NCBI GenBank assembly: GCA_938048455.1 | Contig: CALIUY010000051.1 | Coordinates: 1 to 50,410 of the forward strand | Direction of reading: 5' to 3' | From: an uncultured Desulfobacterales bacterium | Lineage (GTDB): Bacteria > Desulfobacterota > Desulfobacteria > Desulfobacterales > SpSt-501 | Length of the DNA stretch: 50,410 bases | In this document: positions 1 to 50,410 of the stretch, one piece after another | How positions within the stretch are numbered: position 1 is the stretch's first letter | Layout: every line of letters begins with the position of its first letter | The notes under the pieces: generated by a model | The model's database searches: none | What the model saw: the letters and a program-made list of their open reading frames with translations, nothing else | What the model was told of the DNA's origin: nothing | Position numbers and translations under genes: made by a program

Positions 1-2645
1 CTCCAGGACTCGGGGAAAAAGTTGCCTTCGGAATCTTCCCATCCGGCTTCGCCGTAGCTGTCTCTCAAAAATTCGTCCTCCGATTCGAAACGGCCGTGCC
101 GGGACCATTCGGGATCCTCGTCGAGAAAGGGCTCATCGGACTCTTGGCAAACGCCGTATGACGGAGTGGGCGTTCTCTTCTCTATGTCTTCAAGATCGCT
201 TGTGTTTTCACGATCGCCGACCGGCGAAACGAAAGTACCCACCAGAACCATCTCTTGATCCTTTAGGCTGCAGCCGTTCGCGGCGGCTCCAGCGGAAAGA
301 GGGGTCGGCGTAAGCACTACGATCGGGCCGTCCAGGGAAGGGGTGCCAACGGTCATGACGAGCCGGCCGTCGCGGTCGGCATAAACCCAGCGCCGCTCCA
401 TCCCGGGCGGAAGGGGTGCCCCGCGCTCCGGCCGGGTGGAGTCCGTTTCTCCGCCGGCGGGTTGTTCAGCGGCGGGGGTTTTTCTCCGCTTGCGGGTCAG
501 CCGCAAGGTGATCGCATCCCAGAAACGCTCACGTCCCCACTCGGCGCAGGTTTCATCGATCCTGCGCAGCGTGTTCAGGATGCGTCGGCAATCGGAGCGA
601 AAACGGTTGGCAACCGAGTGGAGCCGGTGATCGGGCTTGAAGCCCTGCAGTAAAGCGTGCACCGCCAGAACCGCAGGCGCATTCAAGCGGTTGAGACAAA
701 GACCCCGCTCCGAGAGGGTGGCGTCGCATTCGAGCGCCGGGCCTTTCCATTCGGCCGGCAGGTACTCCATCGCCAGCGAGGGGACATTCGCCAGCGCCCA
801 GGCGAGGGCGTAATCGTCGCCCTCGAGCCCCTTGGCGAAGAGGCGGTTGAAATTCATCCGCCAGGCATGGATGTCCTGCGGGGGGAAATACATGACCGAG
901 GCTACGTTTCCCAGGGCGGTGATGGCCACCTCGTCGTCCTGGACGCGGACCATGCCCAGCTCGACGAGTCTTGCCAGCACCTCTTCCACCTCCGCGGTGG
1001 AAAAGGGCTTCCGGCCCTGGCGGTGGGCGAGGCTGCGGCGGTACCAGGTGAAGACATCGCTCAGGCGGCTGATTTGGCCGGTGTAGATCTCGGCCAGGAC
1101 GTGCGTGAGGAGATGCCGGCGGTCGTTCAAGACGGAGGTCACCGGCCGGGGTTTGCGGAACGTCTGCTCCCATTTGCCGCGGCTGCCCTCCGGGACGATG
1201 AGGAAAACGTGCCCCTCGTCGTCGATTCCGTAGCGGCCGGCGCGGCCGGCCATCTGGATGATGTCGAGCTCGTCGACCGGTTGCAGCCCGCGCGTGACGC
1301 CCACCACCACGACGTTGCGCGCCGGCAGATTCACTCCCCAGGCCGTGGTGCCGGTGCTGACGAGCACGCGGGTTCCGTTGGCGCGATCCTTGAAGCTCCT
1401 TTCGATTGCGGCGCGTTCCTCGAGATCGAGGTCGCCGTTGTGATAAAGGACCTTGACGCCGCGTTTTTTCAACTCCGACAACAGCCTGGAGCCCGTTGTC
1501 TTGGCGTGGACGAAGACCAGGAACTTCTCCGTCGGTTTGCGCAGGACCTGTTCGATCGCCAGTTCGATTTTTTCGTTTTCGGTGCGGTGGTAGTTCAGCT
1601 TGCCCTCGTAGGTTCGATACACCCGGTGTTCGACGTAGGTGAACTCGAGCTTCACCGGCCGCCAGTCCTTGTGGACCACGTCGGTCGGCTTGCCGTTCAG
1701 GGAGGTGAGCCACGCCCCGATCTCTTCCCGGTTCGAAACGGTGGCGCTCAACAGCATCAGACGCGCCTGCGGGCAGACCCGCGTGAAGCGCATCAGCCCG
1801 GTCTCGACCTTGTCGCCCCGGGGGGTGGAGAGGATGTGGGCCTCGTCCACCACGAGCAGTCCGACCGCCGCCATCCACTCGTTGCGTTCGCTTTCGAACT
1901 TGCGGGTGCGGCTGTCGAGCATCTCGGAGGTCATGAGCACGATGTCGGCCTCCCGCAGGCTCTGCTGCAGGCTCGCGGTGAGCTCGTAATCTCCGGTCAT
2001 GATCACCAGGCGACGGTTCGCATAGCGCAGGCGCCAATCCGCGTAGCGCTCCTCGGTCAGCGCCTTGAAGGGGCTCAGGTAGATCACCTTGAAGCCGCGG
2101 GCGAGGGTGTCGTCGACGACCAGCTCGGCGGCGATGGTTTTGCCGGCGCTGGTATTGGCGCTGACGACGATGTTGCGGCCGTTTCCGGCCAAGGGGAAAA
2201 CGGCGCTCTGGAGCGGGTTGAAGTGGGTGAAGGGGTAAGGATAGGGGTAGCCCGCAACCGGGATGAGCCCAGGATCGGTCTCGGCTTCCTCAAGGACGGC
2301 TGCGGGTTCGGTACCGCGCGCAGGGGCGCTCAGCTCGACGGTTACCTCCGGCTGCGGGTACGAGCCGCGGTTTGCGGCCAGCGCCACTACCGTGCCGACG
2401 AGAGGCGCGGCGGCATGCTTGATCCAGGGGGCAAAGCGGGTGCACCATTCCGCTTCGAGGTAACCGACCGGCGTGCCGTCCCAGCGGTCCATGCGCACGC
2501 AAGGGGGGGCCTCCGCTTTGCTCCCCGGCTCGAGGGCCATGTGCAGCTTTTCCCCGATCCGAATCTGAAGCAGCGGCTCCAGCCCCCCCTCGAGCGACAC
2601 TTCGAGCTTCGTGCGGATCGTCTCCTGCGGCGGGAGGTCTTCCAT
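1..2645 (-). CDS. Ski2-like DEAD/DEAH-box helicase, C-terminus cut by window edge
   Basis: Open from the ATG at 2645 through the left edge (881 codons visible). It has superfamily 2 helicase motifs in order: Walker A with K169 in ANTSAGKT, DEAH box at 267-270, SAT at 300-302, and motif VI QMAGRAGR at 464-471. The QMAGRAGR form and the region after it place it with Ski2/Brr2-type ATP-dependent RNA or DNA unwinding enzymes. About 150 residues precede the helicase core and are not recognised; the C-terminal part is rich in Asp/Glu and polar residues. The start is supported by an AGGGGA element 5-6 bases upstream. It lies 16 bases downstream of the metallopeptidase stop on the same strand, so the two are probably co-transcribed. 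The substrate is unknown. Family assignment is secure; the cellular role is not. Confidence 0.88.
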   Translation of the reverse strand, partial: MEDLPPQETIRTKLEVSLEGGLEPLLQIRIGEKLHMALEPGSKAEAPPCVRMDRWDGTPVGYLEAEWCTRFAPWIKHAAAPLVGTVVALAANRGSYPQPEVTVELSAPARGTEPAAVLEEAETDPGLIPVAGYPYPYPFTHFNPLQSAVFPLAGNGRNIVVSANTSAGKTIAAELVVDDTLARGFKVIYLSPFKALTEERYADWRLRYANRRLVIMTGDYELTASLQQSLREADIVLMTSEMLDSRTRKFESERNEWMAAVGLLVVDEAHILSTPRGDKVETGLMRFTRVCPQARLMLLSATVSNREEIGAWLTSLNGKPTDVVHKDWRPVKLEFTYVEHRVYRTYEGKLNYHRTENEKIELAIEQVLRKPTEKFLVFVHAKTTGSRLLSELKKRGVKVLYHNGDLDLEERAAIERSFKDRANGTRVLVSTGTTAWGVNLPARNVVVVGVTRGLQPVDELDIIQMAGRAGRYGIDDEGHVFLIVPEGSRGKWEQTFRKPRPVTSVLNDRRHLLTHVLAEIYTGQISRLSDVFTWYRRSLAHRQGRKPFSTAEVEEVLARLVELGMVRVQDDEVAITALGNVASVMYFPPQDIHAWRMNFNRLFAKGLEGDDYALAWALANVPSLAMEYLPAEWKGPALECDATLSERGLCLNRLNAPAVLAVHALLQGFKPDHRLHSVANRFRSDCRRILNTLRRIDETCAEWGRERFWDAITLRLTRKRRKTPAAEQPAGGETDSTRPERGAPLPPGMERRWVYADRDGRLVMTVGTPSLDGPIVVLTPTPLSAGAAANGCSLKDQEMVLVGTFVSPVGDRENTSDLEDIEKRTPTPSYGVCQESDEPFLDEDPEWSRHGRFESEDEFLRDSYGEAGWEDSEGNFFPESW

Positions 2646-2661
2646 CGGCGTCCCCTGTCGA

Positions 2662-3942
2662 TCACCGGCCGGCCCCTGGACCGTCGGCTGCGGTCGTGAC
2701 GTCGCTGATGCGGTCGATGCGGACGGTCACCGGCGTTTCGCCTTCGGCCGTCATCAGGCGGACGGCCGGGAAAACGCCTTCCTTGACCAGCTCGACCGGA
2801 GTTCCCGTGAGGCGACAGGTCTCGGAGTCCGACACCCGAAACGAAAGCTCGATCCGGCGCCTTCCGTACATGGCCTCGCGCAGCGAACGCTCGAAGGCCT
2901 CCTCCCGATCCCATGCCTCCTCCTCCCGCTCCTTGCCGCGCTGCAGGCTCTCGTTCAGACGGCTGCCCTCGTCGTCGCCTTCCTGCTGCCCGGCAAGCGA
3001 CAACTCGTGAAATTGTTTCTCCGTCTTCAGGCGGATCCCCCTGGACTCGTCCCAATAGATCCACCCCGCATCCTGCATCATCTTCTGCCGCTTGGCCCAA
3101 CCCCAGCCCGATGCGAGACCCTCGGCGATGTGCCGGGTGACCCGGGGGCCGAAATAGGGCTCCTCCGCGGCCGCGGGCGGCTCGAGCTGGCCCTGGGTGG
3201 CCAAAAACGTAGCGAGTTCCGCCGACCAGCCATCGGCGAAATCCTCGCGCTCGGCATGCGGACGGCTCCGGTCCGGGTGACGCACCGTGTCGAGTGCGTG
3301 GGCGAACTCGTGCAGAAAGGTCTGGGCCATGCCCTTCCAGATGAGTCCGATCAGGCTGCAGCCGTTGTTTTCGTGTTCGATGACGCGGACCGCACTCTCG
3401 AAATGTTTGCGCAGGTTGATGGTGATCGTGCGCGAGACAGGGTCGAAGGTTCCGAACTGCTCGCTGCCCTCCTGCGCCGGGGTTCCGTCCTGGGTGAAAA
3501 CGATGGTCTGCAAAGCGTGCTCGGGGAACCAGCTCATGCACACATAGATCAGGTGCATCAAGCGGTCGGAGACCAGATGGGCGTTTTGAATCCGGACGCC
3601 GAAGAAATCGACGTCGGTGGCAAGGGGGCGTCCGTCCTCGGGCGAGCGCGGCGGGCCGTACATCGAGTCGTGGTAGCCCTTGAGGCCGCGTTTGACCTCG
3701 TTCAACCAGCGCCAGAAAAGCTCATTGCGGGCGCCCGTAGGGCCCCGCGGCCGACGCTTGGCGTTTCCGCGGCGGCGTCGTGGAAGCGGATCCTCCTCTT
3801 CCTCTTCATCCTGCTTTTCGTCCCCGCCCTCGATCTCCCGGCGCAGGCGGCGAAGCTCCCGCCGCTCCTCGGCCAGCTCCTCCGAAAGCGCGCCGATCAG
3901 ACCCATTTCCTCGGCATCGATTCCGTCGTCGAAGATACCCAT
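2662..3942 (-). CDS. putative zinc metallopeptidase (HEFAH) paired with helicase
   Basis: A 426-residue protein with no family I can name. The N-terminus (about 15-65) is highly charged, with a Glu/Asp-rich stretch followed by an Arg-rich one, and is probably coiled or disordered. The centre holds a zincin signature, H211-E212-F213-A214-H215 in the context LHEFAHALD; a Glu-containing stretch about 20-30 residues later (EDFADGWSAEL) could give the third ligand. The C-terminal 70 residues look like a small beta-rich domain ending in RIDRISDV. The ATG is preceded by GGAGGAGGT, a very strong ribosome binding site. The helicase follows 16 bases later, suggesting a two-gene unit. No signal peptide is visible, so it should be cytoplasmic. 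Peptidase activity is inferred from the motif only. Confidence 0.72.
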   Translation of the reverse strand: MGIFDDGIDAEEMGLIGALSEELAEERRELRRLRREIEGGDEKQDEEEEEDPLPRRRRGNAKRRPRGPTGARNELFWRWLNEVKRGLKGYHDSMYGPPRSPEDGRPLATDVDFFGVRIQNAHLVSDRLMHLIYVCMSWFPEHALQTIVFTQDGTPAQEGSEQFGTFDPVSRTITINLRKHFESAVRVIEHENNGCSLIGLIWKGMAQTFLHEFAHALDTVRHPDRSRPHAEREDFADGWSAELATFLATQGQLEPPAAAEEPYFGPRVTRHIAEGLASGWGWAKRQKMMQDAGWIYWDESRGIRLKTEKQFHELSLAGQQEGDDEGSRLNESLQRGKEREEEAWDREEAFERSLREAMYGRRRIELSFRVSDSETCRLTGTPVELVKEGVFPAVRLMTAEGETPVTVRIDRISDVTTAADGPGAGR

Positions 3943-4129
3943 GGGACCTCCTCCAGCGATGGTTGGACGGACGGCGTTCGTCTCTTCCCGTCGCTCCCTA
4001 CGGCGCGGCGGGCGGGTTTTTCAAAATCCGCCGGGGCTCCGGAAGAAAAACAGGCCGAATGCATTGAATCGTGTTCGATTTCGCAGCCACCCCCGGCGAT
4101 TTGCGGCTACGGATGCACGAGCTCCCCGG

Positions 4130-6103
4130 TCAGGGGGCCGCATGTTGTATTGCTCTCGATCGAGAAACGGAGCAGGCCTTTCGTTGCAGGAATGCCGGAA
4201 GCGGCTCGCAAAGCGGTTCCAACCGCCCCGGATAGCCGCGGACGGACTGCAGCAGGCGCATGGCCGTCTCCGGCGGGCCGCAGACTTTGGCGCTGGCGCA
4301 GCCGGCGGCGGCGCCGAGGTTTGCCTGGAGGCCGTTTTTGGCCCAGGTTTCGAGCTGCCAGTCGAGCGCGAGAAACCGCTCGAAATCGAGCCGGTCCAGG
4401 AAGCGCCGGGCCTGCTCGATCCCCGCAAAGCGCATCGGCCCGGCGGGGTCCAAAAAGCGGGTGGCGACCTCCAAGCCCAACTTCGGATGCGGGGTGTAGC
4501 GATGGTCGGTGTAGAGCAGCTCGATTCGCCCGGGGCGGTGATGGTCCCAGCCGATCTTGAGCACCCGCTCGAAGCGGTCCCATTGGGCGCTGCGCTGCTT
4601 GGGCCGATAGTACTCCTCGTAGAAGCCGACGGCGGCTGCGGCCCGGAATCCTCTGGACTTAAGGAACTCGCGGAAGTCCGGCATCGAGTCGAGCCGAAAG
4701 AAAAATTCCCTCTTGGCATCGACATAGACCTCCCGCTGGATGAGCGTCGGGCTGGAGTCGCCGAAGTGCGCGGCATAGCCGTCGATCAGACGGTCGCCTT
4801 CCCGCAACACGCGTTCCAGATCGGCGGGAGAGGACACGGCGAGGCGCCGCTTGGAGCGGACGAAGCACGGGTGGTAGTGCATGTCGCTGCCGAAGGTGCG
4901 GTCTCGCGTCTCCCGGCAGTGGCCGCAGCCGATGCTGCAGGTCAGGCGCTGCAGCTCGATCGTGAAGCGGGCGTCCGCCTGCAGGCGGAAGATCCGTTGG
5001 CGGAGGTTTTTCCGCTCGGGCGGTCCGGCGACGATCCCGGCGAGGTCTTCGGCGACGGCGTCGATGTCGTAGAACAGCCGGTAGTCGCTCGGGTTTTCCG
5101 GCAGCACCAGGAGCTCGAGGAGCTTGATCGCCGCGGCTCCGAGCGAGTGGGCAAGTTCGACGGCCGCTCGGGTGCGGGTGTGATTCAAATCCCGCAGCAC
5201 GACATGATTCATCTTCACCTCGAGCCCGGAGGCGGCGGCGAGGCGGATGTTGGCCTTGACGCGCTCGAAGAGGTCCCGGCGGCGGGTGCGCGTCACCTTC
5301 CGGAAAGTTTCGGGGTCGGCGGCATGGAGCGAAAGGTGGATCTTTTTCCCGCCGGGATAGGCGCAAAGGGCCTCCACGAGCTCGCGGTCAAGCAGCGAGC
5401 CGTTCGTCACCAGCGTCAGATCCGGTTTGTCCGGTCCGCGGCCCAGACCCTCGAGCAGTGCCAAAAGGCGTTCCTTTTCCAGCAACGGCTCGCCCCCGGT
5501 GAAAGTGATATCGGTATACCCCAAGCGGATCGCCTCCGCGAGAATTTCGAGCACCTGCTCCACCGGGGTGGGCTTGCGCCGCCGGTCCTGCCCGAGACCT
5601 TCCTTGTGGCAAAAGAGGCAGCGGAAATTGCACCGCTCGGTCAGCGCAAGACGCATCTCCCGGCGTTTTCTGAGCTCCGTGTAGAGCACGAGGCGATAGT
5701 CGTCCCCATCGCGAACCGGTTCGGCGGAGAGAAGCCGGAAGCCGCGCTTGAAGAGCATGCCGGTCCAGACCGGCCAGCGGTTGGAAGCGCTCACCTTGAG
5801 GCGCGAGCACCCGCGAGCGGCCAGCTCGCGCCGGGAGGCGTCGACGAGGAAGGAGCCGGCCCCCTGGTGGCGGCGCTCCGGTCGGATGGCCGCACTCCAG
5901 AGCTCGGCCTCGCCGTTGCGACGCAGAAACACGGCATAGCCGGCGGGGGAGGGCTCCTCCGGGCGGTCGACCCAGAAGAAGAGCGGGTCGTAACCTCTCG
6001 TTTGCCGGCGAAATTGGGCCGTGGTCAAAGGTTCGGCGAAAAGCTCGCGGTGCAGGGCGAGCACCGCCGCCGCATCCGACGTGCACGATAGACGCCAGCT
6101 CAT
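4130..6103 (-). CDS. GNAT acetyltransferase-radical SAM fusion protein
   Basis: 657 residues in three parts. Residues 1-140 resemble a GCN5-type N-acetyltransferase, with an acetyl-CoA loop RRHQGAGSF. Residues 150-400 are a MoaA/PqqE-like radical SAM domain, with cluster cysteines C158, C162 and C165 in CNFRCLFC, the TGGEP motif, and a later Cys-rich stretch (CSIGCGHC) that may bind a second cluster. Residues 460-657 are a further domain that I cannot assign firmly; its opening (charged strand, then FREFLKSRGF) recalls CYTH phosphohydrolases/cyclases. The start ATG overlaps the stop of the DegT-type aminotransferase by 4 bases, so the two are translationally coupled and probably act in one pathway. 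The substrate is unknown. All core radical SAM residues are intact. Confidence 0.8.
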   Translation of the reverse strand: MSWRLSCTSDAAAVLALHRELFAEPLTTAQFRRQTRGYDPLFFWVDRPEEPSPAGYAVFLRRNGEAELWSAAIRPERRHQGAGSFLVDASRRELAARGCSRLKVSASNRWPVWTGMLFKRGFRLLSAEPVRDGDDYRLVLYTELRKRREMRLALTERCNFRCLFCHKEGLGQDRRRKPTPVEQVLEILAEAIRLGYTDITFTGGEPLLEKERLLALLEGLGRGPDKPDLTLVTNGSLLDRELVEALCAYPGGKKIHLSLHAADPETFRKVTRTRRRDLFERVKANIRLAAASGLEVKMNHVVLRDLNHTRTRAAVELAHSLGAAAIKLLELLVLPENPSDYRLFYDIDAVAEDLAGIVAGPPERKNLRQRIFRLQADARFTIELQRLTCSIGCGHCRETRDRTFGSDMHYHPCFVRSKRRLAVSSPADLERVLREGDRLIDGYAAHFGDSSPTLIQREVYVDAKREFFFRLDSMPDFREFLKSRGFRAAAAVGFYEEYYRPKQRSAQWDRFERVLKIGWDHHRPGRIELLYTDHRYTPHPKLGLEVATRFLDPAGPMRFAGIEQARRFLDRLDFERFLALDWQLETWAKNGLQANLGAAAGCASAKVCGPPETAMRLLQSVRGYPGRLEPLCEPLPAFLQRKACSVSRSRAIQHAAP

Positions 6104-7353
6104 CTCAGCACCTCGATATTTTCAAAAACTTTGGCGAACGCCTCCACGTAGGCGTCGACCAAGGGAACCTCTTCGGGAAAGGTGAAGGTAGGAAGCGACA
6201 GGATGGAGGCACAGTAGGCCTCGGCGCCCGGGAAGCTTCGGCCGCGGTGGTCCGCCTTGCGGAAGCCGCTGATGGGAAACCGCTCCGGGTCGAAGAGGGG
6301 CAGCCGGTGGAAGGGCGGGGAGCCGGGGATGTCGACTTCGAGCCCCTCGGCCCGCAGCGCCGTGACCAGAGCTTCGCGCGTGACCCTGAGCGCCGGAAAA
6401 TCGAGGCGCGGCTTGAACCCGTAGTGCGCGCCCATGGAGGTGACGTAAGGACGGCGGGCCATGGGCTGGACCTTGCCGGTGGCCGCCAGCCCCTCTGAAA
6501 ATCGCCGCAAGGTTTCGGCGCGACTCCGGATCCAGTCGAAGCAGTGGGGTTCGAGCAGGTAATCGACCATGACCGCGGCGAGGGGGTGCATGCGGAATTT
6601 GAGCCCGAATCCGGTCCGCCGGATCTCCCGCCAGCGGGAATCCTGGACGCACTCCTCCGAGCGCTGGAGGCTGTGACCGAGCAGGGTCGCGCGCTCGTAA
6701 ATCTCACGGGAGTCGGTCAGAAGGACCCCGCCCTCGCCCCCGGTCAAAAGCTTGTTGCCCTGCAGGCTCAGGACGGAAACATCGCCGAAGCCGCCCACGG
6801 TGCGGCCGCGGTGCTGCGCGAAATGCGCATGCGAGCAGTCCTCGACCCAGGCGATGCCGCGGCGGCGGCAGATCGCAGCGACCGCATCCACATCGACGGG
6901 ATGGCCCCACATGTGGTTGGTGACGACCGCGCGCGTTCGCGGGGTAACCAGCATGTCGAGCGCCGAGGCGTCGATGTTGCCCGTGTCGGGCTCGACGTCG
7001 CAGAAGTGCACGAGGACTCCGAGGTGCAACAACGGGGTGGCGGTCGCGTGGAAGGAGTAGACGGTGGAAATGACCTCCTCGCCGGGCTCGAGGCCCAGGC
7101 CGAAAAAGGCGGAGTAGAGCGCCATGGTCCCGGAGGAGGTCAGCAGCGCATAGCCTCGACCGTGCAGCGCCGCCAGACGATCCTCGAGCTTGGCGTAGAT
7201 GCCGTCCCGGCCGGGAATGGAGAGGGGACCGCCTTCCTCGACATAGCGGGCAAGCGCATCGGCGAGCCCCGGTACGTGCGGGGGCCAGCGAAAATGGGGC
7301 CGCGGGGTTTTGACGACCGGACTGCCGCCGCAAATCGCAAGCCGCGGTTTCAT
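6100..7353 (-). CDS. DegT/DnrJ/EryC1-family PLP aminotransferase
   Basis: 417 residues, normal length for sugar aminotransferases/dehydratases of this fold. The N-terminal GG.P motif, the SSGTMAL phosphate-binding loop, the VEDCSHAH segment and the lysine in GNKLLTGGEGG (about residue 199) that should form the PLP Schiff base are all visible. Members transaminate nucleotide-linked keto-sugars or related cyclic ketones such as inosose. A longer open frame exists upstream to 7713, but residues before this ATG are composition-driven and not homologous-looking, so the start is placed at 7353. It is upstream of, and overlaps by 4 bases, the GNAT-radical SAM gene. A transaminase followed by an acetyltransferase would suit N-acetylation of a new amino group, but this is inference. 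Confidence 0.85.
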   Translation of the reverse strand: MKPRLAICGGSPVVKTPRPHFRWPPHVPGLADALARYVEEGGPLSIPGRDGIYAKLEDRLAALHGRGYALLTSSGTMALYSAFFGLGLEPGEEVISTVYSFHATATPLLHLGVLVHFCDVEPDTGNIDASALDMLVTPRTRAVVTNHMWGHPVDVDAVAAICRRRGIAWVEDCSHAHFAQHRGRTVGGFGDVSVLSLQGNKLLTGGEGGVLLTDSREIYERATLLGHSLQRSEECVQDSRWREIRRTGFGLKFRMHPLAAVMVDYLLEPHCFDWIRSRAETLRRFSEGLAATGKVQPMARRPYVTSMGAHYGFKPRLDFPALRVTREALVTALRAEGLEVDIPGSPPFHRLPLFDPERFPISGFRKADHRGRSFPGAEAYCASILSLPTFTFPEEVPLVDAYVEAFAKVFENIEVLR

Positions 7354-7421
7354 CGCCGCTCCTGGTCGATGGGATGTACGCGCTTTATCGGCCGAAGGGG
7401 CAGGCCTCTTGACGCGCTGAT

Positions 7422-7883
7422 TTAAGTGATATCGACGATTTCGAATCTTCGCGTTTTTCCGGCGATCGCCCCCACGACCACGTCCCCTTTCTCGGCGCCG
7501 AGAAGGATCCGGCCGAGCGGCGAGTCGTAGGAGATGCGGCCGTTGTTGCCGAAGACCTGGTAGCTTCCGAGGCACCAGGTTTTCTGCTCTCCGGTCTCGC
7601 AATCGAGGGCCGTGACCCGGCTGCCGATCCCGACCCGGTTGCCGGTTTCGACCGCCTCGACGAGGACCGCGTTCTTGTTGATCTCCAGGAGCTCCGCCAG
7701 GCGGCGCGACCACATCTTCTGCTGCCGTTCCCCTTCTTCGAAGGCGAAATTGTCATGATAGGTCTCGGCGCCTTCCTGGCAGCTGTTGCCCATTTCCCGG
7801 CCGATTTCCCGGATACGATCGCTGATCTCGCGGATCTGCTGATTGAGCTTCTCGAAATCTTCGCGCAGGAAATAGTATTTCAT
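7422..7883 (-). CDS. GreA/GreB-family transcription factor
   Basis: 153 residues with an N-terminal helical hairpin and a C-terminal FKBP-like half ending in the family signature ISYDSPLGRILLGAEKGD. Such proteins insert the hairpin into the RNA polymerase secondary channel. In GreA the hairpin tip carries two acidic residues (D41, E44 in E. coli); here the tip reads GNSCQEGAETYH, so one acidic position appears to be Asn/Ser while a Glu is kept. That suggests altered or absent transcript cleavage, closer to Gre-related factors than to GreA itself. The start at 7883 is chosen over the longer frame (7949) because AGGGAGGG lies 5-6 bases upstream. It is followed 68 bases later by the aminotransferase gene on the same strand. 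Confidence 0.82.
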   Translation of the reverse strand: MKYYFLREDFEKLNQQIREISDRIREIGREMGNSCQEGAETYHDNFAFEEGERQQKMWSRRLAELLEINKNAVLVEAVETGNRVGIGSRVTALDCETGEQKTWCLGSYQVFGNNGRISYDSPLGRILLGAEKGDVVVGAIAGKTRRFEIVDIT

Positions 7884-8084
7884 TTCGCCCTCCCTTAGAG
7901 ACCGGAAGCCCTGCGGAAGTTTTATCGGCCGCGTCAGAGGATTTTTCAAAAAAGTTCTTCCTCCCTATCAATTGAGAGAAAGCCCTCGCCCTTTGGGCCC
8001 TCACGGTGTGAGGCAAGGCGGGGAGTGCCGCCGCCTTGCGCGCGCAGCCTTAGAAAGTGGGTAACTAAAAGAAATTGTTATATT

Positions 8085-8090
8085 ATTATA
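8085..8090 (-). promoter_or_regulatory. possible -10 element of the GreA-like gene
   Basis: A perfect TATAAT on the minus strand within an AT-rich patch, about 200 bases upstream of the GreA-like start. No good -35 is visible at 16-18 bases. The leader that would result includes two hairpins: 8013-8021 with 8031-8039, and a shorter one around 8000-8014. Confidence 0.3.
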
Positions 8091-8108
8091 GCTGAGAGGG
8101 GAAGATTT

Positions 8109-8146
8109 AAACATGAAGGGCCGCGTCGCCGCGGCCCTTCATGTTT
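8109..8146 (-). terminator. strong hairpin terminator of the PEP-CTERM gene
   Basis: A perfect 17-base inverted repeat (8109-8125 with 8130-8146) around a 4-base loop, lying about 20 bases past the stop of the PEP-CTERM gene. T-runs flank it on the plus side (TTTTT) and there is a short TTT tail on the minus side, so it could act for transcripts from either direction. Confidence 0.8.
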
Positions 8147-8166
8147 TTGGATATGCCGGAAGAGGA

Positions 8167-8820
8167 CTAGCTGCGGATCTTGCGGCGGCCGAGGGCGGAG
8201 AGGCCGAAAAGCCCCAGGCCGAGAAGCAGGAAGGTCGTCGGCTCGGGCACCATGGCCAGAACATCCTGCCGGTTTACATTCCCTTCCTTAATGTTCAGGA
8301 TAACCACGTTGTCGATATCGGAACCCTTACCGGAAACACCGCTACCGGTGAGCAAACCGAAAAGAGTGGTGTCAAAAAAACTTGTCTGAGAAGAGGGAAT
8401 GTCCCAGCCCATCCATTTCCAGATCGCGCCCTGGAGGGTGCGCTCTTTTAGGGCGTCGCCGTATGCAAAGCCCGTAAAAAGATCATCCAGCTTGCCGACC
8501 CGATAGTTGTAGTAAAGATACTTGACTTCATCGGAAAGGTTTTTGCCCGAAAGTACGGTTGCCGATCCGATCCCTCCCACCGTGTAGGCCGTCCCGAAGG
8601 TGAGGGTTTCGGTCAATTCGACGCAGAAGGTGGCAAAGGAATAGCTGCCGTTCACGGTGGCGGTATAGGGGCCCCCGATGTAGCTGCCCGACCTTCCGTA
8701 AATATCCGTAAATTTGATCCCGTCACCCACTGCGATCGGGGTTGCCTGGGCGGGAGCGATGAAGGCCCCGATCAGTAAAAGCGTCGTCATCAGTGCTGCT
8801 GAAAACCACTTCCCTTTCAT
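8167..8820 (-). CDS. PEP-CTERM sorted surface protein with thioester-like domain
   Basis: 217 residues. It has a signal peptide (Lys at 2 and 4, hydrophobic core 8-22, likely cleavage after AQA at about 26) and a C-terminal sorting tail: VPEPT, then about 18 hydrophobic residues, then GRRKIRS. Proteins of this type are exported and processed by an exosortase (EpsH/XrtA type), usually in exopolysaccharide-producing Gram-negatives. The mature part has a single cysteine, C66 in FCVEL, and a Q130 in LQGAIW. This pairing resembles thioester (TED-like) adhesive domains. AGGGAGGA lies 6-7 bases before the ATG. A sigma54 promoter lies at 8884-8899 and a strong terminator follows. No exosortase gene is in the window. 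Confidence 0.88.
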   Translation of the reverse strand: MKGKWFSAALMTTLLLIGAFIAPAQATPIAVGDGIKFTDIYGRSGSYIGGPYTATVNGSYSFATFCVELTETLTFGTAYTVGGIGSATVLSGKNLSDEVKYLYYNYRVGKLDDLFTGFAYGDALKERTLQGAIWKWMGWDIPSSQTSFFDTTLFGLLTGSGVSGKGSDIDNVVILNIKEGNVNRQDVLAMVPEPTTFLLLGLGLFGLSALGRRKIRS

Positions 8821-9213
8821 TTTTGATCCTCCCTTTCAATGTTTTGCTTTTTCGCGGCTTATCGGCCGCTCAATAATGTTTACAGCAATGTTTGTGCCGT
8901 TATAATCCTCCGGACTCTTAAATTGAAAAAACAATAGATATCAATATCTTGAAAATGATATCTGAATCTCTTCGCGATGTGGGCGCACTAACTTGTGAAA
9001 ATAAATACACATTGATGGATAGTTTATGTAAAAAACAGTGGAGCGCACTTTCTCATTTTTTTACTGGCAGGGATTCCGCAGAGTGCACATGAGCAATTTC
9101 AAACTTGTCATCGGAAAGAAAAGGTGCTGCCGGGAACATTCCACCATACGGTGGTTGAAAAATATAACCTAATAAATTCTGATTCTTATAGACTAATAAT
9201 CTGGGCCTCGGAA
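8821..9213. other. AT-rich divergent regulatory region with dyads
   Basis: No gene is visible. This stretch is clearly more AT-rich than its surroundings. It separates two divergent sigma54-promoted genes and contains several inverted repeats: AGATATC 8936-8942 with GATATCT 8957-8963, AGTG-N5-CACT at about 9037-9049, and CCACC 9141-9145 with GGTGG 9150-9154. GCGCACT occurs twice, at 8983-8989 and 9043-9049, exactly 60 bases apart. These are candidate upstream activator sites for the sigma54 activator encoded at 11162-12541. Confidence 0.5.
8884..8899 (-). promoter_or_regulatory. sigma54 (-24/-12) promoter of the PEP-CTERM gene
   Basis: On the minus strand the element reads CGGCAC-N5-TTGCT, matching TGGCAC-N5-TTGCW at all but the first base, with the required 10 bases between GG and GC. 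It lies 64 bases upstream of the PEP-CTERM start codon, giving a short leader. Confidence 0.75.
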
Positions 9214-9229
9214 TGGCATAACGATTGCT
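9214..9229 (+). promoter_or_regulatory. sigma54 (-24/-12) promoter upstream of the riboswitch
   Basis: TGGCAT-N5-TTGCT, one mismatch from TGGCAC-N5-TTGCW, with exact GG-GC spacing. The expected transcription start is near 9240, about 10 bases before the c-di-GMP-I aptamer, so the promoter is placed correctly to make a transcript starting with the riboswitch. Confidence 0.78.
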
Positions 9230-9251
9230 TTGAAGCGAGTTCGAGTTTTCA

Positions 9252-9353
9252 CCTGCGCCTGAAAAGGGCAAACCAGCCGAAAGGCTGGGACGCAAAGCCA
9301 CCGGCCTACCTCCTGCGCTTGCAGGATAAGGCGGCGGGGCTGCCGGGCGGAGG
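9252..9353 (+). promoter_or_regulatory. c-di-GMP-I (GEMM) riboswitch aptamer
   Basis: The conserved core is seen directly. GGGCAAACC is followed by a GAAA-capped hairpin (9274-9287), then GGGACGCAAAGCC and CCGGCCTA, then a P3 helix (CTCCTGC/GCAGGA) with the CCTA...TAAGG tetraloop receptor, then GGCGGCGGGGCTGCC matching the conserved 3' part. P1 can form between 9252-9260 and 9345-9353 with one mismatch. The ligand-contact position equivalent to G20 of the Vibrio Vc2 aptamer is G, as in c-di-GMP binders, not A as in the cGAMP-binding variant. The aptamer sits between a sigma54 promoter and a secreted surface-protein gene, the usual type of target. Confidence 0.92.
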
Positions 9354-9407
9354 CGGCACCTCAAGCGCGTGCCGGACCTCAGCCGGCCTGCTTGCGAGGT
9401 GTCCGCC
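9352..9407 (+). promoter_or_regulatory. riboswitch expression platform: RBS-sequestering hairpin
   Basis: GGCGG-CACCTC (9352-9362) can pair with GAGGTG-T-CCGCC (9396-9407), 11 base pairs with one bulged T. GAGGTG at 9396-9401 is the only plausible Shine-Dalgarno for the ATG at 9411. The 5' strand of the hairpin shares 9352-9353 with aptamer stem P1, so ligand binding and hairpin formation may compete. This suggests translational control; the direction (on or off) cannot be settled from sequence. Confidence 0.6.
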
Positions 9408-11161
9408 CCCATGAGATCCGTCGATGCCCGATCCGGAAAGCTTGCCCGCAACCTGCTCTTCTTTTCCCTGCTCTTGGTTTCGCTTCTGATCGCGGTCTGG
9501 TCGCAGGCGGCCGAAGTGACGCTCGCCTGGGACGCGAACACGGAGTCCGACCTTGCCGGCTACCGCATCCATTACGGCACCGCGAGCGGCTCCTACGCCG
9601 TCCGCCTCGACGTGGGCAATGTCACCACCTTCCGGGTGATGGGGCTCTCGGAGGGGACGACCTACTATTTCGCGGCCACGGCCTACAGCACGACCGGCGA
9701 GGAGAGCGGCTATTCCAATGAGGTGAGCCACACCGTCCCGACGGCGAACCGCCCCCCTTCAACTCCTCAGCCTCCCGCCGGACCTTCCGAAATTCCGGTG
9801 GGATCCGCGGCCGCCTTCACGGCCGCGGCCGCGGACCCGGACGGCGACCCCGTCGAGTTTCGTTTCGACTGGGGGGAGGGCGCGGTCTCCGGCTGGGGGG
9901 GCTCCTCCCGGTCGCATTCCTACACCCAAGCGGGCTCTTTCTGTGTCCGCGCCCAGGCGCGGGATGGAAAAGGGGCGCTTTCCTCCTGGTCGGCCTGCGC
10001 CGGGCTTGCCGTTTTTTCCGCGCCGCCGCCCGTCGACCGCGACGGAGACGGGGTCCCCGATGTCGAGGATGCCTTCCCCGAGGACCCCTCCGAATGGGCC
10101 GATAGCAACGGCAACGGAATCGGCGACAACGCCGAAGCCGGGGTTGCCGCCCTTCTCCCCCCGGCTCCGGTGCCGCTCTTTCCCGCCGAAGGCGAGGAGG
10201 TAGAGGCTCCGCCCGAGTTCGAAACCGCCCCCTTCCGGCCCGGCGCCGCCGGCAGCCCCCATCTTCGCACCCGCTGGCAGGTCTTCGGCGAGGAGGACGA
10301 GCGGATCGTCTTCGATTTCACGAGCGAAACCGCACTGACCGCGATCCGCCTGCCCAAGCTCACTCTGGTGGAGGGGACCCCTTACTGCTGGCGGGCGCAG
10401 TTCGTCGATGCCGCAAACCGGGCCTCGGAGTGGTCGCCCTGCACCGCTTTCCGCACGGCCGTGAGCGGACGCGATGCGAACGCCGACGGCATCCCCGACG
10501 ACCAGGAGCCGCCGCCCAACGCCGATCTCGATCGCAACGGGATCCCCGACCGGCAGGAGAGCGCCATCCGCACGGTGCGGATGGAGGGATCAAACGTCCT
10601 GATCGGGGTGAGCATCCGCGAGAGCGCCACCGCCGTCGCCGTCGAGGCGGTCGAATCCGAGGACCCCGGCCGCGAGGGCGGCTATGCGGACGGCAAACCG
10701 CGGCGCATGCCCTTCGGCCTGATCAATTTCCGGATCGCGGTGGCGAATCCCGGGGACGCCGCGATCGTGAAGCTCCATTTTTCGGAGCCGGTTCCGCGGC
10801 GCGGCCGCTGGTACAAGTACAACCCGATCGAAGAGCGCTGGGTCGACTTCTCGGCCTACACGAAATTCTCCGCCGACCGCCGCACGATGACCCTGAGTCT
10901 CAGGGACGGCGGCGCGGGCGATGCCGACGGCACGGCAAACGGCGTGATCGTGGACCCGGCGGGTATCGTCGAGGTGGAGGAGGAAGGGGTTTCGGCCGCG
11001 GCGGGAGGAAGCTCCTGCTTCATCGGGGCGGCCGCGGATCACGATGCGGTGGGCCGGAAGAGGATCGCCTGGTCGGCCCTGGCGCTCGTGCTCGCGATGC
11101 TGGCCCGGGAAACCCGGTCGCGGCGCCGATCCGTACGCGGGATTTGCCCCGCCTCCGGCGT

Positions 11162-12541
<1,380 letters not shown>

Positions 12542-12546
12542 CGGCG

Positions 12547-13539
<993 letters not shown>

Positions 13540-13631
13540 ACGCTCTGGGGCCCGGTCTTCTTCCGTCGGCTCCGGCCCCGGCTCCTTTCTTCACTATCGT
13601 CCGGCGGCGTCGTTTTCTTGAAGGATCCCCG

Positions 13632-15347
13632 TCAGATGAAACCCCGCTGGCCCAAGTAGAGGAGGATCTCCTGAGCGGCCTCGTCCGGGGTGATCGCGCT
13701 GGTGTCGATCCGCACCTCGGGGGCTTCGGGTTCCTCGTAAGGGTCGTCGATCCCGGTGTAGCCCTTGATCAAACCGGCCCGCGCTTTGGCGTACATCCCT
13801 TTGCGATCGCGGCTTTCGCAGACGGCGAGCGGGGTGGCGACATGGACCTCGACGAAGCCGCCGTAGGCTTCGATCATGCGGCGCACCTCGAGACGGGTCT
13901 TCGCGTAGGGGGCGATCGGCGCGCAGATGGCGATGCCGCGGTTCTTGGTGATCTCGGAGGCGACAAAGCCGATGCGGCGCACGTTCACGTCGCGGTGCTC
14001 CTTCGAAAAGGACAGCTCGCTCGAGAGGTGCCGACGCACGATGTCGCCGTCGAGCAGGGTCACCGGCCGGTCGCCGCGTTCGAGAAATTTGGCGTAGAGG
14101 ATGCGCGCGATGGTCGATTTGCCGGCTCCCGAAAGTCCGGTCATGAAGATCGTGAACCCCTGGCGGCCGGGCGGCGGGTAGGCTTTCTCGAGTTCGGCGA
14201 CGACCTCGGGAAAGGTCGCCCAGTCCGGAATGCGCCTTCCCTCGCGCACGCGGCGGCGGATGTCGGTGCCGGAGAGGGAGATGCTCTGCACTCCCGGCGG
14301 GACCTGGTCCACGGGGCGGAACTCGTCTTCGAAGGGGAGGTAGACCATCTCCGGAAAGGAGAGGATCTCGATTCCGATCTCGGCGGCGTGGGCCTCGAGC
14401 ACGCGGCAGGCGTCGTCGCTGCCGTAGTAGGGCCTGCCGCTCGGGTCACAGCCGGGACCGGCGTGATCGCGGCCGGCGATGAAGTGCGTGCAGCCGAAGT
14501 TGCGGCAGACGATGGCGTGGAGTAACGCCTCGCGCGGCCCGGAGAGGCGCATCGCGAGAGGAAGAAGGCTCAGGAGGTAAGCATCCGAGGGGTAGTGGCG
14601 GGCGACCTGGCGGTAGCAGCGCACGCGCGTGTAATGGTCGAAGTCGCCGGGCTTGGTCATCCCCGCGACCGGAAGCAGCAGGAGATTCGCCCGCGCCTTG
14701 CGCATGGCGCGGATCGTCATCTCGAACTGCGGCCGGTGGATCGGGTTCTCGGTGACGAAACCCGCCATGCGCTTCCAGTTGAGCTTGCGCGCCGCCGCGC
14801 GCACCTCGAGCGGGCTGAGCCGGAACGAGCGGAAGTCGTAGTGCACGGGGAGGCTTGCCACCTCGAGGCTCCCGCCGATGTAGAAATCCCCCGTGTGTCG
14901 GAGCAGGTATTCGGCTCCGGGGTGGGAGGGATCCTCGGTGCCGTAGACAAGCAGGGCCTCGCGGCGGCGATCGACCGGCCAGATGTCCTCGATGTGCAGG
15001 ATCGCCAGGAGCACCCCTTCGGGGTCGCGCAGCGCCGCCGACTGGCCGGCCTCGAGCTTGCGGGAGAGCACGGCGGGAACGTCGAGGCAGATCGGGATCG
15101 GCCAGAGGGTCCCGTCCTGCAAGCGCATGCGGTCGAGAACCGGCTCGTAGTCGGCGCGGGTCATGAAGCCGCGAAGGGGGCTGAAGGCCCCGGTCGCCAA
15201 AAGCTCCACATCGCAAAGCTGGCGGTCGTTCAGGGGGATGTCGGGCAGCTCGGCGGCGATCGACCGGAGCAACGCCGCGCGCTCGGGCGCCGCGAGCAGC
15301 TCGACGAGCGGCACGGGGCGATCGGATGCGGGTTCGTTTGCCGGCAT
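13632..15347 (-). CDS. ATP sulfurylase-APS kinase fusion with altered sulfurylase site
   Basis: 571 residues, the usual length of bifunctional sulfate adenylyltransferase/adenylylsulfate kinases (about 570). Residues 1-390 are ATP sulfurylase-like, with PVAGMTKPGD, LPLAMR and GRDHAGPG conserved as in fungal enzymes. Residues 395-571 are APS kinase, with P-loop GLSGAGKST, FSKEHRDVN and the DRKGMYAKAR region intact. The product would be PAPS, used for sulfation or assimilation. The sulfurylase signature, normally QTRNPxHRAH, reads VTENPIHRPQ (198-207): Gln, Arg and the second His are replaced while Asn and the first His stay. The ATG at 15347 is chosen on family length; a longer frame to 15470 would run into the divergent U32 gene. 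galE follows 92 bases downstream. Confidence 0.85.
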   Translation of the reverse strand: MPANEPASDRPVPLVELLAAPERAALLRSIAAELPDIPLNDRQLCDVELLATGAFSPLRGFMTRADYEPVLDRMRLQDGTLWPIPICLDVPAVLSRKLEAGQSAALRDPEGVLLAILHIEDIWPVDRRREALLVYGTEDPSHPGAEYLLRHTGDFYIGGSLEVASLPVHYDFRSFRLSPLEVRAAARKLNWKRMAGFVTENPIHRPQFEMTIRAMRKARANLLLLPVAGMTKPGDFDHYTRVRCYRQVARHYPSDAYLLSLLPLAMRLSGPREALLHAIVCRNFGCTHFIAGRDHAGPGCDPSGRPYYGSDDACRVLEAHAAEIGIEILSFPEMVYLPFEDEFRPVDQVPPGVQSISLSGTDIRRRVREGRRIPDWATFPEVVAELEKAYPPPGRQGFTIFMTGLSGAGKSTIARILYAKFLERGDRPVTLLDGDIVRRHLSSELSFSKEHRDVNVRRIGFVASEITKNRGIAICAPIAPYAKTRLEVRRMIEAYGGFVEVHVATPLAVCESRDRKGMYAKARAGLIKGYTGIDDPYEEPEAPEVRIDTSAITPDEAAQEILLYLGQRGFI

Positions 15348-15468
15348 GGGCGGCTGTTCCCTCTCTTGCGGTAGGCCTTCGTGATAACTTTTACGCATAT
15401 CATAGCCGGAGCCCCGGACAAAAGCGCCGATTTGACATTCGCGGGGTGCTGCGGGAGAACAGGGCGCC

Positions 15469-17454
15469 ATGGGCGTTTCCGGTCACAAGCCCCTGATCCT
15501 CGCCCCGGCGGGCGGCCGGGAGTCCTTTCTGGCGGCACTCGCCGCCGGCGCGGAGGGGATCTACTGCGGGCTCAAAGCGTTTTCGGCGCGCATGGAGGCG
15601 CGCAATTTCGGCCCGGAGGAGCTCCGGGACCTGACCGCCCTCGCGCACGGGGAGGGGGCGCGCGTTTTCGTCACCCTGAACACGCTGCTTGCGGCCTCCG
15701 AACTCGAACCCGTGGGCCGCCTGCTCGAGCAGCTGGGCCGATTCGTGCGGCCCGACGGGGTGATCGTCCAGGATCTCGCCCTGGCGGCGCTTGTCCGGCA
15801 GACGGGCTTTGCGGGCGAGGTCCACTGGTCGACGCTCGCCAACGTGAGTTTTTCCGCGGCGCTCGGCTTTCTCGCCGCCAGGCTTCCCGCCCACGCCGTC
15901 GTCCTGCCGCGCGAGCTCACGATCGAGGAGATCCGGCTGGCGGCGGCGGCCTGCCCGCCGGGGCTGAAGCTCGAAGTTTTCGTCCACGGCGCTCTCTGCT
16001 ACGGAGTCTCGGGGCGCTGCTACTGGAGCAGCTATCTCGGCGGGAAAAGCGGGCTGCGGGGCCGCTGTGTGCAGCCCTGCCGCCGGCTCTACCGGCAGGG
16101 GGAGGGGGCGGCGGCGCGGCATTTCTCCTGCCTCGATCTCGAACTCGAGGTCCTCTCCAAGGTGCTCCTCCGCTTGCCGCAAGTCGCCGCCTGGAAGATC
16201 GAGGGCAGGAAAAAGGGGCCGCACTACGTGCACGCGACGGTCTCGGCCTACCGGCTCATCCGCGACCATGCCGGCGACCGCGCCGCCCAGCGCGAAGCGC
16301 GGCGGCTCCTCGCGCTCTCCCTGGGCCGTCCGGGGAGCCATTCTCTTTTTCTTCCCCAGCGGCCGCAAAACCCTTTGCCCGCGGACGGCCGCACGGGATC
16401 GGGCTTGTTTTTGGGGCCGCTCAAGGGCGCGCCGGGCAGGCTGTTCCTCAAGCCGCGGATCGCGCTTTTTCCCGGGGATCTCCTGCGCGTCGGCTTCGAA
16501 GACACCCCCGGCCACCGGATCGAGCGCGTGGGCCGCGCCCTTCCCGCAGGCGGACGGCTCGTCCTCGCGGCGGAAAAGGGCCCGGCTCCGCCCAAGGGGA
16601 CCCCGGTCTTCCTCATCGACCGCCGCGAGGAGGGGTTGAAAAAGGCGATCGGCGCGCGGGAAGAAAAGCTTTCCCGCGAAAGCGACCCCGTTCCCGCTTC
16701 CGATTTCCGGATCAAGCCGCCGCGGGCCGCGACCGCAAGCTCACAACAAGGGAAAGTTCGGCAGGAGATCGTCACCCGCAGCCCGCGGGCCGCCGCCCGG
16801 GGAAAAGGCGGCGGAGCCTGGCTCGAGCCCGGCGAAGCCGGTCTCTGGGAAGGGATCGATCCCGCCCGCCTGCGGCCCTGGCTGCCGCCGGTTTTCTTTC
16901 CCGCCGAGGAGGATCGGCTGCGGGAGACGCTGCAGGGGCTGATCGAGCGCGGTTTCCGCCGTTTCGTCTTGAACGCCCCCTGGCAGGCGGCGCTCTTTCC
17001 CCGAGAGCCCGCGGGGCTGTCGCTGTGGGCCGGGCCTTTCTGCAACCTCGCCAACCCGCTCGCTCTCGAGATGGCGGCGGAGCTCGGTTTTGACGGCGCG
17101 ATCGTCTCTCCGGAGCTCCCCGCGGCCGACGCCCTTCGGCTTCCGCGTCGCAGCCCGATTCCGCTCGGCATCGTGACCGCCGGGCTCTGGCCGCTTTGCC
17201 TCTCGCGCCTTGCGCCGCCGAGGCTTTTCCCGCAGAAGGCCTTCCGCAGTCCGAAGGGGGAAGAGGCCTGGTGGGTGCGCCGGGGGGGGCTGGTCTGGGT
17301 CTATCCCGACTGGAGGCTTGATCTGCGGGCGGAGGAGGAAAGGCTGCGGCGGGCCGGATATCGTCTTTTTGTCGAGCTCGCGGAGCCCGTTCCCGTCGGC
17401 GTGCGGCTCAAGGCGCGGCCCGGGCGCTTCAACTGGGACGGCTCCTGGCCGTGA
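15469..17454 (+). CDS. peptidase U32-family protein (tRNA/rRNA hydroxylation type)
   Basis: 661 residues. It has the U32 N-terminal APAGGRESFLAAL segment with AGAEGIYCGL and the family signature at about 165-195 (FVHGALCYGVSGRCY, then GLRGRCVQPCR), containing the conserved cysteines thought to bind an iron-sulfur cluster. Bacterial U32 proteins such as RlhA and TrhP hydroxylate rRNA or tRNA pyrimidines using prephenate; others are called collagenases. The second half is longer and less conserved, with a Pro/Arg-rich linker near 400-450. It diverges from the sat/apsK gene with a 121-base spacer and converges on the zinc-ribbon sensor gene, whose stop is 4 bases away. Confidence 0.83.
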   Translation: MGVSGHKPLILAPAGGRESFLAALAAGAEGIYCGLKAFSARMEARNFGPEELRDLTALAHGEGARVFVTLNTLLAASELEPVGRLLEQLGRFVRPDGVIVQDLALAALVRQTGFAGEVHWSTLANVSFSAALGFLAARLPAHAVVLPRELTIEEIRLAAAACPPGLKLEVFVHGALCYGVSGRCYWSSYLGGKSGLRGRCVQPCRRLYRQGEGAAARHFSCLDLELEVLSKVLLRLPQVAAWKIEGRKKGPHYVHATVSAYRLIRDHAGDRAAQREARRLLALSLGRPGSHSLFLPQRPQNPLPADGRTGSGLFLGPLKGAPGRLFLKPRIALFPGDLLRVGFEDTPGHRIERVGRALPAGGRLVLAAEKGPAPPKGTPVFLIDRREEGLKKAIGAREEKLSRESDPVPASDFRIKPPRAATASSQQGKVRQEIVTRSPRAAARGKGGGAWLEPGEAGLWEGIDPARLRPWLPPVFFPAEEDRLRETLQGLIERGFRRFVLNAPWQAALFPREPAGLSLWAGPFCNLANPLALEMAAELGFDGAIVSPELPAADALRLPRRSPIPLGIVTAGLWPLCLSRLAPPRLFPQKAFRSPKGEEAWWVRRGGLVWVYPDWRLDLRAEEERLRRAGYRLFVELAEPVPVGVRLKARPGRFNWDGSWP

Positions 17455-17458
17455 GGTC

Positions 17459-18805
17459 TCAGCGTTTTTTCCTGAGCCGCGCGATCGCCAGCGCCAGGCT
17501 CGTCTGCAACCGCTCGATCGCCTGGGCGAGGATCCCGATCTCGTCCGCGGAGCGCACTTCGATCTTCACGTTCAGGTCCCCCAGGCTCATGCGTTCGGCC
17601 GCCTGCGTCAGATGAAGGATCGGCCGAATCAGGCTGCGGGCGGCGAACCAGGCGACCACCGCGGCGAGCAGGGCCGTGATGGCGAGAAGCGCGTAGGCGA
17701 AATGGCGGAGCAGGGTGAGCTCCTCGTAGACCTCGGCTTCCTCCTGAACGAGCGCGAGCACCCAGCCGAGCCCGGTTTTGCGCGCATGCCCGAGCTGGGG
17801 CCGGCCGGTTTCGTCGGTGAAGGAGGCGGTGAGCGTCGTCCAGCCTTTTTTCTTGAACTCGGCCACCAGCGGGTGCCCCCCGAGATTTTCCCGTTTCAGC
17901 ACGCGGTGCTTTTCGGGGTGGGCGATCACGAAGCCCTGCTCGTCCAAGAGAAAGGCGCCGCCCGTTCCGCCCCGTTTCCAGGCCGCGATGTGGCGCGAGA
18001 TCTCCTCGACGGTCATCGCCGCGGCCACCACCCCGACGATGCGCTCGCCGTCGCGGACCGGCACCGCGATCACGAGGGCCGGCACGTTCGACGTGCGGCC
18101 GATCACCGTCTGCCAGGCCATCTGCCGCCCGGCAAGGACGTCTTTCACGTACTGCCGGTCGGCGTAACTCACGAGTCCCTCGCGGTCGCTTCGGGCCACG
18201 TTCATCCCGTCCGGACCTACGGTGAAGACGAGGTACATCCAGGGGTACTCGCGGGCGATGGCGCGCAGCAGCGGCTCCTGCTGGCCGCGATTCATGGAGC
18301 GGATCTCGGGCATGGCCGCCGCCATGCGCAGAACGGCGAAGTTCGACTGCGTCCAGGCGTCCAGGCGGTCGGAGAGCCCCTTTCCCGCCTCGACGAGGAT
18401 CGCCTCGGCGTCGGCGCGCATGCGGGCCGAGGACTCGCGGAAGGTGACCCACCAGAAGAGCGCAAAGGGGACGATCCCCACGAGCAGCATGAAGACGAGC
18501 GTTTTGCCGAAGATCCCGAAACGGGGCCGGCTGCGCGGGTAGGCGGCATCGGAGAAAGCCGCATCCCGGGCGGGGGCGGCGTCCGGGGCTTGGGGTTCGG
18601 AAGCGGGGAGGGCGGGCGCGGTTTGAACTTCGGGGGCGGAGGCGTCGCTCGGCGGGGCAGAGGGTTCTTGCGCCGGCGGCCGGGGTTTGCGCACGGTGAG
18701 AAGCTTCCCGCAGGCCTTGCAGGCGACCTGCGCCACATCGACCTTCATGCGCGTTTCGTCCACGCGGTAGCGCTTGCCGCAGGAGGCACAGAGAACGTCG
18801 ATCAT
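17459..18805 (-). CDS. zinc-ribbon/Cache/HAMP membrane sensor without output domain
   Basis: 448 residues. The cytoplasmic N-terminus is an MJ0042-type zinc ribbon (C6, C9, C29, C32), then a Pro/Ala-rich linker (40-90). A transmembrane helix lies at about 96-120, followed by a periplasmic double-Cache-like sensor (120-365, with VARSDREGLVSYADR and AVPVRDGERIVGVV segments), a second helix (365-390) and a HAMP domain (390-440). The protein stops right after HAMP with RLRKKR; there is no kinase, methyl-accepting or cyclase domain. Its start overlaps the stop of the 18802-19290 gene by 4 bases. The Cache type binds small molecules in the family at large. How the signal leaves the protein is unknown; the partner genes are candidates. 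Confidence 0.82.
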   Translation of the reverse strand: MIDVLCASCGKRYRVDETRMKVDVAQVACKACGKLLTVRKPRPPAQEPSAPPSDASAPEVQTAPALPASEPQAPDAAPARDAAFSDAAYPRSRPRFGIFGKTLVFMLLVGIVPFALFWWVTFRESSARMRADAEAILVEAGKGLSDRLDAWTQSNFAVLRMAAAMPEIRSMNRGQQEPLLRAIAREYPWMYLVFTVGPDGMNVARSDREGLVSYADRQYVKDVLAGRQMAWQTVIGRTSNVPALVIAVPVRDGERIVGVVAAAMTVEEISRHIAAWKRGGTGGAFLLDEQGFVIAHPEKHRVLKRENLGGHPLVAEFKKKGWTTLTASFTDETGRPQLGHARKTGLGWVLALVQEEAEVYEELTLLRHFAYALLAITALLAAVVAWFAARSLIRPILHLTQAAERMSLGDLNVKIEVRSADEIGILAQAIERLQTSLALAIARLRKKR

Positions 18806-19290
18806 CTTCGGTCTCCCGGTTCCGCCGTTTGCGGGTGGATCAGGGGAAGGATCGCCTTCTGGAAGGCGATCCGTTTGCGTTCCGCGGGGATTTCGCGGGC
18901 AAGGGATTCGACGAGTTCGGCGGCGCGCTCGGGGGCGATCCCCCCTTCGGCGCCGGGGATCCGCGCCATGTGCTCCTCGAGGAGCAGGGCGGCGATCGGG
19001 CCGACGGCGCGCGCGAGCTCGATTTGCAGGCGATCGAAGAAGGCCTTGCCCAGAAGAGGGTGCCCCGTGCGGACGACTTCGACCAGGCCCTGATCGAGAA
19101 GCTTTTTCAGGGCGCGCTTGAAGGAGGCGGCGTCCAGGTCCACTTCCGCGGCGATCCGGTAGAGGCTTTTTTCCCCCTCGATCGCCAAGAGCAGGCGGAT
19201 CATGTCCGCATCGAGGGAGACCCCTTCGGCCCCGGCTTGGATCGTCTTGCGGAGGCGGATCCCTGCGGCGGTGGTGGAGGTGAGATCCAT
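18802..19290 (-). CDS. winged-helix-like conserved protein of sensor operon
   Basis: 162 residues, no firmly recognised family. Residues 20-75 look like a winged helix (MIRLLLAIEGEKSLYRIAAEVDLDAASFKRALKKL split over helices, then a VEVVRTGHP wing). The C-terminal half is helical (HMARIPGAEG... ERAAELVESL) and resembles helical domains found with Cache/PAS sensors in deltaproteobacteria. No transmembrane segment. It lies in the middle of a three-gene unit, 11 bases after the preceding stop and overlapping the membrane sensor by 4 bases, so coupled expression is likely. It could receive the signal from the sensor and bind DNA or another protein, but that is inference. Confidence 0.65.
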   Translation of the reverse strand: MDLTSTTAAGIRLRKTIQAGAEGVSLDADMIRLLLAIEGEKSLYRIAAEVDLDAASFKRALKKLLDQGLVEVVRTGHPLLGKAFFDRLQIELARAVGPIAALLLEEHMARIPGAEGGIAPERAAELVESLAREIPAERKRIAFQKAILPLIHPQTAEPGDRR

Positions 19291-19301
19291 CGCCGCGCCG
19301 C

Positions 19302-19724
19302 TCAGCCTCGGCCCTTCTTTTCGAGTTCCTCGCGGAGCTTCTTTTCCATTTCGGCGAAGAGGGATTTCTTTTTTCCCGCCTGCTCGGCCTGGAGGGCTTC
19401 GACCTTGCGCTCGATCTGACGCTGGCTTTCGCGGAAGCGGCGCAGTTCCTCCTCGAGGCGTTTTCCCGTCTCTCCGCGGGGAATCTCTTCGATCCGCAGG
19501 TGATCCCGCAGAAAGATACGGTCCCCGAAGGAACCCTGCACGACTTCCAGCGCCCCCAGATCCGCCAGCCGGCGCACCACGATCCCGCCGCGTTCGGCCG
19601 AGAAATCGAGCAGGCGGCAGAGGTCTTCTATCGTGGCGGGCTGGGCCGAGCGGTGTTCGTGGATGCGCAGCGCCGCCACCAGGAGGTGGGCTTCGGTGTA
19701 GAGATCGAGCTCCCGGTTTTTCAT
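19302..19724 (-). CDS. winged-helix plus coiled-coil protein, first gene of sensor operon
   Basis: 140 residues. The N-terminal part (7-75) is a likely winged helix (AQPATIEDLCRLLDFS then GGIVVRRLADLGALEVVQG). The C-terminal part (90-140) is a strongly charged coiled coil (repeated Glu/Arg/Lys heptads, EMEKKLREELEKKGRG). Start 19724 (MKNREL) is chosen because GGATGGGG precedes it; an ATG at 19736 (MDGAMKN) is possible but has no ribosome binding site. Family not recognised. A TTGACA-containing promoter is at 19764-19791. It is divergent from eno. Confidence 0.68.
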   Translation of the reverse strand: MKNRELDLYTEAHLLVAALRIHEHRSAQPATIEDLCRLLDFSAERGGIVVRRLADLGALEVVQGSFGDRIFLRDHLRIEEIPRGETGKRLEEELRRFRESQRQIERKVEALQAEQAGKKKSLFAEMEKKLREELEKKGRG

Positions 19725-19744
19725 GGCCCCATCCATGCGGCGGC

Positions 19745-22821
<3,077 letters not shown>

Positions 22822-22891
22822 GTAAGGCATCCCCTTTCGGCCGGCGCTGCTCCCGGTCAGCTCCTCAAGCTTGATGATGCGAAAATAAGCT

Positions 22892-24168
22892 GTAAATATT
22901 ACGATCCTGAGCGATGATGTACAGGTAAAACGTACGCTCGAAACGTTATTGCCCCTTTCCACCTCGAGGCGTCTTGTGCTTCTCACCGGTGCGCGGCAGA
23001 CGGGCAAGACGACCCTTTGCCGTTCCGCCTACCCTGCTCTCCGTTACGTGAACCTCGATGCTCCGGAGAACCGCGATGCCCTGGCCGCGATTTCCTCCCA
23101 CGTCTGGGGGCGCGATGTGGGCCCGGCCGTGATCGACGAGGCGCAGAAGCTCCCGGTGGTCTTCGAGAAGGTCAAGTTCGCCTTCGACGAGCAAGCGATC
23201 TCCTTCAGCGTGCTGACCGGATCGAGCCAGATCCTGCTTCTCAGGAAAATCCGCGAAACCCCGGCCGGCCGGGTTTTCTTGTACGAGCTCTTCCCTCTCA
23301 TGGCCTGTGAGCTCTTGGCGGGGTTGGGGGCGGGCATCCCGCCTCCCCGCTTCTCGATCGTCTCTTGGGGAACGAGCCCTGGGATCGACTTTTCGGCTTC
23401 CTGCCCGGCACGCTGCCCGCCGAAGAAGAAAGCGCAAGACGGGAGGTCGAGGAGCATCTGCTTTTCTGGGGCGGCATGCCTGCGCTGTTGCATCTTTCCC
23501 CTGCCGAGCGCGGGAAGTGGCTCCGGGACTACGAGCAGACTTATCTCGAAAGGGATCTTTCCGATCTCGCCCGCCTGGACGATCTCGGCCCTTTCCGCCG
23601 GTTCCAGAAGCTTGCGGCCTTGAGGTCCGGCAAGCTCCTGCAATACGCGGAACTCGCGCGGGATGTCGGGATCAGCGTCGACACGGCGCGCCGGTACCTG
23701 GAATACCTCCGCATTTCCTACCAGGGCATCCTGCTTCCGCCCTACCACCGCAACCTGACCAGTGCGGTCATCAAGACCCCCAAGTTCTACTGGGGGGATG
23801 TCGGCCTCCTGCGTCGGCTTTCCGGTTACCGCGGCGAGTCGACGGCCGAAATTTACGAGACCTGCGTGGTGGCCGAGATCGTGAAGTGGATGAGGACGGT
23901 GCAGCGTCCCGAGCCGCTCTTTTTCTATCGCACGCGTTCGGGACTCGAGGTGGATCTGCTGATCGAAACCGAGGAGGGGATGATCGGGATCGAGATCAAG
24001 GCCCGCGAGAGGCCGGCCCGGACCGATACCCGGTCGCTCGCAAGCGTTGCGGAAGCTCTGGGGCGGAGCTGGCGCGGCGGCCTTCTCGTCTACCGCGGAT
24101 GCGGGATTTTCCGAATCGGTGAGCCCTCCCTCTGGGCCGTCCCCTCGCGTAGGCTTTTCACCGCTTGA
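22892..24168 (+). pseudogene. frameshifted AAA ATPase of the DUF4143 type
   Basis: Two frames together make one ATP-binding protein. The first runs from at least 22892 to about 23340 (VKRTLETLLP, Walker A GARQTGKTTL, Walker B VIDEAQKLP, sensor LTGSSQI, then LFPLMACELLAG). The second runs from about 23320 to 24168 (SPLLDRLLGNEPW, LFWGGMPALL, YLERDLSDLARLDD, DVGISVDTARRYLEYL, GLEVDLLIE, IEIKAR). The switch fits loss of one base within the G-rich run at 23318-23334. Upstream no ATG, only GTG or CTG codons, is available after the in-frame stop at 22886-22888, and no clear ribosome binding site is seen. These ATPases often occur in mobile or toxin-antitoxin-like contexts and commonly decay. Either a true pseudogene, a base error, or recoding. 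Confidence 0.8.
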
Positions 24169-24260
24169 ACCCCCGGGGTGCCCCTCTCGCGGCCGCAAAG
24201 GGGATGCGGGCGGGGCCATCCCGGTGCCCCGCTTGCGAAGAAGCCCGCCGCCTTCCGCTG

Positions 24261-24857
24261 CTATTTCTTCAGGATCTGCTGCAGGGTTTTCTGCGCGCAC
24301 TCGGGGCAGTAGCTCGAGGTGATGTCGAGCTTCGCCCGCTCGTGGATGAACTGCTCCACGGGGACCCAGGGGCCCTGGCCGGGGACTTTGCCCGTATCGT
24401 CCCGGATCTTCTTGCAGACGCAGCACATGGGAAGGATTTTCTGGTAGAGGTGGATTTTGCGCGTGAGCTCGAGCTTCTCGAGGCAGCGCTCCACGCGGAA
24501 CTGGATCTCCGAGGATTCGCAGGGCTTGAGCATGTAGTCGTCGGCCTGGTTGCGCAGGGCCTCGATCGCCGAGAGCATGTCGCCGAACCCCGTGAGCAGG
24601 ATGACCATGGTGGTCGCGTTCTTTTCCTTGCTCTTCTTGAGCACCTGGATCCCGTCGATGTGTTCCATGACGAGGTCGGTGATCACGAGGTCGAAGTTCC
24701 GACGCTCGAGGAGCTCGAGCGCCTTTTCCCCGCTGTTCACGCGGGTCACGCGATAGCCGCGCCGCTCCAGGTCCTCGCCGATGCCTTCAAGGATGAAGGG
24801 ATCGTCGTCGACGAGCAGCAGGTCGTAAGGGACCTCCGGCGCCGGTTGCTGGGACAT
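24261..24857 (-). CDS. response regulator with C-terminal zinc-binding domain
   Basis: 198 residues. A complete receiver (12-125) with the acidic pair VDDDP, phosphoacceptor Asp in VITDLVM and Lys in YMLKPCE is followed by a helix and a cysteine-rich module (MCCVCKKIRDD ... SYCPECAQK). That module carries CxxC pairs expected to hold zinc. Such regulators are common in deltaproteobacteria and have no DNA-binding domain; output is probably through protein contact. It follows the GlmS-like gene on the same strand after a 124-base gap that holds a possible TTGGCG-18-TAAGAT promoter. The partner kinase is not in the window. Confidence 0.85.
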   Translation of the reverse strand: MSQQPAPEVPYDLLLVDDDPFILEGIGEDLERRGYRVTRVNSGEKALELLERRNFDLVITDLVMEHIDGIQVLKKSKEKNATTMVILLTGFGDMLSAIEALRNQADDYMLKPCESSEIQFRVERCLEKLELTRKIHLYQKILPMCCVCKKIRDDTGKVPGQGPWVPVEQFIHERAKLDITSSYCPECAQKTLQQILKK

Positions 24858-24981
24858 GGGATGTGCCTCCGCGATGGAAACCGTCGGGGAAAAGAGGGCC
24901 GCGGCCGGGCAAACCGCGAGTATCGATCCATCTTACCATAAAAGAGCGGCCTTCGCCAAGAGGGGAGGGCGGTTTCCGGGG

Positions 24982-27900
24982 TCAAGCGGTTTGGGCGAGG
25001 CGGGCGACGATCGCCTCGGCGATCTTTTCCGCCGAGCGGCCGAAGAGCTCCTCGATCGGGACGAGCTCCAGGTGTTCGTCCCTCCAGGGAAAGGAGTTTT
25101 CCTGGACGATGTTCTTGATGTTCTCGAACTTGCCGCCCAAGGCGCGGATCTTTTGGGGCAGGGGGACTGCCTCGCGGAAGCGGATGTGCAGCAGGAGCAG
25201 CCGCTCGATTCTTCCGGCGCCGCCGGGCTCGGAGCCGAGCACGGGGATCACGAGGATGCTGCGGTCGTCCTTGCGGCCCTTGCCGATGTAGACGTTTCCC
25301 TGGCGGACGATGATGCGCTTGGTGCCCTTGAGCTCGGGGTCGGATTCGACGCGCGAGGGGATCGCCGCCGTCGCCCCGCGCTTGGCCGCGACGAAGATTT
25401 TCGTTTTCTCGTCGGGGTCGCCCAGGAGATTGAGCCCTTCGATGCGGTAGAGGATCGAGCCTTCGATCGCCTGGACCACCGCCTGCAGGTTTTTGAGCAC
25501 GATCACGTTGGCCGGCGTGAGCCGGGAGGCCGGGATCCCTTCCCGGGCGAGGGCCTCGAAGAGCAGCCCCTGGGGGAGCTCCTCGAGACGGCTCGTTCCC
25601 ACGGTCACGGTTTTCGCCTGATGCTTGATCGCGTCGACCGGGCGCGCGAGCAGCCCGACCGCCTCGGAGAGCCGTTCGAGGAAGACCCGGAGCAGATTCG
25701 CGGCCGTGCCCTGTTCCCCGAAGTCGATCTCGAAGTCCGCGATCGGCAGCCGGCCGCTCAGGTATTTGAGGAGCAGCGTGAGGTCGGTCGCCGCGTCGTA
25801 GCCGAGCGCGAGCGGAAGCTCGCGCCGGGCGCGGCGCTCGCGGAACTCGCGGTAGAAGGCGGCGACCTTCTCCCGAAAGCCGCGGTCGAGGACGAGCTCG
25901 TTGGCATCGCGGCCCGCCCGGGCGGCGGCGGCGATCGCCTCTTGGATCTCTTCCTGAAAGCGGTAGAGGAAGCGCGAGCCCTCGTGGATCGAAAGCGCGG
26001 CGTAATAGCCCCAGAGATGCCCGGCGAGCGTGTTCAGGATGGGCGCCAGGTGTTCCTCCACCGCCGGCACCGGGATCACGTCCTCGGCGAAGGCCGCGAA
26101 GCGCTCCTCGCCCTCGTCGCAGATGACGACCGGGGTGGCGCGGTGGGCGCGGAAGATGGCCGTGTCCTTGACGAGGTCGCCCAAGACCGTCGGGTGGGCG
26201 CCGGCCGCGCAGACGAGGATCAGCGGCTCCGAGGAAAGATCGATGTGTTTCTTGTCCTCGACGAAGTCCGAGGAAATCGTCTTGTAGCAGAGCTCGCTCA
26301 GCTTGATCCGGATCTCGTCGGCCGAAGCCTTGTTCGGCCCGCTGCCGACGACCGCCCAGTAGGTCTTGGTCGCCGCCAGCCGCGCCGCGGAGCGCCGGAT
26401 GCGTCCCTCGAGCGCGAGCACGCGGCGCATGCGGTCGGGAAGCGCCCGCAGCCGCTCGAGCTCCTGGGAGACGAAACGGTCGTCGCGGCGGCCGGTCAGG
26501 CGGGCGAAGAAAAGCCCGAGCAGGGCGGCGGCCACGATCTGCGCGTAGAAGGCCTTGGTCGAGGCGACCGACATCTCGATGTCGCGGCCGCTGCTCGTGT
26601 AGAGCACCCCCTGGGTTTTGAACGTGAGGTCGGACTCGCGACGGTTGACGATCGCGATCGTGGCCGCCCCCCGCTCCCGGGCGAGGTCCACGGCGCGGTT
26701 CGTGTCGGTCGTGGTTCCGGACTGGCTGATCGCGACCACGAGCGCGTCGGCGAGCGCCGCCGGAGCCGAGGACGACGCTGCGACCCCCCAGCCGCTCAGC
26801 TCCGAGGACTTCATCGCCTGCACGGCGACCGCGGGATCCTGGAGATAGTAGGCCAGCAAATTCGCGCCGGCCTGGGCGGCGACCCCGGCGGTCCCCTGGC
26901 CGATGAAAAAGATGCGGCGGATCTCGCCCGCGGCGAGCCGGCGGCGGATCCCCTCCGGAACGGCGCGCTCCTCGAGGGCGACTTCCAAGCCTCCGCCCGC
27001 GGCGTCGAGCGCCTTCCAGCGGTTCTGGAGTGTGCGCTCGACCGAAAGCGGCGACTCGGAGATCTCCTTGAGAAAGTAGTGAGGGTAGCCCTGGCGGTCG
27101 ATGTCGCGCGAGGTGAGCTGCGAGCGGAGCAGCCGCCGCTCCTCGAGGGAAATCGGCGTTCCGTCGTAGCGCAGAAGGCGCAGCCCCTGCGGGCCGCCGG
27201 GCGAGGCCTGGTCGAGGATGGCGATCTCGCCCTGGACCGGTCCGTGGGGGCCGGAAACGGCCTTTTCGCCCTCGAGCCGGAGGTAGTCGCTGGTTTCCTC
27301 GATGAAGCCGTAGACTTCGGAGACGGGCATGAAATGGTCGGGGGCGATCCCCACGAACATCGCCTGGCCGCTTCCGCGCTGGGCGAGAAAGAGCTTTCCC
27401 GGGGCGAGGCTGGTGTGCACGGCGATCGCGTGCGAGCCGCAGAAGTCGCTCACCGCGCGGCGGAACGCCTCCTCGATGTCCGAGCCGGTTCGCAGGTAGC
27501 GCTCGATCCACAGCGGGATGATCTTCGTGTCGGTGGTGACCTCGGGGGAGATGAGGATCCCCTCGCCTTCGAGGACGGCCTTGAGCTCCTCGAAGTTGTC
27601 GATGTCGCCGTTCAGGCAGGCGTGGATCACCGCCGCACCCGCCCCGTCGCGGCCGGCCAGCGTGCCGTTGTCGACCGGATGGCAGTTCGCCTCGGTGATC
27701 GCCCCCACGGAGGCCCAGCGCGTGTGCGCCTGCAGGGTGTAAAACCGGGCGGGGTGCAGCAGGAGCGTGTGCAGCACGCGGTCGGCGGCGATCTGCCGGC
27801 GCAAAAAATCGATGTTGTCGCCCAAGCTTCCGATCTCGCGGGCGACCTTGTAGGTGAGGGCGACGGACACCGCATCGCCGAGGCGGTGGGTGCGGATCCC

Positions 27901-28737
27901 GCCGTGGAGCAAGGGCTCGCGGGCGTTTCTCGCGGCGAAATCCCGGCCGAGGCCGCGCCGGGCGAGGGCTTCCTCGAAGCGCGCGAACTGCTCCGCCGCC
28001 AGCGTGAACAGAAGGGAGACCCCGGCCGAGTCCCGGCCGCGCACCTCCATGCGGTCGATGCTGTTCAGGACGGCGTTCAGGTTGCGGAGCGCAAGCAGCG
28101 CTTCCGCGGGGGGGGGATCCTCGAAGCCGACGGCCAGGGCGCCGACCCGTTCCAGGTTTTTGAGGGTCTCGGCCTTGAGCCACCAGGCGATGTCTTTCAG
28201 CCGCTCGATCCGCTCGGCCATGCGCTCGGCCTCGGCGGTGGAAAGGCGACCCGCCTTCTCCCGCAACGCGCGGCCTTCGCGGTCGGCCGCCTCGCCGATG
28301 CGGGAGGCGAGGTCCGCCAGCCGGCCGCCGGCCGCCGGGTCGGAGAAGAGCGCGAGAAACGCCTGCCGGCGGCGCAGCCGCAAGACTTCCCCGCAAAGCG
28401 CCTCCATCCCCTCCGCGCCGCCCAGGTAGTCGGCGGCGAGCGACCCCTCGGCGGTCAAACAGGCACGGGCATCCCGCGCGAGTACGTTTTGCGCGAGAGC
28501 GGCGATCCGCTCCAGGTCGGGCCGCTCGGCGGGACTTTCCGCCCGACCGAAGGCGACGATGCCCGCGATGCCGCAACCGACACGGCAAAGCGCGAGCGGA
28601 AAGAGGACGATCGCGCCGGCGGGTACCGAGGCCGGGTGACGGCCGAAATAGACCGGGGCCCGCAGGATGCGGGCGATCCGGAAGAAGAGGGCGTTCAAAG
28701 CGTGGTTCAGCTGGCGGATCAGGCGTCGGCAGAGCAT
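24982..28737 (-). CDS. giant GlmS-like protein (amidotransferase, two SIS domains, extra C-terminus)
   Basis: 1251 residues, about twice GlmS. Residues 55-480 match a class II glutamine amidotransferase, with CGIAGIVAF starting at C55, RDSAGV, TRWASVGAITEANCHP, NGDIDNFEELK and an insertion. Residues 590-760 are a first SIS domain (FIGQGTAGVAAQ, ISQSGTTTDT at about 667, ASTKAF at about 724). Residues 785-930 are a second SIS domain (VGSGPNKASADEIRIKLSEL). About 320 residues follow with no match I know. The catalytic Cys of this class must be N-terminal, so either a 54-residue leader is removed as in PurF or GltB, or the enzyme is not an amidotransferase; no in-frame start codon is next to C55. 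The HGP segment typical of the GlmS isomerase is not found. The metG gene is 102 bases upstream on the same strand. Confidence 0.82.
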   Translation of the reverse strand: MLCRRLIRQLNHALNALFFRIARILRAPVYFGRHPASVPAGAIVLFPLALCRVGCGIAGIVAFGRAESPAERPDLERIAALAQNVLARDARACLTAEGSLAADYLGGAEGMEALCGEVLRLRRRQAFLALFSDPAAGGRLADLASRIGEAADREGRALREKAGRLSTAEAERMAERIERLKDIAWWLKAETLKNLERVGALAVGFEDPPPAEALLALRNLNAVLNSIDRMEVRGRDSAGVSLLFTLAAEQFARFEEALARRGLGRDFAARNAREPLLHGGIRTHRLGDAVSVALTYKVAREIGSLGDNIDFLRRQIAADRVLHTLLLHPARFYTLQAHTRWASVGAITEANCHPVDNGTLAGRDGAGAAVIHACLNGDIDNFEELKAVLEGEGILISPEVTTDTKIIPLWIERYLRTGSDIEEAFRRAVSDFCGSHAIAVHTSLAPGKLFLAQRGSGQAMFVGIAPDHFMPVSEVYGFIEETSDYLRLEGEKAVSGPHGPVQGEIAILDQASPGGPQGLRLLRYDGTPISLEERRLLRSQLTSRDIDRQGYPHYFLKEISESPLSVERTLQNRWKALDAAGGGLEVALEERAVPEGIRRRLAAGEIRRIFFIGQGTAGVAAQAGANLLAYYLQDPAVAVQAMKSSELSGWGVAASSSAPAALADALVVAISQSGTTTDTNRAVDLARERGAATIAIVNRRESDLTFKTQGVLYTSSGRDIEMSVASTKAFYAQIVAAALLGLFFARLTGRRDDRFVSQELERLRALPDRMRRVLALEGRIRRSAARLAATKTYWAVVGSGPNKASADEIRIKLSELCYKTISSDFVEDKKHIDLSSEPLILVCAAGAHPTVLGDLVKDTAIFRAHRATPVVICDEGEERFAAFAEDVIPVPAVEEHLAPILNTLAGHLWGYYAALSIHEGSRFLYRFQEEIQEAIAAAARAGRDANELVLDRGFREKVAAFYREFRERRARRELPLALGYDAATDLTLLLKYLSGRLPIADFEIDFGEQGTAANLLRVFLERLSEAVGLLARPVDAIKHQAKTVTVGTSRLEELPQGLLFEALAREGIPASRLTPANVIVLKNLQAVVQAIEGSILYRIEGLNLLGDPDEKTKIFVAAKRGATAAIPSRVESDPELKGTKRIIVRQGNVYIGKGRKDDRSILVIPVLGSEPGGAGRIERLLLLHIRFREAVPLPQKIRALGGKFENIKNIVQENSFPWRDEHLELVPIEELFGRSAEKIAEAIVARLAQTA

Positions 28738-28839
28738 GGTCTTATCGCATCCAAGCGGCCGTAGGTTTACGCGGGAATTGATTCAATCACACGCGCCGCA
28801 TCGCGCGCTGGAAATTCGTCATGCACAATCCGTGCCGGG

Positions 28840-30765
28840 TTATTTGAGCGGGCTTCCCGGCGGGACGGGTTTCTCGGGGCCGACAAGCACGGGCCCCGTC
28901 TCCCCGCCCGCGGCGAGCAGCATTCCCTGCGAGACGACGCCCATCAGTTTCGCGGGCTTGAGGTTGGCGAGGACGATGACCTGCCGGCCGATCAGCTCCT
29001 CGGGCCGGTAGTGCTCGGCGATCCCGGCGACGATGGTGCGCCGCTCGCCGAGGTCGATCTCGAGGCGCAAGAGCTTCTTCGCCTTGGGCAGAAGCTCGGC
29101 GTGCAGGACCGTGGCCGCGCGCAGGTCGAGTTTGAGAAAATCCTCGATCCCGATCTCCGGCTTGAGCGGCGGCCGCTCGGGGGACCCCGCGGGGCCGGAC
29201 GCGGACGTCTTTTCCGGCTCCGGCTCTTCACCGCGCTCGACGCGCGGAAAAAGGGCGATCGCTTTCCCGAGCCGGGTTCCGGCAGGAAAAGGTTTCCACG
29301 ATTTCAGCTCTTCCAGATCATAAAAGGGGGCATTCGGGTCCAGACCCAGCTGGGCCTGCATGCGCGCCGCCGTCTGCGGCATCACCGGGTAGAGCAGTCC
29401 CGCGACGAGCCGCAGGCCCTTGAGCAGGCTGGCGAGCACGGCCTCGAGCTGCGGCCGCGTGCTTTTCTTTTTGGCGAGCTCCCAGGGGGCGCTCAAGTCC
29501 ACGGCCTTGTTCAGCCGGCCGATGAACTCCCAGACGGCGGCGAGCGCGCGGTGGAATTCGAAGGCTTCCATCGCGCGTTCGAACTCCGAGGCCGTGCGCA
29601 CGGCCTCGGGCCCGAGTCCCAGGCCGTACTGCCGCGCCGTTTCGGGGTCGACGGCGGGGACGATCCCGTCGAGGTATTTCCAGGCCATGGTGAGCACGCG
29701 CGAGAAGAGGTTTCCCAGGTCGTTCGCCAAGTCCGCGTTCAGCCGCTGCACGAGGGCTTCCTCGCTGAAGGAGGCGTCCAGCCCGAAGGCCATCTCGCGC
29801 AGAAGGAAATAGCGGAAAGCGTCCAGCCCGTAGCGGTCCTTGAGGGCGAGCGGCTCGACCACGTTGCCGAGGCTCTTCGACATCTTGCCCTCCTCCACCT
29901 TCCAGTAGCCGTGGACGTGAAGGTGGCGGTAGAGGGGGATGCCGGCCGCCTGCAGCATGCAGGGCCAGTAGATGGCGTGCGGCTTGAGGATGTCCTTGGC
30001 GATCAGGTGGCGGGCCGCCGGCCAGAAGGCGGCGAAGAGCTTTCCGTCCGGCCACCCGAGGGCCGAGACGTAGTTCAAGAGCGCATCGAACCAGACGTAG
30101 GTCACGTAGCGCTCGTCGAAGGGCAGCGGGATCCCCCAATCGAGGCGCGAGCGCGGCCGCGAGATGCACAGGTCTTCCAGCGGCTCGCGCAGGAAGGCGA
30201 GGACTTCGTTGCGGTAGCGCTCGGGGCGGATGAAGTCGGGGTGCCGCTGGATGTGGTCGACCAGCCAGGACTGGTAGCGGCTCATGCGGAAGAAGTAGTT
30301 CGCCTCGCGGATCCGCTCCGGGGCGACTTGGTGGTCCGGGCACTTGCCCTCGACGAGTTCGCGTTCGGTATAGAAACGCTCGCAGCCGAAGCAGTAGAGC
30401 CCCTCGTATTCGCTGAAGTAAATGTCCCCTGCCTGATGAATCCGGTTCAGGACGCGGGCGACGACCGCCTGGTGGTTCGGCTCGGTCGTGCGGATGAAAC
30501 GGTCGGGGGCGATGGCGAGCTCGGGCCAGAGATCGCGGAAGAGGCGGCTGACGCGGTCGACGTACTCCCGCGGGGTGAGCCCCTCCTTTTCGGCCGCGCG
30601 TACGATCTTGTCGCCGTGCTCGTCGGTGCCGGTGAGAAAGAAGACCTCCTCGCCGCGCATGCGCCGGAAGCGGCTTGCCGCATCGGCGACGAGCGTCGTG
30701 TAGGCATGTCCCAGGTGCGGCCGGGCGTTCACGTAATAGATGGGGGTGGTGATGTAGAAGGCCAT
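28840..30765 (-). CDS. metG: methionyl-tRNA synthetase
   Basis: 641 residues. The class I core has TTPIYYVNARPHLGHAY (HIGH-type motif), the zinc-binding CFGCERFY/CPDH knuckle, and KMSKSLGN. An anticodon-binding helical domain follows, then a C-terminal EMAP/Trbp111-type OB-fold (about 540-641, FLKLDLRAATVLHAE) that binds tRNA. It charges tRNA-Met. The ATG at 30765 is chosen because GAGAGGAA lies about 7 bases upstream; an ATG 6 bases earlier would place it too close. The ricT stop is 2 bases upstream, so the genes are coupled. Confidence 0.95.
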   Translation of the reverse strand: MAFYITTPIYYVNARPHLGHAYTTLVADAASRFRRMRGEEVFFLTGTDEHGDKIVRAAEKEGLTPREYVDRVSRLFRDLWPELAIAPDRFIRTTEPNHQAVVARVLNRIHQAGDIYFSEYEGLYCFGCERFYTERELVEGKCPDHQVAPERIREANYFFRMSRYQSWLVDHIQRHPDFIRPERYRNEVLAFLREPLEDLCISRPRSRLDWGIPLPFDERYVTYVWFDALLNYVSALGWPDGKLFAAFWPAARHLIAKDILKPHAIYWPCMLQAAGIPLYRHLHVHGYWKVEEGKMSKSLGNVVEPLALKDRYGLDAFRYFLLREMAFGLDASFSEEALVQRLNADLANDLGNLFSRVLTMAWKYLDGIVPAVDPETARQYGLGLGPEAVRTASEFERAMEAFEFHRALAAVWEFIGRLNKAVDLSAPWELAKKKSTRPQLEAVLASLLKGLRLVAGLLYPVMPQTAARMQAQLGLDPNAPFYDLEELKSWKPFPAGTRLGKAIALFPRVERGEEPEPEKTSASGPAGSPERPPLKPEIGIEDFLKLDLRAATVLHAELLPKAKKLLRLEIDLGERRTIVAGIAEHYRPEELIGRQVIVLANLKPAKLMGVVSQGMLLAAGGETGPVLVGPEKPVPPGSPLK

Positions 30766-30767
30766 GG

Positions 30768-31583
30768 TCATTTCCTCTCCGGCGGCTGCCGCGGCCGGGC
30801 GCTGTCGGCCGGGACCTCGACTTCGAGGCCGTTTTCCATCCTCACCGCGATCCGGCCGCCGATGGGGTTGTGGCGCACGATTTTGCCGGTCCCCTTCGGG
30901 GTGTCCACCCAGGAGCCGACCTTGGGGAGGTCCTTTTTCAGTTCCTGGTAGGTTTCGTATTCGTAGACGAGGCAGCACATCAGGCGGCCGCATTGGCCGG
31001 AAATCTTCGTCGGGTTGAGCGAGAGCCCCTGCTCCTTGGCCATGCGGATGGAGACGGGGTCGAATTTTTCGAGGTGGGCGGCGCAGCAGAGCTCGCGGCC
31101 GCAACGGCCGATCCCGCCGCACATCTTGGTTTGGTTGCGGATGCCGACCTGACGCATCTCGATCCGGGTGCCGAGCTCGCGGACGAGCATCTTGAGAAGC
31201 TGCCGGAAATCGACCCGCCCCTCGGAGGTGAAGAAAAAGGTGATCTTCGAGCCGTCGAAGGCCTTCTCGACGGCGAAGAGGTTCATGGGCAGCGAAAGCT
31301 CGCGGATGAAGCGGCGGCAGAGCCGGAAGGCTTCCCGCTCCTCGGCCGCGTTTTTCTCGCGCTGCTCGAAGTCGCGGGGGGTCGCCAGACGGTAGACTTT
31401 CTTGAGCGGCTTGTCGGCCGGCCAGTCCTCGACCCAGCGCGGCGCGGAGGCCACCGTGGCCAAGCTCAGGCCCTGCTCGGTCTCGACGATGACCGCGTCC
31501 CCGGGGGCGAGGACGAAAGCGCCGGCGTCGAAATCGTAGACCTTCCCGGCGGGTTTGAAGCGGATGCCGACGACCTTGGCCAT
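30768..31583 (-). CDS. ricT: RicT/YaaT-like PSP1-domain protein
   Basis: 271 residues with the PSP1 C-terminal domain and its cysteine-rich signature (CGGIGRCGRELCCAAHL, then SGQCGRLMCCLVYEYETY). In Bacillus, RicT with RicA and RicF forms an Fe-S-containing complex that assists RNase Y-dependent RNA maturation; in deltaproteobacteria the same protein sits with holB and metG, as here, and its role is not established. The start at MAKVVGIRF (31583) is the conserved N-terminus; the upstream frame to 31658 is Pro/Glu-rich and unlike the family. The C-terminus has a charged, Pro-rich tail. Confidence 0.88.
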   Translation of the reverse strand: MAKVVGIRFKPAGKVYDFDAGAFVLAPGDAVIVETEQGLSLATVASAPRWVEDWPADKPLKKVYRLATPRDFEQREKNAAEEREAFRLCRRFIRELSLPMNLFAVEKAFDGSKITFFFTSEGRVDFRQLLKMLVRELGTRIEMRQVGIRNQTKMCGGIGRCGRELCCAAHLEKFDPVSIRMAKEQGLSLNPTKISGQCGRLMCCLVYEYETYQELKKDLPKVGSWVDTPKGTGKIVRHNPIGGRIAVRMENGLEVEVPADSARPRQPPERK

Positions 31584-31620
31584 GACTTCGGGTCGCCCCC
31601 TTTCTTTCGACGATTCGGTC

Positions 31621-32631
31621 TCAGGCGGCGGTGGCCCGCCGCGCTCCGGCGGCGGCAAGCTCGAGAAAGAGGGTTTCGAGGATCCCCCGCGGGTTCACGT
31701 TGCCGGCGAGCCGGCGCTCGGCCTGCCGGATCGCGCTCCAGGCCCGAAGCGCAAACTCCTCGGGAAGCCTGCCCGCGGCGGCCTCGAGCTCGGCGCGCAG
31801 GTCGCGGTTCCACACGCGCTCCGGCTCGACCCTCACCACCGCGAGATCCCGCACCCAGGAGGCGCAAAGAGCCAGAAGATCCTCGATCTCCGCACGGCCG
31901 CGGGAGAACTCCGCCGCCAGCACCAGCGCCCGCAGCGGCGGGCTTCCGGCCAGCCCGGCCAGCCCGGCCAGCAAGCGGCGTCGTCTTTCCATCCATCCCG
32001 CGCCTCGCATGGCGAGCGCCCGGGTGACGCTGCCGCCGGCCATGGCGGCGATGAGTTCCGCCTCCTCCGCCGGCACCCCGTGAGCCCGCTCGAGGATCGC
32101 CGCCAGATGGCGCGCGGCGATCGGCTTGAAGCGCAGCTGCCGGCAGCGCGAGACGATCGTCGGCAGTAGATCCGCCCCCTGGGGGGCGGTGAGCACGATC
32201 ACCGTCCGCTCGGGCGGCTCCTCGAGCGCTTTCAAGAGCGCGTTGGCCGCGTGGGGGTTCAGGCGCTCGGCCCCCGCGAGAAGCGCCACACGATAGCGCC
32301 CCTCGTAAGGCCGCAGGGCGAGCTCCCGGCACAGCTCGCGCACCTGGTCGATGCGGAACTCTTTTCCCGCCGGTTCGAGCACCCGCACGTCGGGGTGCAG
32401 GCCGGAGGCGATCCTGCGGCAGCAGGAGCAGGCACCGCAGGCGTCCCCTCCGGAAAGACCTTCCTGCGCCGTACAGTTCAGGGCCATGGCGAAGGCGCGG
32501 GCCGCCGTGCGTTTGCCCACGCCTTCGATCCCGGTGAAGAGCAGGGCCTGCGGGAGATTGCCCCGGCGGAGAAAGCAGCGGAGGGTCCGGATGACGCGGT
32601 CCTGGTCGATGATGGCGTCGAATCCGGGCAG
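31621..32631 (-). CDS. holB: DNA polymerase III delta-prime subunit, CTG start
   Basis: 336 residues when begun at CTG 32631. Motifs: FDAIIDQDRVIRTLR, LLFTGIEGVGKRT (P-loop-like), zinc-module cysteines in CGACSCCRR, LLKALEEPPE, and IVSRCRQLRF (SRC motif). It is a clamp-loader component of the replicative polymerase. Between the in-frame upstream TGA and a GTG inside the P-loop (32520) there is no ATG, GTG or TTG. CTG at 32631 has AGAAGGAAG 6 bases before it and follows the HU stop by one base, and gives the family N-terminus. A rare CTG start or a sequence error are the options. Downstream is ricT. Confidence 0.88.
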   Translation of the reverse strand: MPGFDAIIDQDRVIRTLRCFLRRGNLPQALLFTGIEGVGKRTAARAFAMALNCTAQEGLSGGDACGACSCCRRIASGLHPDVRVLEPAGKEFRIDQVRELCRELALRPYEGRYRVALLAGAERLNPHAANALLKALEEPPERTVIVLTAPQGADLLPTIVSRCRQLRFKPIAARHLAAILERAHGVPAEEAELIAAMAGGSVTRALAMRGAGWMERRRRLLAGLAGLAGSPPLRALVLAAEFSRGRAEIEDLLALCASWVRDLAVVRVEPERVWNRDLRAELEAAAGRLPEEFALRAWSAIRQAERRLAGNVNPRGILETLFLELAAAGARRATAA

Positions 32632-32632
32632 T

Positions 32633-32920
32633 TCAGGCTTCCTTCTGGGAGTCCACCCGTTCCTTGAGCTCTTTGCCCGACTTGAAGAACGGAAGTTTCT
32701 TGGGGCGGATGGTCACCTTGTCGCCGGTCTTCGGGTTTCGTCCCACGTAGCTTTTGTATTCCTTCACGAAAAAGCTGCACAGCCCGCGGATCTCGACCCG
32801 CTCCCCGCGGGCGAGCGCATCGGCCATGTGATCGAAGAAGATCTGGACCACCTGGGCGGCTTCCGCCTTCGAGATGTTCGCTTCCGTCTTCAGCGCGGAG
32901 ATGAGCTCCAGCTTGTTCAT
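32633..32920 (-). CDS. HU/IHF-family DNA-bending protein
   Basis: 95 residues with the HU/IHF fold: MNKLELISALK, a dimer-core helix, EIRGLCSFFVKEYKS, and the beta-arm RNPKTGDKVTIRPKKLPFFKSGK. The RNPKTG arm with Pro is typical. IHF-beta versus HU cannot be decided from this sequence alone. It bends DNA and is often needed for sigma54 activation, of interest given two sigma54 promoters in the window. First gene of the HU-holB-ricT-metG unit, with a strong promoter at 32961-32990 and GGAGGAGGG before the ATG. Confidence 0.92.
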   Translation of the reverse strand: MNKLELISALKTEANISKAEAAQVVQIFFDHMADALARGERVEIRGLCSFFVKEYKSYVGRNPKTGDKVTIRPKKLPFFKSGKELKERVDSQKEA

Positions 32921-32960
32921 GCACCCTCCTCCCGACCGGTCGGCTCCCGATCGAGTTTTG

Positions 32961-32990
32961 CTTATATTCCCGATGTCTACTCACTGTCAA
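32961..32990 (-). promoter_or_regulatory. strong sigma70 promoter of HU-holB-ricT-metG
   Basis: TTGACA (32990-32985), 18-base spacer, TATAAG (32966-32961), about 40 bases upstream of the HU start codon and just after the NusG-like gene stop. Confidence 0.75.
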
Positions 32991-32994
32991 GCCG

Positions 32995-33522
32995 TCAGCC
33001 CAGAACGGGCGGCAGAAGCTCGAGGTCCTCCTCGTTCACCTCCACGGCGGCGAACTGGCCGAGGGCCTCGATGTGCACCATCACCCGACCGGCGCCGCGG
33101 TAGCGCACAAAGGAGCCCGTGACGCCGGCCAACGGGCCGCGCACGACCATCACGCGGTCGCCGTGCTTGAGCCGGAAGCCGGTGGCGATCGGCAGCTCCG
33201 AGGCGACCATGATCCTCAGCGAGGCGATCGTCTCCTCGGCCACGGGAACCGGACCCGAGCGCGTCCCGACCAGTTTCACGACCCCCGCGGTCTTGACGAT
33301 CTCAAGATGCGTGTGCGGGTGCAGGTCGGTGTGGATGAAGAGGTAGCCGGGAAAGAGGGGCACTTCGATCATCAAGCGCCGGTCGCGCCGGGCGCTCTTC
33401 TTCTTGACCCGCGGCAGAAAGACTTCCATCCGCTTTTTGAGCAACCCCTCGTGCACCACCTGCTCGTGGCGGCTTTTCGTGTGCAGCACGTACCATTGCC
33501 GCGCCAGTCGCTTGTCCTCCAT
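32995..33522 (-). CDS. NusG/RfaH-like specialised elongation factor
   Basis: 175 residues with an N-terminal NGN domain (QWYVLHTKSRHEQVV, FPGYLFIHTD) and a C-terminal KOW motif (LKHGDRVMVVRGPLAGVTG). It differs from housekeeping NusG and resembles RfaH/UpxY/LoaP-type factors, which help polymerase through long polysaccharide operons. In the minus direction it follows lptD by 54 bases, and HU lies beyond. Its target operon is not evident in the window. Confidence 0.82.
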   Translation of the reverse strand: MEDKRLARQWYVLHTKSRHEQVVHEGLLKKRMEVFLPRVKKKSARRDRRLMIEVPLFPGYLFIHTDLHPHTHLEIVKTAGVVKLVGTRSGPVPVAEETIASLRIMVASELPIATGFRLKHGDRVMVVRGPLAGVTGSFVRYRGAGRVMVHIEALGQFAAVEVNEEDLELLPPVLG

Positions 33523-33576
33523 GTGCCACCCGTTTCCCCGTCGCGCGGAGATACCGCCGCCGGGAAGGATTTCCCT

Positions 33577-35937
33577 TCAGAAACCGAATTCCCCGATGCC
33601 CTTCAGGCGGATGCGGATGCGGACCCCCAGGTCTTCCTCCTCGAGGCCGAAGAGGGCCTCGATCGCCCAGCAGGGGGTGTCGTAGACGAACCCCAGCCCG
33701 TAGGCCGGGGAACGTCCGCTTTCGATGTCGCGCTCGTAGCTTCCCAGAAGGCTCAAGCGTTCGCTCACGGAAACGCGGCCGTCCAGCCGGAGGCTGTGGA
33801 TGCGACGGATCTCCGTCGTCTTCTGCGGCTCGAGGATCTGGCCGTACTCGTACTCGTCGTTTTTGTCGTCCTTCGAGGTGTCCCGGTCCCAACGGTGGGA
33901 AAGAAAGAGGTGGTTTCCCCGGCGCTCTCCGACCCGCAGGCCGAGCGCGCTGCGGTCGATCCCCTGCGTGTGCGGGTTCCAGGCGATCTCCTGCTCGAGC
34001 CGCACGGGGTCGAGGATCCAAAGCTCGGCCCGGCTGGTCACGGCCGAAAAGGGCTCCCGGTGGCGGGCAAAGTCGTAGTCCTGGCGCATCCGCCAGCGCA
34101 GGAGGTCCCGGTAGAGCGCGGGTTCCGCCTGCGGCGGATCGCTCGCCTCGGCCGCGGCCGCCATCCTCACGGGTGTTTCCGGACGCATCCGGGCGGTGAA
34201 GGTCTGGGTGACGGCGCAGCTCACGCGGTTGCGGTTCTCGATCCGGTCGCGGGAGTCGATGTGCGGCAGCCGCTCTTGGGCGGCCTCGGGGACGTAGGTG
34301 TGGGCGATCTCGGGCGCCACACGGTGCCGCAGGCGCTCGAGGCGCTCCCCGCCCGGGTGGTAGAGCCGGTAGAGCTCGGTTCCGAGGACGAGGCGCGTGT
34401 CGTAGAGCCCGCGGTGGAAGTACTCGTCCTCGGACCAGGCCGCACCCTCTTGCGTCGCATACTGCTGCCAGAGGGTTTGGCGGAAGCCGACGGAAGGCTC
34501 GACCGTGAGATAAGGGAAAAGGGACCAGGGAAGATAGAGCCGCGGCCAGAGGTCGGTCCGTTGCACGCCGAAACCGCGCCGGCGATAGAAATGGTCGTAC
34601 TCCGAGCTCAAGCTGAAGTGCAGCGGGCTTTCGAGCGCCTGCTGTTTCGGGGCGGAGAAGACGACGACGGGCAGCCGCTGGGTCGTCTCCTTGCGGTTTT
34701 GCCCTTTTCTCACGTCGTCGTAGAGGATCGCCCCCCCGCTCAGGCTGGCGCTGCGGAAACCGCGGCTCACCCAGAGGCGGTTGACGCGCACGGGGTCGTC
34801 GAAATCGTCGATCGTGCGGCCCAAAAATTCCCGGAAGAGGGACTCCGAATCCCTCCAGCCCATCGGCCCCGATTTGAAAAGCCGCAGGTAGTCCTGGTCG
34901 CTCAACAGATCGAGGTCGAGCCGGGCGAAGGCGCCGGCGGCGAGCGGCCCGGTGTGGCTCGCCCGCAGCCAGTAGCGGTCGCGGTTGGGCCGCAGGTAAA
35001 CGCCCGAAGGGTCCGTATAGCCCCAGTCGGAGCTCGCATCGCCTTTGCCGTCGTCGACCCGCCGGTCGTGGAGAACGTCGAAGAGGAGGGCCCCTTTGGT
35101 GTCGCGGTCGAGATAATAACGGAACTCCACCCCCGGCCGCAGACCGCGCGCGGTCATCCCCTCCACGAAAAAGGTCAAATCCCGCTGGTCGTCGATCGCC
35201 CAGAAGTAGGGCTGGCTGTAAAAGGCCCCCTTGCGGCGGCTGTAGCCCATCTCCGGGAAAAGAAAGCCGCTCTGGCGCTTGTTCCGCGCCGGAAAGGAGA
35301 CAAAGGGCGCGTAGAAGAGGGGGAAGTCGCGCACGTGCAGGAGCGCATGCCAGGCGGTTCCCGCGCCGTCCTCGCGCACGCGGATGTCGCGGCCGGAGAT
35401 CTTCCAGTCGGGCGGGGATCCCTCGCAGGTGGTGATCTCGCCGGCAGGAATGCGGTAGAGATCCGGGCCCGTCTTCTCGATCCGCTCGCCGCGGATGCGG
35501 TAGTTGTTTTCGCGGAGGAAGACTTCGGCCTGGTCGAGCCGGCCTGTTTCGTTTCCAAGATCGAAGAGGAGCCGCTCGCCGCGGGACTCATCCTGCCCGG
35601 CGCGCAGGACGACGTTGCCCTCGGCCTCGAGGAGGCCCGTCCGACGGTGGTAGCGCATGCGCTCGGCCTCGATCGCGCGGTCCAGCCGCCAGAGGACGAC
35701 CTCTCCCTCGGCTTCGAGGATCCCCTCGTTTCGGTCTTCGCGCAGCCGTCCGGCCTCGATCTCCCAGGGGATTTCCGCGGAGGCCTCCTGCGAGAGAAAC
35801 GGCCCCTGGGCTAGGCCCGCGCCGCAAAGCGCCAGAATGAGGAGCGCCGCGAGCAGGCCGACCCCGAGCGCCGAGCCCCTGCTTTGCCTTTGGACGCCGA
35901 AAACGGCGGCCGGGCCTGCTTTCCGGGAGCGGCTCAT
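33577..35937 (-). CDS. lptD: LPS-assembly outer membrane protein LptD
   Basis: 786 residues. Signal peptide (hydrophobic 15-32, cleavage near GLAQ), OstA/LptA-like domain (about 45-160, with repeated EGEVVL and LEAEGNVVLRAG units), then an LptD beta-barrel domain (FYAPFVSFPARNKRQSGFLFPEMGYS and later amphipathic strands), ending in FGF, an aromatic end fitting BAM recognition. It inserts LPS into the outer leaflet with LptE. ATG 35937 is chosen with GGAGGA 11 bases upstream; 36012 is a possible earlier start. It is divergent from surE with overlapping promoter elements. Confidence 0.9.
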   Translation of the reverse strand: MSRSRKAGPAAVFGVQRQSRGSALGVGLLAALLILALCGAGLAQGPFLSQEASAEIPWEIEAGRLREDRNEGILEAEGEVVLWRLDRAIEAERMRYHRRTGLLEAEGNVVLRAGQDESRGERLLFDLGNETGRLDQAEVFLRENNYRIRGERIEKTGPDLYRIPAGEITTCEGSPPDWKISGRDIRVREDGAGTAWHALLHVRDFPLFYAPFVSFPARNKRQSGFLFPEMGYSRRKGAFYSQPYFWAIDDQRDLTFFVEGMTARGLRPGVEFRYYLDRDTKGALLFDVLHDRRVDDGKGDASSDWGYTDPSGVYLRPNRDRYWLRASHTGPLAAGAFARLDLDLLSDQDYLRLFKSGPMGWRDSESLFREFLGRTIDDFDDPVRVNRLWVSRGFRSASLSGGAILYDDVRKGQNRKETTQRLPVVVFSAPKQQALESPLHFSLSSEYDHFYRRRGFGVQRTDLWPRLYLPWSLFPYLTVEPSVGFRQTLWQQYATQEGAAWSEDEYFHRGLYDTRLVLGTELYRLYHPGGERLERLRHRVAPEIAHTYVPEAAQERLPHIDSRDRIENRNRVSCAVTQTFTARMRPETPVRMAAAAEASDPPQAEPALYRDLLRWRMRQDYDFARHREPFSAVTSRAELWILDPVRLEQEIAWNPHTQGIDRSALGLRVGERRGNHLFLSHRWDRDTSKDDKNDEYEYGQILEPQKTTEIRRIHSLRLDGRVSVSERLSLLGSYERDIESGRSPAYGLGFVYDTPCWAIEALFGLEEEDLGVRIRIRLKGIGEFGF

Positions 35938-36004
35938 GGACGGCGGTTCCTCCAGGGGTGGTGCTTCCCGGCGAGGGGGAGCGAGGCCCCGAACCCCTGC
36001 ACCC

Positions 36005-36056
36005 TTGCGCACCGACGGGGACTTCGCTATAAAGCGAAGGAGGGCTCAAAAGTCAA
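36005..36056. promoter_or_regulatory. overlapping divergent promoters of surE and lptD with a palindrome
   Basis: Plus strand: TTGCGC (36005-36010), 17 bases, TATAAA (36028-36033), toward surE. Minus strand: TTGACT (36056-36051), 17 bases, TTTATA (36033-36028), toward lptD. Both use the same -10 region. That region lies within a perfect palindrome, CTTCGCT 36022-36028 and AGCGAAG 36033-36039, which could be an operator. Confidence 0.55.
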
Positions 36057-36069
36057 GATATTGTTTCGC

Positions 36070-36840
36070 ATGGATATTTTGCTGACCAACGACGATGGAA
36101 TCCTGGCCCCGGGGCTGCGCGCCCTTTCCGCCGCGCTCGCTCCGACGCACGCCGTGACCCTGGTCGCCCCCGACCGCGAACGAACCGCCGTGAGCCACGC
36201 GATCACCCTGCACCAGCCCCTGCGGGCGGAACGGGTCGTGGAAAACGGCGGTCCCCCGGCCTTTGCCGTGAACGGGACTCCGGCCGACTGCGTCAAGCTC
36301 GCGCTCCTCGATCTTCTCGGCCGCACTCCCGATCTCGTGATTTCGGGCCTGAACCGGGGGGCGAACGTCGGGGTGAACATCCTCTACTCCGGGACGGTCG
36401 CCGCCGCGCGCGAGGCGGCCCTGCGGGGGATCCCGGCGATCGCCGCCTCGATCGCCCTCGGGGCGCCCTATCCGCCCGAGCGGGCCGCGGCGTTCATCGC
36501 GCGGCTGGTTTCGCTTCTTGCCCGGCGGCCGCTGCCGCCGCGCACCCTGCTCAATGTCAATTTCCCCGCCGTCCCCTGGGAGGAGATCGCCGGCGTGCGT
36601 CCGAGCCGCCAGGGGCTTGCCCTTTTCGCCGAGTACGTCGAAAAACGCTTCGACCCCCGGCAGCAGCCCTACTATTGGCAGGGCGCCGACACCCAGAGCT
36701 TCGAGGACGACCCGGAGGTCGACGGTGCCGCGCTGCGCCGCCGCTTCATCGTGGTGACCCCCATTTCCTGCGACGCGACCGACTACCGGATGCTCTCGGA
36801 GCTCAGCTCCTGGGACCTCGGCCGTGCGGCGGACGTGTAG
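36070..36840 (+). CDS. surE: 5'/3'-nucleotidase SurE
   Basis: 256 residues. N-terminal MDILLTNDDGILAPG holds the metal-binding Asp pair. VAPDRERTAVSHAITL, NGTPADCVKLAL and SGLNRGANVGVNILYSGTVAAAREA are SurE signatures. It is a metal-dependent nucleoside monophosphatase. The start is fixed by the NDDG motif position; the ribosome binding site is weak. tmk follows after 9 bases. Confidence 0.95.
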   Translation: MDILLTNDDGILAPGLRALSAALAPTHAVTLVAPDRERTAVSHAITLHQPLRAERVVENGGPPAFAVNGTPADCVKLALLDLLGRTPDLVISGLNRGANVGVNILYSGTVAAAREAALRGIPAIAASIALGAPYPPERAAAFIARLVSLLARRPLPPRTLLNVNFPAVPWEEIAGVRPSRQGLALFAEYVEKRFDPRQQPYYWQGADTQSFEDDPEVDGAALRRRFIVVTPISCDATDYRMLSELSSWDLGRAADV

Positions 36841-36849
36841 GCGGTCCCC

Positions 36850-37524
36850 ATGGCATCGCCGAGACCGCTCTTCCTCACCTTCGAGGGCGGAGAGGGGGCC
36901 GGCAAGACGACCCAGATCCTCCACGTCGCCGCCTTCCTGAACGCCCGTGGGCGAAGCTGCCTGCTCACCCGCGAGCCCGGCGGGACCGATATCGGAAGGA
37001 AGATCCGCGCTCTCCTTCTCGACCCCGGCCATGCGGCGATGGCCCCGCTCACGGAGTTGCTGCTTTACATGGCCGACCGCGCCGAGCACATCGAACGCGT
37101 CATCCGGCCCGCGCTCGCCGCGGGGCGGACGGTGCTCTGCGACCGCTTCTTCGATGCGACCGTGGTCTACCAGGGCGCGGCCCGAGGACTTTCCATGGAG
37201 TGGGCCGAGAGCCTGCACGAGCTCGTCTTCTCCGGGCTGCGGCCGGATCTGACCCTGCTCCTCGATCTTCCGCCCGAGGTGGGGCTTGCGCGCGCGCGGC
37301 GCCAGATGGAAAAGGGAGGGCGGGCCGCTCGCGAGGGGCGCTTCGAAAACGAGGATCTTTCCTTCCACCGCCGGGTGCGCGAAGGCTACCTCGAGCTTGC
37401 GCGCCGCCGGCCGGAGCGCTTTCGCGTGATCGACGCCGGCCGCGGCGAGGCGGAGGTCAAGGAGGATCTGCTGCGGGCGCTCGCGGAGTTCCTGGATCTT
37501 CCGCCGGCGGAGGGGAGGCGGTGA
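36850..37524 (+). CDS. tmk: thymidylate kinase
   Basis: 224 residues. P-loop FEGGEGAGKTTQ, TREPGGT, DRFFDATVVYQG (DR motif) and a C-terminal lid region (REGRFENEDLSFHRRVREGY) are present. It phosphorylates dTMP to dTDP. Its stop overlaps the GTG start of the CysK-CysRS-like fusion by 4 bases. In related bacteria tmk often lies beside holB; here holB is elsewhere, in the HU operon. Confidence 0.95.
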   Translation: MASPRPLFLTFEGGEGAGKTTQILHVAAFLNARGRSCLLTREPGGTDIGRKIRALLLDPGHAAMAPLTELLLYMADRAEHIERVIRPALAAGRTVLCDRFFDATVVYQGAARGLSMEWAESLHELVFSGLRPDLTLLLDLPPEVGLARARRQMEKGGRAAREGRFENEDLSFHRRVREGYLELARRRPERFRVIDAGRGEAEVKEDLLRALAEFLDLPPAEGRR

Positions 37525-39788
37525 AGGGGCAATTTCCGCTCAGGGGGACGAGCCTCCTCGAGGCGATCGGCAACACGCCGCTCGTCGAGATCCGCCGTCT
37601 GAACCCCCACCCGCGGGTGCGGATCTTCGCCAAGCTCGAGTATCTGAACCCGGGGGGCTCGATCAAGGACCGGCCCGCGCTGGCGATGATCGAGGCCGCC
37701 GAGCGCTCCGGCGAGCTCACGCGCGAGAAGATCGTGATCGAGGCGACGAGCGGCAACACCGGCATCGGCCTGGCGCTCGTCTGCGCCGTGAAGGGCTACC
37801 GGCTCTTGCTCGCCATGTCCGAGGCCGTGAGCCTCGAGCGGCGGCGCATCCTGCAGGCGCGCGGCGCCGAGATCCTCCTCACCCCCGGCCACCTCGGCAC
37901 CGACGGGGCGATCGAGGAGGTCTACCGCCTGGTGCGCGAGAACCCCGGCCGCTTCGTCGCCGTCGACCAGTACAACAACGAGGCGAACTGGAAGTCGCAT
38001 TACCACGGGACGGCCGAGGAGATCTGGCGCCAGACCGAGGGGCGGGTGACGGCCGTCGTCGCCGCCATGGGCACCACGGGTACCCTGATGGGGGTCTCGC
38101 GGCGGCTGAAGGAGCTCAACCCCGCGGTGCGCATCGTGGGGGTCGAGCCCTTCCTCGGGCATGCCATCCAGGGCCTGAAGAACCTGCGCGAGGCCTACAC
38201 GCCGGGGATCTACGAAAAGGAGCGGCTCGACGAAAAGATCAACGTCGAGGACGAGGAGGCCTTCGAGACCGCGCGACGGCTCGCCCGCGCGGAGGGCCTC
38301 TTCGTTGGCATGAGCAGCGGGGCGGCGATGGCCGGGGCCTTGCGCGTGGCGGCCGCGCTCGAAGCGGGCCTCGTGGTCGTCATTCTTCCCGACGGCGGGG
38401 AGCGCTACCTCAGCACCCCGCTCTTCGCCGCCGGGGAGGCGGTCGCCCTCCGGCTGCACAACACGTTTTCCCGCACCGTCGAGACGCTCTCGCCGGCGGT
38501 CCCCGGCCGGATCGCCGTGTACACGAGCGGTCCCAACCTGCAGCGGCCGCTTTCCCTCGGCGAGGCGCGGCGCTTCGTGGTCGCCGATCTGCTTTGCCGG
38601 GCGCTTCGGGCGCGGGGGCTCTCGGTGAAACAGGCGGTCGATCTGCCCGATCTCGACTCCGCCCCCGAGGGGACGGGGGAGCGGTTTCGCGGTCTCCTCG
38701 AGGTCCTGGGCGTGCGTCCGGCCGAAGTTCAGGTGCGCGCCAGCGAGCAGGGGGAGACGATGATCGCCCTGGTGCGGCGCCTGCTCGACAAAGGATTCGC
38801 CTACGAGAAGCTGCGTTCGGTTTATTTCGATCTCTCGCGCGCCCCCGGCTACGGCCGGCTCTCGGGGATCGACGCGGCCAAGGTGCGCGTGGGGGCGAGC
38901 GTCGATCTGAGCGACTACGAGAAACTCAACCCTCGCGACTTCGCGCTCTTGCGGCGCTGCCGGCTTTCCGACCTGAAGCGCGGCGCTTTCCTCAAGAGCC
39001 CCTGGGGCAACGTGCGGCCGGCCTGGCACCTGCAGACGGCGGCCGCGGCGTCGGCCGCGCTCGGCTTCGGCTTCGATCTCCATGTCGGAGCCCAGGAACT
39101 CCTCTTCCCCCACCACGAAAACGAAAACGCGATCGCCGAGGCCCTGACCGGGGCCCCTCTTGCGCGAAGCTGGCTGGCGGTCGCCCCCGTGACCGGAGAT
39201 GCCCCGACGGTGGAAGAGCTGCTCGCCGCCGGGGTCTCCGGCCGCAGCCTCCGCGCCTTCCTGCTCTCGCTCCACTATCGAAGGCCGCTTGCCTTCTCTT
39301 CGGAGAAGCTCGCCGCGACCGGACGGGGGCTCCGCCGGGTCGCGGGCTGTCTCTCCGCCCTGCGGGCGGTGGAGGCCGCCGGAGAGATCTCCCCGGAAGC
39401 CGACCAGCTCGCCTTCGACCTGCGCCAGGGCGTGCGCACGGCGATCGAGAACGACCTCGATCTGCCCCGGGCTTTCGCCGCGATCTTCAAGACCGTCCGC
39501 CGGGTCAACGCGCTCCTCTCCGCGGGGGGGCTTACCGTCCGCGGGGCGCGCCGGCTGCTCGAGGCCTTCGGCGAGCTGCAGGAGGTCCTGAATCTCTTCG
39601 ATGGCGGCGGATCCGGGGCGATTCCCGAGGAACTGCGATCGCTCATCGAGCGCCGTGCCCGCGCGCGGGCCGAAGGGGACTTCGAAACCGCCGACCGCCT
39701 GCGGGAGGAAATTCTGCGCCGGGGGTTGCGGGTCCAGGACGGCCCCCTCGGCAAATGCGGACCGCTGGAGGGAGAAGCGGCCTCGTGA
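37521..39788 (+). CDS. cysteine synthase fused to degenerate CysRS-like domain
   Basis: 755 residues, GTG start with GGAGGGGAGG upstream. Residues 1-320 are an O-acetylserine sulfhydrylase-type PLP enzyme: K49 in GGSIKDRPA, SGNTGIGLAL, GTTGTLMG and the SSGAAM segment are intact. Residues 330-755 align in order with cysteinyl-tRNA synthetase (VYTSGPN..., RPAWHLQT, ELLFPHHENENA, then a helical bundle), but the key motifs are gone. The CGPT zinc Cys is S336. HIGH is SLGE (345-348). The second zinc Cys (in WHIECS of CysRS) is Thr. KMSKS is absent. Only the PHHENE ligands remain. The CysRS part therefore probably cannot charge tRNA; it may bind tRNA, cysteine, or regulate the synthase. It overlaps tmk and the next gene by 4 bases each. 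Confidence 0.85.
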   Translation: MKGQFPLRGTSLLEAIGNTPLVEIRRLNPHPRVRIFAKLEYLNPGGSIKDRPALAMIEAAERSGELTREKIVIEATSGNTGIGLALVCAVKGYRLLLAMSEAVSLERRRILQARGAEILLTPGHLGTDGAIEEVYRLVRENPGRFVAVDQYNNEANWKSHYHGTAEEIWRQTEGRVTAVVAAMGTTGTLMGVSRRLKELNPAVRIVGVEPFLGHAIQGLKNLREAYTPGIYEKERLDEKINVEDEEAFETARRLARAEGLFVGMSSGAAMAGALRVAAALEAGLVVVILPDGGERYLSTPLFAAGEAVALRLHNTFSRTVETLSPAVPGRIAVYTSGPNLQRPLSLGEARRFVVADLLCRALRARGLSVKQAVDLPDLDSAPEGTGERFRGLLEVLGVRPAEVQVRASEQGETMIALVRRLLDKGFAYEKLRSVYFDLSRAPGYGRLSGIDAAKVRVGASVDLSDYEKLNPRDFALLRRCRLSDLKRGAFLKSPWGNVRPAWHLQTAAAASAALGFGFDLHVGAQELLFPHHENENAIAEALTGAPLARSWLAVAPVTGDAPTVEELLAAGVSGRSLRAFLLSLHYRRPLAFSSEKLAATGRGLRRVAGCLSALRAVEAAGEISPEADQLAFDLRQGVRTAIENDLDLPRAFAAIFKTVRRVNALLSAGGLTVRGARRLLEAFGELQEVLNLFDGGGSGAIPEELRSLIERRARARAEGDFETADRLREEILRRGLRVQDGPLGKCGPLEGEAAS

Positions 39789-40753
39789 AAGCGGTCCTGT
39801 TCCCCCACACCGATCCCCCCCCGCACTGGGGCCCGATGCTGCGCGGGATCTTCACGGAGGTCTTCGTGTATCGGCCGTGCGGCTGTCCGGACGAAGGCGG
39901 CGCGGCCGCCTCGTTCACGTGGATTTGCCCTGAAGGGCAAGAAACGCCGCGGATCGAAGAAGCGGTGCGCGCCCTTGGCTCCTGGGCGGAGCTCCACCAC
40001 CGAGGGGCGGGGATCGCCGCCGCCGGGGAAGCTCTTCGGCGGAGCCGGGCGCGCGACGAGGAGCCCGCCGCGATCGCCGCGCGGCTCCGCGGCGTAGCGC
40101 CGGCTGCGGAAGAACCCGAACAGCGTGCCCTTGCGGCCGCCCGGGCCCTCCTTCTCCTCGCCGAACGGGCCGACCGGGAGCGCCGCGAGGCAAGCCGCTT
40201 GCTGGCCCAAGGGGAAGACGACCTCCGGCGCCTGCTCGCCGGGATCCGGGGGGATGCGCCCCCGGCGGAGGTGAACGCCGCAGGAGACCCGGAAGCGGAA
40301 ACCGAAGAGGCGATCGCGGCGCGGCTGTTTTCCTGGGCGCGGCTTTTCCTCTCCCGGCCGGTGGAGGCGGCGGTCTTGGTCACCGCGAGCCGCGCCGCCC
40401 TGGAGGTGCTGGAGGAGCATCTGCCCGGAGCGGCCGTGCGGCACGCCGACGGGGATCCGCAAAACGAGGCTTTCGCTTCCCGCATCCGGGGACTCCTGGA
40501 CGAAGTGTTCCCGGGCCGCCTTCCTCCGCCGGATCCGAAATCTCCGTTTCTGCCCTCCGCCGCGGCGCCCGGCGGACCGGTCCGGCTGCTCGCCTGGCCG
40601 GGGGTCCGCCCCGCAAGGCTCCTCGCACGCCTTCTCGATTCGTCCCTTCGCCCTCTTCCGGAAAGGGGGAATCCCGCCCCGGAAAGGGAGGTGACGGTCG
40701 TCCTGCGTCTTCCCTTGAGGTGGGGGGGGCCCCCGGCCCGCCGCGAGTCTTGA
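39785..40753 (+). CDS. hypothetical protein coupled to the CysK fusion
   Basis: 322 residues, not recognised. The GTG start overlaps the stop of the fusion gene by 4 bases, and codon use resembles the neighbours. The N-terminus VKAVLFPHTDPPPHWGPMLRGIF looks like a folded start; a YRPCGCPDEG segment follows (two Cys). The middle is very Ala/Glu/Arg-rich and helical (about 70-200), and the C-terminal third contains AAVLVTASRAALEVLEEHL and a terminal VTVVLRLPLRWG strand. No signal peptide or membrane helix. Its position suggests a role with the fused enzyme, but there is no motif to define it. Confidence 0.72.
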   Translation: MKAVLFPHTDPPPHWGPMLRGIFTEVFVYRPCGCPDEGGAAASFTWICPEGQETPRIEEAVRALGSWAELHHRGAGIAAAGEALRRSRARDEEPAAIAARLRGVAPAAEEPEQRALAAARALLLLAERADRERREASRLLAQGEDDLRRLLAGIRGDAPPAEVNAAGDPEAETEEAIAARLFSWARLFLSRPVEAAVLVTASRAALEVLEEHLPGAAVRHADGDPQNEAFASRIRGLLDEVFPGRLPPPDPKSPFLPSAAAPGGPVRLLAWPGVRPARLLARLLDSSLRPLPERGNPAPEREVTVVLRLPLRWGGPPARRES

Positions 40754-40779
40754 CAGGTCCGCCGGAGGTGGTTTATGGA
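40750..40779 (+). promoter_or_regulatory. possible promoter of the ferredoxin gene
   Basis: Perfect TTGACA (40750-40755) overlapping the upstream stop codon, with a weak TATGGA (40774-40779) after 18 bases; about 75 bases before the ferredoxin ATG. Confidence 0.4.
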
Positions 40780-40852
40780 CTCGCAGCCTTCATCCCCGCG
40801 AGCGATCCGGCCGTCTGGCCGTCGGGATCCAACCACGAAAGGAGAGCTGCGA

Positions 40853-41041
40853 ATGGCTTTCACCCCCACGGTTGATGAGGAAAAATGCGTCGGTTGTGAA
40901 GAGTGCGTGGACGTCTGCCCGGTCGAGGTCTTCGAGATGCAGGACGGCAAATCGAAGCCGGTGAACGCCGACGAATGCCTCGGCTGCGAGAGCTGCGTCG
41001 AGGTCTGCTCCGAGGGCGCGATCACGGTCGAGGAAAGCTGA
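40853..41041 (+). CDS. 2[4Fe-4S] ferredoxin
   Basis: 62 residues with two cluster-binding motifs, CVGCEECVDVCP and CLGCESCVEVCS, typical of clostridial-type low-potential ferredoxins. ATG 40853 is chosen over the longer frame from 40775 because GAAAGGAGAG precedes it and the protein then begins right at the fold. Likely a free electron carrier of anaerobic metabolism; the window has no obvious redox partner other than the radical SAM enzyme. A terminator follows immediately. Confidence 0.93.
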   Translation: MAFTPTVDEEKCVGCEECVDVCPVEVFEMQDGKSKPVNADECLGCESCVEVCSEGAITVEES

Positions 41042-41055
41042 AGAAAGCATCGACG

Positions 41056-41090
41056 AAAAAACCGGCGCCCGCGAGCGGCGCCGGTTTTTT
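41056..41090 (+). terminator. Rho-independent terminator after ferredoxin
   Basis: A 14-base perfect stem (41056-41069 with 41077-41090) around a 7-base loop, GC-rich core CCGGCGCC, followed by more T (total nine T). It begins 15 bases past the ferredoxin stop. Confidence 0.93.
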
Positions 41091-41176
41091 TTTGGGGGGG
41101 GATGGGGGAGAGGGGACGACGCCGGGGTTTCGCCCGGCTTGCGCGGCAAGGAAATAATGTGCTACATCGGCCGGTT

Positions 41177-41509
41177 ATGAAGCAGTACGTCGTCGACCAG
41201 CTGCGGCTAGCCGACGAGCTCCGCGTGCGGGAGTTTCTCGAGCGGCGCTACGGGCCTCCCGATCTGGGGTCGATCTTTTGGGTTCCCCTGGCGGAAACTC
41301 TCCTCAGCCCCCTTCAGAGCGCGCACCGCGATTGCCGGCCGCACTGCGCCGCCATCGAGCTCGAAGGAGGAAGACTCTCGCTGGAGCTTCTCATCCGCAG
41401 CCGAAATCGTCTTCGTTGCGCCTGCATCGGCTACGCCTCGCCGGCCCAACGCGACTGGCTGATCGGCCAGGTGGATGCCATGCTCGAGGAACTCACCATT
41501 TCCGTATGA
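41177..41509 (+). CDS. small conserved hypothetical protein
   Basis: 110 residues, start MKQYVVDQLRLADELRVREFL at 41177 (the upstream frame to 41102 lies in G-rich post-terminator DNA). No family recognised. It appears to be a single alpha/beta domain, with an acidic helical N-terminus, a strand-rich centre (AAIELEGGRLSLELLIRSRNR) and a C-terminal helix. Three cysteines, DCRPHCAAI and RCACIGYA regions, could be ligands but are not a known motif. The stop overlaps the plsC start by 4 bases, so it is likely expressed with plsC and rnj. Confidence 0.72.
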   Translation: MKQYVVDQLRLADELRVREFLERRYGPPDLGSIFWVPLAETLLSPLQSAHRDCRPHCAAIELEGGRLSLELLIRSRNRLRCACIGYASPAQRDWLIGQVDAMLEELTISV

Positions 41510-42300
41510 CGGCCGCGGAGGAGGAAGAGCACCCCGTGGGCGTGGACCTTTTCCGAACCCGGCCGATCGCCGCCCTGCACGTCGCCCTGATCATCGTCTG
41601 GACGGTCAGCGTGACCTTCGTCCTGGCGCTGGTGGCCGTCGGGGTCTCGCTTTTTTCGCGCTCGGGGGATTTCGTTCATCTCATCGCCCGTCTCTGGGGA
41701 AGGTCGATTCTGTGGGTCTCCGGGGTGCGCGTCGTCGTCCGCGGAGGCGAGAGGCTCGCGCCGGATCGGGCCTGCATTTTCATGGCGAACCACCAGAGCA
41801 ACTTCGACATCCCCGTGCTGCTCGGTCACCTGCCGGTGCAGTTCCGCTGGCTGGCCAAGGCCGAGCTCTTCCGCATTCCGCTCTTCGGACGGGCGATGCG
41901 CGGGGCGGGCTACATCCCGATCGACCGCCAGGACCGCGCCGCGGCGTTCCACAGCCTGCGCGAGGCGGCCGAAAAGATCCGCGCCGGCGCCTCGATCGTG
42001 ATTTTTCCCGAGGGCACGCGCAGCGTGGACGGTGAGCTCAAGGCCTTCAAGAAAGGCGGCTTCGTGCTCGCACTGCAGGCCAGGGCGCCGGTCGTGCCGC
42101 TCGGCATCCGCGGCACCCGCGAGGTGATGCCCAAGGGAAGCCTCTGGATCCGCCCCGGGCGGGTGACGGTGGCGATCGGTGAGCCGATCGATCTCGCCGG
42201 CGGGGCTTTCCCCACCAAAGAGGCGCTCATGGAGGCGGTGCGCCGGGCGATCCTCGAGGCGACGGCCTCTTGTCGAGCGGGCGGGCCATGCTGCGACTGA
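41506..42300 (+). CDS. plsC: 1-acyl-sn-glycerol-3-phosphate acyltransferase
   Basis: 264 residues. Two N-terminal hydrophobic stretches (20-55, 60-80) anchor it in the inner membrane. Acyltransferase motifs I-III: NHQSNFD (catalytic His/Asp), a YIPIDRQ segment and FPEGTRS, then VPLGIRGT. It makes phosphatidic acid from lysophosphatidic acid. ATG 41506 overlaps the previous stop; the C-terminus overlaps the rnj start by 13 bases. Confidence 0.92.
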   Translation: MTAAEEEEHPVGVDLFRTRPIAALHVALIIVWTVSVTFVLALVAVGVSLFSRSGDFVHLIARLWGRSILWVSGVRVVVRGGERLAPDRACIFMANHQSNFDIPVLLGHLPVQFRWLAKAELFRIPLFGRAMRGAGYIPIDRQDRAAAFHSLREAAEKIRAGASIVIFPEGTRSVDGELKAFKKGGFVLALQARAPVVPLGIRGTREVMPKGSLWIRPGRVTVAIGEPIDLAGGAFPTKEALMEAVRRAILEATASCRAGGPCCD

Positions 42301-43934
42301 TTCCACTCGGCGGCCTGGGGGAGATCGGCCTGAACATGATGGTCGTCGAATGCGGCGAGGACCGCATCGTCGTGGACGCCGGCCTCATGTTCCCCGAGGA
42401 TTACATGCTCGGGGTGGACTTCGCGATCCCCGACCCCGCCTACCTGCGGGGAGGCGGCGGCCGGCTGCTCGGCGTGCTGCTCACCCACGCCCACGAGGAC
42501 CACATCGGCGCGCTTCCCTTCCTGTTGCGCGAGGTCGCCGTGCCCGTCTTCGGCACCGCCTTCACCCTGGGGATGGCCGCCCAGCGGCTCGCCGATTTCG
42601 ATGTCGCCCCGCCCGCCGGGCTGCACCGCATCGCTCCGGGCACACCGCTCACCCTCGGCCCCTTCCGCCTCGATTTCCTGCGCGTGGGGCACAGCGTGAT
42701 CGACGGGGTGGCGCTCGCGATCGACACCCCCGAGGGACTGATCGTGCATACCGGGGATTTCAAGTTGAGCCCCGTCGCCGAGGGCGGCGGCACCGACGTC
42801 GCCGCGTTCGCCCGCTTGGGGGAGCGCGGGGTGCTCGCCCTGCTTTCGGATTCGACCAACGTCGAGCGCGAGGGCTCCAGCCTGCCCGACGGCCGGATCC
42901 GGGCGACCCTCGAGGGGATCTTCCGCGACAGCCCCGGCCGGATCATCGTCGCCCTTTTCGCCTCGAACATCGCCCGCATCCAGATGATCGTCGACCTGGC
43001 GCGGCGCGCGGGCCGCAAGGTGGTGATCAGCGGCCGCAACATCGAGGCGAGCGCCGAGGTCGCCCGGGGGCTCGGCTACCTCGACATTCCGCACGGGGCC
43101 GAGTTGAGCCTCGACCTCGTTCCCGACTGGGACGACCGGGAGCTCGTCGTCATCACCACCGGCAGCCAGGGCGAGCCCATGTCGGCCATCGCCCGCATGG
43201 CCGTCGGCAGCCACAAGCAGCTGCGCATCCACCCGGGCGACACGGTGGTCCTCTCCTCGAAGTTCATCCCCGGAAACGAGCGGGCGATCGCGAAAATCAT
43301 CGACAACCTCTACCGCCGGGGGGCCGAGGTCATCTACGAGAAGATCTCCGAAATTCACGCCTCGGGTCACGCCTACCGCGACGAGCTGCGGGAGATGATC
43401 CGGCTCACCCGCCCGGCCCATTTCGTGCCCATCCACGGCGAGTACCGGCATCTCGTGCTCCACGCGCGGCTCGCCCGGGAGGCGGGCGTCGCCCCGGAGC
43501 GCATTCTGCTGGCCGAGAACGGACAGGTGATCGAGTTCGCGGGCGGAACCGGCCGGATCTCCGGACGGGTTCCGACCGGGCGGCTGCTCGTCGACGGCAA
43601 GGGGGTGGGCGACGTGGGGCGGGCGGTGCTCAAGGAGCGGCGGCTTCTCTCCGAGGAGGGGGTCGTGGCCGTCACCATGGCGCTCGACGAGGAGACCGGC
43701 ATCGTCACCTACGGCCCGGAGATCGTCTCGCGCGGGGTCGTCTTCGAGACCGAGACGGGCCACCTTTTGCAGGACGCCCATTGCGTCGTCCTCGAGCTGG
43801 TCGAGGAGATCCCGCCGGGAACGCCGCATCGCGTCGAGCGGCTGCGCCAGCGCATTCAGGGGGCCCTGCGGGAGTATTTTTACTTCACCATCGGCCGGCG
43901 GCCCGTGATCCTGCCCTTCGTCATGGAGATGTAA
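42288..43934 (+). CDS. rnj: ribonuclease J
   Basis: 548 residues. Metallo-beta-lactamase fold with H67-x-H69-x-D71-H72 (THAHEDHIG), GGLGEIGLN at the start, SDSTNVEREG, beta-CASP motifs (SGRNIEASAEVARG, STTGSQGEPM-type ITTGSQGEPMS) and HASGHAYRDEL plus FVPIHGEYRHL. A 5'-to-3' exo/endoribonuclease. ATG 42288 inside the plsC end is the conserved N-terminus; the TTG at 42270 adds six non-conserved residues. ftsK follows 7 bases later. Confidence 0.94.
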   Translation: MLRLIPLGGLGEIGLNMMVVECGEDRIVVDAGLMFPEDYMLGVDFAIPDPAYLRGGGGRLLGVLLTHAHEDHIGALPFLLREVAVPVFGTAFTLGMAAQRLADFDVAPPAGLHRIAPGTPLTLGPFRLDFLRVGHSVIDGVALAIDTPEGLIVHTGDFKLSPVAEGGGTDVAAFARLGERGVLALLSDSTNVEREGSSLPDGRIRATLEGIFRDSPGRIIVALFASNIARIQMIVDLARRAGRKVVISGRNIEASAEVARGLGYLDIPHGAELSLDLVPDWDDRELVVITTGSQGEPMSAIARMAVGSHKQLRIHPGDTVVLSSKFIPGNERAIAKIIDNLYRRGAEVIYEKISEIHASGHAYRDELREMIRLTRPAHFVPIHGEYRHLVLHARLAREAGVAPERILLAENGQVIEFAGGTGRISGRVPTGRLLVDGKGVGDVGRAVLKERRLLSEEGVVAVTMALDEETGIVTYGPEIVSRGVVFETETGHLLQDAHCVVLELVEEIPPGTPHRVERLRQRIQGALREYFYFTIGRRPVILPFVMEM

Positions 43935-43941
43935 ACGCGCC

Positions 43942-46134
43942 ATGCGCCGTGAACTGCTCGGCATCTTCGTCTTTTTCGTGCTGGTCTTCACCCTGATCGG
44001 CCTTTTGACCTGGCACCCCGGGGATCCTTCGATCCACGCCGCCGGTTCCGGGGGGCGGGTGCAGAACCTCTTCGGGCCGGCCGGCGCCCACTGGGCGGGC
44101 TTTCTGGTCGGGACGGCGGGACTGGCGGCCTTCTGGGTTCCGGTGCTGCTTTTGCTGCTCAGCCTGCAGGTCTTCGGCAGCCACTCCGCGCGCTCGATCG
44201 GCTGCACCGCCGCCGGGGGGCTGCTGCTGATCTTCGCCACGGCGGGCCTGTTCGCGATGGGCGAGGATCCCGTCGTGATCTTCGAGAAGAGCTACCCGGC
44301 GGGCGGCCTGGTCGGGCACCCGCTCCAGGCGTTGCTCTCGCGCTACTTCAACCCCGCCGGGGCGGCCGTTCTGCTGGGGCTGCTCGTGCTCGTGGGATTC
44401 ATTTTGGCCACGGGCTTTTCGCTGCTCGGCTTCTTTCGGCGTCTGCGCGCGGCCTGGGCGGCCGCCTCCGACCGGCTGCTCACCTGGTATCTGAAACGCC
44501 GCGAGCGCCGCGAGCGCGCGCGACGCGGGCTGCAGGCCGAGGCCGAAAAACGCCGCCAGCGGGTGAAGGAGGTCCGGGTGGCGCCGCCGGCGCCGAAGCC
44601 GCCGAAGATCGCTCCGGCGCCGCGGCAGGAGGTCTTCGAATTCATGCACGGCGGCAAGGGCTACCGCCTGCCGCCGGTCACGCTCCTCGAGGACCCCGAC
44701 CCGCACCCGGTCTCCCAGGACCCCGAGAGCCTGCGCATGCAGTCGGCGCTGCTCGAGAAGAAACTCGAGGATTTCGGCGTCAACGGCCGGGTGGTCGCCG
44801 TCTCCCCCGGTCCCGTGGTCACGACCTTCGAGTACGAGCCCGCCCCCGGGGTGAAAATCAACAAGGTCGCCAACTTGAGCGACGATCTGGCGCTCGCCCT
44901 GCGCGCGGCGAGCATCCGCATCGTCGCTCCGATCCCCGGCAAGGCGGCGATCGGAATCGAGGTCCCCAACCCCGTGCGCGAGATCGTCAAGTTCAAGGAG
45001 GTCGTCGCCTCGGCGGCCTTCGAGAAATCGCGCTCGCGGCTCACGATCTGCCTCGGCAAGGACATCGTCGGCAACCCCGTGACGGCCGAGCTCGACAAGA
45101 TGCCGCACCTGTTGATCGCCGGGGCGACGGGCACGGGAAAGAGCGTCGCATTGAACGCGATGATCTGCAGCCTGCTCTACAAGGCGCGGCCCGACGAGGT
45201 GAAGCTGATCATGGTCGACCCCAAGCGGATCGAGCTCTCGAGCTACGACGGGATCCCGCACCTGATCACGCCGGTCGTCACCGACGCGCGCAAGGCGACC
45301 AACGCCCTCTTCTGGGCCGTGCGCGAGATGGAGCGGCGCTACGAGCGGCTCTCGGAGCTGCGCGCGCGCAACATCCGCCAGTACAACCAAAAGATCGAGG
45401 GCGAGCCGAAAGGGGGAGAGGGCAAACCCGAGCGGCTGCCCTACATCGTGATCGTGATCGACGAGCTCGCCGATCTGATGATGGTCGCCTCGCGCGACGT
45501 CGAGGTCGCCCTCACCCGGCTCGCCCAGATGGCGCGTGCGGCCGGGATCCACCTCATCCTCGCCACCCAGCGGCCCTCGGTCGATGTGCTGACCGGCATC
45601 ATCAAGGCGAATTTCCCCACCCGGCTCACCTTCCAGGTCTCCTCGAAGACCGACTCGCGGACGATCATCGACACCAACGGCGCCGAAAGCCTGCTCGGCG
45701 CGGGCGACATGCTGTTTTTGCCGCCCGGGACGGGAAAGCTCCAGCGCATCCACGGGGCCTTTCTCTCCGAGGGCGAGCTCACGCGGATCGTCGAGTTCGT
45801 CAGACAGCAGGAAAAGCCGGACTACGACCGGCAGGTGACCGAGGACCGGCCGGCCGAATCCCACGGCTCGGCCGACGGCGAGGACTACGACGAGCGCTAC
45901 GACGAGGCCCTCGAGCTGGTCGTGCGCACGCGCCAGGCCTCGATCTCCATGGTCCAGCGGCACCTGCGGATCGGCTACAACCGCGCCGCCCGGATCATCG
46001 AGCGCATGGAGCGCGAGGGCGTGATCGGCCCCTCCGACGGGGTGAAACCGCGCGAGGTGATCGCCCAGAGCCTCGAGGGACGCGACCCCGCCGCTCGGGC
46101 CGCCAAGCCTCCGCCCGGGGTCCGTCCCGCATGA
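43942..46134 (+). CDS. ftsK: DNA translocase FtsK
   Basis: 730 residues. Four to five transmembrane segments within 1-175, a short charged linker (175-230, shorter than in E. coli), then the alpha-beta motor with Walker A GATGTGKS at 394-401, VIDELADLM (Walker B) and ATQRPSVDV. It ends in a winged-helix gamma domain (SISMVQRHLRIGYNRAARIIERME) that reads KOPS sites. It moves chromosome termini through the septum and activates XerCD. It overlaps the next gene by 4 bases. Confidence 0.96.
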   Translation: MRRELLGIFVFFVLVFTLIGLLTWHPGDPSIHAAGSGGRVQNLFGPAGAHWAGFLVGTAGLAAFWVPVLLLLLSLQVFGSHSARSIGCTAAGGLLLIFATAGLFAMGEDPVVIFEKSYPAGGLVGHPLQALLSRYFNPAGAAVLLGLLVLVGFILATGFSLLGFFRRLRAAWAAASDRLLTWYLKRRERRERARRGLQAEAEKRRQRVKEVRVAPPAPKPPKIAPAPRQEVFEFMHGGKGYRLPPVTLLEDPDPHPVSQDPESLRMQSALLEKKLEDFGVNGRVVAVSPGPVVTTFEYEPAPGVKINKVANLSDDLALALRAASIRIVAPIPGKAAIGIEVPNPVREIVKFKEVVASAAFEKSRSRLTICLGKDIVGNPVTAELDKMPHLLIAGATGTGKSVALNAMICSLLYKARPDEVKLIMVDPKRIELSSYDGIPHLITPVVTDARKATNALFWAVREMERRYERLSELRARNIRQYNQKIEGEPKGGEGKPERLPYIVIVIDELADLMMVASRDVEVALTRLAQMARAAGIHLILATQRPSVDVLTGIIKANFPTRLTFQVSSKTDSRTIIDTNGAESLLGAGDMLFLPPGTGKLQRIHGAFLSEGELTRIVEFVRQQEKPDYDRQVTEDRPAESHGSADGEDYDERYDEALELVVRTRQASISMVQRHLRIGYNRAARIIERMEREGVIGPSDGVKPREVIAQSLEGRDPAARAAKPPPGVRPA

Positions 46135-46787
46135 GCGATCGGGGGAAGGCGGCCGCCGGGGAGAAAGGAGGCGGCCTCGATCTGGCGCTCGTTTTCTCGG
46201 TCAAGGGCTTTTTGAGCGCGGCCGAGGCGGAGCACCTCTACCGGGTCGGCAGGCAGGCCGCGCCGCTCGGGCCCTGCCTGGAGATCGGAAGTTACTGCGG
46301 CAGGTCTTCGGTCTGCCTGGGGACGGCCTGCGCCGAGCACGGCCAGGTCCTCTTTGCGGTCGACCACCACCGCGGCTCCGAGGAGCAGCAGCCGGGCGAG
46401 GCCTATTTCGATCCCGCCCTGTTCGATCCCCGCCGCGGCACGATCGACACGTTGCCGGAGTTTCGCGGAACGCTCCGCCGCGCCTGCCTCGAGGACACCG
46501 TGGTGCCGATCGTCTGCGCCTCGACCCTCGCCGCGCGCGCCTGGCGGACGCCCCTGGCGCTCGTCTTCATCGACGGCGGCCACGCCCGGGAGGCGGTGCT
46601 CGCCGACTACGCGGGGTGGTCCCCGCACCTCCTCCCGGGCGGGTTTCTCCTCTTTCACGATGTCTTCGAGGATCCCGCGCAAGGCGGTCAGGCCCCTTAC
46701 GAGGTCTTCCGGCGGGCGCTCGCCTCCGGGGATTTCGCGCCTCACTCCCGCGTGGAAAGTCTCGCCGTCCTCCGGCGCCGCAAATAG
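46131..46787 (+). CDS. class I SAM-dependent methyltransferase-like protein
   Basis: 218 residues. A Rossmann segment (LEIGSYCGRSSVCLG, motif I) and FIDGGHAREAVLADYAGW with LPGGFLLFHDVF are typical of the Methyltransf_24/cephalosporin hydroxylase-like group, often acting on sugars or secondary metabolites. The ATG overlaps the ftsK stop by 4 bases. The 3' end overlaps the convergent methyltransferase gene by 46 bases. Substrate unknown; proximity to glycosyltransferase and methyltransferase genes suggests glycan modification. Confidence 0.8.
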   Translation: MSDRGKAAAGEKGGGLDLALVFSVKGFLSAAEAEHLYRVGRQAAPLGPCLEIGSYCGRSSVCLGTACAEHGQVLFAVDHHRGSEEQQPGEAYFDPALFDPRRGTIDTLPEFRGTLRRACLEDTVVPIVCASTLAARAWRTPLALVFIDGGHAREAVLADYAGWSPHLLPGGFLLFHDVFEDPAQGGQAPYEVFRRALASGDFAPHSRVESLAVLRRRK

Positions 46788-47482
46788 ACGACCAGACTTT
46801 TTCCGAGCCAGGGGTCGAGCAGCCGCTCGAGGCGGTCGATGCCGCGGTGCGGGGAGAAGAGCTGCCGGTGGAGAAAGTGGCGGTAGAGCCGCACCGGAAG
46901 GGCCTCCGGACGGCCGATCCCGCAGAGGCAGCGGAGCCACCAGTAGGGGCTGTGGAAACCGTGGGCGTGGTGCGCCGAAAAGGCCTCGAAGCCCGCCCCG
47001 CGCAGCAAGGCGAGCAGCCTTTCCCTGCGGTAGATGCGGACATGTCCCCCGGGCGTTTCCGCATAGGCGCGCGAGAGCGTCCAGCAGAGGCGCTCCGGAA
47101 AAAAGCGCGGCACACTCACGACGAGGATGCCCCCGGGCCGGGTCACCCGGGCGAGCTCCGCGGCCGCGCGGCGATCGTCGGACACGTGCTCGAGGACCTC
47201 GCAGCAAATCACGAGATCGAAGCTCGCCGCGGGGAAGGGCAGATCAAGGACGTCGCCCGCGAGAAGACCGGCTCGGCCGCCGTTCGGCCGTTCGAGTTGT
47301 TCGTGGAGGCGCAGTCGCTCGCGCGCCGCGGAAAGCTCCGTCGGCGTGCGGTCCATTCCCACGACACACGCCGCGGGAAGCCGCCGCCGTGCCGCCGCCG
47401 TGTGCCGCCCGCTGCCGCAGCCCACGTCGAGCACGCGCCACCCCGGGGCGGGCTCAAGCCGCGCGAAATCGACGGTGATCAC
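46742..47482 (-). CDS. SAM-dependent methyltransferase (Methyltransf_11 type)
   Basis: 246 residues. Motif I VLDVGCGSGRHT, motif II region GDVLDLPFPAASFDLVICCEVLEH, and RPGGILVVSVPRF are clear. The C-terminal part (HSPYWWLRCLCG, FLHRQLFSPHRG) is aromatic/basic and could contact membrane or a lipid-linked sugar. The start overlaps the end of the glycosyltransferase gene by 29 bases on the same strand, so co-expression is likely. A glycan or lipid O-methylation role is inferred from context only. Confidence 0.85.
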   Translation of the reverse strand: MITVDFARLEPAPGWRVLDVGCGSGRHTAAARRRLPAACVVGMDRTPTELSAARERLRLHEQLERPNGGRAGLLAGDVLDLPFPAASFDLVICCEVLEHVSDDRRAAAELARVTRPGGILVVSVPRFFPERLCWTLSRAYAETPGGHVRIYRRERLLALLRGAGFEAFSAHHAHGFHSPYWWLRCLCGIGRPEALPVRLYRHFLHRQLFSPHRGIDRLERLLDPWLGKSLVVYLRRRRTARLSTRE

Positions 47483-48716
47483 GGATCGCCTCGCGGTAAA
47501 CGGAAACCGTCTGCCGGGCCGCGCGCCTCCAGCTGAACAGCCGCAGCACCCGCTCGCGTCCCGCCGCCCCCAGCCGGCGCGCCGTCTCGGGCTCGTCGAT
47601 CAGGCGCGCGAGCGCCCCCCGCAGGGCCGCCGCATCGCCGGGCGGGACGAGAAGTCCCGCTTCGCCCACGACCTCGGGCAGCGCTCCCGCCGTCGTGGCG
47701 ACGACCGGAACCCCGCAGGCCATGGCCTCGCCGGCCGGGAAGCCGAAGCCCTCGTAGAGCGAGGGCACGACCGCAACGCAGGCCCGCGCGTACTGGCGGA
47801 CGAGCTCCTCCTCGGAGATGCGGCCCGTGACCTCGAGCCGGCCGTTCAGGCCGAGGGCGGCGGCGGTGCGCGCGCTCTCCCCGTCGCGCCGCAGTTCCCC
47901 CACCACGACCAGCCGAAAGGGGCGGTCGATCGCGGCGAGCGCCTGCAGAAGCACGCCGAGCCCCTTCAGGGGCACCTCGGCGCTGTGGACGACGAGGATG
48001 CGGCCCGGCTCGCGGGGGATGCCCGCAAGCGGCCGGAAGCGCTCGGTGTCGATCCCGTGGGCGATCACGCGCATGCGGGCGGCGGGGACGCCGTACTCGC
48101 GCGCGAAGTCGCGCCGGGCGGCCTCCGAGACGGTGATCAGGTACGGCAGACGGCGGGCGACGCGCTTTTGCATCCCGATCGGCGAATACCAGCGCCAGCG
48201 CTGCAGCTTGGCGAACAGGCCCTTTGCCGCGCGCACCGCCCAGCGCCGGTCCATCGTCAGGGGATGATGAATCGTCGCCACGAGCGGCGTCCGCCGCGCC
48301 ATAAGGAGAAGGGCATAGGAGAGACTTTGGTTGTCGTGAAGGACATCGAAGCCCAAGCCTGCTTTCCCGTTCAGCAGGCTTGCGGCGCGCAGCCCGAAGA
48401 CCAACGGCTCGGGGAAGCCGCCGCTGGCGACCCCCAGCCATTCGAGGAGATTGACCGGGTCGGCCAGCTCCGCGGGCCGCGGCAGGCGGAAGGGATGCTG
48501 CGGGTTGTAGAGATCGAGGCCCGGAAGATAGAGCAGGCCCACCCCCTCGGGAAGAGCGGGCCGCGGCGGACCCGAGATCACCGTCACCCGATGGCCGAGA
48601 TCCCGCAGGTGGGCCGCGAGGTGGCGGACGTAGATCCCCTGGCCGCCGCTATAGGGGTTGGTGCGGTAGCTCAAAAGCCCGATGTGCAGGGGAGGCTCCG
48701 GGTTCGTGTGCGCCAT
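47454..48716 (-). CDS. GT4-family glycosyltransferase
   Basis: 420 residues with GT-B fold features: IGLLSYRTNPYSGGQGIYV (acceptor-site glycine loop), TVSEAARRDF, VIAHGIDTERFRPL, VVGEL and the EX7E motif in SLYEGFGFPAGEAMACG. Transfers a sugar from a nucleotide donor with retention, normally in polysaccharide or LPS synthesis at the cytoplasmic membrane face. ATG 48716 is chosen at the conserved N-terminus; the open frame upstream to 50348 is only antisense to the HD-GYP gene. Confidence 0.92.
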   Translation of the reverse strand: MAHTNPEPPLHIGLLSYRTNPYSGGQGIYVRHLAAHLRDLGHRVTVISGPPRPALPEGVGLLYLPGLDLYNPQHPFRLPRPAELADPVNLLEWLGVASGGFPEPLVFGLRAASLLNGKAGLGFDVLHDNQSLSYALLLMARRTPLVATIHHPLTMDRRWAVRAAKGLFAKLQRWRWYSPIGMQKRVARRLPYLITVSEAARRDFAREYGVPAARMRVIAHGIDTERFRPLAGIPREPGRILVVHSAEVPLKGLGVLLQALAAIDRPFRLVVVGELRRDGESARTAAALGLNGRLEVTGRISEEELVRQYARACVAVVPSLYEGFGFPAGEAMACGVPVVATTAGALPEVVGEAGLLVPPGDAAALRGALARLIDEPETARRLGAAGRERVLRLFSWRRAARQTVSVYREAIRDHRRFRAA

Positions 48717-48884
48717 GGGGTTTTCGCCGGGTCGGGCGCCTCGAGGGCGCGTGCGCTGTCTTGCCCGAGTTTCGCCCTTTCTGCAAGCGGAGGGGATTAA
48801 AGATTTCCGGCGGAGGTGCCGATAGCTTCCATGTGGCGGGGGTCGCCGGCGGCGATGCCCCGCGGGGGGAGTCACGCCGAGGCC

Positions 48885-50410
48885 ATGCCATCCGACCGGG
48901 AAGTTTCCGCACCCGCGCCTGCTTCGCCCGCCAGCGGCGAACGCGTCCTGATCGTCGACGACGAGGAGAGCATTCTCGAGGTCGTGGGCGAGTACCTGAG
49001 CCGCCGCGGCTACTTTGTGCGCACCGCGGCGCGCGGCAAGGATGCGCTCTCGCTGCTCGAGCGGGAGCCGATCGACTGTTGCCTGACCGACATCCACATG
49101 CCGGAAATGAGCGGCCTCGAGCTCGCCGAGCGCATCCACGCCCGCGACAACACGCTTCCCGTGATCGTCATGACCGCCTACCCCTCGCTTGAGGCCTCGA
49201 TCCGCACCGTCCGCAGCGGGGTTCTCGACTTCCTCGTCAAGCCCTTCGATTTGAAACAGATGGAGCTCAGTCTGCGGCGGGTGCTGCGGGAACGCGCCCT
49301 CTACACGGAAAACCTCCTGCTCAAGCAGGAGGTGCGCGCCAAGGAGCGCCTGGAGGCCCTGAACCGCGAGCTGCTCTCCAAGGTCGAAGAGCTGAACACC
49401 TTGAACCGCATCCTGACGGGACTCACGGCCGAGGCCTCCCCGGGCGGGGTCTTCCAGCGCACGGCGGAGATCGCCCGCGAGGCGGTCGGGGCCGACCAGG
49501 CGGTCTTTTACGTGCTTCCGGGGGCCGGCGAGGAGCCGGTTGCGCTCGCCGCCTCCCCGCCGTTCGAGGGACGCGAAGAGAGAATCCCCGCCGGTCTTCG
49601 GGAGGCGGCCGGAGCCGCGGCCGGAGAAGGCCGGGCGGTGCTGCACGCCGCCGCGCAAGGGGCCGGCGACCCCGCCCCGGTCTTCGCCTGCCGCGCGGCC
49701 ACCCCGGTCTTCATCCGCGGCACCCTCTTCGGGGTCCTGGCGGCGGGGGTTCGCCCGGGGGGGCGGTCCTTCGACGGGAAGGATCTGGAGTACTTGGGCT
49801 TCACGGCGCGCACGGCGGCCGGGGCGATCGAAAACCTCGCCCTCTACGAGAACCTGCACGACAACCTTTTTGCGACCCTCTACGGCTTCGTCCATGCGCT
49901 CGAAGCGCGCGATCTCTACACGCGGCAGCATTCGAGCCGGGTCACGCGCATCGCCCTGGTGTTGGGCGAGACGATGGGTTGCAGCCGCGACGAGCTGAAC
50001 GTGCTCCAGTTCGCCGGTCCGCTGCACGACATCGGCAAGATCGGCATCCGCGACGAAATCCTGCTCAAGCCGGGCCGGCTGACGAGCGAGGAGTTCGAAA
50101 AGATCAAGGAGCACCCCGTGATCGGCGCGAACATGCTGAGCCAGATCGGGCTCTGGGAGGAGGAGCGCCGGATCATCCGCTGCCACCACGAGCGTTTCGA
50201 CGGCCGCGGCTACCCCGAGGGCCTGCGGGGCGAGGAGATCCCCTTTCTCGCCCGCTTGCTTTCCCTCGCCGACGCCTACGACGCCATGGCCTCGGACCGG
50301 GCCTACCGGCGGCGCATGGAGGAGGGGGCGATCCTCGAGATCATCCACGGGGAGGCGGGCGGCCAGTTCGACCCGGCGGTCGTCTGCGCCTTCGAGGCCG
50401 CCTGGCGGGA
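48885..50410 (+). CDS. receiver-GAF-HD-GYP regulator, cut by right edge
   Basis: 508 codons visible. Receiver at 20-140 (VLIVDDEES, phosphoacceptor in CLTDIHMPEM, Lys in FLVKPF), a coiled coil (140-180), GAF domain (about 185-330) and an HD-GYP domain from about 345. The HD-GYP domain has H381-D382 in HDIGKIGI and H434-H435-E-x-F-D-G-x-G-Y-P intact. HD-GYP domains of this type hydrolyse c-di-GMP to GMP or pGpG, here presumably in response to a histidine kinase. This relates to the c-di-GMP-I riboswitch at 9252-9353, though no direct link is shown. Divergent from the glycosyltransferase gene with a 168-base spacer in which I see no strong promoter. Confidence 0.9.
   Translation, partial: MPSDREVSAPAPASPASGERVLIVDDEESILEVVGEYLSRRGYFVRTAARGKDALSLLEREPIDCCLTDIHMPEMSGLELAERIHARDNTLPVIVMTAYPSLEASIRTVRSGVLDFLVKPFDLKQMELSLRRVLRERALYTENLLLKQEVRAKERLEALNRELLSKVEELNTLNRILTGLTAEASPGGVFQRTAEIAREAVGADQAVFYVLPGAGEEPVALAASPPFEGREERIPAGLREAAGAAAGEGRAVLHAAAQGAGDPAPVFACRAATPVFIRGTLFGVLAAGVRPGGRSFDGKDLEYLGFTARTAAGAIENLALYENLHDNLFATLYGFVHALEARDLYTRQHSSRVTRIALVLGETMGCSRDELNVLQFAGPLHDIGKIGIRDEILLKPGRLTSEEFEKIKEHPVIGANMLSQIGLWEEERRIIRCHHERFDGRGYPEGLRGEEIPFLARLLSLADAYDAMASDRAYRRRMEEGAILEIIHGEAGGQFDPAVVCAFEAAWR

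Follow-up and report, generated by a model that had tools for sequence, protein, structure and literature searches.

A gene pair encoding a predicted zincin-WYL protein and a phage-like Hel308 relative in Desulfobacterales, a candidate DNA-triggered conflict unit

Two adjacent genes were analysed at one end of the window, a stretch of 50,410 nucleotides from an uncultured Desulfobacterales bacterium. Gene 1 encodes a putative zincin metallopeptidase with a C-terminal WYL domain, and gene 2 encodes a Hel308-like helicase. We favor, with a probability of about 0.4, the reading that they form a DNA-triggered two-gene conflict unit which moves between surroundings as a block and is most likely directed against phages or plasmids. 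By analogy, we propose that the unit works like Hachiman, though without Hachiman's defining partner. This reading is supported by the conserved pairing within different flanks, the predicted zincin, the WYL domain, the shared tail, the phage-like helicase and the type III CRISPR locus near one homologue. Counted against it are the occurrence of the zincin in three genomes only, a partner that is not fixed, and the lack of a convincing defence gene in the tested flanks.

Results

Conservation and surroundings of the gene pair

An earlier note on this DNA had described a two-gene unit with a 16-base spacing, and the list of open reading frames indeed contains both genes on the minus strand with a 16-bp gap between them (Table 1). 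The edge of the window is also the edge of the contig, and the reading frame of gene 2 is still open there.

Table 1. Positions of the genes and their parts in the window.
Feature	Positions	Strand	Basis
Gene 1 (first of the pair), 426 aa, with tail, zincin and WYL parts	2662..3942	-	ORF; G003 orthologue, 57%; distant G075 homologue, 28%
Acidic N-terminal tail/helix, residues 1-48, common to stand-alone small proteins of integrative elements	3799..3942	-	Profile matches; model score
Acidic, then Arg-rich linker, residues 39-70	3733..3828	-	Sequence; low model confidence
Zincin core (predicted), residues 110-320	2983..3615	-	AlphaFold2 model; structural neighbours
HEFAH motif, H211-H215	3298..3312	-	Sequence; alignment
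E233, candidate third zinc ligand, 18 residues past H215	3244..3246	-	Alignment
WYL domain, gene 1 residues 347-421	2680..2904	-	G075 Pfam match; window structure model
Gene 2, SF2 helicase (Hel308/Brr2-like) of at least 881 aa, truncated by contig end	3..2645	-	ORF; Pfam; PDB sequence search; tree; PHROG
N-terminal region, gene 2 residues 1-125	2271..2645	-	Comparison with orthologue and phage helicases
DEAD and Helicase_C, gene 2 residues 139-473	1227..2231	-	Pfam
C-terminal extension, gene 2 residues 718-881+	3..494	-	Absent from G003 orthologue

The conservation of the two genes as neighbours, which the earlier note had proposed to check, was found in a second genome of the genus (G003). 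Chance alone does not explain this pairing: the genes are adjacent in two of the seven genus genomes, including that of the window; three of the five genomes in this sample that lack the pair are only 80-87% complete. Between the two loci, the products were 57% (gene 1) and 68% (gene 2) identical, the flanks were unrelated, and DNA similarity was confined to both genes. Codon changes gave dN/dS values of about 0.41 for the peptidase and 0.28 for the helicase, and by this measure purifying selection acts on both genes. In the G003 pair, the peptidase stop codon and the probable helicase ATG overlap. Both genes were rare: the helicase occurred in 2 of 340 genomes searched, and the zincin in 3 of the 389 genomes of the order, the third being G075.

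The flank of the window pair inside the contig yielded no convincing defence gene, nuclease gene or cas gene among 10 ORFs compared with Pfam and 10 with PADLOC (8 in both sets). Viperin models of PADLOC matched part of the next gene over its radical-SAM domain (E 2e-19), and models of CARF regulators also matched, through their AAA or HTH parts; these matches look generic. The nine G003 flanking ORFs searched with Pfam held no convincing defence gene either. Two of them are ISL3 transposase genes adjoining the pair, and the rest are housekeeping, periplasmic or unnamed genes. In both genomes the tested flanks were chromosomal, without replication or transfer genes. The earlier note was right about the pairing of a peptidase-like protein with a translocase, and the defence or repair role that it suggested fits, but proximity to defence genes, which it had proposed to check, was not seen in these flanks.

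Gene 1: core, tail and WYL domain

The core of gene 1 is predicted to have a zincin fold with the HExxH on a helix. In the AlphaFold2 model of residues 88-345 (pLDDT 86.4), the HEFAH motif lay in a helix. Among the structural neighbours listed by VIA-align, 48 of 50 were metallopeptidases; the other 2 were of YbeY type, one of them listed as hypothetical and presumably YbeY. The best Z was 9.4, only one chain among the matches listed reached a Z of at least 8, and a plain Foldseek search of the core gave no match at E <=0.001. The HEFAH motif that the earlier note had read was located at residues 211-215, and the fold predicted around H211-H215 agrees with its zincin assignment. H211, E212, H215 and E233 were invariant in all three family members bearing HExxH, and the HExxH and E233 would bind the metal as a candidate gluzincin-type ligand set.

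For gene 1, Pfam at E up to 1 returned only DUF4344 (PF14247; E 0.046, 13.9 bits against a gathering score of 29.6) and SprT-like (E 0.17; 12.2 bits, where 25.6 is required), both of which were rejected as below cut-off, and no PADLOC model matched. ArdC-N (PF08401), a domain of the ArdC/polyvalent metallopeptidases, was absent at E up to 1; hhalign of the core against ArdC-like zincins aligned 15 columns at the motif only, with a probability of 17.

The N-terminal tail is common to stand-alone small proteins encoded in integrative elements. Tail profile matches were found in 33 of the 389 genomes of the order, its own genome counted, and a model built from 15 stand-alone tail proteins scored the window tail at 52 bits, whereas none of 2000 shuffles exceeded 18 bits. 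Neither gene 1 nor the tail protein tested had a PHROG match. The acidic and Arg-rich tracts of the earlier note link the tail helix to the core; pLDDT was below 50 across residues 39-105, and the linker (residues 39-70) is probably disordered.

The small C-terminal beta domain in the earlier note is present, but its identity, WYL, had been missed. The G075 homologue matched PF13280 above the cut-off (E 1.7e-8), and the model of the window protein matched the WYL regions of BrxR, PafBC, DriD and CapW (Z about 9-10); the window sequence by itself gave no Pfam WYL match. In the pocket R408 and D410 are invariant, but by eye we could make out no W-Y-L motif, and the pocket looks only partly conserved. 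Transcriptional regulators are the main known setting of WYL domains. Unlike BrxR, CapW, PafBC and DriD, gene 1 has no DNA-binding HTH that we could find, and its WYL domain is fused to a putative enzyme; no zincin-WYL fusion was found in the portions of the literature searched. Excerpts of two papers report that PafBC and DriD bind ssDNA (PMC11804915, PMC12340889), and an excerpt of another describes the co-localisation of WYL regulators with phage-defence systems (PMC9122601).

Gene 2: a helicase of phage type

Gene 2 is the large Ski2-like helicase that the earlier note had recognised, with DEAD (E 6.8e-26) and Helicase_C (E 2.7e-14) and intact Walker A, DEAH, SAT and QMAGRAGR motifs. The PDB sequence search found Brr2 (4.3e-60), Hel308 (2.8e-46) and HamB (8.9e-20). 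Because it falls far below the equivalog cut-offs (best model, 199 of 887 bits), gene 2 is, by sequence, a relative of Hel308 and not Hel308 itself.

PHROG 6819 matched gene 2 (E 1.4e-44), and in the tree gene 2 nests among phage helicases in one supported clade. Within the helicase core, the best segments of the Hel308-like helicases of large phages were 31-49% identical to gene 2, and gene 2 looks captured from phage. Unlike gene 2, however, the viral helicases had no zincin or tail within the flanks examined at 74 loci, and the N-termini of the four compared are not alike to that of gene 2.

The N-terminal region of about 125 residues gave no convincing match, in line with the unrecognised N-terminus of the earlier note, and was 42% identical to the orthologue. 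HIRAN was rejected for this region: its match (E 0.003) falls short of the Pfam cut-off, an E limit of 1 brought up no such match in the orthologue, and the profile-profile probability was 1. The C-terminal extension, which the G003 orthologue lacks, has a lower third-position GC than the rest of gene 2 (0.67 in 3-500 versus 0.85 in 500-2645).

A homologue in a type III CRISPR-Cas locus

The zincin homologue of G075, 28% identical to gene 1, is encoded in a type III CRISPR-Cas locus. Its gene closes a run of three on one strand, preceded by a NERD-UvrD gene and a paralogue lacking HExxH, and the run adjoins a CRISPR array of at least 16 repeats, Csm5 and Csm6/Csx1. The NERD-UvrD protein matched PADLOC C3a187 (E 6.6e-276), a name that we take to denote a CRISPR type III accessory origin; because the score is so high, the profile may have been built from this protein or a near relative. 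This partner is an SF1 helicase with a nuclease-related domain, of a type unrelated to gene 2, and therefore the partner of the zincin is not fixed. The earlier note had not seen this distant homologue with its other helicase and its type III CRISPR-Cas neighbours, nor the tail common to integrative-element proteins or the grouping of gene 2 with phage helicases.

Discussion

We infer protease activity, sensing of ssDNA, contact of both proteins and a defence role. Gene 1 would be a cytoplasmic HExxH-E zincin protease controlled by its C-terminal WYL domain, and gene 2 a Hel308-like DNA helicase that came from a phage lineage and carries another N-terminal region. Upon infection or DNA damage, the helicase would load on unusual DNA such as forks and 3' ends, and expose or feed single-stranded DNA. 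The WYL domain might bind the exposed strand or an oligonucleotide, by which the zincin would be switched on or positioned; its target would be either an invader's protein bound to DNA or one of the host's own proteins. Through the tail, the protease might be docked to a partner that integrative elements also have.

Excerpts on Hachiman and HamMAB offer precedents for pairs of an effector, proteases among them, and a sensor helicase (PMC12278908, PMC12799240). Like the present pair, Hachiman (HamA-HamB) is a two-gene system in which the gene of a putative effector precedes that of a Ski2-like, Hel308-like DNA helicase extended by an additional N-terminal region, and HamB1 was the best PADLOC model for gene 2 (E 6.7e-33; best stretch, residues 165-376 only). 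However, the partner here is a zincin-WYL protein in place of the DUF1837 nuclease HamA. HamA (DUF1837) was absent from gene 1 by Pfam at E up to 1 and by PADLOC. Gene 2 was closer to Brr2/Hel308 than to HamB in the PDB search and groups with phage helicases, in a tree with no row known to be HamB. In Hachiman an N-terminal helical region docks the effector; the N-terminal region of gene 2, of about 125 residues, is conserved and unrecognised. HamMAB and other nuclease-protease pairs, in the part of PMC12799240 available, also couple a protease to a DNA-sensing helicase, but with a trypsin-like protease and an MBL-fold pro-nuclease; here we see a putative metallopeptidase and no nuclease.

If the conflict unit is real, a WYL-controlled metalloprotease would join the few known protease effectors coupled to DNA-sensing helicases, a phage helicase would have been recruited to the bacterial side, and the unannotated acidic tail in integrative elements of this order would gain a testable role. 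A more elaborate version, which we hold to be quite unlikely, is an immune unit assembled from components taken over from genetic parasites: a phage replication or repair helicase with a new N-terminal region would serve as sensor or bait, and a protease with an integrative-element tail and a WYL ssDNA switch would be unleashed by phage replication or by phage interference with such helicases, the same protease being plugged, in related bacteria, into type III CRISPR-Cas beside NERD-UvrD.

Possible, if unlikely, is an accessory or anti-defence function of a mobile element, in which the zincin would cut host defence proteins, akin in use to ArdC and polyvalent peptidases, and would be carried with a phage helicase. 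Gene 2 is of phage type, and genes for the tail recur in integrative elements, where an ArdC-like HExxH gene was present in 10 of 41 loci and a DUF932-type cluster in 15 of 41. Zincin peptidases are, in the part of PMC5512222 consulted, the commonest domain in polyvalent proteins of phages and conjugative elements; they share with gene 1 the HExxH, a Glu in the following helix and the mobile-element context of the tail. However, gene 1 lacks ArdC-N, has a WYL domain and showed no significant sequence relation to them, the profile alignment covering the motif only. The missing PHROG matches, the chromosomal flanks in both genomes (despite the ISL3 transposases in G003) and the G075 gene beside CRISPR-Cas also argue against this function.

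Repair of DNA-protein crosslinks or replication blocks is likewise possible, if unlikely. Here gene 1 would be a bacterial analogue of SPRTN/Wss1, like them a zincin possibly working on DNA together with a helicase: the helicase would open DNA beside the bound or crosslinked protein, the WYL domain would hold ssDNA, and the zincin would digest the obstacle. Hel308-type helicases work at stalled forks, the ssDNA binding reported for PafBC and DriD fits, and Wss1 is among the listed neighbours of the core (Z 7.2), although many zincins also reach a Z of about 7. Gene 1, however, misses the SprT-like profile of these proteases, has a Glu as candidate third ligand, and is rare and patchy, whereas a housekeeping repair unit would be expected to be commoner than two in seven genus genomes; its G075 homologue sits in a CRISPR locus.

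Signalling in place of killing, in which the protease would remove a repressor or activate a pro-enzyme such as the NERD nuclease of G075, as trypsin-like proteases do in HamMAB, seems very unlikely. The G075 protease gene is in one run with NERD-UvrD, and protease-activated nucleases are known, from excerpts of PMC12799240, in Hachiman and Avs loci, but the readable side of the window pair shows no nuclease gene. That two unrelated genes are neighbours by chance is highly improbable: the pair was found in two genomes of one genus only, but both genes stay joined and constrained while the flanks differ, and the likely start codon of gene 2 overlaps the gene 1 stop codon in G003.

Also in favor of the conflict unit, two integrative elements of the order carry defence genes adjoining the stand-alone tail gene: directly downstream of it, one locus has BREX brxA/B/C and the other an HKD-Snf2 (C3a139) gene.

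Conservation of the gene pair

Two open reading frames, separated by 16 bases, were found where the earlier note had placed them at the start of the window (see the table). Contig C51 (50410 bases), one of the 64 contigs of the G000 assembly, makes up the entire window. The window edge is thus a contig edge, so the helicase encoded by gene 2 may be longer, and the flank past position 1 is unseen.

Coordinates of the gene pair, its homologues and features of related loci
Feature	Location	Strand	Remarks
Gene 1, peptidase (tail-zincin-WYL)	window 2662..3942	minus	426 aa
Gene 2, Hel308/Brr2-like helicase	window 3..2645	minus	881 aa, open at window edge
Extension of helicase frame	window 3-494
GNAT/radical-SAM fusion	window 4130-6103
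c-di-GMP-I riboswitch	window 9257-9347	plus	81.5 bits
ISL3 transposase genes in G003	L003 6004-8284		two genes
Tail-zincin-WYL homologue in G075	L029 10921-12159	minus	last of three-gene run
Zincin paralogue without HExxH in G075	L029 12190-13050
Tail locus with BREX genes	L037 2777-8154
Tail locus with HKD-Snf2 helicase gene	L034 4546-8309
Interrupted phage helicase	L151 1096-4953

Protein searches of G000 and its relatives found the peptidase in two of 58 genomes, G000 itself and G003, which belongs to the same genus. The helicase was matched in four of the 58 at E 1e-20, near full length in G000 and G003 only; the remaining two matches were partial, at 30-34% identity. Within the genus the pair was present in two of seven genomes, some of the other five being incomplete. 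Across the order, the gene 1 profile matched 15 of 389 genomes: the zincin core was matched in three (G000, G003 and G075), and the other 12 matches were confined to about the first 50 residues. The helicase profile matched G000 and G003 among 340 genomes of the order (E 1e-30). Searches with the core returned only the own genome among 345 genomes of the phylum, and only G075 and G003 among 58 relatives of G075. The peptidase had no match in genome contigs, plasmids or phages, and queries A1, A4 and A6 had none in viral contigs.

The likely start codon (ATG) of the helicase gene in G003 overlaps the stop codon of the peptidase gene. Identity between the G000 and G003 proteins was 57% for the peptidase and 68% for the helicase. 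When the window was compared with 20 kb of G003, nucleotide similarity consisted of three pieces from position 519 to 3941, within the pair genes; one further match at the protein level, near 29.5-30.8 kb, was weak and distant (30%). Between the two genomes dN/dS was about 0.41 for the peptidase and 0.28 for the helicase, with most change at third codon positions. Because similarity is limited to the pair genes and their codons are constrained, the pair stays joined and is kept despite different surroundings.

Gene 1 combines a probable zincin core with a WYL domain

The model of full-length gene 1 was good in the core and the C-terminal domain, with low confidence in the linker (residues 39-105). 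Because matches to the WYL domain took up the first structure search, the core was folded on its own (pLDDT 86.4). Foldseek gave this core no match with E of 0.001 or less, and non-zincins were among its candidates. A second look at Foldseek's own candidates with VIA-align listed 50 rows, 48 of them metallopeptidases (including EryP, lethal factor, M1 aminopeptidases, Wss1, dipeptidyl-peptidase III and collagenase) and two of them YbeY-type proteins; among these rows the top one was of YbeY type (Z 9.4) and all others had Z 6.7 to 7.9. H211, E212, H215 and E233 were invariant in all three members that bear HExxH. The modelled core most likely has a zincin fold, with E233 as a candidate third ligand. 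This call comes from the VIA-align list together with the motif, and hence the subfamily cannot be placed. Pfam gave DUF4344 (E 0.046) and SprT-like (E 0.17), each below cut-off, and gene 1 had no match in NCBIfam, PADLOC or PHROG.

The small beta domain that the earlier note had seen at the C-terminus proved to be a WYL domain. The C-terminus of the G075 homologue matched WYL (PF13280, E 1.7e-8), and the model of the window protein aligned with the WYL regions of BrxR, PafBC, DriD and CapW at Z about 9-10, and with BrxR in Foldseek at E 0.003. Hfq-like and designed small barrels scored nearly as well against this model, so the domain was named by the sequence match of the homologue. The WYL proteins PafBC and DriD are described as ssDNA binders in two reports (PMC11804915, PMC12340889).

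A homologue in a type III CRISPR locus

G075, a genome of the order, carries a distant homologue of gene 1 at the end of a run of three genes: a NERD-UvrD helicase, a 286-aa zincin paralogue without HExxH, and the active-looking tail-zincin-WYL gene. The middle gene perhaps encodes a pseudoenzyme partner. The region directly upstream of the run has Csm6/Csx1 and Csm5 genes and a CRISPR array of 16 or more repeats. PADLOC identified the helicase as C3a187 (E 6.6e-276) and the WYL domain of the homologue as Cas-associated WYL; the 'C3a' names presumably come from type III CRISPR. The protease family is thus found beside helicases of two unrelated types, in one case within a type III CRISPR locus. 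A search with C3a187 (PDLC01087) gave partial matches in three of five genomes and also in six of 14 control genomes; the matches were taken as generic UvrD helicases, and the search therefore adds nothing.

The helicase groups with phage sequences

Gene 2 places by sequence with Brr2 and Hel308, with the motifs present. Its best PADLOC model was HamB (E 6.7e-33, partial) and its best PHROG a branch-migration helicase family (E 1.4e-44). By tblastn it matched a 595-kb phage record (37% identity, E 7e-98) and a Pseudoalteromonas plasmid (38%, E 1e-85). A scan of viral contigs with the single helicase sequence gave no match, and a scan with a four-sequence helicase alignment gave 74 loci with 31-49% identity in the best segment.

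A quick maximum likelihood tree was built from 78 rows, which remained after eight identical sequences were dropped from the 86 collected; 73 of the 74 viral loci had yielded an ORF of sufficient length. The helicases of the pair grouped on a single branch (100), itself within a 69-member clade (100), the rest of which was 66 viral rows and the plasmid sequence; a tighter supported set (98) combined the pair with the plasmid and 10 viral rows. The helicases included from other plasmids, archaea and other bacteria fell outside. The program warned that long branches meet, including where the viral-plus-pair clade joins the rest. The viral rows had been obtained by scanning with the helicase itself, and a position nested among phages may partly reflect where we looked. 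The plasmid row was nearly identical to a contig of the viral collection, and the best match of the plasmid scan was the same element as locus L168. As a counter-check, a scan of genome contigs with the helicase query A2 returned only G003 and, at 31%, a Ktedonobacterales sequence; a scan of plasmids returned 84 records, with at most 38% identity among the 15 matches listed.

Several of ten viral loci read by eye had CHC2-primase-like proteins nearby. In 80 loci with related helicases (74 viral and six others; 9282 ORFs), no ORF matched the zincin or the tail at E up to 1, about full 5-kb flanks being available in only 54 of the 74 viral loci; as a positive control, the same models do find the window, G003 and G075 proteins. 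By reading, the phage helicase of L151 was interrupted by a segment that has a homing-endonuclease-like ORF and an intein-like C-terminal junction (HN|CNLPARNV); in the viral loci L169-L172, L175, L183 and L184, too, the matches extended over about 3 kb.

The helicase N-terminus (~125 residues) is kept between G000 and G003 and does not resemble that of four phage proteins compared. Being kept yet phage-unlike, this region is the best candidate for a possible contact with gene 1. A shared origin with the N-termini of the four phage helicases was rejected (hhalign probability 0.2), as was a HIRAN domain in the region (Pfam E 0.003, below cut-off, and not listed for the orthologue; hhalign probability 1). 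At the other end, the helicase frame of the window runs 160+ residues past the end of the orthologue; this extension is acidic with lower third-position GC, and could represent either a domain particular to the lineage or read-through close to an insertion boundary.

The tail of gene 1 occurs in stand-alone proteins

The first ~45 residues of gene 1 match small proteins elsewhere. A profile from 18 tails matched 33 of 389 genomes of the order, in 18 of 150 genera, and six of 345 genomes of the phylum, the own included. A model from 15 stand-alone proteins only scored 52 bits for the window tail, 59 for that of G003 and 30 for that of G075, and the best of about 2000 shuffles each reached 18, 13 and 11 bits, respectively. 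With scores so far over the shuffles, the match is not one of acidic composition alone. The stand-alone relatives are an unannotated family of acidic proteins of about 45-100 aa with a motif like DWEDWMIIGPLSEDIAEEKRE (L030-L045, L053-L057 and L090-L109; 41 loci). One tail protein had no match in plasmids or phages as a short acidic query with the low-complexity filter on, and the tail protein tested had no PHROG match.

Neighbours were counted in 41 of the 44 stand-alone loci, those of G158, G022 and G222:C106 being left out. All 41 were re-found by the profile, and several end at contig ends. With clusters named from Pfam matches of single members or by reading, a DUF932-type cluster was present in 15 of the 41 loci, a MerR-like one in 13 and a HIRAN-type one in eight. 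An ArdC-like HExxH protein, whose ArdC-N and M78 matches fall below cut-off, lay near the tail gene in ten (nine upstream, one downstream). Compared with these proteins as its possible source, the zincin of gene 1 aligned at the motif only. Two tested loci had a phage-type integrase, one of them also Rad52 and PD-(D/E)XK proteins, and the tail loci look like a family of integrative elements. PADLOC was run on two of the 41: BREX brxA, brxB and brxC in L037, and an HKD-Snf2 helicase gene (C3a139) in L034, begin about 230 bases 3' of the tail gene. Going by these two loci, this is a possible cargo site for defence genes. In L090, L091 and L109, by reading, a zinc-ribbon-like small protein carries the tail at its C-terminus; in other elements this protein has a separate neighbouring gene.

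Possible function of the pair

The reading that we favour, with a probability of about 0.4, is that the pair is a conflict unit, in which the helicase would sense or make unusual DNA and the WYL domain would read ssDNA and gate the zincin. Less likely, in our judgement, are a role in anti-defence of a mobile element, for which the tail and the phage-type helicase count, and DNA repair, for which the WYL domain and the Wss1-like structure count. Hachiman, according to PMC12278908, has an effector gene and then a Ski2-like helicase gene, like the pair in gene order and parts. The helicase side was mixed: HamB came first among PADLOC models, whereas Brr2 and Hel308 far outscored it in the PDB search. 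As a DUF1837 partner is absent, the pair cannot be filed there.

Proteases are known to enter such helicase systems, as stated in PMC12799240. The tail-zincin-WYL architecture was absent from Pfam, PADLOC, NCBIfam and PHROGs, and the literature searched, as far as its text was available, held no description of it. Systems of a helicase plus an effector are known as a kind; the tail-zincin-WYL architecture, with a zincin known here from three genomes only, would be new.

Genes around the pair

After the pair, the window continues with the radical-SAM/GNAT protein and a DegT aminotransferase; farther along are a PEP-CTERM protein, a sigma-54 response regulator, an epimerase, an ATP sulfurylase/APS kinase, a U32 peptidase and others, three of the ten ORFs tested with Pfam there being without a match. 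PADLOC, run on ten flank ORFs of which eight are among the former ten, gave viperin models over the radical-SAM domain (E 2e-19), a match that is probably generic, and CARF-AAA and CasR models over AAA or HTH parts. All of these matches look generic, and the readable side of the pair showed no convincing defence or phage gene. In G003, Pfam matches placed the two ISL3 transposase genes directly 3' of the helicase gene, and the other neighbours tested encode a tRNA synthetase and proteins that are periplasmic or unknown. The window also holds a c-di-GMP-I riboswitch.
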